64,000 nt of DNA from Methanosarcina sp. KYL-1 (GTDB lineage: Archaea; Halobacteriota; Methanosarcinia; Methanosarcinales; Methanosarcinaceae), in NCBI RefSeq assembly GCF_024372725.1, contig NZ_VOUA01000001.1:186001-250000 (forward strand), in the 5' to 3' direction. The position numbers and the translations under genes were made by a program. The notes under the pieces are model-generated. The model did no database searches and was not told the origin of the DNA. It worked only from the letters and a program-made list of their open reading frames with translations. Positions 1 through 64,000 of the stretch are shown piece by piece (within the stretch, counting starts at the first letter, position 1; the number at the start of each line of letters is the position of its first letter).

Positions 1-145
1 CATCCTCTTCTATACTTACATCCTTCTCGATTTTTTTTGTTTTGCTTTTGTTTTTGCGGTTCGTAGAAATCCTGATGTATTGCTGGAAAGTCCCCCGTTT
101 ATGAGCGATTTTAACTCCAGTTTCAGGTAAAGGCATTATCTTCAT
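1..145 (-). CDS. Unrecognised protein, N-terminal part (cut by window edge)
   Basis: Reading the minus strand from an ATG at 145-143 gives 48 open codons to the edge of the window, beginning MKIMPLPETGVKIAHKRGTF and continuing into a lysine-rich stretch (roughly residues 29-40) and an acidic one. I do not recognise the family. A GGTGA motif lies about 16 bases upstream, somewhat far for a ribosome binding site, and a second ATG at 136-134 is an alternative start. The upstream region carries the dyad-repeat array at 282-460. Seen: an open frame with a basic composition. Not known: its length or role. Confidence 0.45.
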   Translation of the reverse strand, partial: MKIMPLPETGVKIAHKRGTFQQYIRISTNRKNKSKTKKIEKDVSIEED

Positions 146-281
146 ATCGTTTCCGGGGCTCTCACCGCCCGCCTCGCAGGCGGCCTTTTCCAAATTCACT
201 GAGAGAAATTGATTGAAAAATGAACTGGTGAAGAGGAAGCCTTTTACTTTTTATTTTGCATCCTGCTTTTGATATCCTGCT

Positions 282-460
282 GTTATACTTCACTCAGTCG
301 CTGCAGTGACCTTTTTAGTCACCCTGTCATTCTTTACTCAGTCATTGTAATAACTTTTTTAGTCACCCTGGTATACTTTATTCAGTCACTGTAATGACTT
401 TTTTAGTCGTCTCGGTATACTTTATTCAGTCACTGTAATGACTTTTTTAGACATCCTCTC
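282..460. repeat. Four tandem 44-45 base repeats, each with a dyad
   Basis: Copies begin at about 282, 326, 371 and 415. Each holds a near-palindrome of the form GTCACTGTAATGAC followed by a run of T and the word TTTAG. The dyad is kept in all copies although individual bases vary: GTCGCTGCAGTGAC in the first, GTCATTGTAATAAC in the second. The T run lies on the plus strand, yet both neighbouring genes are on the minus strand, so these are not their terminators. An operator array for the gene that starts at 145 is an inference. Confidence 0.75.
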
Positions 461-518
461 GTATTCTCTTCACCAATTTTGGACTATTTTTTGTCTCTCA
501 ATTTATTTTATGGAAATG

Positions 519-539
519 CCGGTCGTCTTCGACGACCGG
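519..539. other. Perfect 9-bp hairpin
   Basis: CCGGTCGTC at 519-527 and GACGACCGG at 531-539 are exact inverse complements around a 3-base TTC loop. It lies in the gene-poor stretch 146-942. It has no T run directly after it and no gene directly before it, so its role is unknown. Confidence 0.6.
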
Positions 540-594
540 TGAGAGTTTCGGTACCTGAAAAGCAGATTGAAAACAGGTTTTCAGGGATCGGTGA

Positions 595-828
595 AAAGGG
601 AAATTACAGCTGCCCCGTCCTGATCAGTCCGGATTTTACAGTTCCTGCACTTCCCCGCATACGGTTTCAAACGGTCCCAATTACAACTTCAGCCCGGCTC
701 CGCAGGACAGGGGGCAGCCTGCGTTTTTCCAGCCAGGAAGACATTATCGCGTTTTCAGCATAGATGTGACCGGAACCGGGCAACTCGTCTGGGCACTCAA
801 CGGGAAGGCTTCTGCGGGAGCGTACTGA
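595..828 (+). pseudogene. Possible remnant of a surface-protein C-terminus
   Basis: A 77-codon open frame without a credible start codon runs from just after a TGA at 592-594 to a TGA at 826-828. Its translation has protein-like composition: it contains NYNFSPAPQDRGQPAFF and ends with DVTGTGQLVWALNGKASAGAY. An overlapping frame at 479-763 has an ATG but reads like noise. I think this is the degraded end of a secreted-protein gene whose front is lost, but no family is assigned and chance is possible. Confidence 0.25.
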
Positions 829-880
829 ATTAAAAGGTTAAAAACAGGTAACAGGTTAAAAACAAGTTTTTCTAAAATGT

Positions 881-915
881 AAAAAAGAGAGGTTGAAATG
901 CCGGAAAACTCCGGC
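881..915 (-). terminator. Terminator of the PGF-CTERM gene
   Basis: On the minus strand, about 28 bases after the stop of the gene ending at 943, there is a perfect 6-bp hairpin (GCCGGA, loop GTTT, TCCGGC; 915 to 900) followed after a short spacer by six T. Confidence 0.6.
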
Positions 916-942
916 AATTTCGATCTTTTTGAACTTTTTTTC

Positions 943-1926
943 TTAAATTCTTTTCCTTCCTCTAAACCCTGCAGCCAGCAAGAGCCCTAAAGCTGCAAAG
1001 CCCAGCTCAAATCCCGGAAGGCCTCTGTCCTCTTCTTTATCAGCCTCTTCTCCGGGGATTCCCTGTGTCCCGCTGTCTTCTGTTCCGGGCTTATCTTCCG
1101 GGACTATTACCTGCCCGCTTTCTCCGCTTTCGCTTTCTCCGCTCTCGCTTTCTTCTCCACCGCTTCCGGGCACTTTCGGGTTGACTGTGGCAAAGCCGGT
1201 GCCTTCTCCACTGCTTCTGCTTACGGTGCCATCTCCGCCGTCATCTCCGATGCCTCCGTCCCCGTCGCCTTCTGCGACGTTTATGATAATGCTCCGGGTA
1301 CTTACGGCTCCCATTTCGTCTTCTGCGCTCACGTTGATACGGTGGACTCCTTCGGGCTCAAGGGCCAGGGAAAAGGATGTTCCGGTCCCGATCGTTCCGC
1401 TGACGTTTGAAGTCCAGATAACGCTTGTGTTCTGGCCTTCGGGGTCAAGCACATTGACGGAGAATTGGATCTCCTCACCGGGGGGGTAGGTCCCTCCGTT
1501 TTTCGGGGAAAGCAGCTTGATTACTGGAGGGTCGTTTACCTCTCCGTCAAAGTACTGGCTGCTGCTCTGGACCAGGGTCAGGTCCCCGTCCAGTTCGGCG
1601 AAAATATCATACCTGAGATAGTGCAGGCCGTCCATATCCGTGTAGAAGGGAATGGTAAAGTCTACCTGGTTTTTCCCGGTTTCAAGCGTAAAGTGGTGTG
1701 TTGAGTTTCCTACAAGCCTGTTTTCCGGGTTGTAGACCATCAGCTGTAGCTGGGCCGGCACATCATCGTTTGTGTCAAGCAGGAGATGGACGGTGATATT
1801 ATCTCCCGAAAAGTAAGTCTCGTCTGCCGCAAGCGAAGGCGAAGCGGCTAAAAGGATAACGGCAAGGGATGCTGCAAAGAGCAGCCCTGCCGATTTAAAG
1901 AGTCCGTTTCTGCTGAACTTTAACAT
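943..1926 (-). CDS. PGF-CTERM surface protein with Ig-like region
   Basis: This is a 327-residue exported protein. Residues 1-33 are a signal peptide with a long hydrophobic core ending ASPSLAADET. Residues 35-130 form a beta-rich domain, and residues about 133-217 resemble a PKD/cadherin-like module (PPVIKLLSPKNGGTYPPGEE onward). A low-complexity Gly/Ser/Glu linker with ESGESESGESG repeats follows. The C-terminus LPGFELGFAALGLLLAAGFR then GRKRI is a PGF-CTERM signal: PGF motif, hydrophobic helix, basic tail. In archaea this is processed by archaeosortase A and attached to membrane lipid (established for the class). A strong GGAGGTGA ribosome binding site overlaps the last codons of the giant upstream gene, whose stop is 2 bases away, so the two are surely co-transcribed. 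Confidence 0.85.
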   Translation of the reverse strand: MLKFSRNGLFKSAGLLFAASLAVILLAASPSLAADETYFSGDNITVHLLLDTNDDVPAQLQLMVYNPENRLVGNSTHHFTLETGKNQVDFTIPFYTDMDGLHYLRYDIFAELDGDLTLVQSSSQYFDGEVNDPPVIKLLSPKNGGTYPPGEEIQFSVNVLDPEGQNTSVIWTSNVSGTIGTGTSFSLALEPEGVHRINVSAEDEMGAVSTRSIIINVAEGDGDGGIGDDGGDGTVSRSSGEGTGFATVNPKVPGSGGEESESGESESGESGQVIVPEDKPGTEDSGTQGIPGEEADKEEDRGLPGFELGFAALGLLLAAGFRGRKRI

Positions 1927-1928
1927 TT

Positions 1929-4900
1929 TTACTCACCTCCTTTTTCCAGCTCCACTTCCGCAGACACCACTATCAGTTCGAACCCGTGAATGTCCAGCAG
2001 GTATTCCCCGGTAGTGTCTCCGTAGGTGATATCGTAGCGATATACACCTGAGGGGATATTCGGCACGGTGAATTCAATCTTGGTATCACTCCCGATATCT
2101 CCTTCGTAGGAGAGCCCCGGGCCTTCTATTGTAAGGTGGTCGGCACGGGTTATGTTAGCGTACATGGTGACTTCCTCTCCAACATCATACGCCTGCTTTT
2201 CCGTGCTAACCCGGAGCCCGTTTATGTCCCTCCTGTCATGGATGTAATCGGAGTTGATGTAGAGGGACCTGCCTGAACTCTCTCCTCCTTCGGGGGCGTT
2301 CACGTAGACACTGATAAAGACCTTATTCTCGGTTTCAGGAATCGGGATGTCCACTGTGATAGTGCTGGTTTCCCCTCCTCCTACGGTGAAATAGCTCACG
2401 TTGTCATAGTCGAAGTACTTGGTCCGGCTGTAGAGGTCCAGAGGGTAATTTCCGTTGTTCGTAACCTGCATGGTGAGGGTTGCAGTCTCTCCCGGGAGGT
2501 AGGCCCGCTGGTCCAGCCAGGAATTGACCGTCACATTGGCGCCTTCCAGGTAGAACCGTGTCTCATTTTGCTCTTCTCCTTCAAGGCCGTAGTACACGGA
2601 ATAGTACCCTTCGGGCAGGTCGTCAGGGGCTTTGAAGGGGAAGGAGAAGACATGGTTTTCTCCGGAATCGACCCATGAGGAGATTGATCCCTCGTAGATC
2701 CCGGGGATTTCCATGTTCACCGCAGTCTTTCCGCCAACAGAACCCGTGTTTGAGACGGTAAAGTTATAGGTTGTGTTTTCTCCGAGTCCCAGGCTCATCC
2801 TGTTTGCAGGGTCGGGAGTGAGGCTGAATTCCGGAGTTTCCACCGTGAAATTGCCTCCAGCCCTTTCCAGGACCTCTCCGGCTTCCAGCAGGTCCACAGT
2901 TACGTTGTAGTTTCCTGCAGGCAGGTTGAGCAGGGATATCCCGTACTCAAAGCTCCCGTTCTCCAGGGCTGAGAGGTTTACGGGGTACTCCTGGGAAAAG
3001 AAGTCCGTATAGATCTCCAGGGAACCGTTAAAGGGCAGCTGCGGATGCATGTTGCTGACGTTTACTGTCAGGTCCACACTTCCGGCTTCAACCTCCAGTC
3101 CGACAAGGTCCATTGCTGCTGTGTCTTTGACCTCGAAGGGTACGGCCTCAAATTCAATGGGTATATCCGCACTTGCTTCAAGGACGTAGCTGCCTTTTCC
3201 GAGGTTAAAGGTCAGGGTATCGTTTACGCTCTGGTTGATTCCCAGGGAATAGGTCCTGGTCTCGTTTACCGTTTCGTTGACCGCAAAGCTGGCAGTAAAC
3301 TCGGTGTTGTACTTGCCGGTGTTAGTAATGTTCAGCGGGACCTCAACCGTGCCGGGCCCGTACATGAGCAGGCACTCGCTGTCAATCGAGGCGCTTTCCC
3401 CGAACTCGACGAACTTTGTCAGCCGCTCGGTCAGGTCGCCTGTGACGCTGACATCAATAGTCGTGTTCCCGCTGATTGTCGTTTCAAATTCCAGGGCCCT
3501 GGAAGTCCCGGGTGCCAGGGAAAGGGTCAGGGAATCCGTCTCAAGGCTCAGGTTGTTGATTTCAATCCCAAGCTCTGCCGTTACGTTTCCGGGGTTTGTG
3601 GCGGTCAGCCCGACTATGAAGGGGTCCCGGTTTGCCAGGTCAGGGGCTGTAAGGTTTACCTGTACTTGTGGGGCTTCTACCGTTATGTCCTTGCTCACAC
3701 TTGCACTTTCCACGGCTGCAGTGATGGTATAGGTCCCGGGTTCTGAGTATGAGGTTGATTCCTCGAACCTCTCGCTTTCAAACGGCAGAATTTCGAAACT
3801 CTGACGGTCAAACTCTCCTCCGTCCCTGAGCAGTACAAGCTCGCTTCCCAGGGGTGCCCGGGCGTTGTTTGATACCGAGCTTACAATGGAAACCGTTTCT
3901 CCGGGCCTGTAATACTCTTTGTTGGTGGTCATTGCAAGTGAATAGTCCCTTGCGTAGACGTCCACAGAGTCTGTCACAGTGCCGGTCTTCTGGTTATAAT
4001 CCGTCACTGCTTCTACTTCAAATGTAAGCTGGCCTTCCTTTTCCGCAAGGTAACTGCCTGTCCAGCTAAGGGTAGTGGTCTCTCCGGAGCTTTCCGCGGA
4101 GAAGTCATCCAGGCTAACGCTTTCATCCATTACGAGCTGCATTCCCTCGCCGTTGACGGAAGCAATCCAGCCGTTTCCGTACAGGAGCAGGGAATCTTTT
4201 CCGGCCTCCATACTCGGGGTCCAGGTGTCTTCCGGGATCAGGCTGCTCTCAAAATCGAACCAGCTGTTTCCTGTCAGGATTTTTATCTTTTCTGCATAAT
4301 TGAATTCTCCTTCCTGCTCCGATACCTGCGCATACAGGCAGTCCCCGACGGAAACCAGGTTCCAGGCATTCATGCCTGTTTCCTCATTATAATTCCCGGT
4401 GTCGGGATCGTACCTGAAAAGCTTCCAGTCATCGCTTAAAGTTGCGATCCAGTATGCTTCTTCATTGTATGCAAGTTCGCGAACTCCCGAAAGCCCGGTA
4501 TTGTATGTACGGCTGGAATCCAGCTCGTAGTCATACTCGTAAATGATCCCGTCTGCACACAGGACTGCAGCAAGTTCCCCGGATTCCGTAAAGTCCATTG
4601 GGTTATATATCTCCGGGACATTAACGGCTGATACGGAAACTCCATCTCCGGTGCTGTATACCGAAACCCCGCCGTAGTAGGAAAGGACCCACAAATCTTC
4701 ATTGCAGCTCTCGATCCTGAATGGGCCGCTTTCATCATAGTCGCTGTTGCTTGCATTAAACACTGCAACTTCTTTGGATTCCTTATCTACGCGGAGGAGG
4801 TCGTCTCCACTTATGAGCCAGATGTAGTCGGATGTAAGGGCTGTACTGGCAATGTCGACAGATACAGGTGCCTGTATTTCGGTCCAGGTGCCTGATGCAA

Positions 4901-7900
4901 TGTCGTAAATGCTCAGGAGCTTCCCGGTTGCACTCACGATACAGGTTTCGTCTCCTGCCGGTGTTCCGTATTCTCCAAAGGAATTTAACGGCACACGGAC
5001 CGAGGCCCCTTCCGCCTCGTTAAAGGCGAATAACCCGCTGTAGAGGCTGAACCACACTGCAGAACTGCCCTGGGCCAGGGCCATTATGCTTTCTCCTCCC
5101 GTATCGGTTTCAAGCCCCGAAAGGGTTTTTGAGGCTGCTTCGTACCTGAGCACTTTTCCTTCGAAAGTCATGCCGTCTATCGAATAGAAGAGGATGCTTC
5201 CACCATAGGCGCTTGCTGCTGCCACATAGGAGAATGTTTCGTTTTCATTAAACTCGTAATCCGTTGAGACGCTGCCGCCGGCTGCATCTCTGCTGCCGAT
5301 TCCTGCATCGGTTATGAAGTAGACATAAGTTCCGTCCGAAACTGCTGCCGGCACGCTGTCGGAAGGCAAGCCGTCCGAGCTGTCGTAAGTATCCCAGCCC
5401 GTATCCGTTAAGCTGTGGCATTCGTAATTATACACTGTTTCCCAGAGTTCGTCGTTCCAGTAAGAGGCGTCTACGATGAAGAGCACTTCGTCCGGTAACA
5501 CCAGGATATCATTTACGCTTCCGGAAAGCGGGCTGTTTTCGGAATTATAATAGGTTACGGTTTCATCGCCGCCGTAACCGTAGGATACCGCACCTTCCCA
5601 GCCGTTGGGCATGTAGATCTTCTGGTTGGAACTATCCACCCTCATAAGGCCGCTTCCAAATTCTCCATGTTGCTCCCATTCGAATTCACTTTCCTCGCTC
5701 TCCATTTCAAGCACTGTCGTAAGCTGCCCGGTGTCCGGGTCGTAGCTATAAACCGTATCTTCGCTCAGGACCCAGAGGAAGCCTCCATTGATGTCCAGGG
5801 CCGAAATCTTCATAGAGGCAAGCTCTTCGTTTTCGACAGGGGTGATTCCACCTTCAGGTGTTTCCTTAAAGAGGCCGCCATTTGTGCCTATCAGGACCTC
5901 GTCTCCGAAGCGGACAATCGAGTTGATGGGGTACCTGCTGTAGAGGAGCAGGCCCTCCGAGTCCTCTGTGTTTTCTTCCATATAGGCCTGGATGGAGACA
6001 TTGCCTGCCGGGACGCCCCCTGCAGCCGTAAGGACTGCGGTGTACCGGACGGTGTCATTTTCCAGATAGGCCTGGCTCTCAGTGCTGATTTCCGGCGTCA
6101 GGGTAATGCCTTCTATGTGGACATCGGAAACAGTGGAGCTTTCAGTCCCGCTGCTCAGGTCCTTTGCTTTTACGCGGAAAACGTATGTGCCGGAGAAAAT
6201 GCCTTCAGGGACTATAAGGTCCAGTAAAACGGACTCGTCAGTAATTTCCCCTGAAGGCTTAAACATAGCCGTGCTGTTGACAGCGTTGTTCCTCCCGTCC
6301 TGGAGGGTGAGTGTGAAGTTCCAGTCCGAAGAATAGATGCCGCTGATTTCGGCCTCGATCGTTTCCCCCTGCAGGAATTCCCTGCTGTTCAGGTTCAGCA
6401 CAAGGCTCGGGTCGGGCACGTACACGAAAGCTGAAACACTTTCTTTTTCCCCGCTCTGGTCTTCAATGCTGAAGAGAATCTGATAATCCCCGCTCCGGAC
6501 AGACGTTGGGACGGTCAGGCTGAAAATTTCCGAACCGCCGACAGGTACGGAAGCCGTACCGTTAGTGGTGGCAATATCCCCGGTCTCGTTGGAGAGCACC
6601 AGGTCGTAACTGCCGCTTAAGGGGACAATTCCCGTATTGTTGACTGAGACGTTGATCGCTTCCCCGCGTCCCGCGCTGAAGGTGTCCACGCTCTGTCTGT
6701 ATTCGAGCCCTTTGACAGAAATCGTCTTTGAATAATCCAGTGTCCTGCCGGTGTTTTCTTCTTCACATTTCGCTTTCAGGACGTATATGCCGCTGTTCAG
6801 GGTCCCCGGGAGCGCAAAGTAAAGGGTTGAAACTTCCCCCTCTGCTATTGAAGCCTGCCGGGTTCCGAGGTCAATGCCGTCAAAGGTTATACTGATATTG
6901 GAATCGGCGTCAATTCCACCGGTATTGCTTATTTTGAGTCCCAGGTAATCCCCTGCATCATACTCTTCGTTCTCAACCCTTATGTCAAGTTCAAGCCCCT
7001 CGATTCCGACTGTGTAGAAGCCGTACTTCACAAAGTTAAGTGAGCTGTTAGAGTACTCTATGTAGAGGGAGTAGGCTCCGGAAGGTAGGTCGGAAGAGAG
7101 CGGGATTTCCACGATTTCCTCCTGCCCTGCCCCTACGGAGACATTTTCTTTCACATACTCACGGGAGCCAGTGTAAGAACTTAACCTTACGGTCAGGTCT
7201 CCCGTGATCCCCACTCCTGTACTGTTCAGACGTATGGGTATGGTCCCGTCAGCTTCGAAACTGTCTCCTATCGGCTCAATGCCTATTTCAAACCCTTCCA
7301 CATGCACCGGGACGGTGCAGGCCGATATCTTTTCGGTCCCCAGGTTTCTCACCACTGCCTGCAGGGTGTAGTTTCCGGTCCGGACCATAGGTACGGGGAG
7401 TTCCAGGGTAAGGGTTTCGTTTGCACTTATGCTGGCATATGCCCTTTTATTCTGGCTTATGAAGTTCAGGGTATAGTAGGTGCTTGTATCTGCAGGCCCA
7501 AAGTTTGTGATATTGAACGTCAGGTTTCCGCCTGCGACAGCGTTCAGGGCCGGGTCTATTTCGAGTTTTGAGTTTGCCATCCGGTAATAGTATTGCCTGT
7601 CCTTCACGGTGTATGCGGAAGGTTCGGTTTCCGGGTCGACGTTTAACTCCAGGTCAATGTGTCCGGCGGTCTGGCAGGAACCCACAGGAATTTCATAGCT
7701 GATGACTTTTTGTTCATTGGGTTCCAGGTGCACCGTGCCGGTCTTAAAGAAGCCCAGGCCGGGGTCAGGGAAAGAACTTATGTCTACCGTCAGGTCTACT
7801 GCAGCGTTTCCGTTGGATAGGGAAAGGGTAAAGGTTTCGTTCTTGTCCTGTTCAAAGACCGAAGACGAGAGATAACTGGACACTCTCAGGTCATAATTAA

Positions 7901-10900
7901 GGTAGACTTCTTTCCTGTCAAGGGTATTTTCCCCCTCTGAAAGGGTGTACGTAATTTCATATATGCCGAACCCTGGCTTTCCGAAAAGTACCGGGACATT
8001 CACTTCTTTTTCTTCCCCTGCTCCTAGCTGTACGGGTGTGCTGCTGCTGTATTGCAGGGTTCCGTCAGGCCCGGTGCAGTTTGTAACAAGGGTCAGGTTT
8101 TCGGCCGGAGTCTTTTCCAGGTTTTCGACTCTCACGGTCATATTGCTTGTGCCGTTGAAAATAAGGGGTTGATTGCTCTTTGCCGGATAAAGGTTCACTA
8201 CCCGTTCCTTGGTGGTGATGTAGAGAGAACCTGTCCCGAGCCTGCTCTCTCCGTTTGTAACTTCCACGACAAAGTTATACGTCCCTTCCTTTTCCGGCGT
8301 GAATTCAATGCTGCCGGTGTAAGGGGTGCCCGAGAGAATTTCTGTTTTCACGTACCGGGATTCCAGGAGATTTGAACTTGAGTCGAAGAGTTTTGCTGCA
8401 ACGGCGGTCCCATTTACGTCCCCGTTTGTACTTCTGACTGTGAAGTTGAGCTCATTTGTAGTATTCACCTTAAAGGTGCTCGGACAGTCAAACTCAATTT
8501 CCAGGCTTGGGTCAAAGCAGTAGATCCCCAGGGTGGAAGCCCCTATTTCTCTCCCTTCACTGTTGTAGAGCTGGGACCAGAAACGGTCGTAGCTCCTTAC
8601 GTTTTCGAGCAAGTGGTTGAACGAGGTACTGCCCTCTGCAGGCACTGTAACGGTTTTTTCAAGGTTGTACCAGGAGCCGTCAGCTCCTACTCCGTACTGC
8701 GGGTCACCTTCGATCCATCCGTGGTGCGGGAAGCAGTACTTTAAAGTAACATCTTTGTCCGTGTCTCCATTGTTCCAGATTGTGACCGTAAAGACCGCAT
8801 CGCTCCCGTAGGCAAAATGGTCGTTTGTGGAACTTATGCTGTATGTGATTTCCGGGGTAGTGCTGTACCCGTTATTGGAAGATATGTACTTCCCGATAGC
8901 AACCTTTCTGGCGTCATATTCGGTGTATGCCGTGTCGCTTTCGTTTTCCAGGACGTAGTCCAGCGCCCAGATCCCGAGGGTCTCGCCCTGTCGGGGTCCG
9001 CAGGCAAAGTTCAGCTCCGTGCTGGCGCCGGGCTCCAGGGCCGGGTCCAGGTCCATGCTGTCTTCAACCTTAAGGTTCCCGAGGGGGTCCGTAAAAGCAA
9101 AGGTCACTTTTGTGGCCGGGAACTCTCCTTTATTGCTTATGTTCACCGGGATGTCAATACTGTTCGTTTCGAGCATCGCCTCCACGGCATCCGGGTCTTC
9201 AGCCCAGGTCAGGATGTCCCGTACCAGGAGTTCACCCTGCAGGGTCGAAGCCCCGTCAAAGTAGGCCCAGTCGTCATATACGGAAGTTGCAAGCACTTTG
9301 CCTTTGTAGTAGTCGTAGGCCAGCATTGCGGGCATGCTGTTCTTGTTCCGCTTGAGGATGATTGTGGAGTTTTCCGGATAGGACGTGAAATACCCGTCAA
9401 TGTTCACGGTAAGGGTTGGGGTGGGCTGGCCCGAAACTACAGGGTGGTATTCGCTGATGCTTGCGGCGTTGTACAGGCAACTCTGGTCTTCCTGCCATCC
9501 AGTTCCTCCGAGCGCCCTTGTGCCGTTATGGGGCAGCATGTTAAACTCGTAGCCGTGCTGCTGGGCCATGACGACAAGGGTCCCACCCTCTGCAACGTAT
9601 TCCGCAAGTTTGTCCCTTATCAGGGCCGAAGAATCGAGTCCGTAGAGGGACCCGGAGGGCAGGAAGAGCACGGGAGTGTCGTGTACAAGCTCCTGCGTGT
9701 CGGCTGCGGCAAAGTCCTGTACCCTCATCAGGCGGACCGGTATACCCCTGTTTTCCACCATGGCTTTTGCGGAGGCATAGAAGCCTTTCTGGAGCATCAG
9801 CACGTCGGGGGCAAGTTCGAGTTCTTCCTTAATCGTATCATAATTTTTTACGATGGTTGTGTAAACATCAGCCTGGGAAGCACTTAGGTCATAGAGGCTT
9901 TCCTGCTGCTCACTGTCTGTGTAATCGCCGATCTCTTCCATATCAAGCTGCCCGAGGCGGTACTCGTTAAGGTGGACAGCGTTAGTATAACCTTTCTTGT
10001 AAGCGTTCCTGATCAGCAGGCTGGTCACATCAGCATTCCGGAGTTTGGAACTGGCCACGCTGAATGTGTCGTCCGGGTGGTCCCCTCCGGGGCTTGAAGG
10101 CTCTTCAGGGTCGTCATCTGGTTCGAGCTCTTCATCCAGGTCCAGCTCTTCATCCAGGTCCGGTTCATCTGCTTCTTCCTCATCTCCGGGGAAATCGTCG
10201 TCTCCTCCGTCATCTCCCCCATCATCTCCCCCATCATCTCCCCCATCATCTCCCCCATCATCTCCCCCGTCATCTCCTCCGTCGTCTCCCCCGTCATCTC
10301 CTGTGTTATCCCCCTCTTCCTTGTCTTTGTCCAGGTCGATGTCTTCCTTTTCTTTTACTTCCTCTTTCTTCTGTTCGAGCTCCTCTTTCTTCTCTATGAG
10401 CTCTTCCTTCTTCTTCTCCAGTTCCTCCTTTGTAACCTGTTCTTTCTTTTCTTTCAGTTTTTCCTGGATCTCTTTGTATTCCTGCTGGGATTTTTCGTAA
10501 TCCGCTTTGGCGTCATAGATATCAATGACGGTTTTTCCAAGTTCCGTCAGGCGGTCGGCTGTAAAGGCAGTTACAATCACAAGCCCGGCGGTTGCTGCAG
10601 CAGTTACCCCTACAGCGGCTCCTGGGAGTACAGTTGTAACCACGTATCCTGCTGCGTTGACTGCTCCTACCACTGCGGTCTTTGCGACCCGGGCAATAGT
10701 GGATCCGGTTCCGTTAATCGCTTCTCCCACGGTGCTGATCACTCCCGTGGCAACCCCGGCAATCTTGCCTCCGGTGTCTGCGATGACTTTTGCAGTGCCT
10801 TTCACAACCGTACTGGCAGCCGAAATCCCTGCTTCAAGCCCGGTCTTGAGAGTGTCAAGCCAGCCCCAGCCCCTGCCGTCGGGGCCGTAGTATGAAGACG

Positions 10901-12884
10901 CTCCCGTCTCAGGGTCAAAGACGATGAAAACGCTGCCTGTAAAGTTCCCCACCGTTACTTCGTCGCGAGGGATAATTACGGAATATCCAGAGTCTACGGC
11001 GCTTTTTACGATCGTCTTCTGGCTTTCAGAGATGTTGAGGGAAGTTTCTTTTTCTGCCCAGTTCGAGCTGTCAAGGGTGTAAATTGGAATTCCGGCTTCT
11101 CCTGCCATCCTTATGATCTCGGAAGTGGAGTAGGACGTTACCTCGTAGCTGAGAGAGAGCATGCTCTTTTCCATGGAAGAGGCAGTCATCCCCCTGGTGA
11201 ACAGGAAGGCATAGGATTTTGCAGAGTCTCCGTCCTTTGATGTCGGGTTGATTATGTCCCGCACGATGTCCGTGTACACCCCGTTCATCTGGACACTCCG
11301 GGAACCTTCGCTTTCCCTTACGTCAAGCTCGGTACCGACAATCATGGCAGAGGGGTGCCTGGTGTAGACGACGTCCGTGGCTTCTGCGGCAATGGAGTTG
11401 TACAGGCCGTAGTTCCCCCAGAAGGTAAGGGCCTGCAGGTTCAGGAGTTCCCCGTAGAGTTCGTCTTTTGTGACGTTGAAATAGTCCAGTTCCAGCAGGT
11501 CGCTGGTGACTTCGTAACGTTTGACCCTCTCGTTCATGTGAGCGATCGAAACAGGCTGCAGGGCCAGGCCGATTACGAAGTAAGCTCCCGTGTGCAGGGT
11601 TCGGGTGTAAGAGTCAACCTGCCCGCCGGGAGCGATAAAGCTGAGTTCCAGTTGCTGCTCCGAGCCCAGAGGCTCCGGGGTTCCTGCAGCTTTTACGGCT
11701 CCGTCCACTCTCAGGAGGGCGGACATGTTGAGGTTGAGAGCGTTGAGTTCGCTTAAGTTTTCGGAACTGTTGAGGTAGTCGGCTTCTTCTCCCGTACTGG
11801 GCTCATAGAAAACCGAGAGTCTTTTTCCTGCAATTTCGGCAGTGTTCAGGGTGAGGTCGATACCTGAAAGCTGTATCCTCAGTTTGTGGTTGAAGACCTC
11901 GGGGAGGTCAGCGTATTCCCCGTGGACCCTGACAACCGTGTAAGGAAGAGCTTCGGGAAGGGTATAGTAATCGTTATACGGCACAATCTCCTTTGAGCCG
12001 AAGATTTCACTGTTAGTAGTGTTTGCGTATTCCGTATTGAGGAGAGTCCTGAAGTCGTCTGCCATCCGGGTATAGGAGCTGTCCAGGCCTGAGACGTTTA
12101 TCTCTGTGACTTCGTCCCCGGAGCTTTCCACATTGTCCTCCAGCATGGAGGAGTAATAGTCGGAGTCTGCGGCAAGGGCTTCAAGGTCCATACCTTCCGT
12201 GTAATCGTACTGTTTGAAAGAAGGGTCAAGTTCAACCCACTCCCCGTCCACATAGGTTTCCACCCAGATGTGGTCGAACTGCACCCCGCCGGAAACGGCC
12301 TGTGCGGAAATCCCGTTCCTGTGCAGCATCTCCACGATAACGCTTTCGTTTTCGACCCCGAAATAGTTCTTTGCCTGCTCGGTATCGAGTTCAATCGTAC
12401 CGTATACATAGCGAGCCGGGATATCCGAAGCCCTGAGGAGGCTGATTGCCAGGGATGCCTGGTCGGCATCGTTTCCTGCCCTGTCCATATAGGTCAGATG
12501 TGCCCCTTTCATGGAACCAAAATAAGGTACGTACTCAAAGTAATTGTGAACAAAAGAGTATATGATCGCAGGATCATACTGGTTTTTTTCTGCCGAGTTC
12601 AGGACGTCAATGCTCGGGTATGTGGCAAAATAGAAGTTAAGGTCCGCATCTGAAGGGCCGTTGTCCTGGGATTCGTATGAGGGGACAATGGATGCTGGTG
12701 GGGGTGTTTCCGCTCCGTAGTCGATCGAACGATGCATCAGCTTTAGTTTAGTTTCCTCACCTGAACTCTCTGATAAGCTCGGTAGTGGTTTGTTCTCAAC
12801 AATCGCAGGTGCGGCACCTGCGAAGTTTGATGTCAATATCAGACATATAAGCATTATACTTATGATTTTACCTGCATTCTTCAT
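1929..12884 (-). CDS. Giant multi-domain secreted protein, 3651 residues
   Basis: Residues 1-25 are a signal peptide ending SNFAGAAPA. Residues about 95-235 form a transglutaminase-like domain: a RAGNDADQASLAISLLRA block, a FDHIWVETYVDGEWVELDPS block with the His and Asp, but Asp where the catalytic Cys normally sits. A hydrophobic Ala/Gly-rich stretch lies near 690-780, a Lys/Glu coiled coil near 790-850, and a (GDDG)n acidic repeat near 860-900. A class I amidotransferase-like fold without an obvious catalytic Cys follows at about 1030-1230. Then come many CARDB/Ig-like beta-sandwich repeats to the end, interrupted at about 2310-2925 by a region of short beta repeats like a two-component-regulator propeller. 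There is no C-terminal anchor or sorting signal; the PGF-CTERM protein encoded 2 bases downstream may tether it (inference). Many N-x-S/T sites suggest N-glycosylation. Confidence 0.85.
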   Translation of the reverse strand: MKNAGKIISIMLICLILTSNFAGAAPAIVENKPLPSLSESSGEETKLKLMHRSIDYGAETPPPASIVPSYESQDNGPSDADLNFYFATYPSIDVLNSAEKNQYDPAIIYSFVHNYFEYVPYFGSMKGAHLTYMDRAGNDADQASLAISLLRASDIPARYVYGTIELDTEQAKNYFGVENESVIVEMLHRNGISAQAVSGGVQFDHIWVETYVDGEWVELDPSFKQYDYTEGMDLEALAADSDYYSSMLEDNVESSGDEVTEINVSGLDSSYTRMADDFRTLLNTEYANTTNSEIFGSKEIVPYNDYYTLPEALPYTVVRVHGEYADLPEVFNHKLRIQLSGIDLTLNTAEIAGKRLSVFYEPSTGEEADYLNSSENLSELNALNLNMSALLRVDGAVKAAGTPEPLGSEQQLELSFIAPGGQVDSYTRTLHTGAYFVIGLALQPVSIAHMNERVKRYEVTSDLLELDYFNVTKDELYGELLNLQALTFWGNYGLYNSIAAEATDVVYTRHPSAMIVGTELDVRESEGSRSVQMNGVYTDIVRDIINPTSKDGDSAKSYAFLFTRGMTASSMEKSMLSLSYEVTSYSTSEIIRMAGEAGIPIYTLDSSNWAEKETSLNISESQKTIVKSAVDSGYSVIIPRDEVTVGNFTGSVFIVFDPETGASSYYGPDGRGWGWLDTLKTGLEAGISAASTVVKGTAKVIADTGGKIAGVATGVISTVGEAINGTGSTIARVAKTAVVGAVNAAGYVVTTVLPGAAVGVTAAATAGLVIVTAFTADRLTELGKTVIDIYDAKADYEKSQQEYKEIQEKLKEKKEQVTKEELEKKKEELIEKKEELEQKKEEVKEKEDIDLDKDKEEGDNTGDDGGDDGGDDGGDDGGDDGGDDGGDDGGDDGGDDDFPGDEEEADEPDLDEELDLDEELEPDDDPEEPSSPGGDHPDDTFSVASSKLRNADVTSLLIRNAYKKGYTNAVHLNEYRLGQLDMEEIGDYTDSEQQESLYDLSASQADVYTTIVKNYDTIKEELELAPDVLMLQKGFYASAKAMVENRGIPVRLMRVQDFAAADTQELVHDTPVLFLPSGSLYGLDSSALIRDKLAEYVAEGGTLVVMAQQHGYEFNMLPHNGTRALGGTGWQEDQSCLYNAASISEYHPVVSGQPTPTLTVNIDGYFTSYPENSTIILKRNKNSMPAMLAYDYYKGKVLATSVYDDWAYFDGASTLQGELLVRDILTWAEDPDAVEAMLETNSIDIPVNISNKGEFPATKVTFAFTDPLGNLKVEDSMDLDPALEPGASTELNFACGPRQGETLGIWALDYVLENESDTAYTEYDARKVAIGKYISSNNGYSTTPEITYSISSTNDHFAYGSDAVFTVTIWNNGDTDKDVTLKYCFPHHGWIEGDPQYGVGADGSWYNLEKTVTVPAEGSTSFNHLLENVRSYDRFWSQLYNSEGREIGASTLGIYCFDPSLEIEFDCPSTFKVNTTNELNFTVRSTNGDVNGTAVAAKLFDSSSNLLESRYVKTEILSGTPYTGSIEFTPEKEGTYNFVVEVTNGESRLGTGSLYITTKERVVNLYPAKSNQPLIFNGTSNMTVRVENLEKTPAENLTLVTNCTGPDGTLQYSSSTPVQLGAGEEKEVNVPVLFGKPGFGIYEITYTLSEGENTLDRKEVYLNYDLRVSSYLSSSVFEQDKNETFTLSLSNGNAAVDLTVDISSFPDPGLGFFKTGTVHLEPNEQKVISYEIPVGSCQTAGHIDLELNVDPETEPSAYTVKDRQYYYRMANSKLEIDPALNAVAGGNLTFNITNFGPADTSTYYTLNFISQNKRAYASISANETLTLELPVPMVRTGNYTLQAVVRNLGTEKISACTVPVHVEGFEIGIEPIGDSFEADGTIPIRLNSTGVGITGDLTVRLSSYTGSREYVKENVSVGAGQEEIVEIPLSSDLPSGAYSLYIEYSNSSLNFVKYGFYTVGIEGLELDIRVENEEYDAGDYLGLKISNTGGIDADSNISITFDGIDLGTRQASIAEGEVSTLYFALPGTLNSGIYVLKAKCEEENTGRTLDYSKTISVKGLEYRQSVDTFSAGRGEAINVSVNNTGIVPLSGSYDLVLSNETGDIATTNGTASVPVGGSEIFSLTVPTSVRSGDYQILFSIEDQSGEKESVSAFVYVPDPSLVLNLNSREFLQGETIEAEISGIYSSDWNFTLTLQDGRNNAVNSTAMFKPSGEITDESVLLDLIVPEGIFSGTYVFRVKAKDLSSGTESSTVSDVHIEGITLTPEISTESQAYLENDTVRYTAVLTAAGGVPAGNVSIQAYMEENTEDSEGLLLYSRYPINSIVRFGDEVLIGTNGGLFKETPEGGITPVENEELASMKISALDINGGFLWVLSEDTVYSYDPDTGQLTTVLEMESEESEFEWEQHGEFGSGLMRVDSSNQKIYMPNGWEGAVSYGYGGDETVTYYNSENSPLSGSVNDILVLPDEVLFIVDASYWNDELWETVYNYECHSLTDTGWDTYDSSDGLPSDSVPAAVSDGTYVYFITDAGIGSRDAAGGSVSTDYEFNENETFSYVAAASAYGGSILFYSIDGMTFEGKVLRYEAASKTLSGLETDTGGESIMALAQGSSAVWFSLYSGLFAFNEAEGASVRVPLNSFGEYGTPAGDETCIVSATGKLLSIYDIASGTWTEIQAPVSVDIASTALTSDYIWLISGDDLLRVDKESKEVAVFNASNSDYDESGPFRIESCNEDLWVLSYYGGVSVYSTGDGVSVSAVNVPEIYNPMDFTESGELAAVLCADGIIYEYDYELDSSRTYNTGLSGVRELAYNEEAYWIATLSDDWKLFRYDPDTGNYNEETGMNAWNLVSVGDCLYAQVSEQEGEFNYAEKIKILTGNSWFDFESSLIPEDTWTPSMEAGKDSLLLYGNGWIASVNGEGMQLVMDESVSLDDFSAESSGETTTLSWTGSYLAEKEGQLTFEVEAVTDYNQKTGTVTDSVDVYARDYSLAMTTNKEYYRPGETVSIVSSVSNNARAPLGSELVLLRDGGEFDRQSFEILPFESERFEESTSYSEPGTYTITAAVESASVSKDITVEAPQVQVNLTAPDLANRDPFIVGLTATNPGNVTAELGIEINNLSLETDSLTLSLAPGTSRALEFETTISGNTTIDVSVTGDLTERLTKFVEFGESASIDSECLLMYGPGTVEVPLNITNTGKYNTEFTASFAVNETVNETRTYSLGINQSVNDTLTFNLGKGSYVLEASADIPIEFEAVPFEVKDTAAMDLVGLEVEAGSVDLTVNVSNMHPQLPFNGSLEIYTDFFSQEYPVNLSALENGSFEYGISLLNLPAGNYNVTVDLLEAGEVLERAGGNFTVETPEFSLTPDPANRMSLGLGENTTYNFTVSNTGSVGGKTAVNMEIPGIYEGSISSWVDSGENHVFSFPFKAPDDLPEGYYSVYYGLEGEEQNETRFYLEGANVTVNSWLDQRAYLPGETATLTMQVTNNGNYPLDLYSRTKYFDYDNVSYFTVGGGETSTITVDIPIPETENKVFISVYVNAPEGGESSGRSLYINSDYIHDRRDINGLRVSTEKQAYDVGEEVTMYANITRADHLTIEGPGLSYEGDIGSDTKIEFTVPNIPSGVYRYDITYGDTTGEYLLDIHGFELIVVSAEVELEKGGE
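10199..10302 (-). repeat. In-frame 12-base repeat encoding GDDG
   Basis: About eight copies of a 12-base unit (ATCATCTCCCCC and variants on the plus strand) encode the repeated Gly-Asp-Asp-Gly linker of the giant surface protein. The unit is a multiple of three, so copy number can change without breaking the frame. It separates the coiled coil from the amidotransferase-like domain. Confidence 0.85.
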
Positions 12885-13329
12885 TTTTTTCCTACCTTAT
12901 AACCTTATTTTGGTCTAATTGGGCGAGATATAGGTCAAATATCATTAATTATGTATGCATGTAGTCTTTTTATGTTTCAATACTATATGAATTAATTCAC
13001 ACTGATCTTTTGCATTTTTCTTTCTTTTATTAATCAGGTAATATTATACTTATTCTATTTATCTTATTTAATTTGGTGTTTTTTTACTAAATAAAAAAAG
13101 TATTTTTTCAGGTAGTAACAGCGTTTACAGGTAACATTATTTCAACTCAAAATATAATGCATTTTTAAAAACTATTTCTCAATATATTTGGAAAATAATT
13201 CCTGTCTTTTCAGGAAATCAAATCAGATATTTTTTAAAAAGTAATCTGAAACCATAATTTTTTAGCTGAAATTTTAACAGTATCCTCTATCTTCAATAAA
13301 TACGTGTTACTATTTTTTCCAAAAAAGTT
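12885..13329. other. AT-rich promoter region of the giant gene
   Basis: About 450 bases with no gene. The minus-strand gene at 12884 is preceded by AGGTAGG as a likely ribosome binding site. Perfect or near-perfect small hairpins occur at 13199-13216 (TTCCTG and CAGGAA around TCTTTT) and at about 13224-13248 (CAGAT and ATCTG). The composition is strongly AT-rich, so a unique TATA box cannot be picked. Confidence 0.4.
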
Positions 13330-13367
13330 CCATCAAAAAAGTAAGCGATTGCGTTTAAAACGCAATC
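13330..13367 (-). terminator. Terminator of metG
   Basis: The palindrome at 13347-13367 has arms GATTGCGTT and AACGCAATC. Read on the minus strand, 115 bases after the metG stop, it is followed by GCTTACTTTTTTG. The T run and the perfect stem fit a transcription terminator that separates metG from the giant surface-protein gene downstream of it. Confidence 0.55.
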
Positions 13368-13481
13368 TTCATCTGTCTTTATAGATATGTGCAAATTACC
13401 AATTAACCTGCACAATGCGCTGAACCAACATGCTGAACCAGCACGTTTAAGCCTGCACTCTGGCCCAACGCGCAGAGAAGT

Positions 13482-15623
13482 TTACCTTATCCTTGACCCG
13501 GGCCTGATTTCCTTATCGGGCATGAGGGCGGCAACAATGTTCCCACCGTCATCGGCTGCAAGCATCATGCCGTTTGATTCGACTCCGCAGAGTTTTGCCG
13601 GTTTCAGGTTGGCAAGCACGACTATATGCTTTCCGATAAGCTCTTCGGGGGCGTAATAAGAAGACATGCCTGCAACAAGCTGCCTCGGCTTTTCTTCTCC
13701 TATGTCGACTTCCAGGCGGAGGAGTTTTTTGGACTTCTTTACGGGTTCGGCAAGGAGGACTTTTCCAACCCTTATGTCAAGCTTTGCAAAGTCTTCGTAC
13801 TCGACCAGGGGAAGTGCCTCTTTTTCCTCTGCTTCTTTTGTTTTTCCTGCTTCTTCCGGTTTTTCGGCGGCTTTTGCTTCTTCTGCAGGGGGCATTCCGT
13901 CGGACTTTTTGGGGGCTTTTGCCTCTGCACTTCCTTTTGCTGCGGCCTTCTTTGCATCTGCAGCTTTTACCCGCTGGTTTGCAATCTCTTCCATCTCTCC
14001 GATCCTGTCGTCTTCGAGTTTGGTAAAGAGGATTTCCGGCTTTGCAAGTTTTGTGCCTGCTTTCAGGGGCACGAGGGCTTCTTCGTATTTTGCCTCATGC
14101 ACGCTGCCTTCCTGCCCGAGCTGTTCCCAGGCGGTTTCCATTCTCCCGGGGAGCACGGGCTCAAAGATCAGGCTAAGGGCTTTTGCCATCTGGAGGCAGT
14201 TGTAAAGCACCTGTCCGCAGGCTACCCTGTCTTCTTTTATAAGGGCCCAGGGTTCGTGGGACTGGAAGTACGTGTTTCCGAAAGATGCAAAAGTCATGGC
14301 GGTGTCAACGGCTTTTTTGAACTCGTATTCTGCCATGGCTGCTTTTACTTCCTCAATGGTCTTTTCTATCTGGGCGCTGACTTCCGGTTCAAGTTCGCCT
14401 TCGGGGACTTCTCCGTAGTTCTTGAAGGCAAAGAGCATGGTTCTGTACAGGAAGTTCCCGAAAACAGCTACCAGTTCGCTGTTGATCTTTTCCTGCAGCA
14501 CGCGCCAGGAGAAATTCAGTTCCTTGGTATGGGAGGTGTAGCTTGCCAGGTAGTACCTCAGGAGGTCCGGGTGGAAGCCGTGGTCAAGATAGTCTTCCCC
14601 TACCCAGACCACATAGCCCCTGGTTTTGGAGAATTTTTTGTCCTCAATCTTGACCATGCCTGAAGCCACGACAGCTGTCGGCACGGAATAGTCGGCGCCT
14701 TTGAGCATGGCAGGCCAGAAAATGCAGTGGTGATAGGTGATGTCCCCTCCGATAAAGTGGACGATTTCCCCGTCGCCTTTCCAGAACTTTTCCCAGGAAT
14801 CTCCTGCCTGGGCTGCCCACTCCTCGGTAAAAGCTATGTACCCGATGGGAGCGTCCACCCAGACATAGACCACAAGGTCGTCATGCCCCGGGAATTTTAC
14901 GCCCCATTCCAGGTTCCTTGTGATGCACCAGTCGGTAAGCTCCTGCTTCACCCATCCGAGTGCATAGTTCCTGGCGTTAATTGTGCCGCCAAGGTCGTTT
15001 GAGAGGTAGTTCATAAGGTAGTCTCTGAATTCGGAAAGCTTGAAAAAGAAGTGTTCCTGGTGGCGGTACTCGGCCGGCCCTCCGCAAATGGTACAGACGG
15101 GGTTCTGGAGTTCCCCGGGTTCCAGGTGCTTTCCGCAGCCCTGGTCGCATTCGTCGCCTCTTGCAGTTTCTCCGCAGTGGGGGCAGCTGCCTTCCACATA
15201 GCGGTCAGGCAGGAAACGGTTGCATTTGGGGCAGTAGGCGATTTCGATGGTCTTTGGGTACAGATATCCCTTTTCAATCAGCCTGTTGACTATGTCCAGG
15301 GTCCTGTTGTGGTTTTCCGGGTCGTCCGTGGTCCCGAAAGCGTCAAAGTAAATCCCGAGCTGTTTGAAGGTTTCGTCAAAATGCCTGTGGTATATCTCCA
15401 CAAGCTCTTTGGGGGTAATCCCGAGTTCTTCGGCATTTACAACAATAGGGGTGCCGTGGGTGTCCGAGCCGCAGACGAAGGTAACGTCCCTGCCTTCCTT
15501 CCGAAGGGAGCGGGCAAAAATATCCGCAGGCACGTAGGTCCTGAGGTGCCCCACGTGGGCCTTGCCGTTGGCATAGGGAAGGCCGCAGGTGACCAGTACG
15601 GGTTTATCGGATGATTCTGACAT
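13482..15623 (-). CDS. metG: Methionyl-tRNA synthetase
   Basis: This class I aminoacyl-tRNA synthetase charges tRNA-Met in the cytoplasm. The N-terminal Rossmann core has the HIGH-type motif AHVGH near residue 24, four zinc-knuckle cysteine pairs between about 140 and 185 (CPKC, CPHC, CDQGC, CTIC), and KFSKT as the KMSKS signature. A low-complexity Ala/Lys/Glu linker joins it to a C-terminal tRNA-binding OB-fold ([20 protein letters not shown] onward) of the EMAP/Trbp111 type. I start at ATG 15623 because GGAGAT lies at the proper distance in front of it; the in-frame ATG at 15635 overlaps that site. Length is about 713 residues, usual for archaeal MetG with the appended domain. Confidence 0.97.
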
Positions 15624-15926
15624 TTTTATCTCCATGTATTTTTTACGAATATACCCTCTTGGAGGTTTGCTATTCTGAAATATATTTCGCTTATTGCGCT
15701 TTTAAGGGAATCTATTTGAAGGGATAGTTAATAATCCTATATAAATAAGGCTTAATGAAGGCCGGAATGCGGAAAAACAGGAAAAATGTTTCTGCCCACT
15801 CTTATCCGGCAAAATGGGGACGGCAGCAAAAAGTGATAAGGCCGGAATTTACTAATCATGCCTTGATTTATTATATCTAAATGTGAGTTTTAATTGGCAA
15901 GTTCAAAATATGCGGTTCGGGCAATA
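15624..15926. promoter_or_regulatory. Divergent metG/sppA promoter region
   Basis: About 300 AT-rich bases between divergent genes. TATATAAATAAGG near 15739 and TTTATTATAT at 15867-15876 look like archaeal TATA boxes on the plus strand. The second would place a transcript start near 15897, after the TTG at 15894, which argues against that codon as the sppA start. Confidence 0.4.
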
Positions 15927-17168
15927 ATGACTCCGGAAAATATAAATCCAGAAGACACGAATCCAGAAGAGATCTCTAATGAAGAGATTTCGGAAAGTGC
16001 TGGCCACAAAATAAGTGCCGGTGATGAGATAAGCAATGCTCATGAGAAAAGAGAGGAACTCCCCCATGAAGGCCCTTCGGGTGAGAGTTTTTCCTCTCCT
16101 TCTTCTTCCTCTGCCCGGGATCAGGAAGGCTCAGGTCCCGGAAAAACAGCCGGTCCCGAAAGTCCCGTCCCGGCACCCGAAATTAAAAAGCTTGAAAGTG
16201 AGAGTTTTAACATGAGTTCGAGTACTCCTCCCCAGGTTCCCCCTAAAAAGAAGCGCAGCCATATCTCCTACATAGCCGTTGTATTCGCCCTGCTTATAAT
16301 CATAGGGCTCAGTATGGCAGCTATCTTCTACGGTTTCGGCTTCGAAGGGGACCTCGGGTCCTCGGAGAAGGTTGCAGTCATTTACGTCCAGGGTACCATG
16401 CTCACCGGAAACATCCCCTCCGGGCTTGGCTATGCAACCTCCGAAGAGATTTCCGAAAATATCCGCAGGGCGGTTGAAGATGAGGGAGTCAGGGCTATAG
16501 TGCTCCGGGTCAACAGTGGGGGAGGGTCTCCTGCAGCGGCTCAGGAAATTGTAGGCGAGATCCAGAAAGCCCAGGAAGCAGGGGTCCCTGTGGTAATTTC
16601 CATGGGAGACGTGGCGGCTAGTGCTGCTTATTACATCTCCGCACCGTCCGACTACATCATTGCAAACCCCTCGACGAGCACCGGGTCGATCGGGGTTATA
16701 TGGGTTTTCCAGAACCTTTCAGCTTACTACGATGAAGAAGGCATTGAATACTATATCGCAAAATCCGGGGAACTGAAGGACATGGGCGGTTCATGGAGAG
16801 GGCTTACGGATGAGGAAAAAGAGTACGCAGACAAAGTGGTCCTGGAAAGCTATGAAGACTTCGTGGCCCAGGTTGCCGACGGGCGTAACATGACCCGAAG
16901 CGAGGTAAAAGCCCTTGCTGACGGGCGCATATACACCGGGAAAGCGGCAATAAAACTGGGGCTTGTGGATGAAACGGGCAATTTGTATGATGCCATCGAC
17001 AAGGCTGCGGAACTCGGGGGCATCGAAGGAGAGCCAAGAATCGTGTACATGAATAGAGCAAGCCTCTCAAGGCTGCTTCTTGGCTCGGAATCTTCAGACT
17101 CCGGAGATGCGGGCAAACAGCTTGCCAATTACTTTGAAGAAAGCCCTTACGGAAAAATCCTTGCCTGA
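15927..17168 (+). CDS. sppA: Signal peptide peptidase SppA, S49 family
   Basis: This membrane-anchored serine protease degrades signal peptides left after secretion. A low-complexity acidic/Ser-Pro N-terminus is followed by one transmembrane helix (HISYIAVVFALLIIIGLSMA) and a ClpP-like S49 domain. The Ser/Lys dyad is visible: Ser in MGDVAASAAYYIS and Lys in KSGELKDMGGSWRGL, matching B. subtilis SppA. The GGGSPAAAQEIV block is the usual oxyanion region. The start is uncertain: TTG 15894 extends the frame, but the TATA position favours ATG 15927. ATG 16211, preceded by GTGAGAG and giving a protein starting just before the helix, is also plausible. The gene stands alone and converges with the GH15 gene. 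Confidence 0.9.
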   Translation: MTPENINPEDTNPEEISNEEISESAGHKISAGDEISNAHEKREELPHEGPSGESFSSPSSSSARDQEGSGPGKTAGPESPVPAPEIKKLESESFNMSSSTPPQVPPKKKRSHISYIAVVFALLIIIGLSMAAIFYGFGFEGDLGSSEKVAVIYVQGTMLTGNIPSGLGYATSEEISENIRRAVEDEGVRAIVLRVNSGGGSPAAAQEIVGEIQKAQEAGVPVVISMGDVAASAAYYISAPSDYIIANPSTSTGSIGVIWVFQNLSAYYDEEGIEYYIAKSGELKDMGGSWRGLTDEEKEYADKVVLESYEDFVAQVADGRNMTRSEVKALADGRIYTGKAAIKLGLVDETGNLYDAIDKAAELGGIEGEPRIVYMNRASLSRLLLGSESSDSGDAGKQLANYFEESPYGKILA

Positions 17169-17210
17169 TACTTTTTAATTGCCTGATACTTTTTAAAAAA
17201 GTAGTAGGAT

Positions 17211-17245
17211 AATGAGAAATTACTCATTTCCTTTTTTCTCTTTTT
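17211..17245 (+). terminator. Terminator of sppA
   Basis: AATGAG at 17211-17216 and CTCATT at 17223-17228 form a 6-bp stem followed by a T-rich tract. Just before it the phrase TTGCCTGATACTTTTTAA occurs twice in a row (about 17161-17194), a small direct duplication covering the end of sppA. Confidence 0.55.
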
Positions 17246-17300
17246 ACTTTCCGTTTTTCTTATCTCTTTTTACTTTCCTTTTTCCCTTTTTCTTTCCCAC

Positions 17301-19283
17301 TCAGCCTTCTTCAATGTTTCCTGCTTTTCTCCTGCAGATCTTGTCCAGGAGGAGGATGTTGTCAAGCATCAGGGAGCAGCTCCAGCCCAGCGGGATTGCC
17401 CAGGCAGGTCCGCCTGAGGACTTGTCCACCTGTTCGGGGAGGAGCCCTGCACTTGTCGCTCCGGCAAGAGACCACTTAAGGAATTTGATCCCTTCTACGG
17501 TCAGTTTTTGCCGGGTTTCTGCAAAACTGTCTTCTTCCTGATAGGGAAGGTCCAGAGCAAGGGCGAACATGGCTTCGGAAAGCCAGAGCGTGGTCACAAT
17601 CCAGGGGTTTCCGTTGATGTAACTGTCGTTCTCGTAGCGCCTGATCCCGTAGTGCCCGTTGATAGGCAGGGAAAGCTTTTTCTGGATGTTTTCTATGAGG
17701 AAAAAGATCATATCTCTTTCTACCGGGTCTTTCGGGGAGAGCATCCCGAAGGGGATATAGGCTCCCAGGGTGCTTGCATCCATGGTCTTGTCCAGCCTTT
17801 CGTTGATAACCCCTTTCGCAAAATAACCTTCCTGGAGCCAGAAACGGTCGATGGTTGCCTGTTTGATGAACTCCGCCCGCTTTTTCCAGCGCCGTGCCAT
17901 TCCGGATTCTCCGTTTTCTTCGGCGAGGTGTGACGCTCCCATGAGCCCGGCATAGATAGAGGAATTCGTATAGGTGAAAATCCCGTAGTAAGTTTCCCAG
18001 AGGTCCATGCAGCTTTCATGCAGTCCCGATCTGGTCCGCTTCATCAGGTATTCGGCTGCCCTCAGTACTGAGACCCACACCTCTTCCAGGAACTCAACTT
18101 TTTTTAAGCCTTCCAGAATCCTGTAATATACGTCCATGGCATAGAGGGTAGAACTCGTTTCATCTATCTGGGTGGAATAGTCAAAATTCCCCCAGGAAGG
18201 GGCCGTGTCCCCGTTGAGCCAGTAGCGCTGGAACCAGGAACCGTCAGGTAGCTGGGTTCGGATGCACCATTTAAAAAACCTATCACAGTATTCGGGATAG
18301 CCCGAGTGCTTAAGGGCAAGCACCACTTCGGAAGTGTCACGGTTCCAGCAAAAGCCGTAGCCTCCGCATTTCTCAAAGTTGGAGTCAAATTCCGGGGCAG
18401 CCACAAAGGACCCGTGCTCGTGGTCGTTGAGGAGGTAGAGCATCAGGAGCGCCCTGTTATAGGCATTGAAAAGGTCCTGGCGCAGGTTGTTGTGGCCTTC
18501 CAGCCCCGGCATTTTGAGTACCTGCTTTTTGGAAAGCCACATGACCCAGTGTTCCCGGGTCTTTTCAAAAGTCTGTTCAAGGGGAAGTTTGGAGAGTTCT
18601 TGCATCCTTTTGTACAGGAGGTTCCGGGAAGATGCGGCGCCTATGAGGATTACGAACTCGTGGGCCCCATCCGCTTCCAGTTCCAGGTCCCAGCCCGCAG
18701 CGTTGTTTATGTTCCCGATGTCCTCCTTATTCTTCTGGAGTTTCCCGTCTTCCATATCGTATCTGGAATTTGTCCACCAGATCGTGTCCATTGCTTTTCC
18801 GACCTGCCACTCCGTAAACTCGGGGATGGCATAGAGCCCGATATAGTATTCCTGCCAGTACTGCGCTATCAGGCGGGCTTCGGCGTCGCAAAAACCTGAG
18901 TTTTTCTTAGAAGTTTCTCCCACGTTGAAGTTCGAGTAGTAGAAGAACTTCCCGGAAATTTTCTGCTGTGACTGGATCTTGAACCTGCGGATCAGGACCG
19001 GCACTTCGGGGTGTACCAGGTCAAGGATGGAAATCCGGATCCCCGAATCGTGATAAAGTTTTGTGGATACTATGTTGGTATCTTCTATGTAGTTCTGAAT
19101 AGAGTGCCATTCGCTGCTGTTTGTCCAGAGGAGTTTTTCCCCGTTATGGATGCAGGCAAGTGACTCTTCTACGTGCTGGGCATGGTCCCTTCGCGGATAA
19201 AAAAATCCGAAGAGCTCTCCCTTTCTCCCCATGGTCACCAGCAGTTTGGCGTTTCCAAGGATAACGTTAGGCTGTTTGATCAC
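17301..19283 (-). CDS. Glycoside hydrolase family 15 (glucoamylase-like)
   Basis: This 660-residue cytoplasmic enzyme has no signal peptide. Residues 1-250 form the N-terminal beta-sandwich typical of prokaryotic GH15 (GNAKLLVTMGRKGELFGFFY), and residues about 270-650 form the (alpha/alpha)6 barrel. GGYGFCWNRDTSEVVLAL and the region around LHESCMDLWETYYGIFTYTN carry the conserved acidic and aromatic residues of the family. It probably releases glucose from alpha-glucans such as stored glycogen. It starts at GTG 19283, overlapping the stop of the ACT-V4R gene by four bases (GTGA), with AGAGGGG as ribosome binding site. It is the last gene of the operon. Confidence 0.88.
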   Translation of the reverse strand: MIKQPNVILGNAKLLVTMGRKGELFGFFYPRRDHAQHVEESLACIHNGEKLLWTNSSEWHSIQNYIEDTNIVSTKLYHDSGIRISILDLVHPEVPVLIRRFKIQSQQKISGKFFYYSNFNVGETSKKNSGFCDAEARLIAQYWQEYYIGLYAIPEFTEWQVGKAMDTIWWTNSRYDMEDGKLQKNKEDIGNINNAAGWDLELEADGAHEFVILIGAASSRNLLYKRMQELSKLPLEQTFEKTREHWVMWLSKKQVLKMPGLEGHNNLRQDLFNAYNRALLMLYLLNDHEHGSFVAAPEFDSNFEKCGGYGFCWNRDTSEVVLALKHSGYPEYCDRFFKWCIRTQLPDGSWFQRYWLNGDTAPSWGNFDYSTQIDETSSTLYAMDVYYRILEGLKKVEFLEEVWVSVLRAAEYLMKRTRSGLHESCMDLWETYYGIFTYTNSSIYAGLMGASHLAEENGESGMARRWKKRAEFIKQATIDRFWLQEGYFAKGVINERLDKTMDASTLGAYIPFGMLSPKDPVERDMIFFLIENIQKKLSLPINGHYGIRRYENDSYINGNPWIVTTLWLSEAMFALALDLPYQEEDSFAETRQKLTVEGIKFLKWSLAGATSAGLLPEQVDKSSGGPAWAIPLGWSCSLMLDNILLLDKICRRKAGNIEEG

Positions 19284-20086
19284 CTGGGGCCCCCTCTTGG
19301 CTGCTGTTCTGCATTCGTACCTGCGGGTGCCAGCGAGATGGTGTGTTCGCAGACCTCATGTCCGTTGGCTTTGCAGCTTACTTCCCTTACCCTTATGGCT
19401 TTTCCGGAGTATTCGGTCAGGTAACCTGCAAAGTAGCCGCTCATGTAGGCACATATCGGCTGGTCTGTCTCTCCGTAGACATCGGCAATAAAAGAGTCCT
19501 TTACAATAATCTTCCCTTCGTAAGTAATGGGGTCGCAGTCGATTTCCAGGATACCCCAGCCCACAGCCCTGTAGAGTTCCGCAAGGATGTTCGTGAAATT
19601 GCTGTCGTCAAGGGGCATGATGCTCCTGAAATATTTCGCGGCATGGATCCCGCCTTTAAGGCCCGAGAGGGTGAGAAGCCCCTCTGCATGCGGGGCGTTC
19701 TCATTCAGGGTCCTGATAATATCAACAAGGGTAGGTGCCCGGGTAATGATTGCCCTGACCCCTATCACATTTAAGGGGAAGTCCACCAGATGGATCATCC
19801 TGTTTTCCGAAATCCCGTATTCCACTTTCTGGACAAGCTCAAGCTCCTCGATTTTACTTGAAAGCTCGTTCACGTCAACTTCTTTTTTAATCTCGGTGAA
19901 GATGGAATATTCTCCCATTTCCTCGTTCATATTGTCAAGATGCCCGATACTTATGAAAACGTCCTGCTCTTCCAGAAAATTAATTATAGCAGACAGTGCT
20001 CCCTTCTCTTTTAAGTACGTGATCTTAAACCATACAATCTGCGTGGCTTCGTTGTGGCCTGCAAACAAGCATAGGTCCCGAACCAT
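19280..20086 (-). CDS. ACT domain plus V4R domain regulatory protein
   Basis: Residues about 14-95 look like an ACT-type small-molecule-binding domain (IVWFKITYLKEKGALSAIIN). Residues about 135-255 form a 4-vinyl-reductase (V4R) domain: GLLTLSGLKGGIHAAKYF, then WGILEIDCDPITYEGKIIVK, ending with the paired cysteines of EVSCKANGHEVCEHTI. V4R domains bind small hydrophobic or tetrapyrrole-like ligands and often sit in regulators. There is no DNA-binding domain here, so it may sense a metabolite and act through a partner. It lies between the GH57 pair (37-base gap) and the GH15 gene (4-base overlap), suggesting a role in glycan turnover; the ligand is unknown. Confidence 0.8.
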   Translation of the reverse strand: MVRDLCLFAGHNEATQIVWFKITYLKEKGALSAIINFLEEQDVFISIGHLDNMNEEMGEYSIFTEIKKEVDVNELSSKIEELELVQKVEYGISENRMIHLVDFPLNVIGVRAIITRAPTLVDIIRTLNENAPHAEGLLTLSGLKGGIHAAKYFRSIMPLDDSNFTNILAELYRAVGWGILEIDCDPITYEGKIIVKDSFIADVYGETDQPICAYMSGYFAGYLTEYSGKAIRVREVSCKANGHEVCEHTISLAPAGTNAEQQPRGGPR

Positions 20087-20123
20087 TGGCTACTCTCCCA
20101 TGAATTAATATGCATACATTTGA

Positions 20124-21320
20124 TTAATCCGTTGCGCTGAGTTTCCTGAACACCCGGGCTTTGAAATCCATCAGCACGGCCATGAAGTTGACAGCAGCGT
20201 CAAAGGGGGTGGAATGCACGCTGAAGTAGGAGTGCACGTCCCCGTCCCCAAGCCACTTCGTGCACATGTAGTAATAGTGGTCCGAGGTGAGCAGGTGTTT
20301 CCAGATGCGCAGGAGTTCAGGGTCTCCTGTCTTTTCTACAAAAGGTCCAAGCAGTTTCATCTCCTCAAAACAGCGCCTCTGCATGTCGTTTCCAAGCCAG
20401 GCACTGGTGTCGCGTTCCATGTCGGCCCAGGAAATGGTGGACAGGTCCCCAACATCGATCTCAGCTACAGGAGAATATTTTTCCACCACTTCGGAGGGGG
20501 TGCTGAAACTCAGGTCTGTTTTTAATATTTCTTCCGGAAACTTTTCCAGGAATTCAAAAATCCCTGTTTCCTTCCACTGGTGCTCCCCGAAGGTCTCGTA
20601 ATCCATAAAGATATTAATGCAATCTTCTTTGATCCCGGAGGCCCATGAGGCCCATTTTTCCGCAGTCAAGGGGTACCCGTCCCACCACCGGGCAGAAAAG
20701 CGGTATCCTATGTCATCACTAAGTTTGTAATTCCTGAAGAGGATGGGAAGCCCGGAACCTTTTGCTTTGTACACGAGGTTCGGGGACCTCCAGCCGAGCA
20801 TGTGGTCCGCACCCTCCGCAAGGATGGCCCTGTACCCCAGTTCAGAAGCAATTTTCGCTATCGTGTTGTTGTAGAGTAGTTCGGTATTCCGGAACACCCG
20901 GGGCTTTACTCCCAGGAGGTCAAAAACCAGGTCCCTGTGTTCCCTGATCTCTTCGATAAATTCGGTTTTGTCCTCAAAGAGGCTTGATATGGAGTGATAA
21001 CAGGTTTCGTCCAGGAACTCCACGGCTCCTGTCTCTGCCATCTGCCTGAAGTCTTCCAGGACATCCGGGCCCCAGAGTTCGCACTGTTCCAGGAGGGTTC
21101 CTGTTACTGAAAGGGCGAACCTGAATTCTCCATTATATTCGTCCAGGGCTTCCAGAAAGAGCCTGTTTGTCGGAAGGTAGCACTTCCCTGCTACTTTTTC
21201 AAAAATCTCCTTATTGCTTCTCTCGTCAAAGTAGCGGAAAAATCCCTGCCTTTCATCAGGCCAGAACCTGCGCAGGCGGAAGGGCTGGTGTATCTGGAAG
21301 TACATGCAAAGGGAGGTCAT
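20124..21320 (-). CDS. GH57 alpha-amylase-like enzyme, motifs intact
   Basis: This 398-residue GH57 protein acts on alpha-glucans (alpha-amylase, amylopullulanase or branching activity). The conserved regions are present: region 1 has HQPFRLRRF at residues 11-19, the nucleophile Glu is in FRNTELLYNN near 150, and the acid/base Asp is in NIFMDYETFGEHQW near 240. It is predicted cytoplasmic. Its start overlaps the stop of the upstream paralogue by four bases (ATGA at 21317-21320), so the two are translationally coupled. In Methanosarcina such clusters serve internal glycogen metabolism (inference from context). Confidence 0.9.
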   Translation of the reverse strand: MTSLCMYFQIHQPFRLRRFWPDERQGFFRYFDERSNKEIFEKVAGKCYLPTNRLFLEALDEYNGEFRFALSVTGTLLEQCELWGPDVLEDFRQMAETGAVEFLDETCYHSISSLFEDKTEFIEEIREHRDLVFDLLGVKPRVFRNTELLYNNTIAKIASELGYRAILAEGADHMLGWRSPNLVYKAKGSGLPILFRNYKLSDDIGYRFSARWWDGYPLTAEKWASWASGIKEDCINIFMDYETFGEHQWKETGIFEFLEKFPEEILKTDLSFSTPSEVVEKYSPVAEIDVGDLSTISWADMERDTSAWLGNDMQRRCFEEMKLLGPFVEKTGDPELLRIWKHLLTSDHYYYMCTKWLGDGDVHSYFSVHSTPFDAAVNFMAVLMDFKARVFRKLSATD

Positions 21321-22456
21321 GCTCCCTCCTCTATGACAGCTCTCCTGAAATCCGAGATAATGGAAAAATAGTTCACAGCCCTTTCGTACCCTTCCCGGAT
21401 GTTTGTTCCGGAGTTCATTGTAAAAAAGATTTCACTCTGCTGGAGGTAGCCGAAGAGCTTTTTCAGTTTTTCGTAATTCGGGCTTCCCTTTACATTTTCA
21501 AGTTCTTCCCCTACCCTTACCAGTTCCCTCAGGTAGAGCTGCTGGGCATGGTTTCCCACTGCATTGTTCATCCCGTATCTGATTGTTTTTTCGGTCCCGA
21601 GGGTAGGGAGCCCGGAAGGCTTAAACCTCTTTACCGCCTCCGAAGGTGTGAGCATTTCAATGCCCCGTTTTTCCAGGGTTTCGGGCAGGGCCCGCATAAA
21701 ATCGGCTATAAGGCTCTTTTTCCTTTGATGGAAACAGAGGCTGGTATAGTTGAAATAGAGGGTGAGCACGTCCCCTTCAATGCTTGCTATCCAGTCCGAG
21801 AACTTTTCCGGGATCAGTGGGTAGCCTTCCCAGCTTTTCTCCGAGAAACGGAGTTCCAGGTCTTCGCTCAGGTTTATATGCCTGAGGAGGGTGGGGAGAT
21901 GGTTTTCATAGACACGACCGGGGTCGCAGCCGTCCAGAAGGTTGCGGGACCCTTCGGCAATAAGGCACCTGTAGCCCATTTCGGCAAGGATACTTTCTAC
22001 TCTTCCCGAAAGCAGGAGTTCGGTGTTAACGAATGTTTCCGGAATGGTTCCCAAAAGCTTCCGGACCTTCTCCCTGTGGGTGAGCACCTCATCTTTAAAC
22101 CAGCTAAGGTCCGGGTACAGAGCACTCAAGGAGTGGTAGTAACAGCTTCCCGTAAACTCCACACTCCCGCTTTTCCCCAGCTGCCGGAAAGAACTGATAA
22201 GTCCCGGGTCCCACTGGCACTGTTCAAGGAAAGGCCCTGAAATATCAAAGGCATACTTACCCCCCTTTTCAATTGCTTCGAGAAGGAGATTGTTCAGGCA
22301 GAGAATTTCCTTCCCGGTCTTCATGAACCTTGAAAATACCTGGTTCCGGTCAAAGTACCTGTCCATTTCAGGCACCCCGGAATAACCCTCAAAAGGCCAG
22401 TACCATTTGGGGCTGTACGGCAGATTCACTCCCATGCACATACATACCGCTTTCAT
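21317..22456 (-). CDS. Degenerate GH57-like paralogue
   Basis: The 379 residues align along their whole length with the next gene: LEQCQWDPGLISSFRQLGKS against LEQCELWGPDVLEDFRQMAE, and FVNTELLLSG against FRNTELLYNN. The nucleophile Glu is kept, but the region-1 HQP has become NLP (GVNLPYSPK) and the acid/base block DYETFGEHQ has become NYTSLCFHQ, so the catalytic Asp is Asn. It therefore probably does not hydrolyse sugar and may be a binding or regulatory subunit of its coupled partner. It is first in the four-gene operon. No clear ribosome binding site precedes the ATG, so a short leader is likely. Confidence 0.85.
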   Translation of the reverse strand: MKAVCMCMGVNLPYSPKWYWPFEGYSGVPEMDRYFDRNQVFSRFMKTGKEILCLNNLLLEAIEKGGKYAFDISGPFLEQCQWDPGLISSFRQLGKSGSVEFTGSCYYHSLSALYPDLSWFKDEVLTHREKVRKLLGTIPETFVNTELLLSGRVESILAEMGYRCLIAEGSRNLLDGCDPGRVYENHLPTLLRHINLSEDLELRFSEKSWEGYPLIPEKFSDWIASIEGDVLTLYFNYTSLCFHQRKKSLIADFMRALPETLEKRGIEMLTPSEAVKRFKPSGLPTLGTEKTIRYGMNNAVGNHAQQLYLRELVRVGEELENVKGSPNYEKLKKLFGYLQQSEIFFTMNSGTNIREGYERAVNYFSIISDFRRAVIEEGA

Positions 22457-22592
22457 GACACTGTGATTTAGTGCGGAAACATACTAATATCTATTGTTTC
22501 TTTCAGTTGCCCCCGCCTAAAAATGGTGTAAACCCTGAAAAAGGGCAAGAAACCATAATGGAGCAAAATCATGCCCTTAATGTGAAAAAAAG

Positions 22593-22676
22593 TGAAAGGT
22601 TAAAATTGAAAGGTTAAAATTGAAAGGTTAAAATTGAAAGGTTAAAATTGAAAGGTTAAAATTGAAAGGTTAAAAA
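22593..22676. repeat. Six 14-base tandem repeats
   Basis: The unit TGAAAGGTTAAAAT occurs at 22593, 22607, 22621, 22635, 22649 and 22663, almost without change. It lies between the start of the GH57 operon and the end of purL, next to the purL stop. No coding frame or clear dyad is present. Confidence 0.9.
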
Positions 22677-22688
22677 AAGGATGGGTTT

Positions 22689-24836
22689 TCATCCCATCAT
22701 AAACCTTGTAAGGCTGCCGTTTGCCTCCGAGATATCTTCCAGGGAAAGGGAAATTTCAAAGCCTTTTCCTTTGATCTCAAGGGCATTTCCTCCCACCTTG
22801 CCGATTACGGTGCAGGGCACTCCTTTGAGTATTTCCTGCACAGCTTCAGGCTCGGCAGTTGCAAGCAGGGCTCTTGCGGGAGTTTCTGAAAAGAGGAGTT
22901 CGTCAGCTCTCATTTCTCCGGCAATTCCGCTCAGGTCTGCCTGTGCTCCCAGCTTCCTGCACATCCTGGCAAGCCCTGCGGCGATTCCTCCGAGGGAGAG
23001 GTCGTGGGCCGAGCTGAGTTTTCCGCTTTTTACGGCTTTGATTACGGCTTTCACGATGTCTGCGGCATTCTCAGGCACTGCAGGGGCTTTTCCGGTTTCA
23101 GGGATTCCAAGGCAGGCGTAGTATTCGGAGCCTCCCATCTCAGGTGTTGTTTCTCCGACCAGGATTATGCTGTCTCCGGCTTTTGCAAAGAAACCCGAGG
23201 GGAGCGGTGTCTCCAGGTCCACCTTTCCGATCATTCCGATGGAAGGAGTTGGAGGAATTGCAGTTTTGAACTCGTCACTTTCGTTGTAGAGAGAAACGTT
23301 TCCTCCTACCACCGGGATTGAGAGTTCTCTGGCTCCGTCTCCAAGGCCAAGAACAGCGTGCTTGAACTGCCAGTAGGCCTCCGGACGTTCCGGGTTCCCG
23401 AAGTTCAGGCAGTCTACGATGGCAAGGCCCTCCGAGCCTTTTACGGCAAGATTCATGGCGTTTTCGTAAACTACGGCTTTTCCGCCTGCGTATGGGTCAA
23501 GGAAAGTGGTTCTGGGCTGGCAGCCGCAGGAAAGGGCAATTCCGTTTTTATCCGTGATCCTGAGGACTCCCGAGTCCTCTCCCGGCTTGACCATGGTCCT
23601 GAGCTGGACTTCATGGTCGTACTGCCTGTAGATCCATTCCTTTGAGGCTATGTTATAGGAAGACAGGACTTTCAGGACTTCCGTTTTCAGGTCTTCCTGC
23701 ATTTCCGGTCTGCTGCCCTCTTCCCTGGGTGCGGGGGATGTTGCAGGCCTTTCGAAGGTCGGGGCTCCTCCAGCAAGGAAGTGGATAGGGATCTCGGCAA
23801 CGGTTTCTCCTTTGAACTCCACGGTATACGTTGGCTCCTCGGTCAGGTAACCGACCACGGCCCCGTTGAGGTCGTACTTCTGTACCAGAGCAAGTACGGC
23901 GTCCACGTTTTCAGGGACGACTTCGAAGATCATGCGTTCCTGGGACTCGGCAAGCAGGATTTCATAGCTGTTCATGTTAGGTTCGCGCTGGGGCACCGCA
24001 TCTGCGATGATGTGGGCTCCAAGCCCTCCCTTTGCAGCCATTTCCGAGCTTGCCCCTCCAAGGCCGGCAGCCCCGAGGTCCCTGCAGGCCTGGACATAAC
24101 CCTTTTCAATTGCCTCAAGTGTCATCTCAATGAGAAGTTTTTCTGTGTAGGGGTCGCCCACCTGGATGCTTGGCCTGTCTTCGGCTTCGGCAGATTCGGA
24201 GAGGTCCCTGGAGGCAAAAGAAGCTCCTCCCAGCCCGTCTCTTCCGGTGCTGGAACCTGCAAGTACCAGTTTGTTTCCTGCTTTCTTGGCACAGGCGGTC
24301 ATAACGTTTTCTTCTTTGCAGAGCCCCACGCAGACCACATTTACGAGCGGGTTTCCTCTGTATCTCCTGTCAAAGAAGGTCTCGCCGTTGACTACGGGCA
24401 CCCCTATACAGTTCCCGTATCCTGCGATTCCTTTGATGATCTGTTCAAAAAGGTAGAGGTTTTTAGGGGTGTCCAGGGGCCCGAAGTAGAGCGGGTCCAT
24501 AAGGGCTATCGGGCGAGCTCCCATGGAAATAACGTCCCTGACGATGCCGCCGACTCCGGTAGCTGCCCCGTTGTAGGGGTCCACGTATGAGGGGTGGTTG
24601 TGGCTTTCCATGGCTATGGCAAGCACGTATCCGTCTTCGAACTTAATTACTGCAGCGTCGTCTCCAGGGCCAATGAGCACATTTTCGCCCGTGGTGGTAA
24701 AGGTTTTCAGGAGGGGGGCACTTGAGCGGTAGGAGCAGTGTTCACTCCACAGGTTTAAAAAGCAGCCCTGCTCTACCAGGTTAGGCTCTCGCCCCAGTTC
24801 TTTTTTAATGATCTTCAGGTCTTCTTCAGGTAACAT
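22689..24836 (-). CDS. purL: Phosphoribosylformylglycinamidine synthase subunit PurL
   Basis: This 715-residue enzyme makes FGAM from FGAR and glutamine-derived ammonia in purine biosynthesis, together with PurQ and PurS. AIR-synthase-type ATP-binding folds occur twice. The N-terminal block [20 protein letters not shown] holds the conserved catalytic His, followed by [40 protein letters not shown] and [11 protein letters not shown]. The second half has [16 protein letters not shown] and a Gly-rich end. The size fits the archaeal small PurL. AGAGG precedes the ATG. The gene has a long upstream region without neighbours on its strand. Confidence 0.97.
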
Positions 24837-25279
24837 TGCCTTGCCTCTGATTCTTAAAGCCTCTTCTGGATGTTTCAGGAATCCGAATCCCGGAATCTCC
24901 GGAGCCGCAGGAGGCAGGAAGGGTCAGCATATCCGGCCCGTCCCAATTCTCTCTCCTCTCCCGATCCCGGGCAGGTTCTCCTATTTCAGGAACCCGCAGC
25001 TTACGGTTTATTTTTATGATAATCCCCGAGAACCCGGGGTTTTCAACTTAGCGTTAACAGACTATGCGGACATAAAGGGAAAGGGATTAGATAAATATTT
25101 CTTCGTATCGGCGGAGAAAGTTTGCCTGTGCGGAATTCCCGTCTGCCTCCACTGCCGGATGCCTGCACCCCGTCTCCGGGCTTTTCCCGGTTTAAAGGAC
25201 TCCTAAACACCAGAATCCGTCCTGTAAAATAGTGGGCTAATTAGTTGAATTACTTCAGTTTGGGGAAAATCTAATTCGG
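24837..25279. other. Upstream region of purL, no gene seen
   Basis: About 440 bases. On the purL strand, AAATATTTATC near 25100 could be a TATA box giving a leader of more than 200 bases. A hairpin CCCCG/CGGGG at about 25025-25040 would lie in it. Frames on the plus strand here are antisense to the start of purL and are not credible. Confidence 0.3.
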
Positions 25280-25354
25280 TTGAAAATAACTCGATTGAAA
25301 ATGACGCAATTGAAAATAAAACAATTGAAAATAATTTGAATGAAAGTAACTTTA
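25280..25354. repeat. Five degenerate 15-base tandem repeats
   Basis: TTGAAAATAACTCGA-like units start at 25280, 25295, 25310, 25325 and 25340. The TGAAAAT core is kept while the rest has drifted. It lies between purL and the small winged-helix gene. Confidence 0.75.
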
Positions 25355-25408
25355 ATGTATCCAGCTGACTGAAGAGAAAGGTTCAGGACAAATCTAAGGA
25401 TTTAATTT

Positions 25409-25493
25409 GGAATCCTGTTAAGAATGGAATCCTGTTAAGAATGGAATCCTGTTAAGAATGGAATCCTGTTAAGAATAGAGTCCGATTAAGGAC
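25409..25493. repeat. Four to five 17-base tandem repeats
   Basis: The unit GGAATCCTGTTAAGAAT repeats exactly at 25409, 25426, 25443 and 25460, with a decayed fifth copy at 25477. The unit differs from the 15-base array just upstream. Confidence 0.9.
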
Positions 25494-25543
25494 AAAATCA
25501 ATAAAAAAATGAATTTGATAAAGAGTAAAAAGAATAAAAAAAT

Positions 25544-25783
25544 TTAGATTTTTTGGACTATTTTTTCTATCTTTACTCCGGTTTCGGTCAGGGAGTACAT
25601 TTCCTCCTTCTTTGCAATAAGTTCCTTTTCTTCCAGTTCCCCCAGGGTTTTTTCCATGGAAAGGTCTACAATACGCAGAGTTTTTGCAATGCGTTTCCCT
25701 TCCATCTCCCCTTTGGAGGCAAGCAGGGAGAGCACTTTCTGCCTGGCGTTATTTCCGTTTACAAAGCCTACTAACTCGTTCAT
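25544..25783 (-). CDS. Small winged-helix DNA-binding protein
   Basis: This 79-residue protein has the pattern of an archaeal winged helix: ARQKVLSLLASKGEMEGKRI (helices 1-2), KTLRIVDLSMEKTLGELEEK (recognition helix) and IAKKEEMYSLTETGVKIEKI (wing and final helix). Such one-domain proteins act as local transcription regulators or accessory transcription factors; the target is unknown. GGGAGGT lies about 5 bases before the ATG. The gene stands alone, divergent from aIF1. Confidence 0.8.
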   Translation of the reverse strand: MNELVGFVNGNNARQKVLSLLASKGEMEGKRIAKTLRIVDLSMEKTLGELEEKELIAKKEEMYSLTETGVKIEKIVQKI

Positions 25784-26401
25784 GGAGTACCTCCCGGATA
25801 TGCCTTAAATACTTTTTCCGGACATTTTTATTTAGTTATATTTATATATTATAGGTGCATATATTTGCAATTATATAGGTTATATAAAGAGATGGGGTTC
25901 AAGCTATATCTAGCTTTTTGCTGGCAAAAGCACGCTTTTTACGGTGAAAGCAGATTTTTCCCTGGTTCTTTTCTTTCCTGGCGTATTTGGCTTTCCTGAG
26001 AATTTCTCTTAAGGAATGGCTTTCTCTTCAGGACCGGAATAGAGGATTTCAGGGTGTGTTTCAGGTACGGATCAATATGGGCCGGGCCCGGGACAAAAAA
26101 GTTTTCCCGCTTTTATGCAAACCTATTTCTTCAACAGAGTTAAAAATAACATAACCGATAATAATATTATCTACCTGTATAGTAACATTATATCTAACTA
26201 AAATATATAACACCTGAAGCCTTGTTTCAGGTTTTTGTGCGGTGAGGCAATTTTGTAAATTGTCTGAAATTCCGCATAAGAGTGCCTGAAAATACCATTA
26301 GGCTTTAATACCTTCATTGATAAGTACTTTATATCTATTCAGTTATTTTTGGATGTAATGTACATATACAATGATTACAAATTCGGAGGACATACCAACA
26401 A
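25784..26401. promoter_or_regulatory. Divergent promoter region before aIF1
   Basis: About 620 bases without a gene. Minus-strand TATA-like sequence lies at about 25835-25890. On the plus strand, AAAATATATAAC near 26198-26210 is a good TATA box, with a hairpin CCTGAA/TTCAGG at about 26214-26232 followed by TTTTTG close to its expected start site. ACTTTATATC near 26327 is a second candidate, giving a much shorter leader to the aIF1 ATG. Confidence 0.4.
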
Positions 26402-26710
26402 ATGAGCAGCGGAATGTGCCCGGTATGCGGGCTTCCAAAAGAACTTTGCATATGCGAAGAGGTCGCGAAGGAACAGCAGCGTATCACTGTAAAAGTCAAC
26501 AGAAGAAGATACGGAAAAGAAGTTACGGTTGTAGAAGGTTTCGATGCAAGTGAAATCGATCTTCACGAACTTTCAACTTATCTTAAATCTAAATTTGCAT
26601 GCGGAGGTACCGTAAAAGGGAATACGGTGGAACTTCAGGGCAATCACCTGACCCGCATGAAAGAAGTCCTTATGGAAAAAGGTTTCTCTGCTGAACAGAT
26701 CAAAAATTAA
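26402..26710 (+). CDS. Translation initiation factor aIF1 (SUI1 family)
   Basis: The 102-residue archaeal homologue of eIF1/YciH helps select the start codon on the small ribosomal subunit. An N-terminal zinc ribbon-like [13 protein letters not shown] (residues 6-18) precedes the SUI1 fold: [20 protein letters not shown], then [20 protein letters not shown], and the final helix. CGGTVK is the signature loop of the family. CGGAGG lies at a normal distance before the ATG. The gene is monocistronic and appears to have a long leader. Confidence 0.95.
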
Positions 26711-26933
26711 ACTCTAAGTCCTGCCTTAAGGGCTGGACCGGGCCTGAGGAATGAATGCTATACTTCCAGGTTCCGGATTTGCGCATATATTTTTTATTCC
26801 GTTTTCCAGCAGAGTCCCCTAACCCGCCCCCAGGTCTGATCTCGGATCTCGGGTTGCTGCCCGGAAAACTATGTTATAAATGATATGCAGTACGCAGAAA
26901 GCCTTATTTTAGCTGACAGAGTGTTGGTCTCCC

Positions 26934-27299
26934 ATGAAAACAACATGTGAAGTGATGGTACAGAAAGTGCTACCTGCCATAAGGGCTGAACTTTCTCGGG
27001 TACTGATTTTCGAACACAGATGCACGCAGCAGGATGTGGCGGAAATTCTGGAGCTTTCAAGGGCTGCGGTATCCCAGTATGTGAGTGAAAAACGAGGGGC
27101 TGATGTTGACTTCTCGGTAGAGACCCAGGAAGAAATTCGGAAATTTGCATCAGTGCTCTTAAATGACCACTTATCCTCTCAGGAAAAAGTAAAGGGAATG
27201 TGCAACGTATGCCGTTTTGTACAGAAATCCGGCTGGCTGTATAAGAATGCCCCTGAAGTAAAAGCCTGCGGCATCTGTGAGGATACGGATTCTCAGTGA
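26934..27299 (+). CDS. HTH regulator with C-terminal cysteine cluster
   Basis: This 121-residue protein has an XRE/Cro-like helix-turn-helix at about residues 28-52 (CTQQDVAEILELSRAAVSQY) and four cysteines near the end (CNVC at 90-93 and CGIC at 113-116) that could hold a metal or Fe-S cluster. Its stop overlaps the GTG start of nreA by four bases (GTGA), so it is coupled to a DNA-repair gene. The archaeal family of predicted HTH proteins with this tail is uncharacterised as far as I know. The ribosome binding site is weak. Confidence 0.85.
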   Translation: MKTTCEVMVQKVLPAIRAELSRVLIFEHRCTQQDVAEILELSRAAVSQYVSEKRGADVDFSVETQEEIRKFASVLLNDHLSSQEKVKGMCNVCRFVQKSGWLYKNAPEVKACGICEDTDSQ

Positions 27300-28522
27300 A
27301 AGCCACACTCTGCGTCAAATGCAAAGGAAAAGGACTCTGCGGGCGTCCCCGCTGTCCTATACTTGAAAAGTTTAAGTCCTTACAATCTATTTCTCCTGCA
27401 ATCTCGGGAGATTCCGTTTTTGGAGCGTCTCCTCCTGCTCTTTTTGTGGGAAGTTACGGTTACCCGAGGGTTTCGGCAGGCCCCCTTATCCCTCCTTTTG
27501 CAAAGGAGAACGAGGCTTCTTTTCTTGAAGACCCTTCAGGCTGGGGGGGTATGCCCATTGAGGATATAATTTCCATGCGTTCCCGCATGGTGAGGGCAAA
27601 CACGACCCTGCATGTAAAAGATGCCGGGAAAAAAGAAAACCCTCTTCTGGAAAAAGCCCGGGAGCTTGCTCTCTCGAGAACTCCCGTGGACACCGAAGCC
27701 TGGTTTTTCAAAGCTCCCAAACAGGAACTCAAATTTGATGCGGTCCTCTCCCCTATGGGCCCTGCCGGGCTTGTGAAAAACTTCGAACTTGCGGAAAACC
27801 CGAATGTCCCGAGAAAAGTGGACTATCTCGTTTATGATACCGATGCCCTTGCAAAGGACGCGGTGCTCGAGCTCTACAAAGGTGAGGTTTCGGGTGAGCA
27901 GATCACCCGCCTGCTCTCCATCGGCCTTCTGGGAAAAGAAAGGAAAATCGTGCCCACCCGCTGGTCTATTACAGCCGTGGACGATATGGCCGGAAAGGAG
28001 CTTGCAGACAGGGTAAAGGACTTTTCCTGGGTTTCGGATATCAAGCTCTTTTCCGGGACCCATTTCGGGAACCACTTTGAAGTCCTCTTCCTCCCGAGGG
28101 CCTATTCTTTCGAACTCATAGAAGCCTGGCTTCCCAGGGCTGTCTGGTCAGGGGAATCCAGCTGGCTCGGAGAGGACAGCGAAGGCCTTGACGGAAAAAA
28201 ACAGTATTCTTCCCTTGCAGGGGGTTACTATGCCGCCAGGCTCCCCGTGCTCGAATACCTTACGGAAATAAAAAAACAGGCATCCGTTTTTGTCCTCAGG
28301 GAAATCACTCCCGACTACTGGGCTCCTCTCGGGGTCTGGGTGGTCCGGGAAGGCATGAGAAATGCCCTTCAAAATCCCCCTAAAACCTTCGAGTCTCTGG
28401 AAGCTGCAGTTGCAGACCTTGCGGGCAGGGTGCGCACGCCCAGGGATGAGTGGATGCAGCAGGCAAAAATGCTTTCGGATTTCCGCTTCCAGACAACCCT
28501 TGACTCCTTTTTCAAAATCTAA
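27296..28522 (+). CDS. nreA: DNA repair protein NreA with PCNA-binding tail
   Basis: This 408-residue member of the archaeal Nre family is linked to repair of cross-link or alkylation damage. The N-terminus has a cysteine cluster, CVKCKGKGLCGRPRCPIL (residues 6-23). The central Nre domain includes PALFVGSYGYPRVSAGPLIP and EDIISMRSRMVRANTTLHVK. The C-terminus QTTLDSFFKI is a canonical PIP box (QxxLxxFF) for binding the PCNA clamp. It starts at GTG 27296 inside the stop of the HTH gene. Confidence 0.93.
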   Translation: MKATLCVKCKGKGLCGRPRCPILEKFKSLQSISPAISGDSVFGASPPALFVGSYGYPRVSAGPLIPPFAKENEASFLEDPSGWGGMPIEDIISMRSRMVRANTTLHVKDAGKKENPLLEKARELALSRTPVDTEAWFFKAPKQELKFDAVLSPMGPAGLVKNFELAENPNVPRKVDYLVYDTDALAKDAVLELYKGEVSGEQITRLLSIGLLGKERKIVPTRWSITAVDDMAGKELADRVKDFSWVSDIKLFSGTHFGNHFEVLFLPRAYSFELIEAWLPRAVWSGESSWLGEDSEGLDGKKQYSSLAGGYYAARLPVLEYLTEIKKQASVFVLREITPDYWAPLGVWVVREGMRNALQNPPKTFESLEAAVADLAGRVRTPRDEWMQQAKMLSDFRFQTTLDSFFKI

Positions 28523-28537
28523 GTTCCAGGATTAAAT

Positions 28538-28612
28538 ATTAAAGGAAATTTAAAAAATAAAAATTAAAGGAAATTTAAAAAATAAAAATTAAAGGAAATT
28601 TAAAAAATAAAA
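28538..28612. repeat. Three 25-base AT-rich tandem repeats
   Basis: ATTAAAGGAAATTTAAAAAA-type units start at 28538, 28563 and 28588 and are identical. They sit between the convergent ends of nreA and purC. Confidence 0.9.
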
Positions 28613-28652
28613 ATTTTAAGGCTTGATGTTTTAAAAATAAAAGTTTAGGGGC

Positions 28653-29366
28653 TTATTCGAAGATTTCAGGCACAATGCGCCTGGCAACTTCTTCATAAGC
28701 TTTTGAGATGTCGCCCTTGTCAAACCTGAAGACATCCTTGTCCATGGACTTTCCGGTTTCTTTGTCCCAGAAGCGGCAGGTGTCGCAGGAGATTTCATCG
28801 GCAAGGAGGATTTCCCCATCCCTTCTCCCGAACTCAAGCTTGAAGTCGGGGAGCAGGATTCCTTTCCCGTCCAGGTAGGGCACGAGCAGCTCGTTAATCC
28901 TGAGGGCGAGTTTCCGGAGTGCAGCAAGTTCTTCCCTGCTTGCCACGCCGAGAGCAACGGCAATGTCGTCGTTTAACATCGGGTCTCCGTATTCATCGCT
29001 CTTGAAATCAAAGACAAGGACCGGGGACTCAAAAACAGTGCCTTCTTTCATGGGATATTTCTTTGTAATGGAGCCTGCGGCAATGTTCCTGACAATAACT
29101 TCGATTTTTATGATGTCTACTTTCCTTACGAGCATTTCGATTTCGGAAAGCATCCCAATGAAGTGGGTCTTGACTCCGTTCGCTTCCAGCATCTCAAATA
29201 GCTTTTTCGAGATCTGGGCGTTGTAGTACCCTTTCTTTTCCATTTCCCCTTTCTTTTCCCCGTTGAAAGCAGTAAGGCTGTTTCGGAACTCGGAGATAAG
29301 GGTTTCGGGATCATCTGTATTGTAGATGGTTTTTGCTTTTCCTGAATAGAGTTGTTCTCTTTTCAT
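28653..29366 (-). CDS. purC: SAICAR synthetase PurC
   Basis: This 237-residue enzyme couples CAIR and aspartate with ATP hydrolysis in purine biosynthesis. It has the [18 protein letters not shown] glycine loop at residues 7-24, [13 protein letters not shown], the VEVIVRN-type block (here [19 protein letters not shown]), [12 protein letters not shown] and the final helix. The usual DEISPDTCRFWD motif carries Cys instead of Pro here. GAGAGGATC precedes the ATG. The gene is monocistronic and ends facing nreA. Confidence 0.97.
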
Positions 29367-29868
29367 GCAATGATCCTCTCTAGGGATAATTCTGGATTTC
29401 CTCAGGTAGAGAGATTTCCGTAATGATTAGGTTTATTAAGATAGAAGTTTCCTGGAAATGCCGCTGGCATTCCAGACAGGCCGGGACATTCTCAGGAACA
29501 TTGAGTGTATTTCCCGGAAAGGATAAGAACCATTCCAGAAATTGCAGAGACATTCCTTTGAACCTTGAGACATTTCCGGATACAGCAAAGGCATTTTCCG
29601 GAGGCCTCACAGGTGTTTCCCGAAGAGATGGAATAGGTACTAGTGTCTTTCTGCTAGATAAATGTATCATCTCACACAGATGAATGTATCATTTCACGCC
29701 CTGCACTCATGAAACTCTTCCGGGATTCCGGCTGCGGCTTCGTAAATTATATCATAGAAGAAATCCAATTACTAGGTTTAGCCGCTTAATCAAGGACTTA
29801 AGAACTTACCGCATCTGAGTGCCCAGCACTTGATAGTGAATTCTTCTAAGCACGCAACAGGTAAAAAC
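29367..29868. other. Intergenic region before the AAA ATPase
   Basis: About 500 bases. A bulged 9-bp hairpin lies at about 29453-29474 (TGGAAATGCC and GGCATTCCA). From 29460 to 29625 the words CATTCC and TTTCCGGA recur loosely, which makes long but unconvincing frames on both strands. AAATTATATCATA near 29743 is a candidate TATA box for the AAA gene. Confidence 0.35.
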
Positions 29869-31155
29869 ATGCCAGGCACCATCATAGAAATCGTAGAGCT
29901 GCTACTAACTGCAGAAATCTATAACCGCTACCCTGAACTGGACGTTAATGACCTGCCCAAGAATATCAGGAAAAACTACTGGAGTAGCGCAGAAAGAACA
30001 GTTCCCAAACCCATCATAGTCTCATTTCTCAGGCTTGAAAAGCTGTGCGGAGTGGAGGACGTTGAAAAAAGCGTTAGGAACGTGCCTTTCATAGCCGTCG
30101 ACAGGTCTCACTTTGAAATCCGTCTGAGTGCATTTGAACTTGCCGTGGAATGGTTCGAAAAACAGGAGGATGCCAGGGAAAGGATCGAAAATAACCCTGT
30201 CCTTGCCTATTACTTCGGAGAAATCCGGAAGGTGGAAGCTGCAAGCTATGCCGACGCAAAAGCAAAGGCAAGGCCAAAGGAAGTTGACAGGGAATGGATT
30301 GAGTCTCTTATAGCCGATATCAGGAGGGAAGACAAGGGCGAGGAAATGCTCAAGCTCGTGTCCATTATCGCTCCCGAAGATGTGAAACAGAAGGTAAAGG
30401 ACCTTGTGCTCACCCCGGAGCAGGAAAGTGAAATCGAAAAGATCATGAAAGCGATCAAGCACAGGGAATACCTCCGGGAAATCGGGCTGCACGATATCGG
30501 GAAACTGCTCTTTGTAGGGCCTCCCGGGACCGGGAAGACCTCGGTTGCCAGGGCGCTATCCGAGCAGCTCTCAATTCCCTTTGTCGAAGTCAAACTTTCC
30601 ATGATCACGGACCAGTACCTGGGTGAGACTGCAAAGAACATCGACCGGGTCTTCCTGCTTGCCAAGAAGCTTAACCCCTGCATCCTCTTCATAGACGAGC
30701 TTGACTTCGTGGCAAAAGCCAGGACTTCGGACGAAAATGCCGCAATCAAACGGGCGGTTAACACCCTGCTGAAGGCTATTGACGAAATAAGCCTCGTGGA
30801 ACACGGCGTCCTTCTGATTGCCGCAACAAACCACCCCCGGATGCTCGACAGTGCGGCATGGAGACGCTTTGACGAAATCGTGCATTTCCCCCTGCCTGAC
30901 CTTGAGATGCGCAAAAACATCCTGGACCTTGTGACCAGGCACATCGAAGGGGAGCTTGATACCAGGGAAATAGCGGAACTGACCGAAGACTATTCGGGTT
31001 CGGACCTTCGCATGGTTATCCGGGAAGCTGTCCTGGGTGCTCTTCTGGAAGAACGCAAGGTGCTGGCCCAGGAAGACCTCCTGGATGCCGTCAGGGCTTT
31101 TGACGAAAGGGACGAGCTCAAGTCCGAAGAGTACGAAAGGAAGAAAAAAGCATGA
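29869..31155 (+). CDS. AAA family ATPase
   Basis: The protein is about 428 residues. The N-terminal 210 residues are helical and unrecognised. The C-terminal half is a CDC48/FtsH-like AAA module: Walker A GPPGTGKTSVARAL, Walker B CILFIDELDF, sensor-1 LLIAATNHPRML, arginine-finger region AAWRRFDEI, and the AAA lid. It may unfold or remodel proteins; the substrate is unknown. The open frame reaches back to TTG 29830, but CAGGT sits at the right distance before ATG 29869. Its stop overlaps the next ATG (ATGA at 31152), so it is coupled to the metallo-beta-lactamase gene. Confidence 0.88.
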   Translation: MPGTIIEIVELLLTAEIYNRYPELDVNDLPKNIRKNYWSSAERTVPKPIIVSFLRLEKLCGVEDVEKSVRNVPFIAVDRSHFEIRLSAFELAVEWFEKQEDARERIENNPVLAYYFGEIRKVEAASYADAKAKARPKEVDREWIESLIADIRREDKGEEMLKLVSIIAPEDVKQKVKDLVLTPEQESEIEKIMKAIKHREYLREIGLHDIGKLLFVGPPGTGKTSVARALSEQLSIPFVEVKLSMITDQYLGETAKNIDRVFLLAKKLNPCILFIDELDFVAKARTSDENAAIKRAVNTLLKAIDEISLVEHGVLLIAATNHPRMLDSAAWRRFDEIVHFPLPDLEMRKNILDLVTRHIEGELDTREIAELTEDYSGSDLRMVIREAVLGALLEERKVLAQEDLLDAVRAFDERDELKSEEYERKKKA

Positions 31156-31892
31156 GGCTCACTCTGTTGGGGACCGGGGATGCCGTCGGGACCCCCAAAA
31201 TCGGCTGCTTCTGCCCGGCATGCACGGATGCCCGATCCGGTGGAAAGAGCCAGCGCCTTCGTTTTTCAATTCTGGTGGAGTCCGGGGAGGGCAAAATCCT
31301 TATTGATACCAGCCCGGACCTCAGGCAGCAGTTCCTCAGGCAAAACCTTTCCGAAATAGACGCTGTTATCTGGACCCACGGGCACTACGACCATTACGCG
31401 GGCTTCGGGGAATTTTACAGGGTGCAAAACAGGGTCAACGTCTACGGGATTCCCGAAACCCTTGACTACATTAACCAGTATGTGTCTTTCCTGAAGCCGA
31501 GATACCACTACGTGAAACTTTATGAGCCCTTCGAACTTATCGGGCTGCAGTTCACCCTTTTTAAAGTCAACCACCCCCCGGTGGAAATTCCCGCAGGGGT
31601 CATAATCCGGGAAGGGGATACGAAAGTGGTGGTAACGGGAGATACGAATCCCGCGATTCCTGCCGAAAGCCTCGAACTAATGAAGGACCCCGACCTCCTG
31701 ATAGCCGATGCCATAGTCCCACCCCAAATCCATATCAAAAAGCACATGAACTCGGAAGAGGCGATGGCGCTTGCAGCAAAAATTAATGCAAAGGAAGTGG
31801 TTTTGACCCACTTAAGCCATCTTTTCCGCCCCCATCATATCGAATCGATGTTTTTGCCCCTGGGGTATGACGGGCAGGTCTTTGAAATTTAA
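31152..31892 (+). CDS. Metallo-beta-lactamase fold phosphodiesterase, PhnP-like
   Basis: This 246-residue protein has the MBL motif [10 protein letters not shown] near 77-86, Asp in [11 protein letters not shown], and a final His in LTHLSHLF. The N-terminal [20 protein letters not shown] is the extra zinc site typical of PhnP/cyclic-phosphoribose phosphodiesterases. It likely cleaves a cyclic phosphate or phosphodiester; the substrate is not determined. It is coupled to the AAA ATPase by a 4-base overlap and followed 67 bases later by the photolyase gene. Confidence 0.88.
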
Positions 31893-31959
31893 GCCTGAAG
31901 CTCTCTTTTGCTCTTCTCAGGATGTAACTCCTATATATCCCGGAGCCCGAAATTCAATT

Positions 31960-33510
31960 ATGAACCCTAAAAGGATCCGGACCCTAAAACCGGGGAAAGC
32001 GGGAGACGGGCCTGTTGCTTACTGGATGAGCCGCGACCAGCGGGTAGAGGATAACTGGGCACTGCTCTTTGCCCGGGGGATGGCGTTTGATTCCGGAGTG
32101 CCCGTTGTGGTGCTTTTTTGTCTTGCGGATGAATTTCTAGGAGCCGGGGGAAGGCAGTATGTGTTTATGCTGAAGGGGCTGCAAGAACTTGAGCAGGCCC
32201 TTGCCGAAAAAAATATCCCGTTCTTTTTCCTCCGGGGAGATCCGGGAAAAACAATCCCCCTGTTTGTTAAGAAATACGGAATCGGGACTCTTGTTACGGA
32301 TTTCAGCCCCCTGCGCATCAAGAGGGGGTGGGCGGAACAGGCAGCTTCCGGGCTTGAGGTCCCCTTTTACGAAGTGGACGCGCACAACGTCGTACCCTGC
32401 TGGGAAGCCTCCCCAAAGCAGGAATACGCTGCCCATACTTTTCGGCCGAAACTCCAGGCCCTCCTTCTGGGGTTTCTGGAGGATTTCCCGGAGCTTGAAC
32501 CCAACTCCGAACTCAACTCCGAACTCAACTCCAAACTAAACTCTGGCCTCCATGAATTTTCTACCGGGGGCACTGGCAATGGTCCTGAAATTGTTCGGAA
32601 CCTGCAGGAAATGGGCCTTGAAGAGCTTCTCCCTGAAGGGCTCAGGGGGAAAAGTGCCGACCCTTTCTTTGAGCCGGAACATTTCAAGCCCGGGGAAAAA
32701 GCCGCAAGAGAGGTGCTGGAAACCTTTCTTTCGGAACGTCTGGATTCGTACAATGCCCTGAGAAACGACCCCACAAAGAGAGGGGTCTCTGACCTTTCCC
32801 CATACCTCCACTTCGGGCAGCTCTCAGCTCAGAGAGTCGCCATTGAGGTTGAAACTGCGAAAGCTGACGAGGAGGCAAAGAAGGCTTTTCTGGATGAGCT
32901 TCTTGTGTGGAAAGAAATTGCGGATAATTTCTGTTATTATTCCCCTGCATATGATAGTTTTGAAGGTTTTCCTGCCTGGGTAAAAGAGTCCCTTAATTCC
33001 CACAGGAAAGACCCGAGGGAGTACGTTTACACTCTGGAGGAGTTCGAAGCCGGAAAGACCCACGACCCGCTCTGGAACGCGAGCCAGATGGAACTCCTCA
33101 GGAGAGGGAAGATGCACGGGTACATGCGGATGTACTGGGCAAAAAAGATCCTGGAATGGAGTGAATCCCCGGAAAAAGCCCTTGAAATTGCCATTTCCCT
33201 GAACGACCGGTACGAACTGGACGGCAGGGATCCCAACGGCTACGCAGGGATTGCCTGGAGCATCGGGGGAGTCCACGACCGTGCCTGGAGGGAAAGGGCG
33301 GTCATCGGAAAGCTGCGCTACATGAGTTACGAAGGCTGCAGGCGGAAGTTCGACGTGGATGCCTATATTGCAAAGTATCTCCCGGGTGGGACACTTTCTG
33401 CAGAGGGGAGCAGGGAAAAAAGCATGAGGGTAAAGGAAAGGCAAAGGAAAAAGCATGAGAGTAAGGGAGGGGCAAGGGGAAAAAGCTTGAGAGTAAATGA
33501 TCCGGGGTGA
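31960..33510 (+). CDS. phrB: Class II CPD photolyase
   Basis: This FAD blue-light enzyme splits cyclobutane pyrimidine dimers. The start [10 protein letters not shown] matches M. mazei photolyase as I remember it, although the frame is open upstream to 31867. The antenna domain is [20 protein letters not shown] onward, and the FAD-binding helical domain has [61 protein letters not shown] and [14 protein letters not shown]. Two additions stand out: a 12-base repeat at 32503-32538 that adds NSEL units to the interdomain linker, and a basic tail of about 35 residues after [10 protein letters not shown] made from a tandem DNA repeat. The tail seems absent from relatives and is probably dispensable. 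Confidence 0.96.
33421..33500 (+). repeat. 31-32 base tandem repeat inside the end of the photolyase gene
   Basis: AGCATGAGGGTAAAGGAAAG, AGCATGAGAGTAAGGGAGGG and AGCTTGAGAGTAAATG start at 33421, 33452 and 33484. The spacing is not a multiple of three, so each copy is read in a different frame and the encoded tail is not itself a protein repeat. Confidence 0.8.
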
Positions 33511-33766
33511 GAAGTTACTAAAAAACAGGTAAAAACGAATCATATTTCGAAAAACCTGGAATTTCAGCATTTTTACTCAAAATGGGGTACAGAATACCTC
33601 TGTTTCTGCGGGATTCGCAACGAAAAAATAAGCTGAATTTCCTCTGACTGTATTTTATATGCCTTTGTTTTTGTTGAAGGGGGAATAAAAAATAATTTTT
33701 TTCGTTTTTATAATCTATTTTTGTTTCTTTTATCTTGCTTTTTTCCTTGTTCACTTACTGCTCTAC
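33511..33766. other. AT-rich gap between photolyase and peroxiredoxin
   Basis: About 255 bases between convergent genes. T-rich runs at about 33690-33750 on the plus strand could end photolyase transcription. No gene is seen. Confidence 0.3.
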
Positions 33767-34249
33767 TTACTGCTGTTTCAGGGCTCTCAGCTCGGAAAGT
33801 ACTTTTTCGGCGTGCCCGCTGGCCTTTACATTATCCCAGACCCTGGCAATGTTCCCTTCGGGGTCTATCAGGAAAGTGGTCCGGACAGTGCTCATGACCT
33901 CGTTGCCCTTGAAATTCTTCGGGTGCATGACTTCGTATGTCCTGTGAACGTCGGCAGTTTCGTCGGAAAGCAGGGTAATTTTGAGCTCTTTTTTCTCGAC
34001 AAATTTTCGGTGGGATTCCTCGCTGTCCCTGCTGACTCCCAGGATTACGGTGTTTTCAGCTTCAAACTCTTTCCTCAGACAGCTGAAATTCCTGGCTTCA
34101 AGGCTGCAGCCCGGGGTGTTGTCCCTGGGGTAAAAATACAGGACAACCCATTTTCCTTTCAGGTCTTCCAGGCAGATCCTTTTCCCGCCCTGGTCGGGAA
34201 GGCAGAGAGGAGGAGCAGGTTGTCCCTTTTCTAATGTTGTTTTCGCCAT
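33767..34249 (-). CDS. bcp: Thioredoxin-dependent peroxiredoxin, BCP/PrxQ type
   Basis: This 160-residue enzyme reduces hydrogen peroxide and organic hydroperoxides in the cytoplasm. The peroxidatic Cys lies in FYPRDNTPGCSLEARNF, and a second Cys follows a few residues later (FSCLRKEFE), as in two-Cys PrxQ enzymes. VILGVSRDSEESHRKFVEK and VRTTFLIDPEGNIARVW complete the thioredoxin fold. It is monocistronic with its own AT-rich promoter (34250-34367). It fits oxidative-stress defence in a strict anaerobe, close to other repair genes. Confidence 0.95.
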   Translation of the reverse strand: MAKTTLEKGQPAPPLCLPDQGGKRICLEDLKGKWVVLYFYPRDNTPGCSLEARNFSCLRKEFEAENTVILGVSRDSEESHRKFVEKKELKITLLSDETADVHRTYEVMHPKNFKGNEVMSTVRTTFLIDPEGNIARVWDNVKASGHAEKVLSELRALKQQ

Positions 34250-34367
34250 ATTTTTCCCTCTATCGTTGCTTTCTAAGCTTGAGCTATTTTGTGGTTACAG
34301 TAATAATAATTTGAATATTATACATCTTAACTCTATCTTTTAAGTTATATTTATTCTGTATTTGCAT

Positions 34368-35408
34368 TCAGGACCATTTTTTTCTTCCCCAGGGCAGCAG
34401 TCCGGCTTCAAAGGCAAGTAAAGGCCCGATTAGCCACCCTGCCCAGAGCAAAAGCCCCGTAAATGCCAGGCCAAAGAAGTACAGGCGTTTCTTCGTTCCG
34501 TTTTCCCCATAGCCACTGCCTTTGAGGCTCAGGCCCATTGCTGCAACTCCAAGCGCGAGGTGCGAAAAGCCCAGGAAGAGGGTAATAAATACCTCGGGAG
34601 AGTAAGCGCTCCTGTTCAGTGAAACCAGCATCTGTACAAGGAAAGATAAACCTGTGCCCAGGAAGAAAAGGGATGCAAAAGCCCCTGCCCATTGAGCAGG
34701 TGTGAACATGGACCCTTTTTCTTTTTTCCGTAAGACTGCCAGGACTCCGGCAGCAAGCGTGAGCCCCAGAGGAGCGAGGATAAAGGGCAGGCTCTGGCCT
34801 TCCCAGCGGTAGGTCCTTATCTGGCCCAGGGGGACAAGCACCCATTCCTTTAAGGAAAAACTTTCCCTGTACCCGAGGACGATCCCGTAATTGACGTCCC
34901 TGGCCGGAGAAGCGACTGCTGCATAATAGGTCCCGCTTTCCGGGGCTTCCAGGTCAAGCCTGGCAAGGGAGTAAAAAGCACTGGGGCTGAACCCCTCATA
35001 AGTTGCGCTTTCGGGAAGTTTTCCGGGAAGCATTTTTACCCCGTTCCCTTCGGGAATTTCCAGGGTCTTGGGCACTTTTCCCTCGTCGGCAAGTCCCGGC
35101 CCCATGAGTACGAGGTCAGGGGCAAAAACCCTGTTTCCGGGTTTTACGGGGACAATAAGCCCTAGCAGGATTCTTTCTCCTTTTTCCATTTCAAAACTGT
35201 AATACCTGGCGTTTCCTCCCCCTTCGAGTTCTCCGTAAAGGACCCGGGACTTCAAAGGGTCTTCTACGGGAATCGCTTCTCCAGGGCTTTTGCCGTCCTC
35301 TTCGAACACAGGCACGTGCGCAAGAACCGGCGATATAAGGAAATAAAGTATTAAAAGCATAAGTCCAACAAACAAAAAGCAAGAATTCCGGAAACCCCAC
35401 TTTTCCAT
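34368..35408 (-). CDS. Membrane protein with secreted N-terminal domain, unknown function
   Basis: The protein has 346 residues. Residues about 10-30 are a signal or anchor helix (CFLFVGLMLLILYFLISPVL). Residues about 35-190 are an extracytoplasmic beta-rich domain resembling bacterial pre-peptidase (PPC-like) domains: LYGELEGGGNARYYSFEMEK and APESGTYYAAVASPARDVNY. Four hydrophobic helices follow from about residue 205 to 335. I do not recognise a named family. It is divergent from the DNA glycosylase gene. An envelope role is likely; a catalytic role is not evident. Confidence 0.7.
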   Translation of the reverse strand: MEKWGFRNSCFLFVGLMLLILYFLISPVLAHVPVFEEDGKSPGEAIPVEDPLKSRVLYGELEGGGNARYYSFEMEKGERILLGLIVPVKPGNRVFAPDLVLMGPGLADEGKVPKTLEIPEGNGVKMLPGKLPESATYEGFSPSAFYSLARLDLEAPESGTYYAAVASPARDVNYGIVLGYRESFSLKEWVLVPLGQIRTYRWEGQSLPFILAPLGLTLAAGVLAVLRKKEKGSMFTPAQWAGAFASLFFLGTGLSFLVQMLVSLNRSAYSPEVFITLFLGFSHLALGVAAMGLSLKGSGYGENGTKKRLYFFGLAFTGLLLWAGWLIGPLLAFEAGLLPWGRKKWS

Positions 35409-35520
35409 GTATTATATTTTCCCGGGAAGCTGTAAATAAGTATCCTAAAGTTAAATATCTGAACCTGAAGACTGAAAATCCCCCGCAACTCTTCCATTAA
35501 TCAATTTTGAGGTCACATCC

Positions 35521-35850
35521 ATGAGAATCTGGGACATCCCTCCTGAGAACATGTGCAGGCAGCACCTTCTGGGTGAACACAGGGAACTGCATGCCCTCTG
35601 GTCCATTATAACCAATAACAAGAAAGCATATGCCCACCACCCCGAAACCCTGCGCTGGAAGGGGAAATTAAAAGCCCTCTACTTCAGGCACGAAGCCCTT
35701 GTGGAAGAAATGGCACTGCGGGGCTATAAGCACCACACTCCCCTTGACCCTGCCCTCGCGACCGGAAAAGCCGTACAGGACGAGTTTGTGTATCCTTATG
35801 AGGAACAGGTCAAAACTCTGAGGGAAAGAGGGTGCGGGTGCAGGGTGTGA
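35521..35850 (+). CDS. Pyrimidine dimer DNA glycosylase-like protein
   Basis: This 109-residue protein fits the Pyr_excise family (T4 endonuclease V type): MRIWDIPPENMCRQHLLGEH, then RELHALWSIITNNKKAYAHH, PETLRWKGKLKALYFRHEAL and RGYKHHTPLD. Family members nick DNA at UV-induced pyrimidine dimers. The N-terminal residue after Met is Arg rather than the Thr2 nucleophile of T4 EndoV, so activity is not certain. GAGGTCA precedes the ATG. A photolyase gene lies 2 kb away, so two UV-repair routes sit close together. Confidence 0.8.
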   Translation: MRIWDIPPENMCRQHLLGEHRELHALWSIITNNKKAYAHHPETLRWKGKLKALYFRHEALVEEMALRGYKHHTPLDPALATGKAVQDEFVYPYEEQVKTLRERGCGCRV

Positions 35851-36037
35851 CTGCAGGGTCTGAACCAGTTGCTTTCTAAGTTGGGTCTTTTATCCGGTGA
35901 GAGATCCATGCAGTAGATCCATGCACCGGTCTTTGTACTCATCTTTCTTCTGTTTTCAGGCGTTTTCTTTATTAAATATTAATAGTTTTCGTTAATTTTA
36001 TATTACATATAGTCGTAGAGAGATAGAGACAATATTT

Positions 36038-36080
36038 CAGAGTAATATATCTCAGAGTAATTAATATCAGAGAACTTATT
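36038..36080 (+). promoter_or_regulatory. Three 15-base repeats abutting a start codon
   Basis: CAGAGTAATATATCT, CAGAGTAATTAATAT and CAGAGAACTTATTAT start at 36038, 36053 and 36068 and end directly before the ATG at 36081. A TATA-like stretch (TTTATATTACATATA, about 35997-36011) would start transcription just upstream of them, placing them in the leader. They are candidate operator or RNA-level control sites for the following gene. Confidence 0.5.
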
Positions 36081-36677
36081 ATGAAGCTCGTACTGGATGA
36101 AGAGGAAGTCGGGGTCCTTGAATGCATCAAAGAGGTCCAGATCGACTGTGGTTTCCATATTCGGGATGTTATCAAAAAGGCAAAAGCCGGATACGGGATG
36201 TCCAGGTCGAAAGTGTATGAAATAGTGGGTTATCTGGAGTTCCACGGCCTGGTAAGGACAAACAACTCCGGGTACAGGGAACTTGACGAGGCAAAGGAAT
36301 TTTTTATAACCTGCCCGGAATGCGGCCGGGAAATCTCCGGGAGCGAATACTTCAAAGAAAACGGTTGTGTAACCTGTGAAGACTGCTACCTCGAAGCCCA
36401 CCAGAAAATCAAGTTTGCAGACCCCATGGCTGTACGCTCCAAGAAACTCTTCAGAAAACAGCACGGGCTTGAAGGGACTGAAGGGCTGACGGACCTGCAA
36501 AAAGAGCTCTATGACTTCATCCTGACCGAAGGGGGGGCTACACCAGAAAAAATCTCAAAGCTTTTCGGGCTCACTCCTCAGGAAACGACAAACCAGCTTG
36601 CGCTCCTCAGGCACTGTGAGCTGTTAAAGTGGAGAAAAATAGGGGATGAGATTTACATGGTCCCATTTGATTCTTAA
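36081..36677 (+). CDS. Winged-helix protein with LIM-like zinc finger (long paralogue)
   Basis: The protein has 198 residues. Residues 1-70 look like a winged helix (DVIKKAKAGYGMSRSKVYEI, LEFHGLVRTNNSGYREL). Residues about 78-110 hold a LIM-like cysteine pattern: CPECGREISGSEYFK, then CVTCEDCYLEAHQKI. A conserved VRSKKLFRKQHGLEGTEGLT linker joins a second winged helix ending ALLRHCELLKWRKIGDEIYM then VPFDS. The C-terminal 120 residues are repeated in the 131-residue protein at 37130. It is probably a DNA-binding regulator with a structural or sensing zinc site; the target is unknown. Confidence 0.8.
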   Translation: MKLVLDEEEVGVLECIKEVQIDCGFHIRDVIKKAKAGYGMSRSKVYEIVGYLEFHGLVRTNNSGYRELDEAKEFFITCPECGREISGSEYFKENGCVTCEDCYLEAHQKIKFADPMAVRSKKLFRKQHGLEGTEGLTDLQKELYDFILTEGGATPEKISKLFGLTPQETTNQLALLRHCELLKWRKIGDEIYMVPFDS

Positions 36678-36691
36678 TTATTAAAGGCTGT

Positions 36692-37042
36692 TTGTATTCA
36701 GGAAGTGGTATTACGACAGAAAAAATCGACATGAATGAAAAGCTAGCAGCAATGGCCGGGCAGATGCCGGGAGTAATGAACGCGCTTATGGGGCTTCATG
36801 GTGAGGTCGTCAGGGACGGGGCTCTCAGCGCCAAAACGAAAGAAATAATGATGGTGGGAATTGCAGTAGCCCTGCGCTGTGAATACTGCCTCTGGAAACA
36901 CGTTCCTGAAGCTGTAAAACTGGGAGCCACTCGTGAGGAAATCCTGGAGGCTGTCAGCACGGCCATATTGATGGCCGGAGGGCCAGCAGTAGCTTACGGG
37001 TCAGTGGTCGTCCTTGAAATCCTGGACGAGCTGAAGGTCTGA
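36692..37042 (+). CDS. AhpD-like carboxymuconolactone decarboxylase family protein
   Basis: The AhpD/CMD fold helical protein is about 103-116 residues long. It has the redox motif in VALRCEYCLWKHVPEAVKLG (CxxC followed by His), GATREEILEAVSTAILMAGG and a C-terminal helix. Family members with CxxC act as alkylhydroperoxidase or disulfide-exchange proteins. The start is unclear: TTG 36692 has AAAGG close before it; ATG 36731 begins MNEKLAAMAG and lacks a clear site. It sits 14 bases after one zinc-finger paralogue and 87 bases before the other, suggesting a redox-linked unit. Confidence 0.88.
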   Translation: MYSGSGITTEKIDMNEKLAAMAGQMPGVMNALMGLHGEVVRDGALSAKTKEIMMVGIAVALRCEYCLWKHVPEAVKLGATREEILEAVSTAILMAGGPAVAYGSVVVLEILDELKV

Positions 37043-37129
37043 TGCGGACTGAACTTCTAACGAACTAAATTTCTTATATGAGCTAAATTTCTAACGAACT
37101 GAATGTCTGAAACGCTGGGGTGATCTAAG

Positions 37130-37525
37130 ATGACAGAAGAAAGAACCGGTCCTGCCAGGTGCGAGGCTTGCGGCTGCGAACTGGCTGCGGAAGATTGTAT
37201 TGAGGATGAAGGCAAGGTTTTTTGCGAGGACTGCTACATAGAGGGCCACCATAAAATCCAGGCCTGCAATCCCTGGGCAGTTCGTTCCAAAAAAATCTTC
37301 AGGGAAGAAGCAGGGCTTGAAGGAACTGAAGGCCTGACTGACCTGCAAAAAGCCATTTATGAATTCATCGTCTCCCAGGGCGGAGTAAAACGCGAAGAAA
37401 TTGCACAAAAGTTCGGAATTTCCGCGAGAGAAGCCGAAAACCAGTTTGCCCTCCTGAGGCACTGCGAGCTGGTAAAGGGACAAAAGAGGGCAGACGGGGT
37501 ATACCTTGTGCCCTTTGATAGCTGA
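37130..37525 (+). CDS. LIM-like zinc finger plus winged helix (short paralogue)
   Basis: This 131-residue protein matches the C-terminal two thirds of the 198-residue protein at 36081: CEACGCELAAEDC, CEDCYIEGHHKI, AVRSKKIFREEAGLEGTEGL, TDLQKAIYEFI, and the end FALLRHCELVKGQKRADGVY then LVPFDS. It lacks the N-terminal winged helix. GGGGTGATC is a strong ribosome binding site 5 bases before the ATG. Both copies keep the zinc-binding cysteines, so both should be functional. A short direct repeat (TTCTAACGAACTAAAT, then TTCTAACGAACTGAAT) lies upstream at about 37053-37105. Confidence 0.8.
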   Translation: MTEERTGPARCEACGCELAAEDCIEDEGKVFCEDCYIEGHHKIQACNPWAVRSKKIFREEAGLEGTEGLTDLQKAIYEFIVSQGGVKREEIAQKFGISAREAENQFALLRHCELVKGQKRADGVYLVPFDS

Positions 37526-37580
37526 GGGAAAAACGAAGCAGTATCAAATCAAAAAATAATCAAATGGCTGAAAAATACTC

Positions 37581-37627
37581 TTTTTCATGTCTCTCTTTTT
37601 TCATGTCTCTCTTTTTTCATGTCTCTT
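37581..37627 (+). repeat. Three 16-base T-rich repeats, probable terminator zone
   Basis: The word TCATGTCTCTCTTTTT repeats at 37585, 37601 and 37617. It follows the last gene of the zinc-finger/AhpD set and supplies several T runs on the coding strand, which in archaea can end transcription without a hairpin. Confidence 0.6.
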
Positions 37628-37781
37628 TCATTTCTTTTTGTATTCATAGCCTGGATTTTTTTATCTTTTCACAGTTTAAACGCCTTCCAAAAACTGTTTC
37701 ATCGGGGGACAACAAATAATAGCTTACCGTTATGAACTATCATTAAGCATCAAGCATGAAATATCATAAAGGCGGTGATGG

Positions 37782-39143
37782 GTGGTGGACAGTTCTAAAC
37801 CTTATTTCAACCCGGAAATCGAGACCATGGACAGGGGGGAGCTCGATGCTCTCATTGAGGAACGTGTGCGGTACACGGTCAAATACGCGGCTGAGAATTC
37901 TTCTTTTTACAGGAAATGGTTTGAAAAGCACGGAGTGAAGCCCGGAGACATCAAAGCCCATGAAGACCTCCGGGAGCTTCCTGTCATCTCGGGGTCGACC
38001 ATCCGGGAAAACCAGCCCCCTGAGAAGGAAGATTTCCTTTTCAAAAGTGTGGGCTGGGAAGACGTGTTCACCATCCATGAGACCAGCGGGACCAGCGGGA
38101 CTCCCAAGAGTTTTTTCCTTACCTGGGAGGACTGGGAGCGCTATGCGGAGAAATACGCCAGGATCTTCACGTCCCAGGGTTTCGGGGCAGGGGATAGGGT
38201 TGTTGTCTGCGCCTCTTACGGGATGAACGTGGGGGCAAACACGATGACTCTTGCGGCCCGCGAACTCGGGATGGCAATCATTCCCGAGGGCAAGTGTACC
38301 TTTCCCCTGAGGGTCATCAAAGCCTACAGGCCTACCGGTATAGTGGGAAGCGTCTTCAAGCTCCTTAACCTTGCCCGGCGGATGCGGGCCGAGAGCCTTG
38401 ACCCTAAAGAGTCCGGGATAAATAAGCTGGTGGTGGGAGGTGAATCCTTTGCCGAGGAGTCAAGGACTTACCTTTCCGAAATCTGGGGCTGCCCTGTCTA
38501 CAACACCTACGGGAGCACGGAAGGTACGATGTGTGGGGAATGCAGTGAAATTTCAGGGCTGCACGTGCCCGAAGACATGGTCCACCTGGACGTCTACGAT
38601 CCCCGGATCGAGAATTTCGTGCCTGACGGGGAGTGCGGGCGGGTTGTCCTGAGCACGCTTCTTCCGGTGGGTGCAAAGGCCGGAAACCTCCTCTTAAACT
38701 ACGACACCGAAGACACAACCGTCGTGCTCACCCGCAAAGCCTGCCCCTGCGGGAGGACCCACATGAAAATCATGACCCCTCAGCGGGAAGCCGAAACGTT
38801 CTGGGTGGAAGGTACCCCCTTCAACAGGGTTGACGTGGAAAAAGGCGTCTTCCAGCGAGGGAACATGGAATACCTGACAGGAGAGTATGAGGCTTTCCTT
38901 TATGGCGGGGAAGATGAAGGAGAAGTCGTGCTCAGGGTCAGCCTGGAGTGCGAGGACCTGGCGGCCTGTGATAAGGACCTTATAAAGGAAAATTTCATCC
39001 GTGCCTTCCTGCAGTACAAACCGCCCCTTTTAAGGGCTTACGAGGAAGGCTTCTTTAAGGTCCTGTTCAATTTCACAGGCCCGAAGGGGCTTGAACTTCA
39101 TAACGTCAAGGGCAGGCCCAAAAGGCTTGTGGACCGCAGGTGA
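37782..39143 (+). CDS. Phenylacetate-CoA ligase/coenzyme F390 synthetase-like adenylating enzyme
   Basis: This 453-residue ANL-superfamily enzyme of the PaaK/FtsA type has the P-loop-like TIHETSGTSGTPKSFFLTWE near 105, VYNTYGSTEGTMCGECSE near 240-257, and LNYDTEDTT with CPCGRTHMKI in the C-terminal half. Methanogen members are often annotated coenzyme F390 synthetase (AMP or GMP transfer to F420). That activity is plausible but cannot be told from PaaK by motif alone. It starts at GTG 37782 after an ideal GGTGAT site. It has its own promoter region and no operon partner. Confidence 0.85.
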   Translation: MVDSSKPYFNPEIETMDRGELDALIEERVRYTVKYAAENSSFYRKWFEKHGVKPGDIKAHEDLRELPVISGSTIRENQPPEKEDFLFKSVGWEDVFTIHETSGTSGTPKSFFLTWEDWERYAEKYARIFTSQGFGAGDRVVVCASYGMNVGANTMTLAARELGMAIIPEGKCTFPLRVIKAYRPTGIVGSVFKLLNLARRMRAESLDPKESGINKLVVGGESFAEESRTYLSEIWGCPVYNTYGSTEGTMCGECSEISGLHVPEDMVHLDVYDPRIENFVPDGECGRVVLSTLLPVGAKAGNLLLNYDTEDTTVVLTRKACPCGRTHMKIMTPQREAETFWVEGTPFNRVDVEKGVFQRGNMEYLTGEYEAFLYGGEDEGEVVLRVSLECEDLAACDKDLIKENFIRAFLQYKPPLLRAYEEGFFKVLFNFTGPKGLELHNVKGRPKRLVDRR

Positions 39144-39318
39144 GAGGGACCGAAAACCGAAAAGTTCTTGTCATAAGCCGACTTGATGGAGGCTGTGGGC
39201 ACTGGTGCAGTTCTTTACACTATGTAATAAGTTATTAATAATTCCCATACATTAATAATACTGAAGACTAATTAAGCTGCGAGCACAACTCTTTTATCTT
39301 AATTATTAAGTAAAAAAA

Positions 39319-39410
39319 ACATATATCATAACACATATACTTACTTAAAGTACATATATCATAACACATATATTTACTCTAAGTATTATCTTTACTTAAA
39401 GTATTATCTT
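39319..39410 (+). promoter_or_regulatory. Direct repeats upstream of nikR
   Basis: A 21-base word beginning ACATATATCATAACACAT occurs at 39319 and again at 39352 (spacing 33). TTACTTAAAGTA-type words occur at 39341, 39374 and 39392, and AAGTATTATCTT is doubled within the last two. All lie in the promoter of a nickel regulator, so they are candidate NikR operators. Confidence 0.5.
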
Positions 39411-39442
39411 GAAGATTCATATTTACATTAAATGGTGATACG

Positions 39443-39865
39443 ATGGAAAAAGAACTTATGAGGATAGGGGTCTCCCTTCCTGATACCCTTTTGAGCAAAT
39501 TTGATGAGATTATTGAAAAAAGAGGCTATTCTTCCCGTTCGGAAGGCATAAGGGACGCCATCAGAAGCTATATCTCTTACTATGAATGGATGGGTGATAT
39601 CAAAGGCCATCGTGTCGGAACCGTTTCGGTGATTTATGACCACACGAAGCGCGGGCTTTCAAATGCCCTTGCGGATATCCAGCACCACTACACCCACCTG
39701 ATCAAATCTTCCGTACACATCCATCTCGACCACGACAACTGTTTTGAAGTAGTCGTTCTGGACGGGGACGGAGAAGAGATAAAAGAACTTGCCGAGGCCA
39801 TAATGGCACTAAAAGGGGTAAAGTTCGCAAAGCTTACAACTGTGGCATCCAGTGAAAAGATCTGA
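39443..39865 (+). CDS. nikR: Nickel-responsive regulator NikR
   Basis: This 140-residue ribbon-helix-helix repressor has residues 1-48 as the RHH ([33 protein letters not shown]) and a C-terminal ACT-like metal domain. The high-affinity Ni ligands of E. coli NikR are matched: the His in DIQHHYTHL, then HIH and Cys in [18 protein letters not shown]. It represses nickel uptake when Ni is sufficient. Nickel matters here because methyl-coenzyme M reductase, hydrogenases and CO dehydrogenase need it. GGTGATAC lies directly upstream of the ATG. No transporter gene is adjacent. Confidence 0.95.
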
Positions 39866-40025
39866 ACTCGCTTCGGTTAAAGTACGATTCCCCGCATGGG
39901 GATTTATCTCTCCATTTTTGGAGAAACAACAAAAACCATTAAAAAAGGGAAACAGCCAGAAAGGCTGCAATTTTGTTTCCTTTTTCTTTTTTCCTGTAAA
40001 ATTTCCAGTTTTCAACTTTTCATAT
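39866..40025. other. Convergent gap between nikR and the beta-helix gene
   Basis: 160 bases. TCTCCATTTTTGGAGA (about 39908-39923) is a perfect inverted repeat that could stop transcription from either side. A T-rich tract follows at 39975-39996. Confidence 0.45.
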
Positions 40026-41249
40026 TTAATTTTCCAGGGCTGCAGCCTCGGGAAGATCTAATTGCTTAATGCTCAAGGAGACCTTTGACGGGACGAAGAA
40101 ATCCGAGTAAACCACAGGTTCCATAAGCGGCCTGAAATCTGCGCTTCCGGAAGTTTCGTTAATTATGTACGGGGTATCTCCAATACCATTCCCGTCGGAA
40201 TCTTCCCCTGTATAATCGCTCCAGTAGTTGCCTTCCGTTGTGTTCCAGGTGTTTTTGTTATCGTCTTCGGCGTTTATCTCGTTATTAAAGTTATTCAGGT
40301 ACAGGACGTTTCCATCTGAAGCATAAAGTGCAATTCCACCGTAATTCAACTCCAGGTTATTGTTGACAAAGGTGTTGTTTGTGGACGCTTCCTGATAGAT
40401 CCCAATGTCGTTCTTCTGGATCTTGTTGCCGAAAAGGATGCTGTCGTTTGAGTTCAGCAGTTCGATCCCGCCCCAGTAGTTGATGTTCACGGTGTTGTTA
40501 TACAGATAGTTCCCATCGGAGGCTTCGGAATAAATTCCCAGCTCATTTTTGAAGACATGGTTTCCGTATATAATGTTCCTGTCTGACCCGATCAAATCGA
40601 TTCCATCAAATTCATTGAGCTCTGCTGTGTTGTTGATCAGTGTATTGTTGGTTGAATTTTCGATATATACCCCAAGGCTGTTTTTCATGGCTCCGTTCTC
40701 GTATAGGATGTTGTCTTTTCCTCCAAAGACATCGATGCCGTCATAGTAATTGAGATACGCAAGGTTGTTGTACAGGATATTGCTTTCTGCCCCATTGAGG
40801 ATAATTCCTGCTCCGTTGTGTGAAAGGCTGTTGTTGAAAAGCAGGCAGTTTTCCACCTCTTCCAGGTATATGCCTGCCGGTGTCCTCGGGGTATCGTTCT
40901 AGGAAACTGCTCCCCTGATGGTAAAACCACCGACAGTTACGTTATCGGAGTCCACATAGAAAACATCATAATCCGGGTCATCCGGGTACACGAAAGTATC
41001 TGCCGGCTCTCCTCCCTCGGACATCAGAATGACCTCCTTATACACATCGACGTTCTCTATGTAAACTCCAGGGGACACGATAATCGTATCTCCCGGAGTC
41101 GCGTTATCAATTGCTTCCTGGATTGTGGTATAATTTTGGTTCCCGTCATCATCCACGTATAACGTGCTGGCTGCCCCAATATCGGCAAACAATGTGAAAA
41201 AAATAATAAGGATCGCCGATAAGGATACAGCGTATTTCTGATGCTACAT
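40026..41249 (-). CDS. NosD-like beta-helix surface protein with two in-frame TAG codons
   Basis: The frame of 408 codons runs from ATG 41249-41247 to TAA 40028-40026 but contains TAG as codon 2 (41246-41244) and as codon 117 (40901-40899). Translating through them gives a signal peptide (HQKYAVSLSAILIIFFTLFA then DIGAAS), a pectate-lyase-like start (LYVDDDGNQNYTTIQEAIDN, PGDTIIVSPGVYIEN), and NosD/CASH right-handed beta-helix repeats (LGVYIENSTNNTLINNTAEL and others). It ends with a NosD-type YWSDYTGEDSDGNGIGDTPY block. GGTGAGGG lies about 10 bases before the ATG, with a TATA-like palindrome upstream at 41271-41293. Without readthrough, the longest pieces are 97 and 276 residues. Options are pyrrolysine insertion, amber readthrough, or a pseudogene with two nonsense changes. 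Confidence 0.7.
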
Positions 41250-41757
41250 AATTTTCCCCCTCACCAATTTATAATTATATATTTTATAATTATCTTTGTT
41301 TACTATAAGGATTTTGAACAATAGATTCTGAACATTCTATCTAATCCCGGTTCCTCATATCTACTCCCTTTATTCTCTTTTCCCTTGCATCGAGGATAAG
41401 CTCCTGCTCAGAGCCTGTCAAATTACATCCTGTCAGGTTTACTTTGAGTAATTTTAGTTTGAATTTGAGCCAAATTAAAGATGAAAACCAGTCTGTAGAA
41501 CGTGAAGTTTGTAGAAGTCGGAGTCTATATCACGTGGATTTTTTAGAAGCCAAGTTTCTAGAAGATGGCATTCCAATGAAAAAGAGATAGGTATCAGAGT
41601 GCCTAATCTAAGTAGAACAAAAATAAGAGCTTGAAGAACCTTTTTTATAGAGTGAATATTTCGAGCTAATGTGATCCGAATTCACGATCTCTGAATTTCG
41701 ATCTCTTAATTAATGAGTTGCAGTTTCATTCGGTTTCGATTTTTTTTCCCATCTTTT
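41250..41757. promoter_or_regulatory. Promoter region of the amber-containing gene
   Basis: About 500 bases with no gene. ATAATTATA (41271-41279) and TATAATTAT (41285-41293) form a perfect inverted repeat in which a TATA box for the minus-strand gene lies. Beyond 41320 nothing recognisable is seen apart from partial direct words such as TTTCTAGAAG. Confidence 0.4.
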
Positions 41758-42105
41758 TCAAAAGTGTTTTTCAATGGTTTTCAGGAGAAGGCTTCCGAAT
41801 TCCGTGAGTTCGTAGACCTGGAAACTGCGTTCTCTTCTGGAATCTACAAGTCCTGCTTCTTTTAAGAGTTTGAGGTGGTAGGAAAGGGCCGAATGTTTGT
41901 GGTCCGTGGTTTCCACAAGGACACAGACGCAGAGGCTCTGGACTTCCAGGGCTTTGAGGATTTTGAGGCGGGTAGGGTCCGCAAGTACCTTAAACAGGCT
42001 GACAATCTCTCCTACGTCGGTGTTCATGGCCATGTGCACGGCATCAAGCACATCTTGAGGCAGGATGTATGCATTCTGAACTTCTATAAGTTTTTTTTCA
42101 GACAT
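41758..42105 (-). CDS. ArsR/SmtB family metal- or arsenic-responsive regulator
   Basis: This 115-residue winged helix has LFKVLADPTRLKILKALEVQ followed by SLCVCVLVE, the CxC position used for As(III)/Sb(III) or soft-metal sensing in ArsR (classically ELCVCDL). The DNA-reading helix is HSALSYHLKLLKEAGLVDSR. It probably represses its own gene or a resistance gene, but no ars gene is adjacent. AAGTGGAG precedes the ATG. It is a separate transcription unit between a surface gene and the glycosylation region. Confidence 0.9.
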   Translation of the reverse strand: MSEKKLIEVQNAYILPQDVLDAVHMAMNTDVGEIVSLFKVLADPTRLKILKALEVQSLCVCVLVETTDHKHSALSYHLKLLKEAGLVDSRRERSFQVYELTEFGSLLLKTIEKHF

Positions 42106-42224
42106 TTCTCCACTTAAACCTCGATAGGGGTTAAAAATACTCCGCAGAATTATTTAAATAATTATTGTGTTAATAAATTAGCGGTTATCTTCCTGTCCGG
42201 TTTTAAGATATTTATCTTTTTTGA

Positions 42225-42320
42225 ATCCGGATCCAGAGGGTTTCCGGATCCAGAGTTTCTCCGGGTCCAGAGTTTTTACGGTTCTGAGTTTTTACGGTTC
42301 TGAGTTTTTACGGTTCTAAG
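42225..42320. repeat. 16-base tandem repeats, degenerate toward one side
   Basis: GGTTCTGAGTTTTTAC recurs at 42280 and 42296, with a last partial copy at 42312. Upstream it decays through GGGTCCAGAGTTTTTAC, TCCGGATCCAGAGTTTC and GGATCCAGAGGGTTTC. It lies between the ArsR gene start and the end of the glycosyltransferase gene. Confidence 0.8.
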
Positions 42321-42336
42321 GTCCTTAAGCTTTGTT

Positions 42337-44109
42337 TTAAGGTTCTTGCTTTTTAATGGATTTTTCCATCCCGGGCTGCTTTTCCCCTTTCAGGAGATTG
42401 GGGTCTGTAGAGAGTACTTCTTGCCACCTGAGTCCGAGCTCCGAGATGGCAAACCCGCCCCCGAGAAGGGTGACCGAATTCTTTATTATGTGGTCAAGCA
42501 CGGCAACCGTAAACCCCACTTCCGGTTTGATTCCACCAAGCCCGAAAACCGCTGTGAGGGCGACTTCGTATGTCCCGATCGCTCCCGGGGTTATCGGGAA
42601 TATCTTTGCAATATTTCCGATGGCAACTGCCAGGAAGACGAGGGAGATCATAAATGTGGAAGACAGGTCGGTTCCTGCCGCTGAAAAAGATTTCAGGACC
42701 AGGAAACAGGTGAGGATGTCCGTTCCCCAGATAAGGAGGGAAGACGCAAGTACCGCCGCAAACGCACCAGGACGGACGGCAACAATGCTCATCTGGCGGA
42801 TAAAACTGGCTACAAAGTCCATTATTTTGTCCAGGTGCCTGTCGTGAGTTTTTTCCTGGATTTTGTTTTCTGGCTTTTTTTTCAGGCTTTCCTCCCTGAA
42901 AGATACCGAAAAGAGGGCTGCAAAAAACAAGATGACCGCAATCCCGGAAAACCTGATCAGGGACTCCATCCAGGGAGCGAGTTCGAGCCCGGAAGCTGCG
43001 CCTGAAGAGGCAAGTACGGCAATTAAAGTAATTGCAACTATGTCAAAGACCCGTTCTACTGTCAGGGAGGAGAGGCCTGTTGTGAGGGCAAGCCCTTTGT
43101 TTTTTTTCAGGATATACAGCCTGCTCAGGTCCCCTATACGGGCCGGAAGTACCACGTTTGCGGACTGGCTGATGAAAATGCTGCCCGTTAGAAATCCGAG
43201 GCCAAAACTGTTTCCCAGCCTTTTGAGGATTTGCTGGAAACGGACTCCTCTCAGGGGCCAGGAAATGCAGTATACGAGGAAAGCCAGGGTCAGGGTCCGG
43301 GGGGAGGCTTGCCTGGCATTTTCCAGGATTTCGGACACCCCAAGAAGGGTTGCTATAAGTGTAAGGATCAGAAGTGCGAGGAGGGCTGTTAGAAGGATTT
43401 TTCTTTTTCCCGTAAATAAACCTGCAGCAAAGAGTTCCCACCAGAGCCGGAAAATCTCCGACCCCATTCCTATGACATCTTTTACAATGTTTACCTTGCT
43501 TGACCCGCCGTGCCTCCAGTACACTGGAAATTCCAGGACCCTGTAACCTTTGTGCTGGGCCCTGACGAGTAGTTCCGTATCCCAGAACCAGTGCTGGTTT
43601 TTTATTTCATCTAGCAGTTCAAAGAGGGCTTCTCTCCTGAAGGCCTTAAAACCGCACTGATGATCGTAAAGTTTTGAATGCAAAAAAAGACGGACCAGGA
43701 AATTATAACCCTGGCTTGCAAATTCCCGCTTGAAGGGCCTTCTTGAATCGCTTTCCGGCATCATTCTCGAGCCCGTGGCAAAGTCATATCCTCCGGTGCT
43801 CACCGCCCTGACCAGTTTCTCAAGGTATTTCATGTCGGTTGCAAGGTCCACATCAATATAGCAGAGCACCTCCCCGGAAGCTGCCTTAAATGCCCTGTTC
43901 AACGCCCTGCCCCTCCCCTGGCGTTCTTCCGAGTGCAGGTGGATGACATAGTTGTACCGTTCCGAAAGCCCTGCAGCTATCCGGTCCGTGCCGTCCGTAC
44001 TTCCGTCCTCGGCTATGATTATCTCAAAACAATCCGTTATTTTTGAAAGGGTATCTGCTGTAATGGACACGGTATTTTCTATTCTGGCTGCTTCATTATA
44101 GGCAGGCAA
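42337..44109 (-). CDS. GT2 glycosyltransferase fused to LPG-synthase-like membrane domain (AglD type)
   Basis: Residues 1-220 form a dolichol-phosphate sugar transferase domain: PAYNEAARIENTV, IIIAEDGSTDGTD, CYIDVDLATDMKYLEKLV (DxD), YDHQCGFKAFRREAL and HWFWDTELL. Residues about 235-560 hold eight or so helices of the UPF0104/lysylphosphatidylglycerol-synthase TM family (NVVLPARIGDLSRLYILKK, ITPGAIGTYEVALTA). The architecture matches haloarchaeal AglD, which charges dolichol phosphate in N-glycosylation. The start is anomalous: TTG 44109 cuts the first strand (ISVVLPAYNE), and the frame is open back to the TGA of the upstream gene with no ATG or GTG. ATT 44130 preceded by GAGGT is a possible start. 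Possible operon with the DUF2298 gene. Confidence 0.88.
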   Translation of the reverse strand: MPAYNEAARIENTVSITADTLSKITDCFEIIIAEDGSTDGTDRIAAGLSERYNYVIHLHSEERQGRGRALNRAFKAASGEVLCYIDVDLATDMKYLEKLVRAVSTGGYDFATGSRMMPESDSRRPFKREFASQGYNFLVRLFLHSKLYDHQCGFKAFRREALFELLDEIKNQHWFWDTELLVRAQHKGYRVLEFPVYWRHGGSSKVNIVKDVIGMGSEIFRLWWELFAAGLFTGKRKILLTALLALLILTLIATLLGVSEILENARQASPRTLTLAFLVYCISWPLRGVRFQQILKRLGNSFGLGFLTGSIFISQSANVVLPARIGDLSRLYILKKNKGLALTTGLSSLTVERVFDIVAITLIAVLASSGAASGLELAPWMESLIRFSGIAVILFFAALFSVSFREESLKKKPENKIQEKTHDRHLDKIMDFVASFIRQMSIVAVRPGAFAAVLASSLLIWGTDILTCFLVLKSFSAAGTDLSSTFMISLVFLAVAIGNIAKIFPITPGAIGTYEVALTAVFGLGGIKPEVGFTVAVLDHIIKNSVTLLGGGFAISELGLRWQEVLSTDPNLLKGEKQPGMEKSIKKQEP

Positions 44110-44178
44110 AACAACAGAAATGCTTGTAATGGTTAAAACCTCTTGATTTTCATTTCGGGCTTTTCCGAAACAGGAACT

Positions 44179-46419
44179 TCAGAAATCATTTTTTATCCGG
44201 TATATTTTGACAGAGCCAAGGTAAACCAGTTCGAAATAAGTTTCGTCTTCGAATTTATCCAGTCTACCTCCGTATCTATCCCTTTCAAGTTCCCCTATGT
44301 ATACGTAACTTATATTATATTTTTCGATAAGTTCAATGGCTTTTTCTTCGCTGTCTGTGTTGTAGATGGAACTTATATCTTTTATCCTTGTCCTTACTTC
44401 AGCGCGGTCCCTCCCCCAGAACCTCTCGTGCCTTGCCCAGCCCAGGACTGTGGGAAGCCCGGTGTTTGCAGAGACCCTTGAGGTGTAGGAATAGCTGCTC
44501 TGGTCTGAGGCGGCTTCGAGGATTACGGGAGTCCCCTCTATATTTTCCTGCATCCATTTTATGGCGTTGTAATCTCCCCTATCAAGTTCTTTCATGTATT
44601 CCATCCCGTCAAGGGCCGGTTTGGCCTGCATATCCTGAATTCTCGTAAGGGTCCCAACGACCGGAAAGAAGGTACAGGAGATAAGCAGGAGCAAAAATAA
44701 AACTGTCCAGGCCTTGTTTCCGGCATTTTCCGGGTATTCAGGAAAAAAAGCATGTTCCTGGGTCCGGACTCCATAACGGGAACGGATTTCATAATAGGAA
44801 TAAGAGGCTGCGATAGCCAGGAATATCCAGGCGTGCATGTAGAATTTAAAGACCGTGTTCATGCGGGCATAATTCCCCGGACAGGGGTCTTCGAGATAAA
44901 TGAATTCACACATCAGTGTGATGAAAGCGGCTGCCGCAGCAAGCAGGGATACGAACCCTGTGGAACTCCTTTGAGAGAGGTCTTTTAAGAACGATATGAA
45001 GGAGAGGCCGAGCAGAGGCAGAAGGACCAGTAACAGAGGAGTTCCCCACTCAATGGAAAGCAGGGCAGGGATTCCAAATCCCAGGGTGAAGTACCTGACT
45101 TTTTGCTTGAAGTCCAGATGGGTGCTAAGGTGTGTAATTAGAAAAGAGAATATCAGGTACAGGAAAAGGCCGAAAAGAATGAAGAATTTGTCAATTCCTG
45201 TCCGAAGTTCCGGGTCCAATAAGCCGAATCCTTCTGCGGCTTGAGGATGAAAGGACAGGTAAAAGGGCAAATATAACAAAAAGCTGAGGGTGGAGATAAG
45301 GACTAATGTCCTGGAAAAGCCTGAAAAGGCCCGGGAAATATCTTTTTTCCGAATACCTGATCCGGAATAAAATGCGGATCTAGAATAAAATGTGGAGCTT
45401 GAATTAAAGACGGAACCAGAATAAAAGGCAAAGATAACCGATACCATAAGGCCGAAATATATGGGGAAATCCCAGGCGTTGGCGGGGAATAAAAAACCAA
45501 GAGATATTGAGAAGGCAAGAAATGCCGGAGCGTTTTCAAATGCCGAATTTCCGTTTCTTCGGAAATAGATGTTGAGAAGAAAGGCAAGTACGAGCAACTG
45601 AAAGGGGATCGCCAGCATATGGGCGTGAAGGTCTCCGTGTATGAAACTGAAATATGGGAATTCGTTTATGGTGTAGGGGATCACTCTCGAACTGCTCCAG
45701 TAGTATCCCATGGAAACTGGATTTTTGAGGATGTAGATGGAGACGAATCCTATCAGCCCCTGTATATTCCCGAGCAGCGCTCCGAATGCTGCCGTTATCA
45801 CCCCGAATTTCACATTTCCGCGAGTAAGGTTGTACCCAATCCCAAATAACAGGTTGAGGGAAAGGGCGAAGGTAAGTGCGATTGCCAGGTTAAACAGTAT
45901 GGAAGGCTCGACAGCGCTTAGTTTTCCGGGAACTCCCACGGAGAGGTACCCTAAGTAGTAGTAAAAATCAAGGGTTCCGCCTGCAAACCAGGGGTCCGGA
46001 GGAGGAAAAGAAGAAGTCCTTATCACCGTATTCAAAAAAGCAAAATCCATAAACTTTTCGTGCCCGTGAATTTCGGGGAGGTACATGCGCACGAGCAGGA
46101 AAAAAAAGAACCCTGCGGTGAAGACAAATTCGTTCAGGAGCACGACATTCCTGTTCGGTAAGATTCTTTGTTTCCTGTACAGGTTTATTGATATAAGGCA
46201 GAGTACAAGGATCGCAATTATGACCGTACTTACTTTAAAGCTCCAAATATACGAAAAAATCCACGACAGATAGGTGACAAGTACAATCCCGAGGGTCCTG
46301 GATGCCGAATACCCCCCATCAGCAAGCCGGTTTCCGAGAGCCCCGGCGAGTGGAATGGAAATTAAGCCCAGGCCCTGGATAAGAATAAACCATAAAATTA
46401 CGTGAAGATAGTCTGACAT
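44179..46419 (-). CDS. DUF2298 (archaeal YYY) multi-pass membrane protein
   Basis: The protein is about 746 residues, with 12 or more hydrophobic helices and a C-terminal soluble part. The signature DPWFAGGTLDFYYYLGYLSV (family named after its YYY) and FSFIHGDLHAHMLAIPFQLL are clear. The C-terminal region has MNTVFKFYMHAWIFLAIAAS and VLGWARHERFWGRDRAEVRT. The family (TIGR03662/DUF2298) resembles GT-C oligosaccharyl or mannosyl transferases and is found in archaeal N-glycosylation contexts; no reaction is proven to my knowledge. I start at ATG 46419 (MSDYLHVILW). It is followed 48-70 bases later by the AglD-like gene in the same frame. Confidence 0.85.
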   Translation of the reverse strand: MSDYLHVILWFILIQGLGLISIPLAGALGNRLADGGYSASRTLGIVLVTYLSWIFSYIWSFKVSTVIIAILVLCLISINLYRKQRILPNRNVVLLNEFVFTAGFFFFLLVRMYLPEIHGHEKFMDFAFLNTVIRTSSFPPPDPWFAGGTLDFYYYLGYLSVGVPGKLSAVEPSILFNLAIALTFALSLNLLFGIGYNLTRGNVKFGVITAAFGALLGNIQGLIGFVSIYILKNPVSMGYYWSSSRVIPYTINEFPYFSFIHGDLHAHMLAIPFQLLVLAFLLNIYFRRNGNSAFENAPAFLAFSISLGFLFPANAWDFPIYFGLMVSVIFAFYSGSVFNSSSTFYSRSAFYSGSGIRKKDISRAFSGFSRTLVLISTLSFLLYLPFYLSFHPQAAEGFGLLDPELRTGIDKFFILFGLFLYLIFSFLITHLSTHLDFKQKVRYFTLGFGIPALLSIEWGTPLLLVLLPLLGLSFISFLKDLSQRSSTGFVSLLAAAAAFITLMCEFIYLEDPCPGNYARMNTVFKFYMHAWIFLAIAASYSYYEIRSRYGVRTQEHAFFPEYPENAGNKAWTVLFLLLLISCTFFPVVGTLTRIQDMQAKPALDGMEYMKELDRGDYNAIKWMQENIEGTPVILEAASDQSSYSYTSRVSANTGLPTVLGWARHERFWGRDRAEVRTRIKDISSIYNTDSEEKAIELIEKYNISYVYIGELERDRYGGRLDKFEDETYFELVYLGSVKIYRIKNDF

Positions 46420-46445
46420 TGTTTTATGTCCCTGAAAAATACATT

Positions 46446-46501
46446 CCCCTAAATTCATTTCCCTATATGCATTCCCCTAAATTCATTTCCCTATATGTAT
46501 T
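46446..46501. repeat. Two 28-base direct repeats upstream of the DUF2298 gene
   Basis: A 28-base unit beginning CCCCTAAATTCATTTCCC occurs at 46446 and 46474 with one difference. It lies in the likely leader or promoter of the minus-strand DUF2298 gene. Confidence 0.8.
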
Positions 46502-46633
46502 CTTTACTTTTAAATAGCTGGAATCTTCCCCCCAAACGAATCCCCATCCCCAACGTATTCTTTTTTTCAGGGGGCTGCCTTGATAGGTAGCATACATCTT
46601 GTTAATAGGCTTATATTCCTGTTGAATGGGAAA

Positions 46634-46826
46634 TTTTTTTCTCTTTTCCTTTCTCTCCCTCTTCTTCCTCTCTTCCTCTTCTTCCTCTCTTCCTCTTCTT
46701 CCTCTCTTCCTCTTCTTCCTCTCTTCCTCTTCTTCCTCTCTTCCTCTTCTTCCTCTCTTCCTCTTCTTCCTCTCTCCCTCTTCTTCCTCTCTCCCTCTTC
46801 TTCCTCTCCCTCTTTCTCCTTCTCCT
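46634..46826. repeat. 193-base uninterrupted pyrimidine tract with 17-base period
   Basis: From 46634 to 46826 the plus strand has only C and T. Within it, CCTCTCTTCCTCTTCTT repeats every 17 bases at 46667, 46684, 46701, 46718, 46735, 46752, 46769, 46786 and 46803, the last copies with a C for T change. Long frames on both strands (Ser/Leu-rich or Glu/Arg/Lys-rich) are by-products. It sits between the divergent DUF2298 and aldehyde dehydrogenase genes. Confidence 0.95.
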
Positions 46827-46968
46827 GCCTTTTTTCTTCTTGCCCTTCTCCTTCTTCTTCTCCTTTCTTTACTTCCAGGTTATTATCTATACATTCTTCT
46901 CTATTATTATTCAAAAGTTCCTATAAACCTTGTTATCTTAAAATATATGCTCGCAAATAGTGGTAGTT

Positions 46969-48399
46969 ATGAAAATGCAGATTAATGGAAAAGCTGTCGA
47001 AGCATGCGGCGGGGAGTTTTTTGATGTTAAAAACCCGGCAACGGGTGAACTTATTGATAGGGTTCCCATGGGTTCCGAAAATGACGTGGATATGGCGGTT
47101 GGAGCCGCTGCTGCAGCTTCTGGCGGCTGGGCTGCAACTTCTCCCCAGCAGAGGGGCGTTATTCTTTACAGGGCTGCCGGGATCGTAAGGCAGAAAAAGG
47201 ATGAACTTGCCGTCCTGCTTACGCGGGAACAGGGAAAACCTCTTTTCGAAGCTAAAAATGAGATCGAAGGTTTTGCAAATGTCCTGGAATATTATTGTGG
47301 GCTTGCAGGCAGCCTGCGGGGGGATTTTGTTACCGTTCCCCAAAACGGCTATGCTTTTACTGCAAAAAAACCCCTGGGGGTCTGCGCGGCAATAATCCCC
47401 TGGAACATGCCTGCCCTGATCATGGCCTGGAAAATAGGTCCTGCCCTTATTTCGGGGAACACTGTTGTGCTGAAGCCGGCAAGCAATACTCCCCTTACCA
47501 ACCTTGCCCTGGCTTCGGTCCTGAATGAAGCCGGGCTGCCTGCCGGAGTGCTGAATGTTGTCACAGGCCCCGGAAATTCCGTTGGGGAAGCCCTGGTCCG
47601 CAGCCGGGAAGTGAAGAAAATCTCTTTTACTGGGGAATCAGGGACTGGAAAGCGTGTGGCAGAACTTGCCGCCGGTGGGATGAAAAGAGTGACCCTGGAA
47701 CTCGGGGGAAGCGACCCCATGCTGGTCTGCGACGACGCTGAAATTGAAAGTGCGGCTATAGGAGCTCTCAGGGGGAGGTTTTACAACTGCGGGCAGACCT
47801 GTACTGCCGTCAAGCGAGTTTACGTTTTTGAGTCCGTGGCTGAAGAATTCATAAAAAAGCTTGAGGCCGGCATCCGGAATTTGAGAGTCGGAAACGGTCT
47901 GGATGGAAATATCAGTGTCGGGCCCCTTAATAACCTATCGCAGTGGGAATATGTGAAAGGGCTGGTAACCGAAATTAAGGAGAAGGATGAGGGTAAGGTC
48001 CTTACCGGAGGGAAGGTCCCGGAAGGCTGTGAATATGAAAAAGGGTATTTCTTCGAACCTTCTCTTGTCGTGGATGTGCCCCGGGATTCCAGGCTCCTGA
48101 ATGAAGAGGTTTTCGGTCCGGTGTTGCCCGTAGTTACTGTAAAGGACCTTGACGAGGCAATTGAAGAGGCAAACAACACACGTTACGGGCTTGGGGCATC
48201 TCTCTGGACAAAGAATCTTGACAGAATCCGTACGGGCTGCGAAAAGTTGAATGCGGGAGTTGTGTGGATTAACCAGCACCTTAAGGTAGCTCCTGAAGTT
48301 CCTTTCGGGGGGGTTAAGGAGAGTGGTATGGGAAGAGAAAACGGTCCTGACGCTCTTCTCGAATATATGGATACGAAAACTATAATGCTAAAAGTTTGA
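46969..48399 (+). CDS. NAD(P)-dependent aldehyde dehydrogenase
   Basis: The protein is about 476 residues, with a complete ALDH-superfamily fold. It has PLGVCAAIIPWNMPALIMAW, VVLKPASNTPLTNLALASVL, ISFTGESGTGKRVAELAAGG (cofactor loop), the general base Glu in TLELGGSDPML, and the catalytic Cys in FYNCGQTCTAVKRVYVF. KESGMGRENGPDALLEYMDT closes the barrel. The substrate cannot be read from sequence; archaeal relatives act on lactaldehyde, succinate semialdehyde or glyceraldehyde. The frame is open to GTG 46960. ATG 46969 is preferred, and ATG 46975 is possible. The promoter region includes the pyrimidine tract. Confidence 0.93.
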   Translation: MKMQINGKAVEACGGEFFDVKNPATGELIDRVPMGSENDVDMAVGAAAAASGGWAATSPQQRGVILYRAAGIVRQKKDELAVLLTREQGKPLFEAKNEIEGFANVLEYYCGLAGSLRGDFVTVPQNGYAFTAKKPLGVCAAIIPWNMPALIMAWKIGPALISGNTVVLKPASNTPLTNLALASVLNEAGLPAGVLNVVTGPGNSVGEALVRSREVKKISFTGESGTGKRVAELAAGGMKRVTLELGGSDPMLVCDDAEIESAAIGALRGRFYNCGQTCTAVKRVYVFESVAEEFIKKLEAGIRNLRVGNGLDGNISVGPLNNLSQWEYVKGLVTEIKEKDEGKVLTGGKVPEGCEYEKGYFFEPSLVVDVPRDSRLLNEEVFGPVLPVVTVKDLDEAIEEANNTRYGLGASLWTKNLDRIRTGCEKLNAGVVWINQHLKVAPEVPFGGVKESGMGRENGPDALLEYMDTKTIMLKV

Positions 48400-48672
48400 A
48401 TATGTTGCAAAGGCAAAAACAAAGAAAAAGATAAGACAAGTAATGATAAATCAAGACAGTCAAAGGAAAAGCTGCAAGGAAACAGAATTCCCGTGGATTC
48501 GCATATTTCAAAAGAATAAAATAAAGAAGTTTCGATGAGTTCAATATCGATCAGCAAAACCATCTTATGAACTCACTGTCGATTAATAAAAACATCTCGA
48601 TGAGCCTAACATCTGTTGGCCCATCGAATTCCCCTTTTTTCTTTAAACAGGCTATTAATAAGCTTTTGAAGT
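48400..48672. other. Convergent gap after the aldehyde dehydrogenase gene
   Basis: About 270 A-rich bases. The words TCGATGAG and TCGAT recur between about 48530 and 48610. No gene, hairpin or terminator could be firmly placed. Confidence 0.3.
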
Positions 48673-48942
48673 TTACTTCTTGTACTTGGGCAGGAGCTGC
48701 ATGAATTCGGCAGCTTCCATCACGGGAACACTATCTATTATGCAGATGTCGGACCAGGGCAGGTTGAAGGCCCCGTAAGCTTCGGAACTTTCGGCTTCGT
48801 AAAGGATAAAGTATCGGTTGCCTGAAAGATCAATCCACTGGTTGATAATATCGATTCCCTCAGGTACCTCCAGTTTCTTGAAGTGTTCAAGGATCTGATC
48901 GCGGGTCGCTGGGTCCCAGGTGCTAATGTCCATGAATAACAT
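48673..48942 (-). CDS. Small DUF3303-like protein
   Basis: This 89-residue alpha/beta protein has the pattern of DUF3303/dimeric ferredoxin-like proteins: MLFMDISTWDPATRDQILEH, PEGIDIINQWIDLSGNRYFI, LYEAESSEAYGAFNLPWSDI and the final MEAAEFMQLLPKY. Such proteins are short monooxygenase-like barrels of unknown role; family assignment is from memory of its pattern. GGAGTGGT precedes the ATG at 48942; ATG 48933 (MDISTW) is an alternative. Monocistronic. Confidence 0.75.
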   Translation of the reverse strand: MLFMDISTWDPATRDQILEHFKKLEVPEGIDIINQWIDLSGNRYFILYEAESSEAYGAFNLPWSDICIIDSVPVMEAAEFMQLLPKYKK

Positions 48943-49338
48943 CTTTTACCACTCCTTTTCTTTGTTGCACAGTGCTGCCAATTCCCCTCCCCGGAAACCA
49001 GGGCAGCCTTTATACAGTATCCGGGTTTTTTAAGAGCTCCGCTCCAAGTGGAAAACATATCTGCTTCCCCCGGCTATGCCATCCCCACAGGTGCAGGTGT
49101 GACATGCGTGCCCCTAAAAGGCCAATATGCGGCCAAAGTTTCAAAGTTTCTTTTTATTAAATTATTAACTGTCCTTTCCTAATTCATCATTCCCCAAAAT
49201 CCCCTCAGGATGATAAACTCGGTCAGACAGGTAGTCGTGCAGATAGTTCTGCAGGTATAGGCAGTATAATATCCTCCCTTAGACTATATAATAGTTAGTC
49301 CTAAAATTTATATCGATCTTGAAAATGGAATTAAGTCC
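48943..49338. other. Region between DUF3303 and FAD oxidoreductase genes
   Basis: About 400 bases. The minus-strand DUF3303 promoter should lie near 48960-49180 (AT-rich at 49145-49170). An interrupted dyad (GACTA...TAGTC) lies at about 49282-49300. Cys-rich short frames here look like chance. Confidence 0.3.
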
Positions 49339-50649
49339 TCATAAGAAACTCTTCATTAGCAGCCGGGCGCATTCAAATCCGGCTTTAACCGACCCGTTTA
49401 TGCTTCTTTCAGGGTAATTCTCGGGAGAAAACATGCCTGCAAGGTAAAGCCCCCGGGGCCCCGGAGCTGCAGGAAGTACTTTTTCAAGATATCCCTGCTC
49501 GTACACCGGTGCGGTATCCAGTCGGCGGAAGAGTTTTTTCCAGCGCACTTCTTTTCTGGAAAAGGCAGGAAATATCTTTTCAAGCCCCGAAAGATAGGAA
49601 TCAAGGACCTCTTCTTCCTTTTGCACCCATAGGGGGTCCTTTTCATTCTGGAAATAAGAAGCCAGATAGACCAGGTGTTCTCCGTAGTCCTCAAAGGGTA
49701 AAAAGTTAGTGTGTTCGATAACGGCTCCGAAAGGCACGTCTGCTTTTATGTTCAGCCAGTAAGTCCCGTCCTGCATAAGCCCTCTATCAAGCCCCAGGAG
49801 AGCGCATGCGGTTCCCTGGTACCGAATGCCCCGGAGGGTCTCGTGCAAAGCCTCAGGTTTGCCTTTTGTAAGCGCATCCAGCACTCCGGGTTCTACGGTT
49901 GAGATCACCGCATCACAGGCTACAAAAGTTCCGTTAGCGACCACCCCCTGTACAGCGTTATCCTGGATGACGATTTCGCTTACAGGGGTATTTTTCTGGA
50001 TTATGCCGCCATTTTCACGCACTTCCTCTGCCAGGGCTTCTACCAGGGCATTGAACCCTCCTTTCATGTATCCAAGTTTTTCCCCGCCTCTGCCCCTGTC
50101 CGACCTGATTTTCACGCGCCCGATTAGCCAGGCTGCGGAAACGTTTTCGGCGTTGTCCCCGAATTTGCTTTTCAGAAGGGGGGCAAAAAAGTTTTCGTAC
50201 ACGTTGCTCCCTGCGGTATCGAGGATCCAGTCCTTTGCCTTTATTTTGTCATAAGGGGCCGTATCTTTAATGCCCCTGATCCTGAGGACCATCAGGCCCA
50301 GCCTTACAAGGTCAGAGAGGGAAAGGGGCTTGAAGCGCAGGATTTCCAGGGGTGTGTTCATCGGGTAAGCTTTTCCGTCCACAAAATAGGCATTTTTTCC
50401 CTCAAGCCACAGCATTTTCCTCTCGAGCCCCAGTTCCTCTATCAGGGCAAGGAGTTCGGAATCACTCCGGAAGATGTGGTGGTAGTATTTTTCAATGAAA
50501 TATGGATTTTCCGCACTTTCCTGGCAGCAGCTTGCGGCCATTCCCCCAATTTCCGCATCTTTTTCAAAAATAAGGACTTCATTCTCTTTGCAAAGTCTGT
50601 ACCCGGCTGACAGCCCTGCAATTCCGGATCCGATTATTGCTATTTTCAT
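49339..50649 (-). CDS. FAD-dependent amine-oxidase-fold oxidoreductase
   Basis: The protein is about 436 residues. The N-terminal Rossmann motif is IAIIGSGIAGLSAGYRLCKE, followed by VLIFEKDAEIGGMAAS (FAD ribose and flavin contact) and the C-terminal GLYLAGMFSPENYPERSING. It has the fold of protoporphyrinogen oxidase, phytoene desaturase and UDP-galactopyranose mutase. YMKGGFNALVEALAEEVREN and NTPVSEIVIQDNAVQGVVAN fit that group. The substrate is unknown; the position among polyprenol-glycan genes suggests sugar or lipid chemistry. ATG 50649 (MKIAII) has AGAGG about 10 bases before it; the upstream in-frame start at 50682 is less likely. Confidence 0.85.
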   Translation of the reverse strand: MKIAIIGSGIAGLSAGYRLCKENEVLIFEKDAEIGGMAASCCQESAENPYFIEKYYHHIFRSDSELLALIEELGLERKMLWLEGKNAYFVDGKAYPMNTPLEILRFKPLSLSDLVRLGLMVLRIRGIKDTAPYDKIKAKDWILDTAGSNVYENFFAPLLKSKFGDNAENVSAAWLIGRVKIRSDRGRGGEKLGYMKGGFNALVEALAEEVRENGGIIQKNTPVSEIVIQDNAVQGVVANGTFVACDAVISTVEPGVLDALTKGKPEALHETLRGIRYQGTACALLGLDRGLMQDGTYWLNIKADVPFGAVIEHTNFLPFEDYGEHLVYLASYFQNEKDPLWVQKEEEVLDSYLSGLEKIFPAFSRKEVRWKKLFRRLDTAPVYEQGYLEKVLPAAPGPRGLYLAGMFSPENYPERSINGSVKAGFECARLLMKSFL

Positions 50650-50788
50650 AGATTTTTTCCTCTTTCGTAAGACTTGCGGCAAGTTTGCCTCTCAAGCCTT
50701 TCTCCTTTTTAAATTTTTACTTCGCCTGAGTGCCCCAGGAACTGAGTGTCCCCCGGATATTTTCTTTTTTCCTGCTGTGGAAAAGGCT

Positions 50789-52507
50789 TCATTCAGCCCT
50801 TTCCAGGCTCCTTTTGTAATAAAGGGTGAACTCTTTTCCGGGACGCAGGGTGAAATTGTAGGATGCATAGTCTTCTTCCGGAATCTCCCTGTACATCTGG
50901 TATGCTGCAGGCACGATTATTGCATCATATTTTTTGTTCATGGGAAGCTTTGACATGTATCCTGTTTTTTCGTAGTCCCGAAGGTACCAGGGCAGGGGCC
51001 AGTACAGGTTTTTCGGGTCCACCACGTAGATCTTCATACTCTTTGGCCCGAGTTTTAACCCATCTATCTTTTCTATGAGCTCACGGATGTCCGGGGATGC
51101 TTGGGTGTAGGTCATCGGTTCTGCCGGCTCCATACTCCTGTAGTAGTTTACCGAGATGCCCTGTACCAGGGAAATTACCAGGGTGAGGGCAAGAACCCCT
51201 GCCAGTATAGTGCGGCTTCTCCTAAAAAGCTCTGGCCGGAAAGCTGGAAAATGTTTTGGTTCGGAGGTTTTTGGTTTTGTCCCATCGGCATTTTCCACGG
51301 GACTGCTTTTAAGTCTTCGGGGAAACATTTCTCCAAGGTATGCTCCTGCAAGAATCCCGAAAGGCAGGATGATATGCACGACTAGCCAGGGGACTTTTTC
51401 CTGGAGGTAGGAATAGAGCAGCAGGCTTGCAAGGGCCCAGTAGCAGAGGAAAAGGAAAAATTGGGAATTTTTCCCTCTCTTTTTAAGGAAGTGCAGGAAG
51501 CCTGCGGTCCCGAAGAGCAGGACGGGGATTTCGTACACGAGGAGAAGGGGGAAGTAGTAGTAAAAGGGTCCTCCTATGCGCTCGGTCCTGTGCATTGCCA
51601 TCCAGTGGGAAAAAGCCCTTTCCACGATTGAGAAAAGGGATTCCGGGTTCCTGAAAAGGCTTGTGTAAAACAGCATTACAATGAAAATGAAGAGTGCGCC
51701 TGAAAGGAGGACATCAGGAATATAGGGTAAGAGGACAGAACTTTTGAAAAGAGCTTCACGCCCCTTTTTGGGTTCCGATGGCCTAAACTTTCCTTTCCTC
51801 CATCCGGAATAAATTCCGTATAAAATGCTAAGCCCTGCATAGCTTCCGAAGATAAGGATTATCAGGTAAGCGTTTTCCTTTGCAGTCACTGCAAGGGCAA
51901 GGGCCGATACGGCAAGGATGAGATACGGATATCTCTTTAGACTGTGAAGGTTCTCGAGGTATCGGACCCCTCCTGCGATGGCAGCAATAGTGCAGAAGAC
52001 GATTATCATGTCATTTCTGAAGAACCTTGAAAAGTAAACCATGCTGGGAGAAGCTGCAAGCAAAAACGCTGACCAGAGGACGCCTCTTTTCCCCAGTTCT
52101 TTCTTCAGCAAAAAAAGCACCAGGATTGCGGCTGTTCCGAAAAGTACCGGGAGCAGGCGGGCTGTGGAGTCATTTATTCCGAGGAAGTGAAAGACCAGGG
52201 CTGTGGAATGGTAAAGGAAGGGGCCGTGGTAGGCGGGGTCGTAACTGTACTGCCCGTGTTCGAGGAGTTTCAGGGTAAGGCTGGAGTGTATACTCTCGTC
52301 ATGGTGGAAAACCCGTTCCCCCAGATGAAAAAACCTGAGGAAGAGGGCAAAAAGGATGATCAAAAGTCCAAAAACCCTGTATTTTTTCTCCGAAAGCTCC
52401 GGCAAATTTGCGGGATCTGAACTGGAAAACCGAATAAACCCAGGGCTCTGGCCGCCGTCAGGCTCTGCCCCGTTTTCCTCGTCCTTCATGCTGCCCGTAG
52501 TCTGCAT
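50789..52507 (-). CDS. Agl23-like GT39-type membrane glycosyltransferase
   Basis: The protein is about 572 residues with around ten hydrophobic helices. The first loop has FFHLGERVFHHDESIHSSLT, the Asp-Glu pair typical of GT-C/PMT/ArnT enzymes, followed by YSYDPAYHGPFLYHSTALVF. The pattern matches the archaeal family TIGR03663 (flippase activity-associated protein Agl23), found with S-layer N-glycosylation genes. It probably moves or transfers polyprenol-linked sugar at the outer face of the membrane. GGAGGG supports ATG 52507 (MQTTGSM), although the frame extends to GTG 52549. The FAD oxidoreductase gene follows 139 bases downstream. Confidence 0.85.
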   Translation of the reverse strand: MQTTGSMKDEENGAEPDGGQSPGFIRFSSSDPANLPELSEKKYRVFGLLIILFALFLRFFHLGERVFHHDESIHSSLTLKLLEHGQYSYDPAYHGPFLYHSTALVFHFLGINDSTARLLPVLFGTAAILVLFLLKKELGKRGVLWSAFLLAASPSMVYFSRFFRNDMIIVFCTIAAIAGGVRYLENLHSLKRYPYLILAVSALALAVTAKENAYLIILIFGSYAGLSILYGIYSGWRKGKFRPSEPKKGREALFKSSVLLPYIPDVLLSGALFIFIVMLFYTSLFRNPESLFSIVERAFSHWMAMHRTERIGGPFYYYFPLLLVYEIPVLLFGTAGFLHFLKKRGKNSQFFLFLCYWALASLLLYSYLQEKVPWLVVHIILPFGILAGAYLGEMFPRRLKSSPVENADGTKPKTSEPKHFPAFRPELFRRSRTILAGVLALTLVISLVQGISVNYYRSMEPAEPMTYTQASPDIRELIEKIDGLKLGPKSMKIYVVDPKNLYWPLPWYLRDYEKTGYMSKLPMNKKYDAIIVPAAYQMYREIPEEDYASYNFTLRPGKEFTLYYKRSLERAE

Positions 52508-52870
52508 TATTTCCAAACCCTCCAGAACTGGCTCTTTTCCTATATGCACAGCTATATTTAAGGAATGGGGTGAAATAGCTTCCCCATGGCCGGATAAATC
52601 AAATCCGTTCCTTCTTTATTCTCCGTGTGTAAAATAAGTTTCAGTTCAAGACCATGTTGTTTTTGTGAGGGGTGAGGATATCACTCAAAAAAACAAGGAG
52701 TTCCAAAGCTCAACAGAAGCGGTTTCCCTGACCTTAAAGGGTTTTGAACTTTTCATCTCCGGCTAAAATGCCCTTAAAATCTTATGTGGTAAGGGACATC
52801 TCCTGCGCCCGGATCAACCTGTTCTAATCCGGTTTAAATGCCCTTCGGAACTTCATTTGCTAAGGATAGT
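52508..52870. other. Region between the Agl23-like and uppP genes, with a diverged direct repeat
   Basis: About 360 bases with no gene. CCGGCTAAAATGCCCTT at 52759 and CCGGTTTAAATGCCCTT at 52829 start two related stretches of about 38 bases, each ending in TAAGGA, spaced by 70 bases. Confidence 0.4.
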
Positions 52871-53719
52871 TCATAATAATAGGGAAAGGACACTTATGAA
52901 ACCGAGAATTATGCAGAAATTAGAAAAATTGACTTTTTGGGTTACTTTTAATAAGAAGTTGATAGTAAGCAGTCCGAATACAAAGGAAAAAATTAGTGCA
53001 AGAAGCGAGGGGATGTCTATCGCTATAAGGTCCATAATTCCGATTCCTATTTCGGCGCCAAGGACTGCGGGTATACTCATCAAAAAACTAAATTTAAGAG
53101 CCCTTTCGGAATCAAAGTCTCTGAAGAGAAGGGCTGCAACTGTAATTCCTGAACGGCTGATTCCGGGAAATGCAGAAAAGCCCTGAGCCGCGCCTACAAG
53201 CAGAGCATCCTTCGTATCCGGTATTTTTTTTGAATTTTTCGTATCTGCTGAAATTCGCTGGAATAAGCCGGTTAGTATTAAAAAAATTCCTACGGCAGCG
53301 GTAGCAAGTTCCCCGGAAACCTCTGCTGCCTCGGTTACGAACAGCATGATTGGCAGCCCGATGCACCCTGTGAGAAAAGTGGAGATTATAAGGAAGCTAA
53401 TCAAAAGGTTTGTCTCCCCCGAATTTTCGGAAGAAGGCTTTTCCTGTTCCTTTTTCCCGGAATTTACTTTGCTAAATATTACTTTGCTAAAATAATCTGG
53501 GAGCTTCCTTATAATCAAAAGCACTTCTTCTCTAAAGTAGACAAGGGCCGCCAGGAGGGTTCCCATGTGCAGCCAGATGGCAATAGGAATTGCCTCTGAT
53601 ATCGATTTCCCAAAAAAGTTGATCATAATAAGGGAAGCTACCCCTTCACTGCTTACCGGCAGCCACTCTGCAACTCCCTGAACAATACCCAGGACAACAG
53701 CCTCAAAAAATGTCAGCAT
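52871..53719 (-). CDS. uppP: Undecaprenyl-diphosphatase-like protein UppP/BacA
   Basis: This 282-residue membrane protein has about eight helices and both family motifs: VQGVAEWLPVSSEGVASL near residues 13-30 and FPGISRSGITVAALLFRDF near 180. It removes one phosphate from polyprenyl diphosphate. In archaea the carrier is dolichyl or another polyprenyl, so it likely recycles the lipid released by N-glycosylation. The usual His after SSxG is Val here (SSEGV), a change to note. It sits beside the Agl23-like gene on the same strand, but 363 bases separate them. Confidence 0.9.
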   Translation of the reverse strand: MLTFFEAVVLGIVQGVAEWLPVSSEGVASLIMINFFGKSISEAIPIAIWLHMGTLLAALVYFREEVLLIIRKLPDYFSKVIFSKVNSGKKEQEKPSSENSGETNLLISFLIISTFLTGCIGLPIMLFVTEAAEVSGELATAAVGIFLILTGLFQRISADTKNSKKIPDTKDALLVGAAQGFSAFPGISRSGITVAALLFRDFDSERALKFSFLMSIPAVLGAEIGIGIMDLIAIDIPSLLALIFSFVFGLLTINFLLKVTQKVNFSNFCIILGFISVLSLLL

Positions 53720-53787
53720 CCATATTCAATATGTTTGCCCGCTATATATACATTAAACCTTTTTTATAATGGGTAAGGACAATCAGT

Positions 53788-53843
53788 GATAACGAATCAA
53801 TGATACGTAATTAACGATACGTAATTAATGATACAGAATTAAT
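53788..53843. repeat. Four 14-base tandem repeats
   Basis: GATACGTAATTAAT-like units start at 53788, 53802, 53816 and 53830; the outer copies are diverged. They lie about 60 bases before the start of the Ca2+-ATPase gene, in its promoter or leader. Confidence 0.8.
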
Positions 53844-53903
53844 GTTAAGGACAATTAAACAAAAGGTACTATCCTGAAGATAAGGGAATATGAGGAATTC
53901 CAA

Positions 53904-56585
53904 GTGTATCACGACCAGGAAGTTACATCCGTTTTTGAGGTGCTGGAGACATCTGAATCCGGGTTGAGTCCCGAAGAAGCCGAAAAGAGGCTTCTTGAGT
54001 TCGGAAAAAACGAACTTGAAGAGGAAGAGAAAATTTCTGTCCTAAAACTTTTCCTTTCCCAGTTCAAAAGCATCCTTATAATCATTCTTATAGCAGCAGC
54101 AGTCGTCTCGGCCTGGCTTGGGGAGCTTGTGGATGCAGTCGTGATAATGTTTACGGTCTTTCTGGCAGGGATACTGGGTTTTGTGCAGGAGTACAGGGCA
54201 GAAAAGGCAATTGAACTCCTTAAGTCCCTGACAGCCCCCGAAGCCCTGGTTATCAGAAACGGGGCTGAGAAAAAGATCCCTTCGAAAGAACTGGTCCCCG
54301 GAGACATCATCCTGCTCCAGGCAGGGGACCGCATCCCCGCCGACTCAAGGCTTGTCGAGGGCTTTAACCTCAGGGTGGACGAATCCGCCCTGACCGGGGA
54401 ATCCGTGCCTGTTGAAAAGCATAGTGATCTCCTGCCCCCGGAAACTCCCGAAGCCGACAGGAGAAACATTGTCTACACCGGAACTGCAGTCTCCTATGGG
54501 AGAGGAAAGGCAGTGGTCACGGCAACCGGGATGAAGACCGCCTTTGGGATGCTTGCGGGGCTTCTTGGGCAGATCGAACGGAAGCGGACCCCTCTGCAGG
54601 AAAGCCTGGACAAGTTCGGGAGGTGGATTGGCATCGCAACCCTTGTGGTTGTGGCTTTTGTCGCTTTGCTTGGAGTCCTTAACGGTTTTCCTCTTTTTGA
54701 CATGTTCCTCTGGGGCGTTGCCCTGGCAGTTGCTGCAATCCCCGAAGCCCTCCCGGCTGTTGTGGCCGTGGGGCTGGGGCTCGGGGTCAGGCGGATGGTC
54801 GCCCGGCACGCCCTTGTGAGAAAACTGCCTTCAGTGGAGACACTGGGCGCAACCAATGTTATCTGTTCGGACAAGACCGGAACCCTGACCCAGAACAAGA
54901 TGACGGTTGAGCGGATATACGTCAATGGAAAAGGGCTGGATGTCACAGGCACAGGGTACGAGCCTGAAGGGAAGTTTTTAAGCGGGGAAACCGAGCTTTC
55001 TCCGGAAGAGCCCCACCTCAGGAGGCTGCTGGTCACGGGTGCGCTTTGCAATGATTCGGGCCTTTTTAATGAGGACGGGGAATGGGATATAAAGGGTGAC
55101 CCTACCGAAGCCGCTCTTGTGGTCGCTGCTGCCAAAGCAGGTTTCCGAAAAGCCGAACTTGAAGAAAAGTACAGGCGGGTCGGAGAAATTCCCTTTTCTT
55201 CGGAAAGCAAGAGGATGACCACCCTGAATGCTCTTGATGATACGGAACGTGTGTCGGGAATCAGGCTTTTTGCCTGCTCTAAAGGGGCTCCGGAAGTGAT
55301 CCTTGATTCCTGCACAAAAATCTTTCTTGAAGGTGAGGAAAGGTCTTTAAGCCCTGGCCTCAGGGAAGAGGTCCTCGGGCAGGTAAGGGAGATGGCAGAC
55401 CAGGCCCTTCGGGTGATGGCGTTTGCCTTCAGGTTTCTGGAAGAAGAGCTTCCTTCCGGGGAAACGGAGCAGGAAATGGTTTTTGTAGGGCTTATGGGGA
55501 TGCGCGACCCTCCAAGAGAAGAGGTTAAAGCTGCAATCCTTACCTGTGCGAACGCCGGCATCAAGACCGTGATGATCACCGGAGACCATAAAATTACGGC
55601 ATCGGCTATTGCAAGGGAACTCGGGATCTTCGGGGAAAACGACCTGATCCTCACGGGCAGCGAACTGGACAGCCTGGGAGCCGTTGAGTTTGAGGAGATT
55701 GTCGAAAGGGTCTCGGTCTATGCGAGGGTGTATCCCATCCACAAGCTCAGGGTTGTGGAAGCCTTAAAGAAAAAAGGTTATGTTGTGGCAATGACCGGGG
55801 ACGGAGTAAACGATGCCCCTGCCCTGAAAGCTGCGGATATGGGCATTGCCATGGGCATCACGGGTACGGACGTGAGCAAAGAAGCCTCAAGCATGATCCT
55901 CACCGACGACAACTTTGCGTCAATTGTGGCTGCGGTGGAGGAAGGGCGAAACATATTCAAAAACATTAAAAATTTTATCGCATACGGGCTCACAACCCAT
56001 CTTGGAGAAGTCCTTATCGTCCTGATCGCGGTTCTGGGCTGGCAGGTCCTTCCCCTGATCGCCGTGCAGATCCTCTGGATAAACCTTATCACGGACGGCC
56101 TGCCCCCCATGGCCCTTTCCGTAGAGCCTCCCGACAGGGGGCTCATGAAGCAGAAGCCAAGGGATGTTAAGGAAGGGCTGATTACCCGCCGGGAGGTCGC
56201 AGCGGCGCTGGGAATCGGGGGTCTGATTGCCCTGCAGGGCCTGATCGTCCTGCTATGGTCTCTCGACAGCGGTTTTCCCCTGGCTAAACTGCAAACCCTT
56301 ATCTTCACTCTGGTGGTCTTTTCAGAGCTGTTCAATGCCTTTAACTGGCGCTCGGACAGGTATTCGATTTTTGCCCTGGGGCTTTTTACGAACAAACCCC
56401 TCCTATATGCCGTGGGAGCCACGGTTGGCCTGCAGCTCCTTGTGGTCTATGTCCCGTTCATGCAAACGGCTTTCCGGACAGTGCCGCTTTCGCTGGCCGA
56501 CTGGGGAGTCATCCTTCCCCTTGCATCGACCACGTTTATAGCCATGGAGCTCGTGAAATATCTCCGGGCAAGAGTGTATAAATGA
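53904..56585 (+). CDS. P-type cation-transporting ATPase, Ca2+-ATPase (SERCA/PMCA) type
   Basis: This 893-residue ATPase pumps cations using a phospho-aspartate. Marks in order: actuator TGES (SALTGESVPVEK), M4 AAIPEALPAVVAVGLGLGVR, phosphorylation site CSDKTGTLTQNKMT, and hinge MTGDGVNDAPALKAADMGIA. M6 (WINLITDGLPPMALS) keeps the Asn, Thr and Asp that bind Ca2+ in SERCA, M4 keeps the Glu, and M5 (THLGEV) keeps its Glu but has His for Asn768. Ca2+ is the most likely ion; Mn2+ cannot be excluded. It starts at GTG 53904 with TGAGGA upstream. Monocistronic, with a 14-base repeat array before it. Confidence 0.92.
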   Translation: MYHDQEVTSVFEVLETSESGLSPEEAEKRLLEFGKNELEEEEKISVLKLFLSQFKSILIIILIAAAVVSAWLGELVDAVVIMFTVFLAGILGFVQEYRAEKAIELLKSLTAPEALVIRNGAEKKIPSKELVPGDIILLQAGDRIPADSRLVEGFNLRVDESALTGESVPVEKHSDLLPPETPEADRRNIVYTGTAVSYGRGKAVVTATGMKTAFGMLAGLLGQIERKRTPLQESLDKFGRWIGIATLVVVAFVALLGVLNGFPLFDMFLWGVALAVAAIPEALPAVVAVGLGLGVRRMVARHALVRKLPSVETLGATNVICSDKTGTLTQNKMTVERIYVNGKGLDVTGTGYEPEGKFLSGETELSPEEPHLRRLLVTGALCNDSGLFNEDGEWDIKGDPTEAALVVAAAKAGFRKAELEEKYRRVGEIPFSSESKRMTTLNALDDTERVSGIRLFACSKGAPEVILDSCTKIFLEGEERSLSPGLREEVLGQVREMADQALRVMAFAFRFLEEELPSGETEQEMVFVGLMGMRDPPREEVKAAILTCANAGIKTVMITGDHKITASAIARELGIFGENDLILTGSELDSLGAVEFEEIVERVSVYARVYPIHKLRVVEALKKKGYVVAMTGDGVNDAPALKAADMGIAMGITGTDVSKEASSMILTDDNFASIVAAVEEGRNIFKNIKNFIAYGLTTHLGEVLIVLIAVLGWQVLPLIAVQILWINLITDGLPPMALSVEPPDRGLMKQKPRDVKEGLITRREVAAALGIGGLIALQGLIVLLWSLDSGFPLAKLQTLIFTLVVFSELFNAFNWRSDRYSIFALGLFTNKPLLYAVGATVGLQLLVVYVPFMQTAFRTVPLSLADWGVILPLASTTFIAMELVKYLRARVYK

Positions 56586-56665
56586 AATGTGGAGATACCT
56601 CCATTTTGTTCCTTTTTTGGGGGTATTTCGTTCCTTTTTGGGGGTGAACTTCGCTTCAGTCCTGT

Positions 56666-57832
56666 TCAATCTCCTGATTTCTTTTTCTTCTTCAGGATTG
56701 CCCATTTCAAACAGACCGGGGAGACAATAATCGACACTGCAACCATCACCACGATAGCCGAAAAAACCTCCTTGCTGATGATTCCCAGCCCCCTTCCTAT
56801 GGAGAGCACGACAAGCTCGACTCCGGCCCGAGGCATCACTCCTATCCCGAAAATCAGGCTGTCATAGAAGTCGAATCCCACGGCTTTTGACCCTATGAAG
56901 CCTCCTATCAGTTTTCCGGAAAGGGCCGCAACGGTCACCAGCAGGGTGAAAAGTCCCGTGCCTTCGAGGGAAGCCAATTCTATTGAGTATCCTATGAAAG
57001 CAAAAAAGAAAGGGATCAGGATCCCGTAGGCAAGCCCGCTTACCTTGCTCTGGACATCCTGGAGTTTGGCAAGGGGAATTTCGGAAATAAGGACCCCGCC
57101 TATGAAGGCCCCTATGACGGCATGCAGTTCGAAGAGTTCGGCAAGGTAGGCTGAAAAGAGGGCGACCATTACCACGAAAGCAAAAATGGCTTCTTTTGCG
57201 TGCATGCGCTGGACGTACACAAAAAGGCGGGGGAAAAAGTATTTTCCCAGCAGGTACATGAGCCCCAGGAAGGCCAGGATTTTTCCTGCAATGAGCAGGA
57301 CCTGGCCGGCCGAAGGCACCTGCTGGAAACGGGCAAAAGTGACCACTATGGAAAGGAAAAAGATTCCTATGATGTCGTCCAGGATTGAGGAGGAGAGCAT
57401 TACCGTGCCTGGCCTTGTGGAGAGATAGTCCAGGTCGATAAGGGTCCTGACCACCACTCCTATGCTTGTGGGGCTGAAGGCAACTGCCATGAAGAGGCTC
57501 TCAAGGAAACCGAAGGAAAAAAGTCTGCCTATCCCGAAACCGAAAGCAAAGGCAAGGATAATCTGGAAGAGGGTCGGGACAAGAGCTATTTCGGATGCAG
57601 ATTTCAGATCCTTCAGGTGCACTTCTTTGTACCCTGCGGTAAAGAGAAGGAAAATTGCTCCCAGTTCGGCAAAAAAAGATAGGACTTCAAGGTCTATGTC
57701 CAGAAAGAGTACTCCCAGAGTCACTCCGGCGAGGATCTCTCCCAGAATTGCCGGGATTCCGATCCTTTCGAATATTTCTCCGAAAACCTTTACGGTAAAC
57801 AGGAGAAACAGTACCTGCAAAAGGGCACTCAC
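56666..57832 (-). CDS. CPA2-family Na+(K+)/H+ antiporter
   Basis: This 388-residue membrane protein has about 12 helices and no RCK/TrkA domain, so it is shorter than Kef proteins. IGIPAILGEILAGVTLGVLF, VAFSPTSIGVVVRTLIDL (unwound helix) and SSSILDDIIGIFFLSIV are conserved. The Asp-Asp pair is the feature linked to electrogenic exchange in this superfamily. GVMPRAGVELVVLSIGRGLG closes the second inverted repeat. It starts at GTG 57832 after GGGGAGGT. It lies 26 bases after the CBS-domain gene, and the two almost certainly form an operon, with the CBS protein as a likely nucleotide-sensing partner. Confidence 0.9.
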   Translation of the reverse strand: MSALLQVLFLLFTVKVFGEIFERIGIPAILGEILAGVTLGVLFLDIDLEVLSFFAELGAIFLLFTAGYKEVHLKDLKSASEIALVPTLFQIILAFAFGFGIGRLFSFGFLESLFMAVAFSPTSIGVVVRTLIDLDYLSTRPGTVMLSSSILDDIIGIFFLSIVVTFARFQQVPSAGQVLLIAGKILAFLGLMYLLGKYFFPRLFVYVQRMHAKEAIFAFVVMVALFSAYLAELFELHAVIGAFIGGVLISEIPLAKLQDVQSKVSGLAYGILIPFFFAFIGYSIELASLEGTGLFTLLVTVAALSGKLIGGFIGSKAVGFDFYDSLIFGIGVMPRAGVELVVLSIGRGLGIISKEVFSAIVVMVAVSIIVSPVCLKWAILKKKKKSGD

Positions 57833-57858
57833 GTCTTTCGGACCTCCCCTCTTTCTTT

Positions 57859-58485
57859 TTAACCCATTTCAAGGGCTCTTCTTCTGGAAACTTCCCTTAC
57901 GATATCTCTTTTGGATATGACTCCTACCAGTTTTCCTTTCTCGGTTACGCAGACGCGGTCAAACCGGTGCTTCATCATCATTTCTGCTGCATCTATGAGT
58001 GTAGATCCAGGAGGGATTGTCACAGGGTGTGTGATCATGACATCTTTTGCGTGTACCCCAAGAGACCTCACAGCTACAAGGTGGGTGTGCTTTGCCCTCG
58101 GGATATGGGCAAAAAGCAGAATTTCAAGTACAATATCCTGATCGATTATCCCTGCCAGTTCCCCTCTGGAGTTCAATACCGGTAAGGTATGGTATAAGTA
58201 CTTTTCAAAGAGGGTAAAGATTTCTTCAAGTAGAGCATCTTCGTGTACAGTGACCACTTCCCGGGTCATGAGCTCCTCTATTTTTATTTCAAGGCAGCTC
58301 TTGCAGTTCCAGGCCCCGGTTTCAGATTTCCCTTTTTCGGATCCTCCAGACAACTCGCCAGCCTCCGGGCTTTCAGGAGAATCAGGATCTTCCGGGTTTT
58401 CTATAGAAAAATTTTCCTTTCTTTTTGGTCCTTTTTCCGTTCCTCTGCCCCCTCCGGAATTGAAGATTTTAATTAGATTCCCCAC
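57859..58485 (-). CDS. CBS-pair protein, likely regulator of the antiporter
   Basis: The protein has 208 residues. Residues 1-55 are low complexity (Gly, Pro, Glu, Ser) with a CxxC (WNCKSC) at the junction. Residues about 68-205 form two CBS domains: IEELMTREVVTVHEDALLEE, NSRGELAGIIDQDIVLE, AKDVMITHPVTIPPGSTLID and EKGKLVGVISKRDIVREVSR. CBS pairs bind adenine nucleotides and gate transporters or enzymes. It is first in the operon with the CPA2 antiporter. The start is a GTG (58485) with a weak site; later starts inside the variable N-terminus are possible. Confidence 0.88.
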   Translation of the reverse strand: MGNLIKIFNSGGGRGTEKGPKRKENFSIENPEDPDSPESPEAGELSGGSEKGKSETGAWNCKSCLEIKIEELMTREVVTVHEDALLEEIFTLFEKYLYHTLPVLNSRGELAGIIDQDIVLEILLFAHIPRAKHTHLVAVRSLGVHAKDVMITHPVTIPPGSTLIDAAEMMMKHRFDRVCVTEKGKLVGVISKRDIVREVSRRRALEMG

Positions 58486-58673
58486 TTAATGTGAAAAATT
58501 CTCTTTTAAGGAACCCCGGTTAATTTCTTATTTTTAAGCACTTTTAAGCACTTTCAAGTTATGTCCTCTGTCCCAATATAATATCCGTTTTCCTGTATTA
58601 TGACATTTCCGTATCCGGAATGCCCGCTGCTTTATCCATAGGTATTTTAAGGAATTGTGAAATACTGTACCTC

Positions 58674-58973
58674 ATGGCTGAGGTGAAAATCAAATTATTT
58701 GCAAATCTGCGTGAAGCTGCGGGGACGTCGGAACTGCAGCTTTCCGGAGAAAAAGTGAGTGATGTCCTTTTATCCCTTGCGGAAAAATTTCCCGAATTAA
58801 AGAAACTCATTTTTGAAAACGAATCTCAGGAAGTCGAATGTAAAGACCCGGTCCTCTGCGGAAATATTAATGTCCTGATCAATGGAAACAATGTCCGCCA
58901 TCTGGAAGGGCTTGACACTCTTCTGTCCGAGGCCGACGAAATCGCAGTTCTGCCCCCGGTTTCCGGAGGCTGA
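58674..58973 (+). CDS. MoaD/ThiS family sulfur-carrier protein
   Basis: This 99-residue ubiquitin-like beta-grasp protein (MAEVKIKLFANLREAAGTSE) ends in the essential Gly-Gly (LPPVSGG). It is longer than the usual 80 or so residues because of an insert (QEVECKDPVLCGNINVL). MoaD carries sulfur as a C-terminal thiocarboxylate for molybdopterin synthase; archaeal relatives can also be small ubiquitin-like modifiers. The frame extends upstream to 58620, but ATG 58674 gives the family's normal N-terminus. moeA follows 25 bases later, supporting the Mo/W cofactor role. Confidence 0.88.
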   Translation: MAEVKIKLFANLREAAGTSELQLSGEKVSDVLLSLAEKFPELKKLIFENESQEVECKDPVLCGNINVLINGNNVRHLEGLDTLLSEADEIAVLPPVSGG

Positions 58974-58998
58974 TTTTTTCGCGGGAGGTCCTGATAGC

Positions 58999-60192
58999 AT
59001 GGGCAGGATATTCAAAGCGCGCACTCCGGTTGAAGAAGCCGGGCAAGTCTTCCTTGAACATATCTCCCCTCTTCGGGAAGCTGAGGAAGTCGCCCTTGAA
59101 GCTTGTGCAGGTAGGGTGCTGGCAGATGAAATTGTTGCAGGAAGGAATGTCCCCCATTACAGGCGTTCCGCAATGGATGGCTACGCTGTAAGGGCCTCCG
59201 ATACCTTCGGGGCCTCCCCGGCAAGTCCCGTGCTGCTGCAGCTTTCCGATCGGGTGGAGGACGGGAGCTGCACCTGGGTCCATACAGGGGCAGCCGTGCC
59301 GGAGGAAGCCGATGCCGTGCTCATGGTCGAGGATACGGCTGTAGTCGGAAACCTGGTCGAAGTCAGGGCCCAGGTCTACCCTAACAGGAACGTGGGGCCT
59401 GTCGGGGAAGACATAAAAGCCGGAGACCCGGTCTTTGAAGTGGGACACCTCCTCCGTCCCTGTGATGCTTCAGTGCTTGCTTCACTCGGCCTTAACAGGG
59501 TCAGGGTTTTCCGAAAACCGGTCGTTGCGGTCATCCCCACAGGGGACGAACTCATAAGCCGGGAAAAAGCCGGTGAAGTTCCGCCTCCCGGGAAGGTCCT
59601 TGAGACAAACGGGTTGATGGCCGCCCTCTATGTGGAGAAATGGGGAGGGATCTCCCGTTGTACCGGGATCGTGCCTGACGACCCCCGGAAGATCAGGGAG
59701 GCTGTGGAAGCTAATCTGGATGCGGACATGATCCTCCTCTCAGGCGGCACTTCGGTGGGAAAGCGGGACCATGCCCCCCAGGTAGTTGAGGGGCTGGGAA
59801 ATCTGCTCGTACACGGGGTAGGCTTAATCCCAGGAAAACCCACGGCACTTGGTGTCATAGGTGAGGTTCCGGTTGTCTGTCTTCCCGGCTATCCCGTAGC
59901 AGGGCTTGTTGCAATGTACTTCTTTGTCCGGCCAGGACTTCGAAAGCGCGGGTCAATCCCGGAACCTCCGGAAATTCCCCTGAGAAGGCAACTGGCTTCA
60001 AAAATCAGCTCAAAGATAGGCTATGTCAATTTTGTCCGGGTAGTCTTTGAAGGCGACCTCGTGCGCCCCCTGATGGGAGCCGGAGCAGGGGTCCTTAGCT
60101 CCGTTGCAAAAGCCGACGGCTTTGTGCTTGTGCCTGAAAATGTGGAAGGGTACGAAGCAGGAGAGGAAGTAGACGTCTTTTTAATTGAATGA
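58999..60192 (+). CDS. moeA: Molybdopterin molybdotransferase MoeA
   Basis: The protein is about 397 residues. MoeA inserts molybdate or tungstate into adenylylated molybdopterin. Domain marks: HYRRSAMDGYAVRASDTFGA, VHTGAAVPEEADAVLMVEDT, PVVAVIPTGDELIS, LLSGGTSVGKRDHAPQVVEG and KPTALGVIGEVPVVCLPGYP. The start at ATG 58999 has GGGAGGT at a good distance; the frame extending upstream to 58882 overlaps moaD and is not used. It forms an operon with moaD and is followed within 12 bases by the structured element at 60204-60315. Confidence 0.95.
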   Translation: MGRIFKARTPVEEAGQVFLEHISPLREAEEVALEACAGRVLADEIVAGRNVPHYRRSAMDGYAVRASDTFGASPASPVLLQLSDRVEDGSCTWVHTGAAVPEEADAVLMVEDTAVVGNLVEVRAQVYPNRNVGPVGEDIKAGDPVFEVGHLLRPCDASVLASLGLNRVRVFRKPVVAVIPTGDELISREKAGEVPPPGKVLETNGLMAALYVEKWGGISRCTGIVPDDPRKIREAVEANLDADMILLSGGTSVGKRDHAPQVVEGLGNLLVHGVGLIPGKPTALGVIGEVPVVCLPGYPVAGLVAMYFFVRPGLRKRGSIPEPPEIPLRRQLASKISSKIGYVNFVRVVFEGDLVRPLMGAGAGVLSSVAKADGFVLVPENVEGYEAGEEVDVFLIE

Positions 60193-60203
60193 TTCCGGAG
60201 AAT

Positions 60204-60315
60204 CCCGGATAACCCCTGGCAATTATGGGTTCAGGCTTGCAGGCCAAAGCCGCAAAAGCGGTGGAAACTCCACAAACAGGCCGCAAGTTCCCTGAATCGG
60301 GTTGAAATTACCGGG
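60204..60315 (+). ncRNA. Structured RNA candidate, no family assigned
   Basis: Nested complementary arms read off the sequence: CCCGG 204-208 with CCGGG 311-315; AACCC 211-215 with GGGTT 299-303; GGTTCAGG 228-235 with CCTGAATC 291-298 (one G-U); CTTGC 236-240 with GCAAG 283-287; GGCC 242-245 with GGCC 279-282. Inside are two small hairpins, CCGC-AAAA-GCGG (250-261) and TGGA-AAC-TCCA (262-272), making a three-way junction (all positions add 60000). It is G+C-rich compared with flanking DNA. It may be the 3' end of the moaD-moeA transcript or a separate RNA. The core loosely recalls a cobalamin riboswitch, but conserved elements are missing. Confidence 0.45.
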
Positions 60316-60365
60316 CTTTGTGGGCACAGGAAGGCTTCAAGCAGGTTTCCGCCTGCCGATAGATA

Positions 60366-60378
60366 AAATTTTATATAC
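60366..60378 (+). promoter_or_regulatory. TATA box of the fluC pair
   Basis: AAATTTTATATAC matches an archaeal TATA box and would start transcription near 60400. This excludes the ATG at 60390 as start of the first fluC gene and keeps the structured element at 60204-60315 out of the fluC transcript. Confidence 0.5.
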
Positions 60379-60425
60379 ATAGCCATAATATGCGGGAAGA
60401 ATTAACAACCTTCAAAGTGAAGACT

Positions 60426-60806
60426 ATGTCCTCTCCGGAAAAAGACACGGACAAAATCCTCCTTATAGGGGTCGGCGGATTTCTTGGAGCCGTATGCCGG
60501 TTTTTGCTCTGCGAGCTTGTGGAAGCGCAGCTGGGCATTCTTTCGGTAAACGTACTCGGGAGCTTCATGCTTGGGTTGATCATGTATGATACGGAGTACC
60601 TGGGGTTTATAGGCCCTAAGGGAAGGATTGCATTCGGAACCGGTTTTATGGGTGCATTTACCACCTTTTCCACATTTGCAGTCCAGTCTTTCGAAATGTC
60701 TTTTTTCCCGGCCCTCGGAAACATCAGCTTAAATCTCTTTTTGACCCTAACCGGGGTTTTCCTCGGCAGGAGCGTCATAAAGTCGATTTCAAGCTGGAGG
60801 GCCTGA
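60426..60806 (+). CDS. fluC: Fluoride channel subunit FluC/CrcB, first copy
   Basis: This 126-residue, four-helix protein expels fluoride. It has [20 protein letters not shown] (Arg after the first glycines), [13 protein letters not shown] (the polar N-track Asn in helix 2) and [20 protein letters not shown] (GxxGxxTTFSTF phenylalanine box). The chosen start, ATG 60426, follows the TATA position. The second copy begins one base after the stop, so the two are made together. Neighbouring small copies like these are known to form heterodimers in some species. Confidence 0.93.
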
Positions 60807-60807
60807 A

Positions 60808-61182
60808 ATGTTAGAACTTCCGGTTTTCGGAAAACTCTTCCTTGTAGGTTCGGGAGGTTTCATTGGGGCATCCCTGCGCTATGCGGTCTCAAGCCGGATC
60901 CCGAAAATCCAGAACATTCCTGCCGGGACACTTTCCGTAAACTTCCTGGGCAGCGTCTTGCTCGCATTTCTTACTTTTTCCTCGGAACCGGAATCCATGG
61001 TCTACCTGGTAAACATCGGGATGCTCGGCTCCTTTACGACATTTTCCACTTTCGCCTATGAAACCTTCAGGCTGCTTGAGGAAGGAAAAAATGTTTCTTT
61101 TTTCCTGAACATCTTCCTGAATGTCGCGCTCTGCCTTGTAGGGGTTAGTGTTGCATATCTGGCTTTCAATACCTGGGCCTGA
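60808..61182 (+). CDS. fluC: Fluoride channel subunit FluC/CrcB, second copy
   Basis: The 124 residues are [35 protein letters not shown] and [20 protein letters not shown], the same conserved set as the first copy but clearly diverged. It is separated from the first copy by one base. Both keep the Asn and Phe residues of the pore, so both seem functional rather than one being decayed. No fluoride (crcB-motif) riboswitch was recognised upstream of the pair. Confidence 0.93.
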
Positions 61183-61300
61183 ACTCGTGGCGGAAGGTCC
61201 GGAATTCACAGTGGGTAAATCAACCCTGGGCAATTTTCCAATACAACCATCATACGTTCCAGGGGCGGCCAGCCGATAAATAAACCCATACCACAGGAAA

Positions 61301-61467
61301 AATCCAATATAAACAACAGAATAAATCCAATATAAACAACAGAATAAATCCAATATAAACAACAGAATAAATCCAATATCAGTAACAACAGGATAAATCC
61401 AATATAAACAACAGAATAAATCCAATATCAGTAACAACAGGATAAATCCAATATAAACAACAGGAAA
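61301..61467. repeat. Seven tandem repeats of 23 or 26 bases
   Basis: AATCCAATATAAACAACAG-type units start at 61301, 61324, 61347, 61370, 61396, 61419 and 61445. Two units carry an extra three bases (ATATCAGTAACAACAG), giving a higher-order 23+26 pattern at the end. There are no spacers, so it is not a CRISPR array. A long hydrophobic minus-strand frame is a by-product. It lies between the convergent ends of fluC and the small basic protein gene. Confidence 0.92.
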
Positions 61468-61504
61468 AATACAAGAAAAAGTAAAAAAGAAAAAGCCCTT
61501 CAAA

Positions 61505-61678
61505 TCACTTCACAAGGGCTTTTGCGGATCTCTTCATGAAGCGTCTCTTGTGACCTGATGAAGTGAAACGCTGTGCGGGCCCAGGGTGTGCCTTGTGGGC
61601 CTTTGACTTCTCGATCTTGATTACTCTTCCTTTTCTGCCTTTTGCTTTTATCCATTCAATGCTGCCGGTTTTGCCCAT
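61505..61678 (-). CDS. Small basic protein, 57 residues (DUF5350-like)
   Basis: It reads [20 protein letters not shown], then [20 protein letters not shown] and ends [13 protein letters not shown]. It is strongly basic with no acidic cluster or membrane segment, like a ribosome- or nucleic-acid-associated protein. I recall similar short MGKTGS proteins conserved in methanogens (DUF5350), with function unknown. GAGG sits 7 bases before the ATG at 61678; an ATG six bases further upstream is too close to that site. Confidence 0.75.
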
Positions 61679-62049
61679 TGTCATGCCTCGTTAATTTTCA
61701 ATCTGGATTTGCTATAGATTCAGTGATAATTTCTTCGTATCCCATATCTCTTTATTGCGGGCCACTGCTGACTGCCGCGGATTTCTATCCTTCTCAGCGA
61801 GCCCTGGCAATATAGCATCATGATACGATTAATATACAATCGATAATTTCTCAATGATCTTGATGAGAATTTCCAATGTCCATAATAGCCTGAAACTGTG
61901 AAATTATATGCTATCAAGCTTTGGGTTTATCATAAAAAGAAATGCTAGTAATTAAATGTTACGGACACGGACCTAAAATCGGACACAATATCTCTGAAAG
62001 AGGCATGCAAAATAGGTTACTAAGGTATAAATCGTGTAAGATATAAATA
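61679..62049. promoter_or_regulatory. Divergent promoter region
   Basis: About 370 AT-rich bases without a gene. Near the plus-strand gene, GTATAAATCGTGTAAG and ATATAAATAGTGTATG are 16-base direct repeats at 62023 and 62039, each containing a TATA-like core. The duplicated box could give two start sites close to the beginning of the YkgJ-type gene. Confidence 0.4.
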
Positions 62050-62790
62050 GTGTATGACTCTTTTTTGAAAAAGGTGATCAGCGTAAATAACAATTCCATT
62101 GAAACCAGGCTTGCAGAAGCAAAAGAGGAACTTACTGGCGTAAGGAGTTTCCCGGACCCGGAATTTGTCAGCATCATCAAAGAACTGGGGTTCAAATGCG
62201 AACTCTGCGCCCGCTGTTGTACGAAAGAGTTCAACGACCATGTCTTCCTGCTCGATGCAGACCTGGCAGTGATTCTGGAGATCGATCCCGATGCCCCCAT
62301 CCCTGCTCCTTATTACGAGTTTTGTGATCAGAAAGGCAGGTTCTATGTCTCGGGTTATGCCCTTAAAACAAAACCTGACGGTTCCTGCATCTTCCTGGAG
62401 AACAATCGCTGCAAAATATATGGGAGCCGCCCTTTAATCTGCAGGGTCTACCCCTATATGCTCCACAGAGAAGCCGACGAAACTGGTCGGGTGGACTGGA
62501 GGCAGATAAGCGGCTTAAACGAGCACGGGAGCTACCACTGCGATCTTTCGGATTCCGAATGCGAATCAATTGCCAGGGAGACAAAAGCATATGAAGAAGC
62601 CTACATTCGGCAGATTATAGGTTTTTTGGAGGCAGTGGATGCTCACTTTACGAAAAATGGCTTGAAGCATGTCCAGCGTACCTATGACCGCAGGATGAGG
62701 GACTTCTTGAAAGGGGGATGCGAACTCGAGGTCTTCGTATACAGGGAGGGTGGGTTTGAAAAACACCTGCTCAGGCCTAAAGCCGATTGA
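62050..62790 (+). CDS. YkgJ-family cysteine-cluster protein
   Basis: The protein is about 238-246 residues. The UPF0153/YkgJ pattern is present: FKCELCARCCTKEF (CxxCxxCC, near 49-62), GSCIFLENNRCKIYGSRPLI and CRVYPYML, which together should bind a metal or Fe-S cluster. The C-terminal half is helical and unassigned (EAYIRQIIGFLEAVDAHFTK). Family role is unclear; relatives are called Fe-S oxidoreductases without proof. Start: GTG 62050 lies very near the predicted transcription start; GTG 62074 is an alternative. Monocistronic. Confidence 0.85.
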   Translation: MYDSFLKKVISVNNNSIETRLAEAKEELTGVRSFPDPEFVSIIKELGFKCELCARCCTKEFNDHVFLLDADLAVILEIDPDAPIPAPYYEFCDQKGRFYVSGYALKTKPDGSCIFLENNRCKIYGSRPLICRVYPYMLHREADETGRVDWRQISGLNEHGSYHCDLSDSECESIARETKAYEEAYIRQIIGFLEAVDAHFTKNGLKHVQRTYDRRMRDFLKGGCELEVFVYREGGFEKHLLRPKAD

Positions 62791-62804
62791 TCGGGTTATG
62801 AAAA

Positions 62805-62934
62805 GCCGGGTAAAAAAGCAGAATAAAAAAGCAGAATAAAAAAGCAGAATAAAAAAGCCGGGTAAAAAAGCCGGGTAAAAAAGCAGAATAAAAAAGCAGA
62901 ATAAAAAAGCTGGGTAAAAAAGCAGAATAAAAAA
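62805..62934. repeat. Ten 13-base tandem repeats in two versions
   Basis: Units start every 13 bases from 62805. Version A is GCAGAATAAAAAA and version B is GCCGGGTAAAAAA (once GCTGGGT). Their order is B A A A B B A A B A. The array separates the YkgJ-type gene from the end of the reductase gene. Confidence 0.93.
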
Positions 62935-62954
62935 ATGATTAAACAGGGAAAGCT

Positions 62955-63641
62955 TCAGGTCCGCTTTCCTCTGACCTTCCATTTCAGGAGCATACCATCT
63001 TCGACTTTTTCGGCTGAGAGCAGTTCAAGTTCCAGAATTTCGTTTTCCTTAAACCCTTCTCCGTCCGTGAATGTGGGGGATGTCGCCCCTCCGATAATAA
63101 GGTTTCCTACGAAGGTATAGATCTCATCCGCCAGGCCTTCGGAGAGCATGCCCCAGTTCAGGGTTGCGCCTCCTTCGACCATCAGGGTGTTTATGCCCAT
63201 CTCCTTCAATTTCCTTGCAAGTGCGGAAAGGTCAACTTTCCGGTCTCCGGTTTTGATTACCAGGGCTTTTTCTTCTAACTTTTTGACTTTCTCAGCAGGG
63301 GCGGAATTTGAAACTGCAATGATCCTTTTTCCTTCCCCTTTTTTGAAAATGTCTGCTTCAAGTGGGGTCCTGGCAGCACTATCCACAATGATCCGGATGG
63401 GGTTCTCATCTTTACCGGCAGCTTTCCTGGCTGCCTTTCTCTCGGGAGACTTTACGGTGAGACTCGGGTCATCGGCCATTACGGTCCCGATCCCTACCAT
63501 GATGGCATCAGTCCCGGCCCGGAGTTCGTCAACCCGCTCAAAATCCAGTTTTCCCGAGATCCTTACCTGTTTCCTCTCCTTTGTTGAAAGCTTACCGTCA
63601 GCGGACATTGCTGAATTTATGAAAATAAAAGGCCTGTCCAT
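62955..63641 (-). CDS. Diaminohydroxyphosphoribosylamino-pyrimidine reductase (ArfC/RIB7 type)
   Basis: This 228-residue dihydrofolate-reductase-fold enzyme reduces the ribosyl side chain of 2,5-diamino-6-ribosylamino-pyrimidinone phosphate in archaeal and fungal riboflavin synthesis. Its marks are RPFIFINSAMSADGKLSTKE, DAIMVGIGTVMADDPSLTVK, NPIRIIVDSAARTPLEADIF, INTLMVEGGATLNWGMLSEG and NLIIGGATSPTF. It has no deaminase domain, as expected in archaea. AAGGAGTC precedes the ATG. Flavin and F420 synthesis both need this pathway in methanogens. Confidence 0.93.
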   Translation of the reverse strand: MDRPFIFINSAMSADGKLSTKERKQVRISGKLDFERVDELRAGTDAIMVGIGTVMADDPSLTVKSPERKAARKAAGKDENPIRIIVDSAARTPLEADIFKKGEGKRIIAVSNSAPAEKVKKLEEKALVIKTGDRKVDLSALARKLKEMGINTLMVEGGATLNWGMLSEGLADEIYTFVGNLIIGGATSPTFTDGEGFKENEILELELLSAEKVEDGMLLKWKVRGKRT

Positions 63642-63768
63642 TTTTTTGACTCCTTAAAAAAGTATGTTTTGGAAGGCCCAGCCTCGGGAAAAGGTGCCTT
63701 CCTTATTGTTTTTAAACAGGATGTTTTAAGGGCGTATTTTAATCAGAGTTTTTTGAACCTGATGTTTT

Positions 63769-63996
63769 TTACTCCGCTTCCATCAGTGGTTTCAGGAGGT
63801 CGCGGTCTCTTAAGAGGCCCTGGAGTTTTCGGTTTGCGTTGATGATGGGGATCTGGTCGATCCTGTTGCGTTTCATCTTCCGGGCGCAGTCACTGACCGA
63901 AGCGATATAAGTGGCAGTGATCGGTTCCCTTATCATAATGTCGCTGGCAAGCAGGTTCGGGACTTTGATCCTTGATACGCTGTAGTATATGCTCAT
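63769..63996 (-). CDS. CBS-domain protein, possibly cut by the window edge
   Basis: 75 residues are visible: IKVPNLLASDIMIREPITAT, then ASVSDCARKMKRNRIDQIPI and NRKLQGLLRDRDLLKPLM, which make one CBS motif. CBS motifs usually come in pairs, and only four bases remain before the window ends, so this may be the C-terminal part of a longer protein. If the ATG at 63996 is real, it is a single-CBS protein. The ligand is probably an adenine nucleotide (family knowledge). Confidence 0.6.
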   Translation of the reverse strand: MSIYYSVSRIKVPNLLASDIMIREPITATYIASVSDCARKMKRNRIDQIPIINANRKLQGLLRDRDLLKPLMEAE

Positions 63997-64000
63997 GGTG

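What the first reader, a model, noticed from the sequence alone, without database searches (positions are those of the whole stretch)
40026..41249. Surface beta-helix gene with TAG as codon 2 and again at codon 117
The minus strand has a TATA-like palindrome, a GGTGAGGG ribosome binding site, ATG, then TAG at once. A clean signal peptide and NosD-like beta-helix follow in frame, with one more TAG at 40901-40899. Both interruptions are TAG, never TAA or TGA. I checked the stop codons of the 44 other complete genes in the window: all are TAA or TGA. Methanosarcina decodes UAG as pyrrolysine in methylamine methyltransferases (established). So this may be a new pyrrolysine protein, a gene held in check by amber decoding, or a recent pseudogene. 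A TAG right after the start would make expression depend on amber-suppressor tRNA charging, a possible switch.
Basis: partly seen in the sequence, partly recalled or inferred. Interest (0 to 1): 0.85.

Follow-up and report, generated by a model that had tools for sequence, protein, structure and literature searches.

The report
Amber-interrupted beta-helix gene in Methanosarcina
A gene for a secreted repeat protein in a methane-making archaeon carries two "amber" stop signals that this organism can also read as the rare amino acid pyrrolysine; the most likely story is that the stops crept in by chance and are partly read through, which is a known kind of event, and a recently dead gene is the main alternative.

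Summary
On the minus strand the gene reads RBS-ATG-TAG and continues in one frame to TAA. A second TAG is codon 117 and there is no frameshift. The product is a signal peptide plus a NosD-type right-handed beta-helix. The organism is a Methanosarcina-genus archaeon with pylS, tRNA-Pyl(CUA) and amber-containing mtmB, mtbB and mttB, so UAG can be read as pyrrolysine here.

The gene is lineage-specific. It sits between nikR and an arsR gene that are neighbours in other species, and no orthologue exists in 30 sister species. The proposed orthologue test is therefore impossible in these data.

In a 41% sample of the genome, in-frame TAGs also occur in another NosD gene, a HEAT-repeat protein, a PEF-CTERM surface protein and a PAS histidine kinase. 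TGA occurs once and TAA never. The excess is modest (P about 0.02-0.09, because TAG is about 40% of possible nonsense changes).

Best explanation: near-neutral accumulation of ambiguous, partly read amber codons, as reported for Thg1 of M. acetivorans. Main rival: a recent pseudogene. No evidence supports a dedicated switch. The absence of TAG among 44 neighbouring stops is expected.

The parts
40026..41249 (-). NosD-type right-handed beta-helix gene, 407 codons with two in-frame TAG, ends TAA
41244..41246 (-). TAG as codon 2 (Lys in 19 of 25 aligned relatives)
40899..40901 (-). TAG as codon 117, in a variable, length-changing loop between beta-helix rungs
41259..41265 (-). GGTGAGG ribosome binding site, 9 bases before ATG
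   Evidence: read from sequence
41266..41290 (-). AT-rich palindromic TATA-like stretch upstream of the RBS
   Evidence: read from sequence; function not tested
41169..41249 (-). signal peptide (helix 3-23 in the model), approximate 3' limit
   Evidence: sequence; limit inferred
39952..39968 (-). terminator-like hairpin plus T run downstream of the gene
39866..41757 (.). lineage-specific insertion between nikR and arsR; the gap is about 102-322 bp in 16 other Methanosarcina genomes
39443..39865 (+). nikR (nickel-responsive regulator), convergent neighbour
41758..42105 (-). ArsR/SmtB-family regulator, upstream neighbour on the same strand

Best explanation
The gene encodes a secreted or surface NosD-type beta-helix protein that this lineage gained between nikR and arsR. 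Two sense codons mutated to TAG (codon 2 probably from a Lys codon such as AAG; codon 117 in a variable loop). Because the cell makes pyrrolysine and its UAG-reading tRNA, UAG is an ambiguous codon: part of the ribosomes insert pyrrolysine and continue. The ambers were therefore only mildly harmful and could be fixed by near-neutral drift, while TAA, TGA and frameshifts were not. Full-length protein, with pyrrolysine at both sites, would be made at a low level (a few per cent if each site is read 20-30% of the time, as reported for an amber reporter in M. acetivorans). Shown here: the sequence, the machinery, the intact frame, the fold, the absence of orthologues, and similar incidental TAGs in other genes. 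Inferred: readthrough, pyrrolysine insertion, low-level function.
For: pylS, tRNA-Pyl(CUA) and TAG-containing mtmB/mtbB/mttB in the same genome. Only TAG interrupts the frame; no TAA, TGA or frameshift in 407 codons; RBS, start, signal peptide and terminator are kept. High coding score on both sides of codon 117. Codon 2 is Lys in 19 of 25 relatives; codon 117 lies in a loop that varies in length and residue, modelled as a loop between strands 110-112 and 125-130. In a 41% genome sample, TAG sits inside four further frames that look intact: the NosD gene of L003, a HEAT protein with HEAT_2 spanning the TAG, a PEF-CTERM protein, and a PAS kinase with TAG at codon 9. There is one comparable TGA (DUF6141) and no TAA. 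A NosD gene of another Methanosarcinaceae genus, which also has pylS, carries TAG at codon 17 in its signal peptide. Literature: 20-30% readthrough of a UAG reporter, UAG ambiguous genome-wide, and neutral acquisition of UAG in Thg1 (PMC2933860, PMC3639795).
Against: The TAG excess is statistically modest (P about 0.02-0.09 depending on which genes are counted) and was sorted partly by eye. No orthologue, so purifying selection could not be tested. Two ambers in series would cut the output strongly, which also fits a gene losing its function. One other TAG gene in the sample (C3:2481) is a 5'-truncated remnant whose relatives have Tyr there, i.e. plainly a pseudogene. No expression or peptide data.
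Confidence: 0.5

Rival explanations
1. Recent pseudogene: a dispensable, lineage-specific NosD paralogue that lost its function through nonsense changes that happen to be TAG; any readthrough is irrelevant.
For: NosD genes are many (about 40 matches in the genome) and turn over fast; neither this gene nor the L003 NosD gene has an orthologue. TAG is about 40% of possible nonsense changes, so two of two is not rare (0.16). A clearly truncated gene with a TAG exists in the same genome. A TAG right after ATG would stop nearly all translation.
Against: No TAA, TGA or indel in 407 codons; expression signals retained; coding score undiminished; other in-frame stops in long coding frames of this genome are mostly TAG.
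Confidence: 0.35
2. Regulated amber switch: the TAG at codon 2 makes surface-protein synthesis depend on charged tRNA-Pyl, for example during methylamine growth.
For: Position right after the start gives a clean on/off gate with no truncated protein; an unrelated PAS kinase with TAG at codon 9 and a NosD gene with TAG at codon 17 in another genus show early TAGs elsewhere. The stretch after codon 2 folds somewhat better than shuffles (z -2.4, one of four tested).
Against: No conservation of either TAG, no orthologue, no methylamine genes nearby; a second amber in a variable loop adds nothing to a switch; incidental TAGs occur in unrelated genes.
Confidence: 0.08
3. Assembly or sequencing error produced one or both TAGs.
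For: Draft assembly of 66 contigs; reads not available.
Against: Two independent substitutions with no indel would be needed, inside a 418 kb contig; other TAGs, including the genuine methyltransferase ones, assemble correctly.
Confidence: 0.04

Closest known systems
Thg1 (tRNA-His guanylyltransferase) of Methanosarcina acetivorans, neutral pyrrolysine (Heinemann 2009, via PMC2933860 and PMC3639795)
   Same: In-frame UAG in one lineage only, in a gene unrelated to methylamines, at a site where sense codons serve in relatives; explained by neutral fixation under ambient UAG suppression
   Different: Thg1 has orthologues and biochemical proof that the UAG can be read and is not essential; here there are no orthologues, two TAGs, one directly after the start, and no proof of expression
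Methylamine methyltransferases MtmB, MtbB, MttB
   Same: In-frame TAG within an otherwise intact gene in a pyl-bearing genome
   Different: There the TAG is conserved and pyrrolysine is catalytic; here the sites are not conserved and have no catalytic rationale
UAG-containing transposase and TetR genes of M. acetivorans and M. mazei (PMC2933860, PMC3639795)
   Same: Non-methylamine genes with in-frame UAG proposed as possible pyrrolysine proteins
   Different: Those recur in several copies or species; this one is single and lineage-specific
NosD / parallel beta-helix surface proteins (PF05048, TIGR03804, NosDFY complex 7o0y/7osf)
   Same: Sequence repeats and right-handed beta-helix fold
   Different: NCBIfam's curated NosD copper-maturation model is far below its cut-off (145 against 300 bits); no nos genes nearby; function unknown, probably surface structure or carbohydrate-related

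Membership tests
Pyrrolysine-containing protein | Host encodes PylRS and UAG-reading tRNA-Pyl | tested here: met
   pylS; tRNA-Pyl(CUA)
Pyrrolysine-containing protein | In-frame TAG with coding sequence and protein homology continuing on both sides | tested here: met
Pyrrolysine-containing protein | TAG conserved among orthologues, or pyrrolysine required for activity | tested here: not met
   No orthologue in 30 congeners; nearest relatives have sense codons at both sites
Pyrrolysine-containing protein | Pyrrolysine residue detected by mass spectrometry or structure | not testable with these tools
   No proteomics available
Neutral (Thg1-like) UAG acquisition | UAG restricted to one lineage at a tolerant site, only TAG among stops | tested here: met
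Neutral (Thg1-like) UAG acquisition | Frame under purifying selection despite UAG | tested here: inconclusive
   No orthologue or second strain; only indirect TAG excess
Pseudogene | Inactivating changes of all kinds, loss of expression signals | tested here: not met
   Only two TAGs; RBS, start and terminator retained. This does not exclude a very recent pseudogene
NosD copper-maturation protein (TIGR04247) | Score above curated cut-off | tested here: not met
   145 against 300 bits
NosD/Beta_helix fold family (PF05048, PF13229) | Score above Pfam gathering cut-off and beta-helix fold | tested here: met
   138 and 91.5 bits against 23.6 and 25.9; model and Foldseek

The most novel reading that the evidence does not exclude
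In this Methanosarcina, UAG is a generally tolerated sense codon: besides the methyltransferases, several surface and signalling genes (two NosD proteins, a PEF-CTERM protein whose sorting signal follows a TAG, a PAS kinase with TAG at codon 9) make pyrrolysine-containing full-length proteins, and early TAGs couple their amount to pyrrolysyl-tRNA supply, so that the cell surface responds to methylamine metabolism.
Probability: 0.1. Interest if true: 0.8.

Novelty: new member of a known kind. Interest (0 to 1): 0.38.

Why it matters
If the full-length protein is made, this would be a pyrrolysine protein with the amino acid directly after the initiator methionine, and a natural test of how ambiguous UAG really is in Methanosarcina. 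The genome offers several such genes at once, so one proteomics run could decide whether UAG behaves here mainly as a stop, as an ambiguous codon or as a general sense codon. If the gene is dead, it shows how easily amber pseudogenes can be mistaken for recoding in pyl-bearing archaea.

Tried and rejected
Alternative start after the TAG: no ATG/GTG/TTG until codon 20, inside the signal peptide. PYLIS-like structure: none at codon 117 (z -0.6); z -2.4 after codon 2 is one of four folds tested and not convincing. Orthologue and dN/dS test: impossible, no orthologue in the genus at E<=1e-60, best 46% identity; the L003 paralogue also lacks one. Outside the genus the nearest matches are 43-47% identical. 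Column conservation as evidence: codon 117 is only moderately variable (rank 21 of 59 TAG-accessible sites) and codon 2 ranks 37 of 59, so position alone does not discriminate. C3:2481 was first counted as an intact TAG gene and dropped when relatives showed a missing 5' half. ATGTAG pattern searches are uninformative by themselves. A 15-nt inverted repeat at 39932-39946/41767-41781 near the edges of the insertion was judged likely chance.

Full report
OBSERVATION. The minus-strand gene at 41249-40026 reads GGTGAGG (RBS)-ATG-TAG and continues in frame, through a second TAG at 40901-40899, to TAA at 40028-40026. Read through, the product has 407 residues: a signal peptide, a parallel beta-helix (PF05048 138 bits, PF13229 91.5 bits; TIGR03804) and a C-terminal region. 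AlphaFold gives a confident beta-helix (pLDDT above 90 for 265 residues), and Foldseek finds the AlgE epimerase A-modules and NosD of the NosDFY transporter. Coding score is high on both sides of codon 117. No usable start codon follows the first TAG before codon 20.

TAG ends 2.2-2.9% of coding-like ORFs in a 1.66 Mb sample (41%) of the genome, so no TAG among 44 neighbouring stops has a 27-37% chance. For this gene 39-43% of possible nonsense substitutions give TAG, so two TAGs of two has probability about 0.16.

THE ORGANISM DECODES UAG. The genome (4.04 Mb, 66 contigs) has pylS (C47, 416 bits), tRNA-Pyl with anticodon CUA next to it, and mtmB, mtbB and mttB with in-frame TAG. [quoted passage not shown] acetivorans gave 20-30% full-length pyrrolysine product, and Thg1 acquired a readable, non-essential UAG neutrally (PMC2933860; PMC3639795).

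ORIGIN OF THE GENE. In 30 other Methanosarcina genomes there is no orthologue; the best relatives are 40-46% identical, and outside the genus 43-47%. nikR and arsR, which flank the gene, are adjacent (about 102-322 bp apart) in 16 genomes examined.

SITES. Codon 2 is Lys in 19 of 25 aligned relatives; codon 117 falls in a loop that varies in residue and length and is modelled as a loop between rungs. Both look tolerant of a lysine-like residue, but TAG-accessible sites in general are about as variable, so this is not a test.

GENOME-WIDE CONTROL. Symmetric scans for stops inside coding frames in the sample, with domain checks, gave, besides the methyltransferases: TAG in the window gene (two), in another NosD gene (L003, codon 52), in a HEAT-repeat protein with the HEAT_2 match spanning the TAG, in a PEF-CTERM protein between body and sorting signal, and in a PAS histidine kinase at codon 9. 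TGA was found in one DUF6141 gene; TAA in none. A TAG also occurs in a truncated gene (C3:2481) and at a TAG-ATG junction of PspC and LiaI-like regions. The remaining TAA and TGA cases were judged by eye to be adjacent genes or low-complexity tails. With TAG at 40% of nonsense changes the excess has P about 0.02-0.09, depending on which are counted. This is suggestive, not decisive. Independent support: a NosD gene in another pylS-bearing genus has TAG at codon 17, within its signal peptide.

MECHANISM. Most likely (about 0.5): ambiguous UAG codons acquired by near-neutral drift and partly read as pyrrolysine, giving a small amount of full-length secreted protein. Next (about 0.35): a very recent pseudogene of a fast-turning-over paralogue family. 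A dedicated switch (about 0.08) has no positive evidence beyond the position of the first TAG. Sequencing error is unlikely (about 0.04). Shown: sequence, machinery, fold, synteny, distribution. Inferred: translation, pyrrolysine insertion, any function.

LITERATURE NOTE. From my own knowledge, not verified in the held library: a recent proteomic study reported archaea that read all TAGs as pyrrolysine. My searches did not find it; if correct it raises the prior for readthrough here.

Noticed in passing
L257:18022-18705 minus strand (G000:C6:58022-58705): PEF-CTERM surface protein with an in-frame TAG just before the linker to its C-terminal sorting signal (TIGR03024 29.3 bits, cut-off 23). 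Readthrough would decide between anchored and released protein.
   Followed up: partly
L195:16496-16498 minus strand (G000:C10:56496; gene L003:1498-2673 minus): Second NosD gene with a single in-frame TAG (codon 52); no orthologue in the genus.
   Followed up: yes
L262:1850-4903 minus strand (G000:C10): PAS-rich histidine kinase with TAG at codon 9 and no good downstream start before the first PAS domain.
   Followed up: partly
L242:15571-16791 plus strand (G000:C3): HEAT-repeat protein with TAG at codon 370 inside a HEAT_2 match.
   Followed up: partly
L179:7067-7849 minus strand (G000:C1): PspC domain followed by TAG-ATG and a LiaI-like membrane region in the same frame; either two adjacent genes or a readthrough fusion.
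   Followed up: partly
L227:1441-2559 plus strand (genome G108, another Methanosarcinaceae genus): NosD gene with TAG at codon 17 inside its signal peptide; that genome has pylS.
   Followed up: partly
L197:19269-19754 minus strand (G000:C3): DUF6141 protein with TGA at codon 18, probably a pseudogene.
   Followed up: partly
L196:2202-2825 plus strand (G000:C3): 5'-truncated gene remnant with TAG where relatives have Tyr.
   Followed up: yes
G000:C27:2-781 and C47:2-781: Two mtmB copies each cut by a contig end at the same length, suggesting an assembly collapse of mtmB repeats.
   Followed up: no
window 39932-39946 and 41767-41781: 15-nt imperfect inverted repeat near the two edges of the insertion; AT-rich, may be chance.
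   Followed up: no
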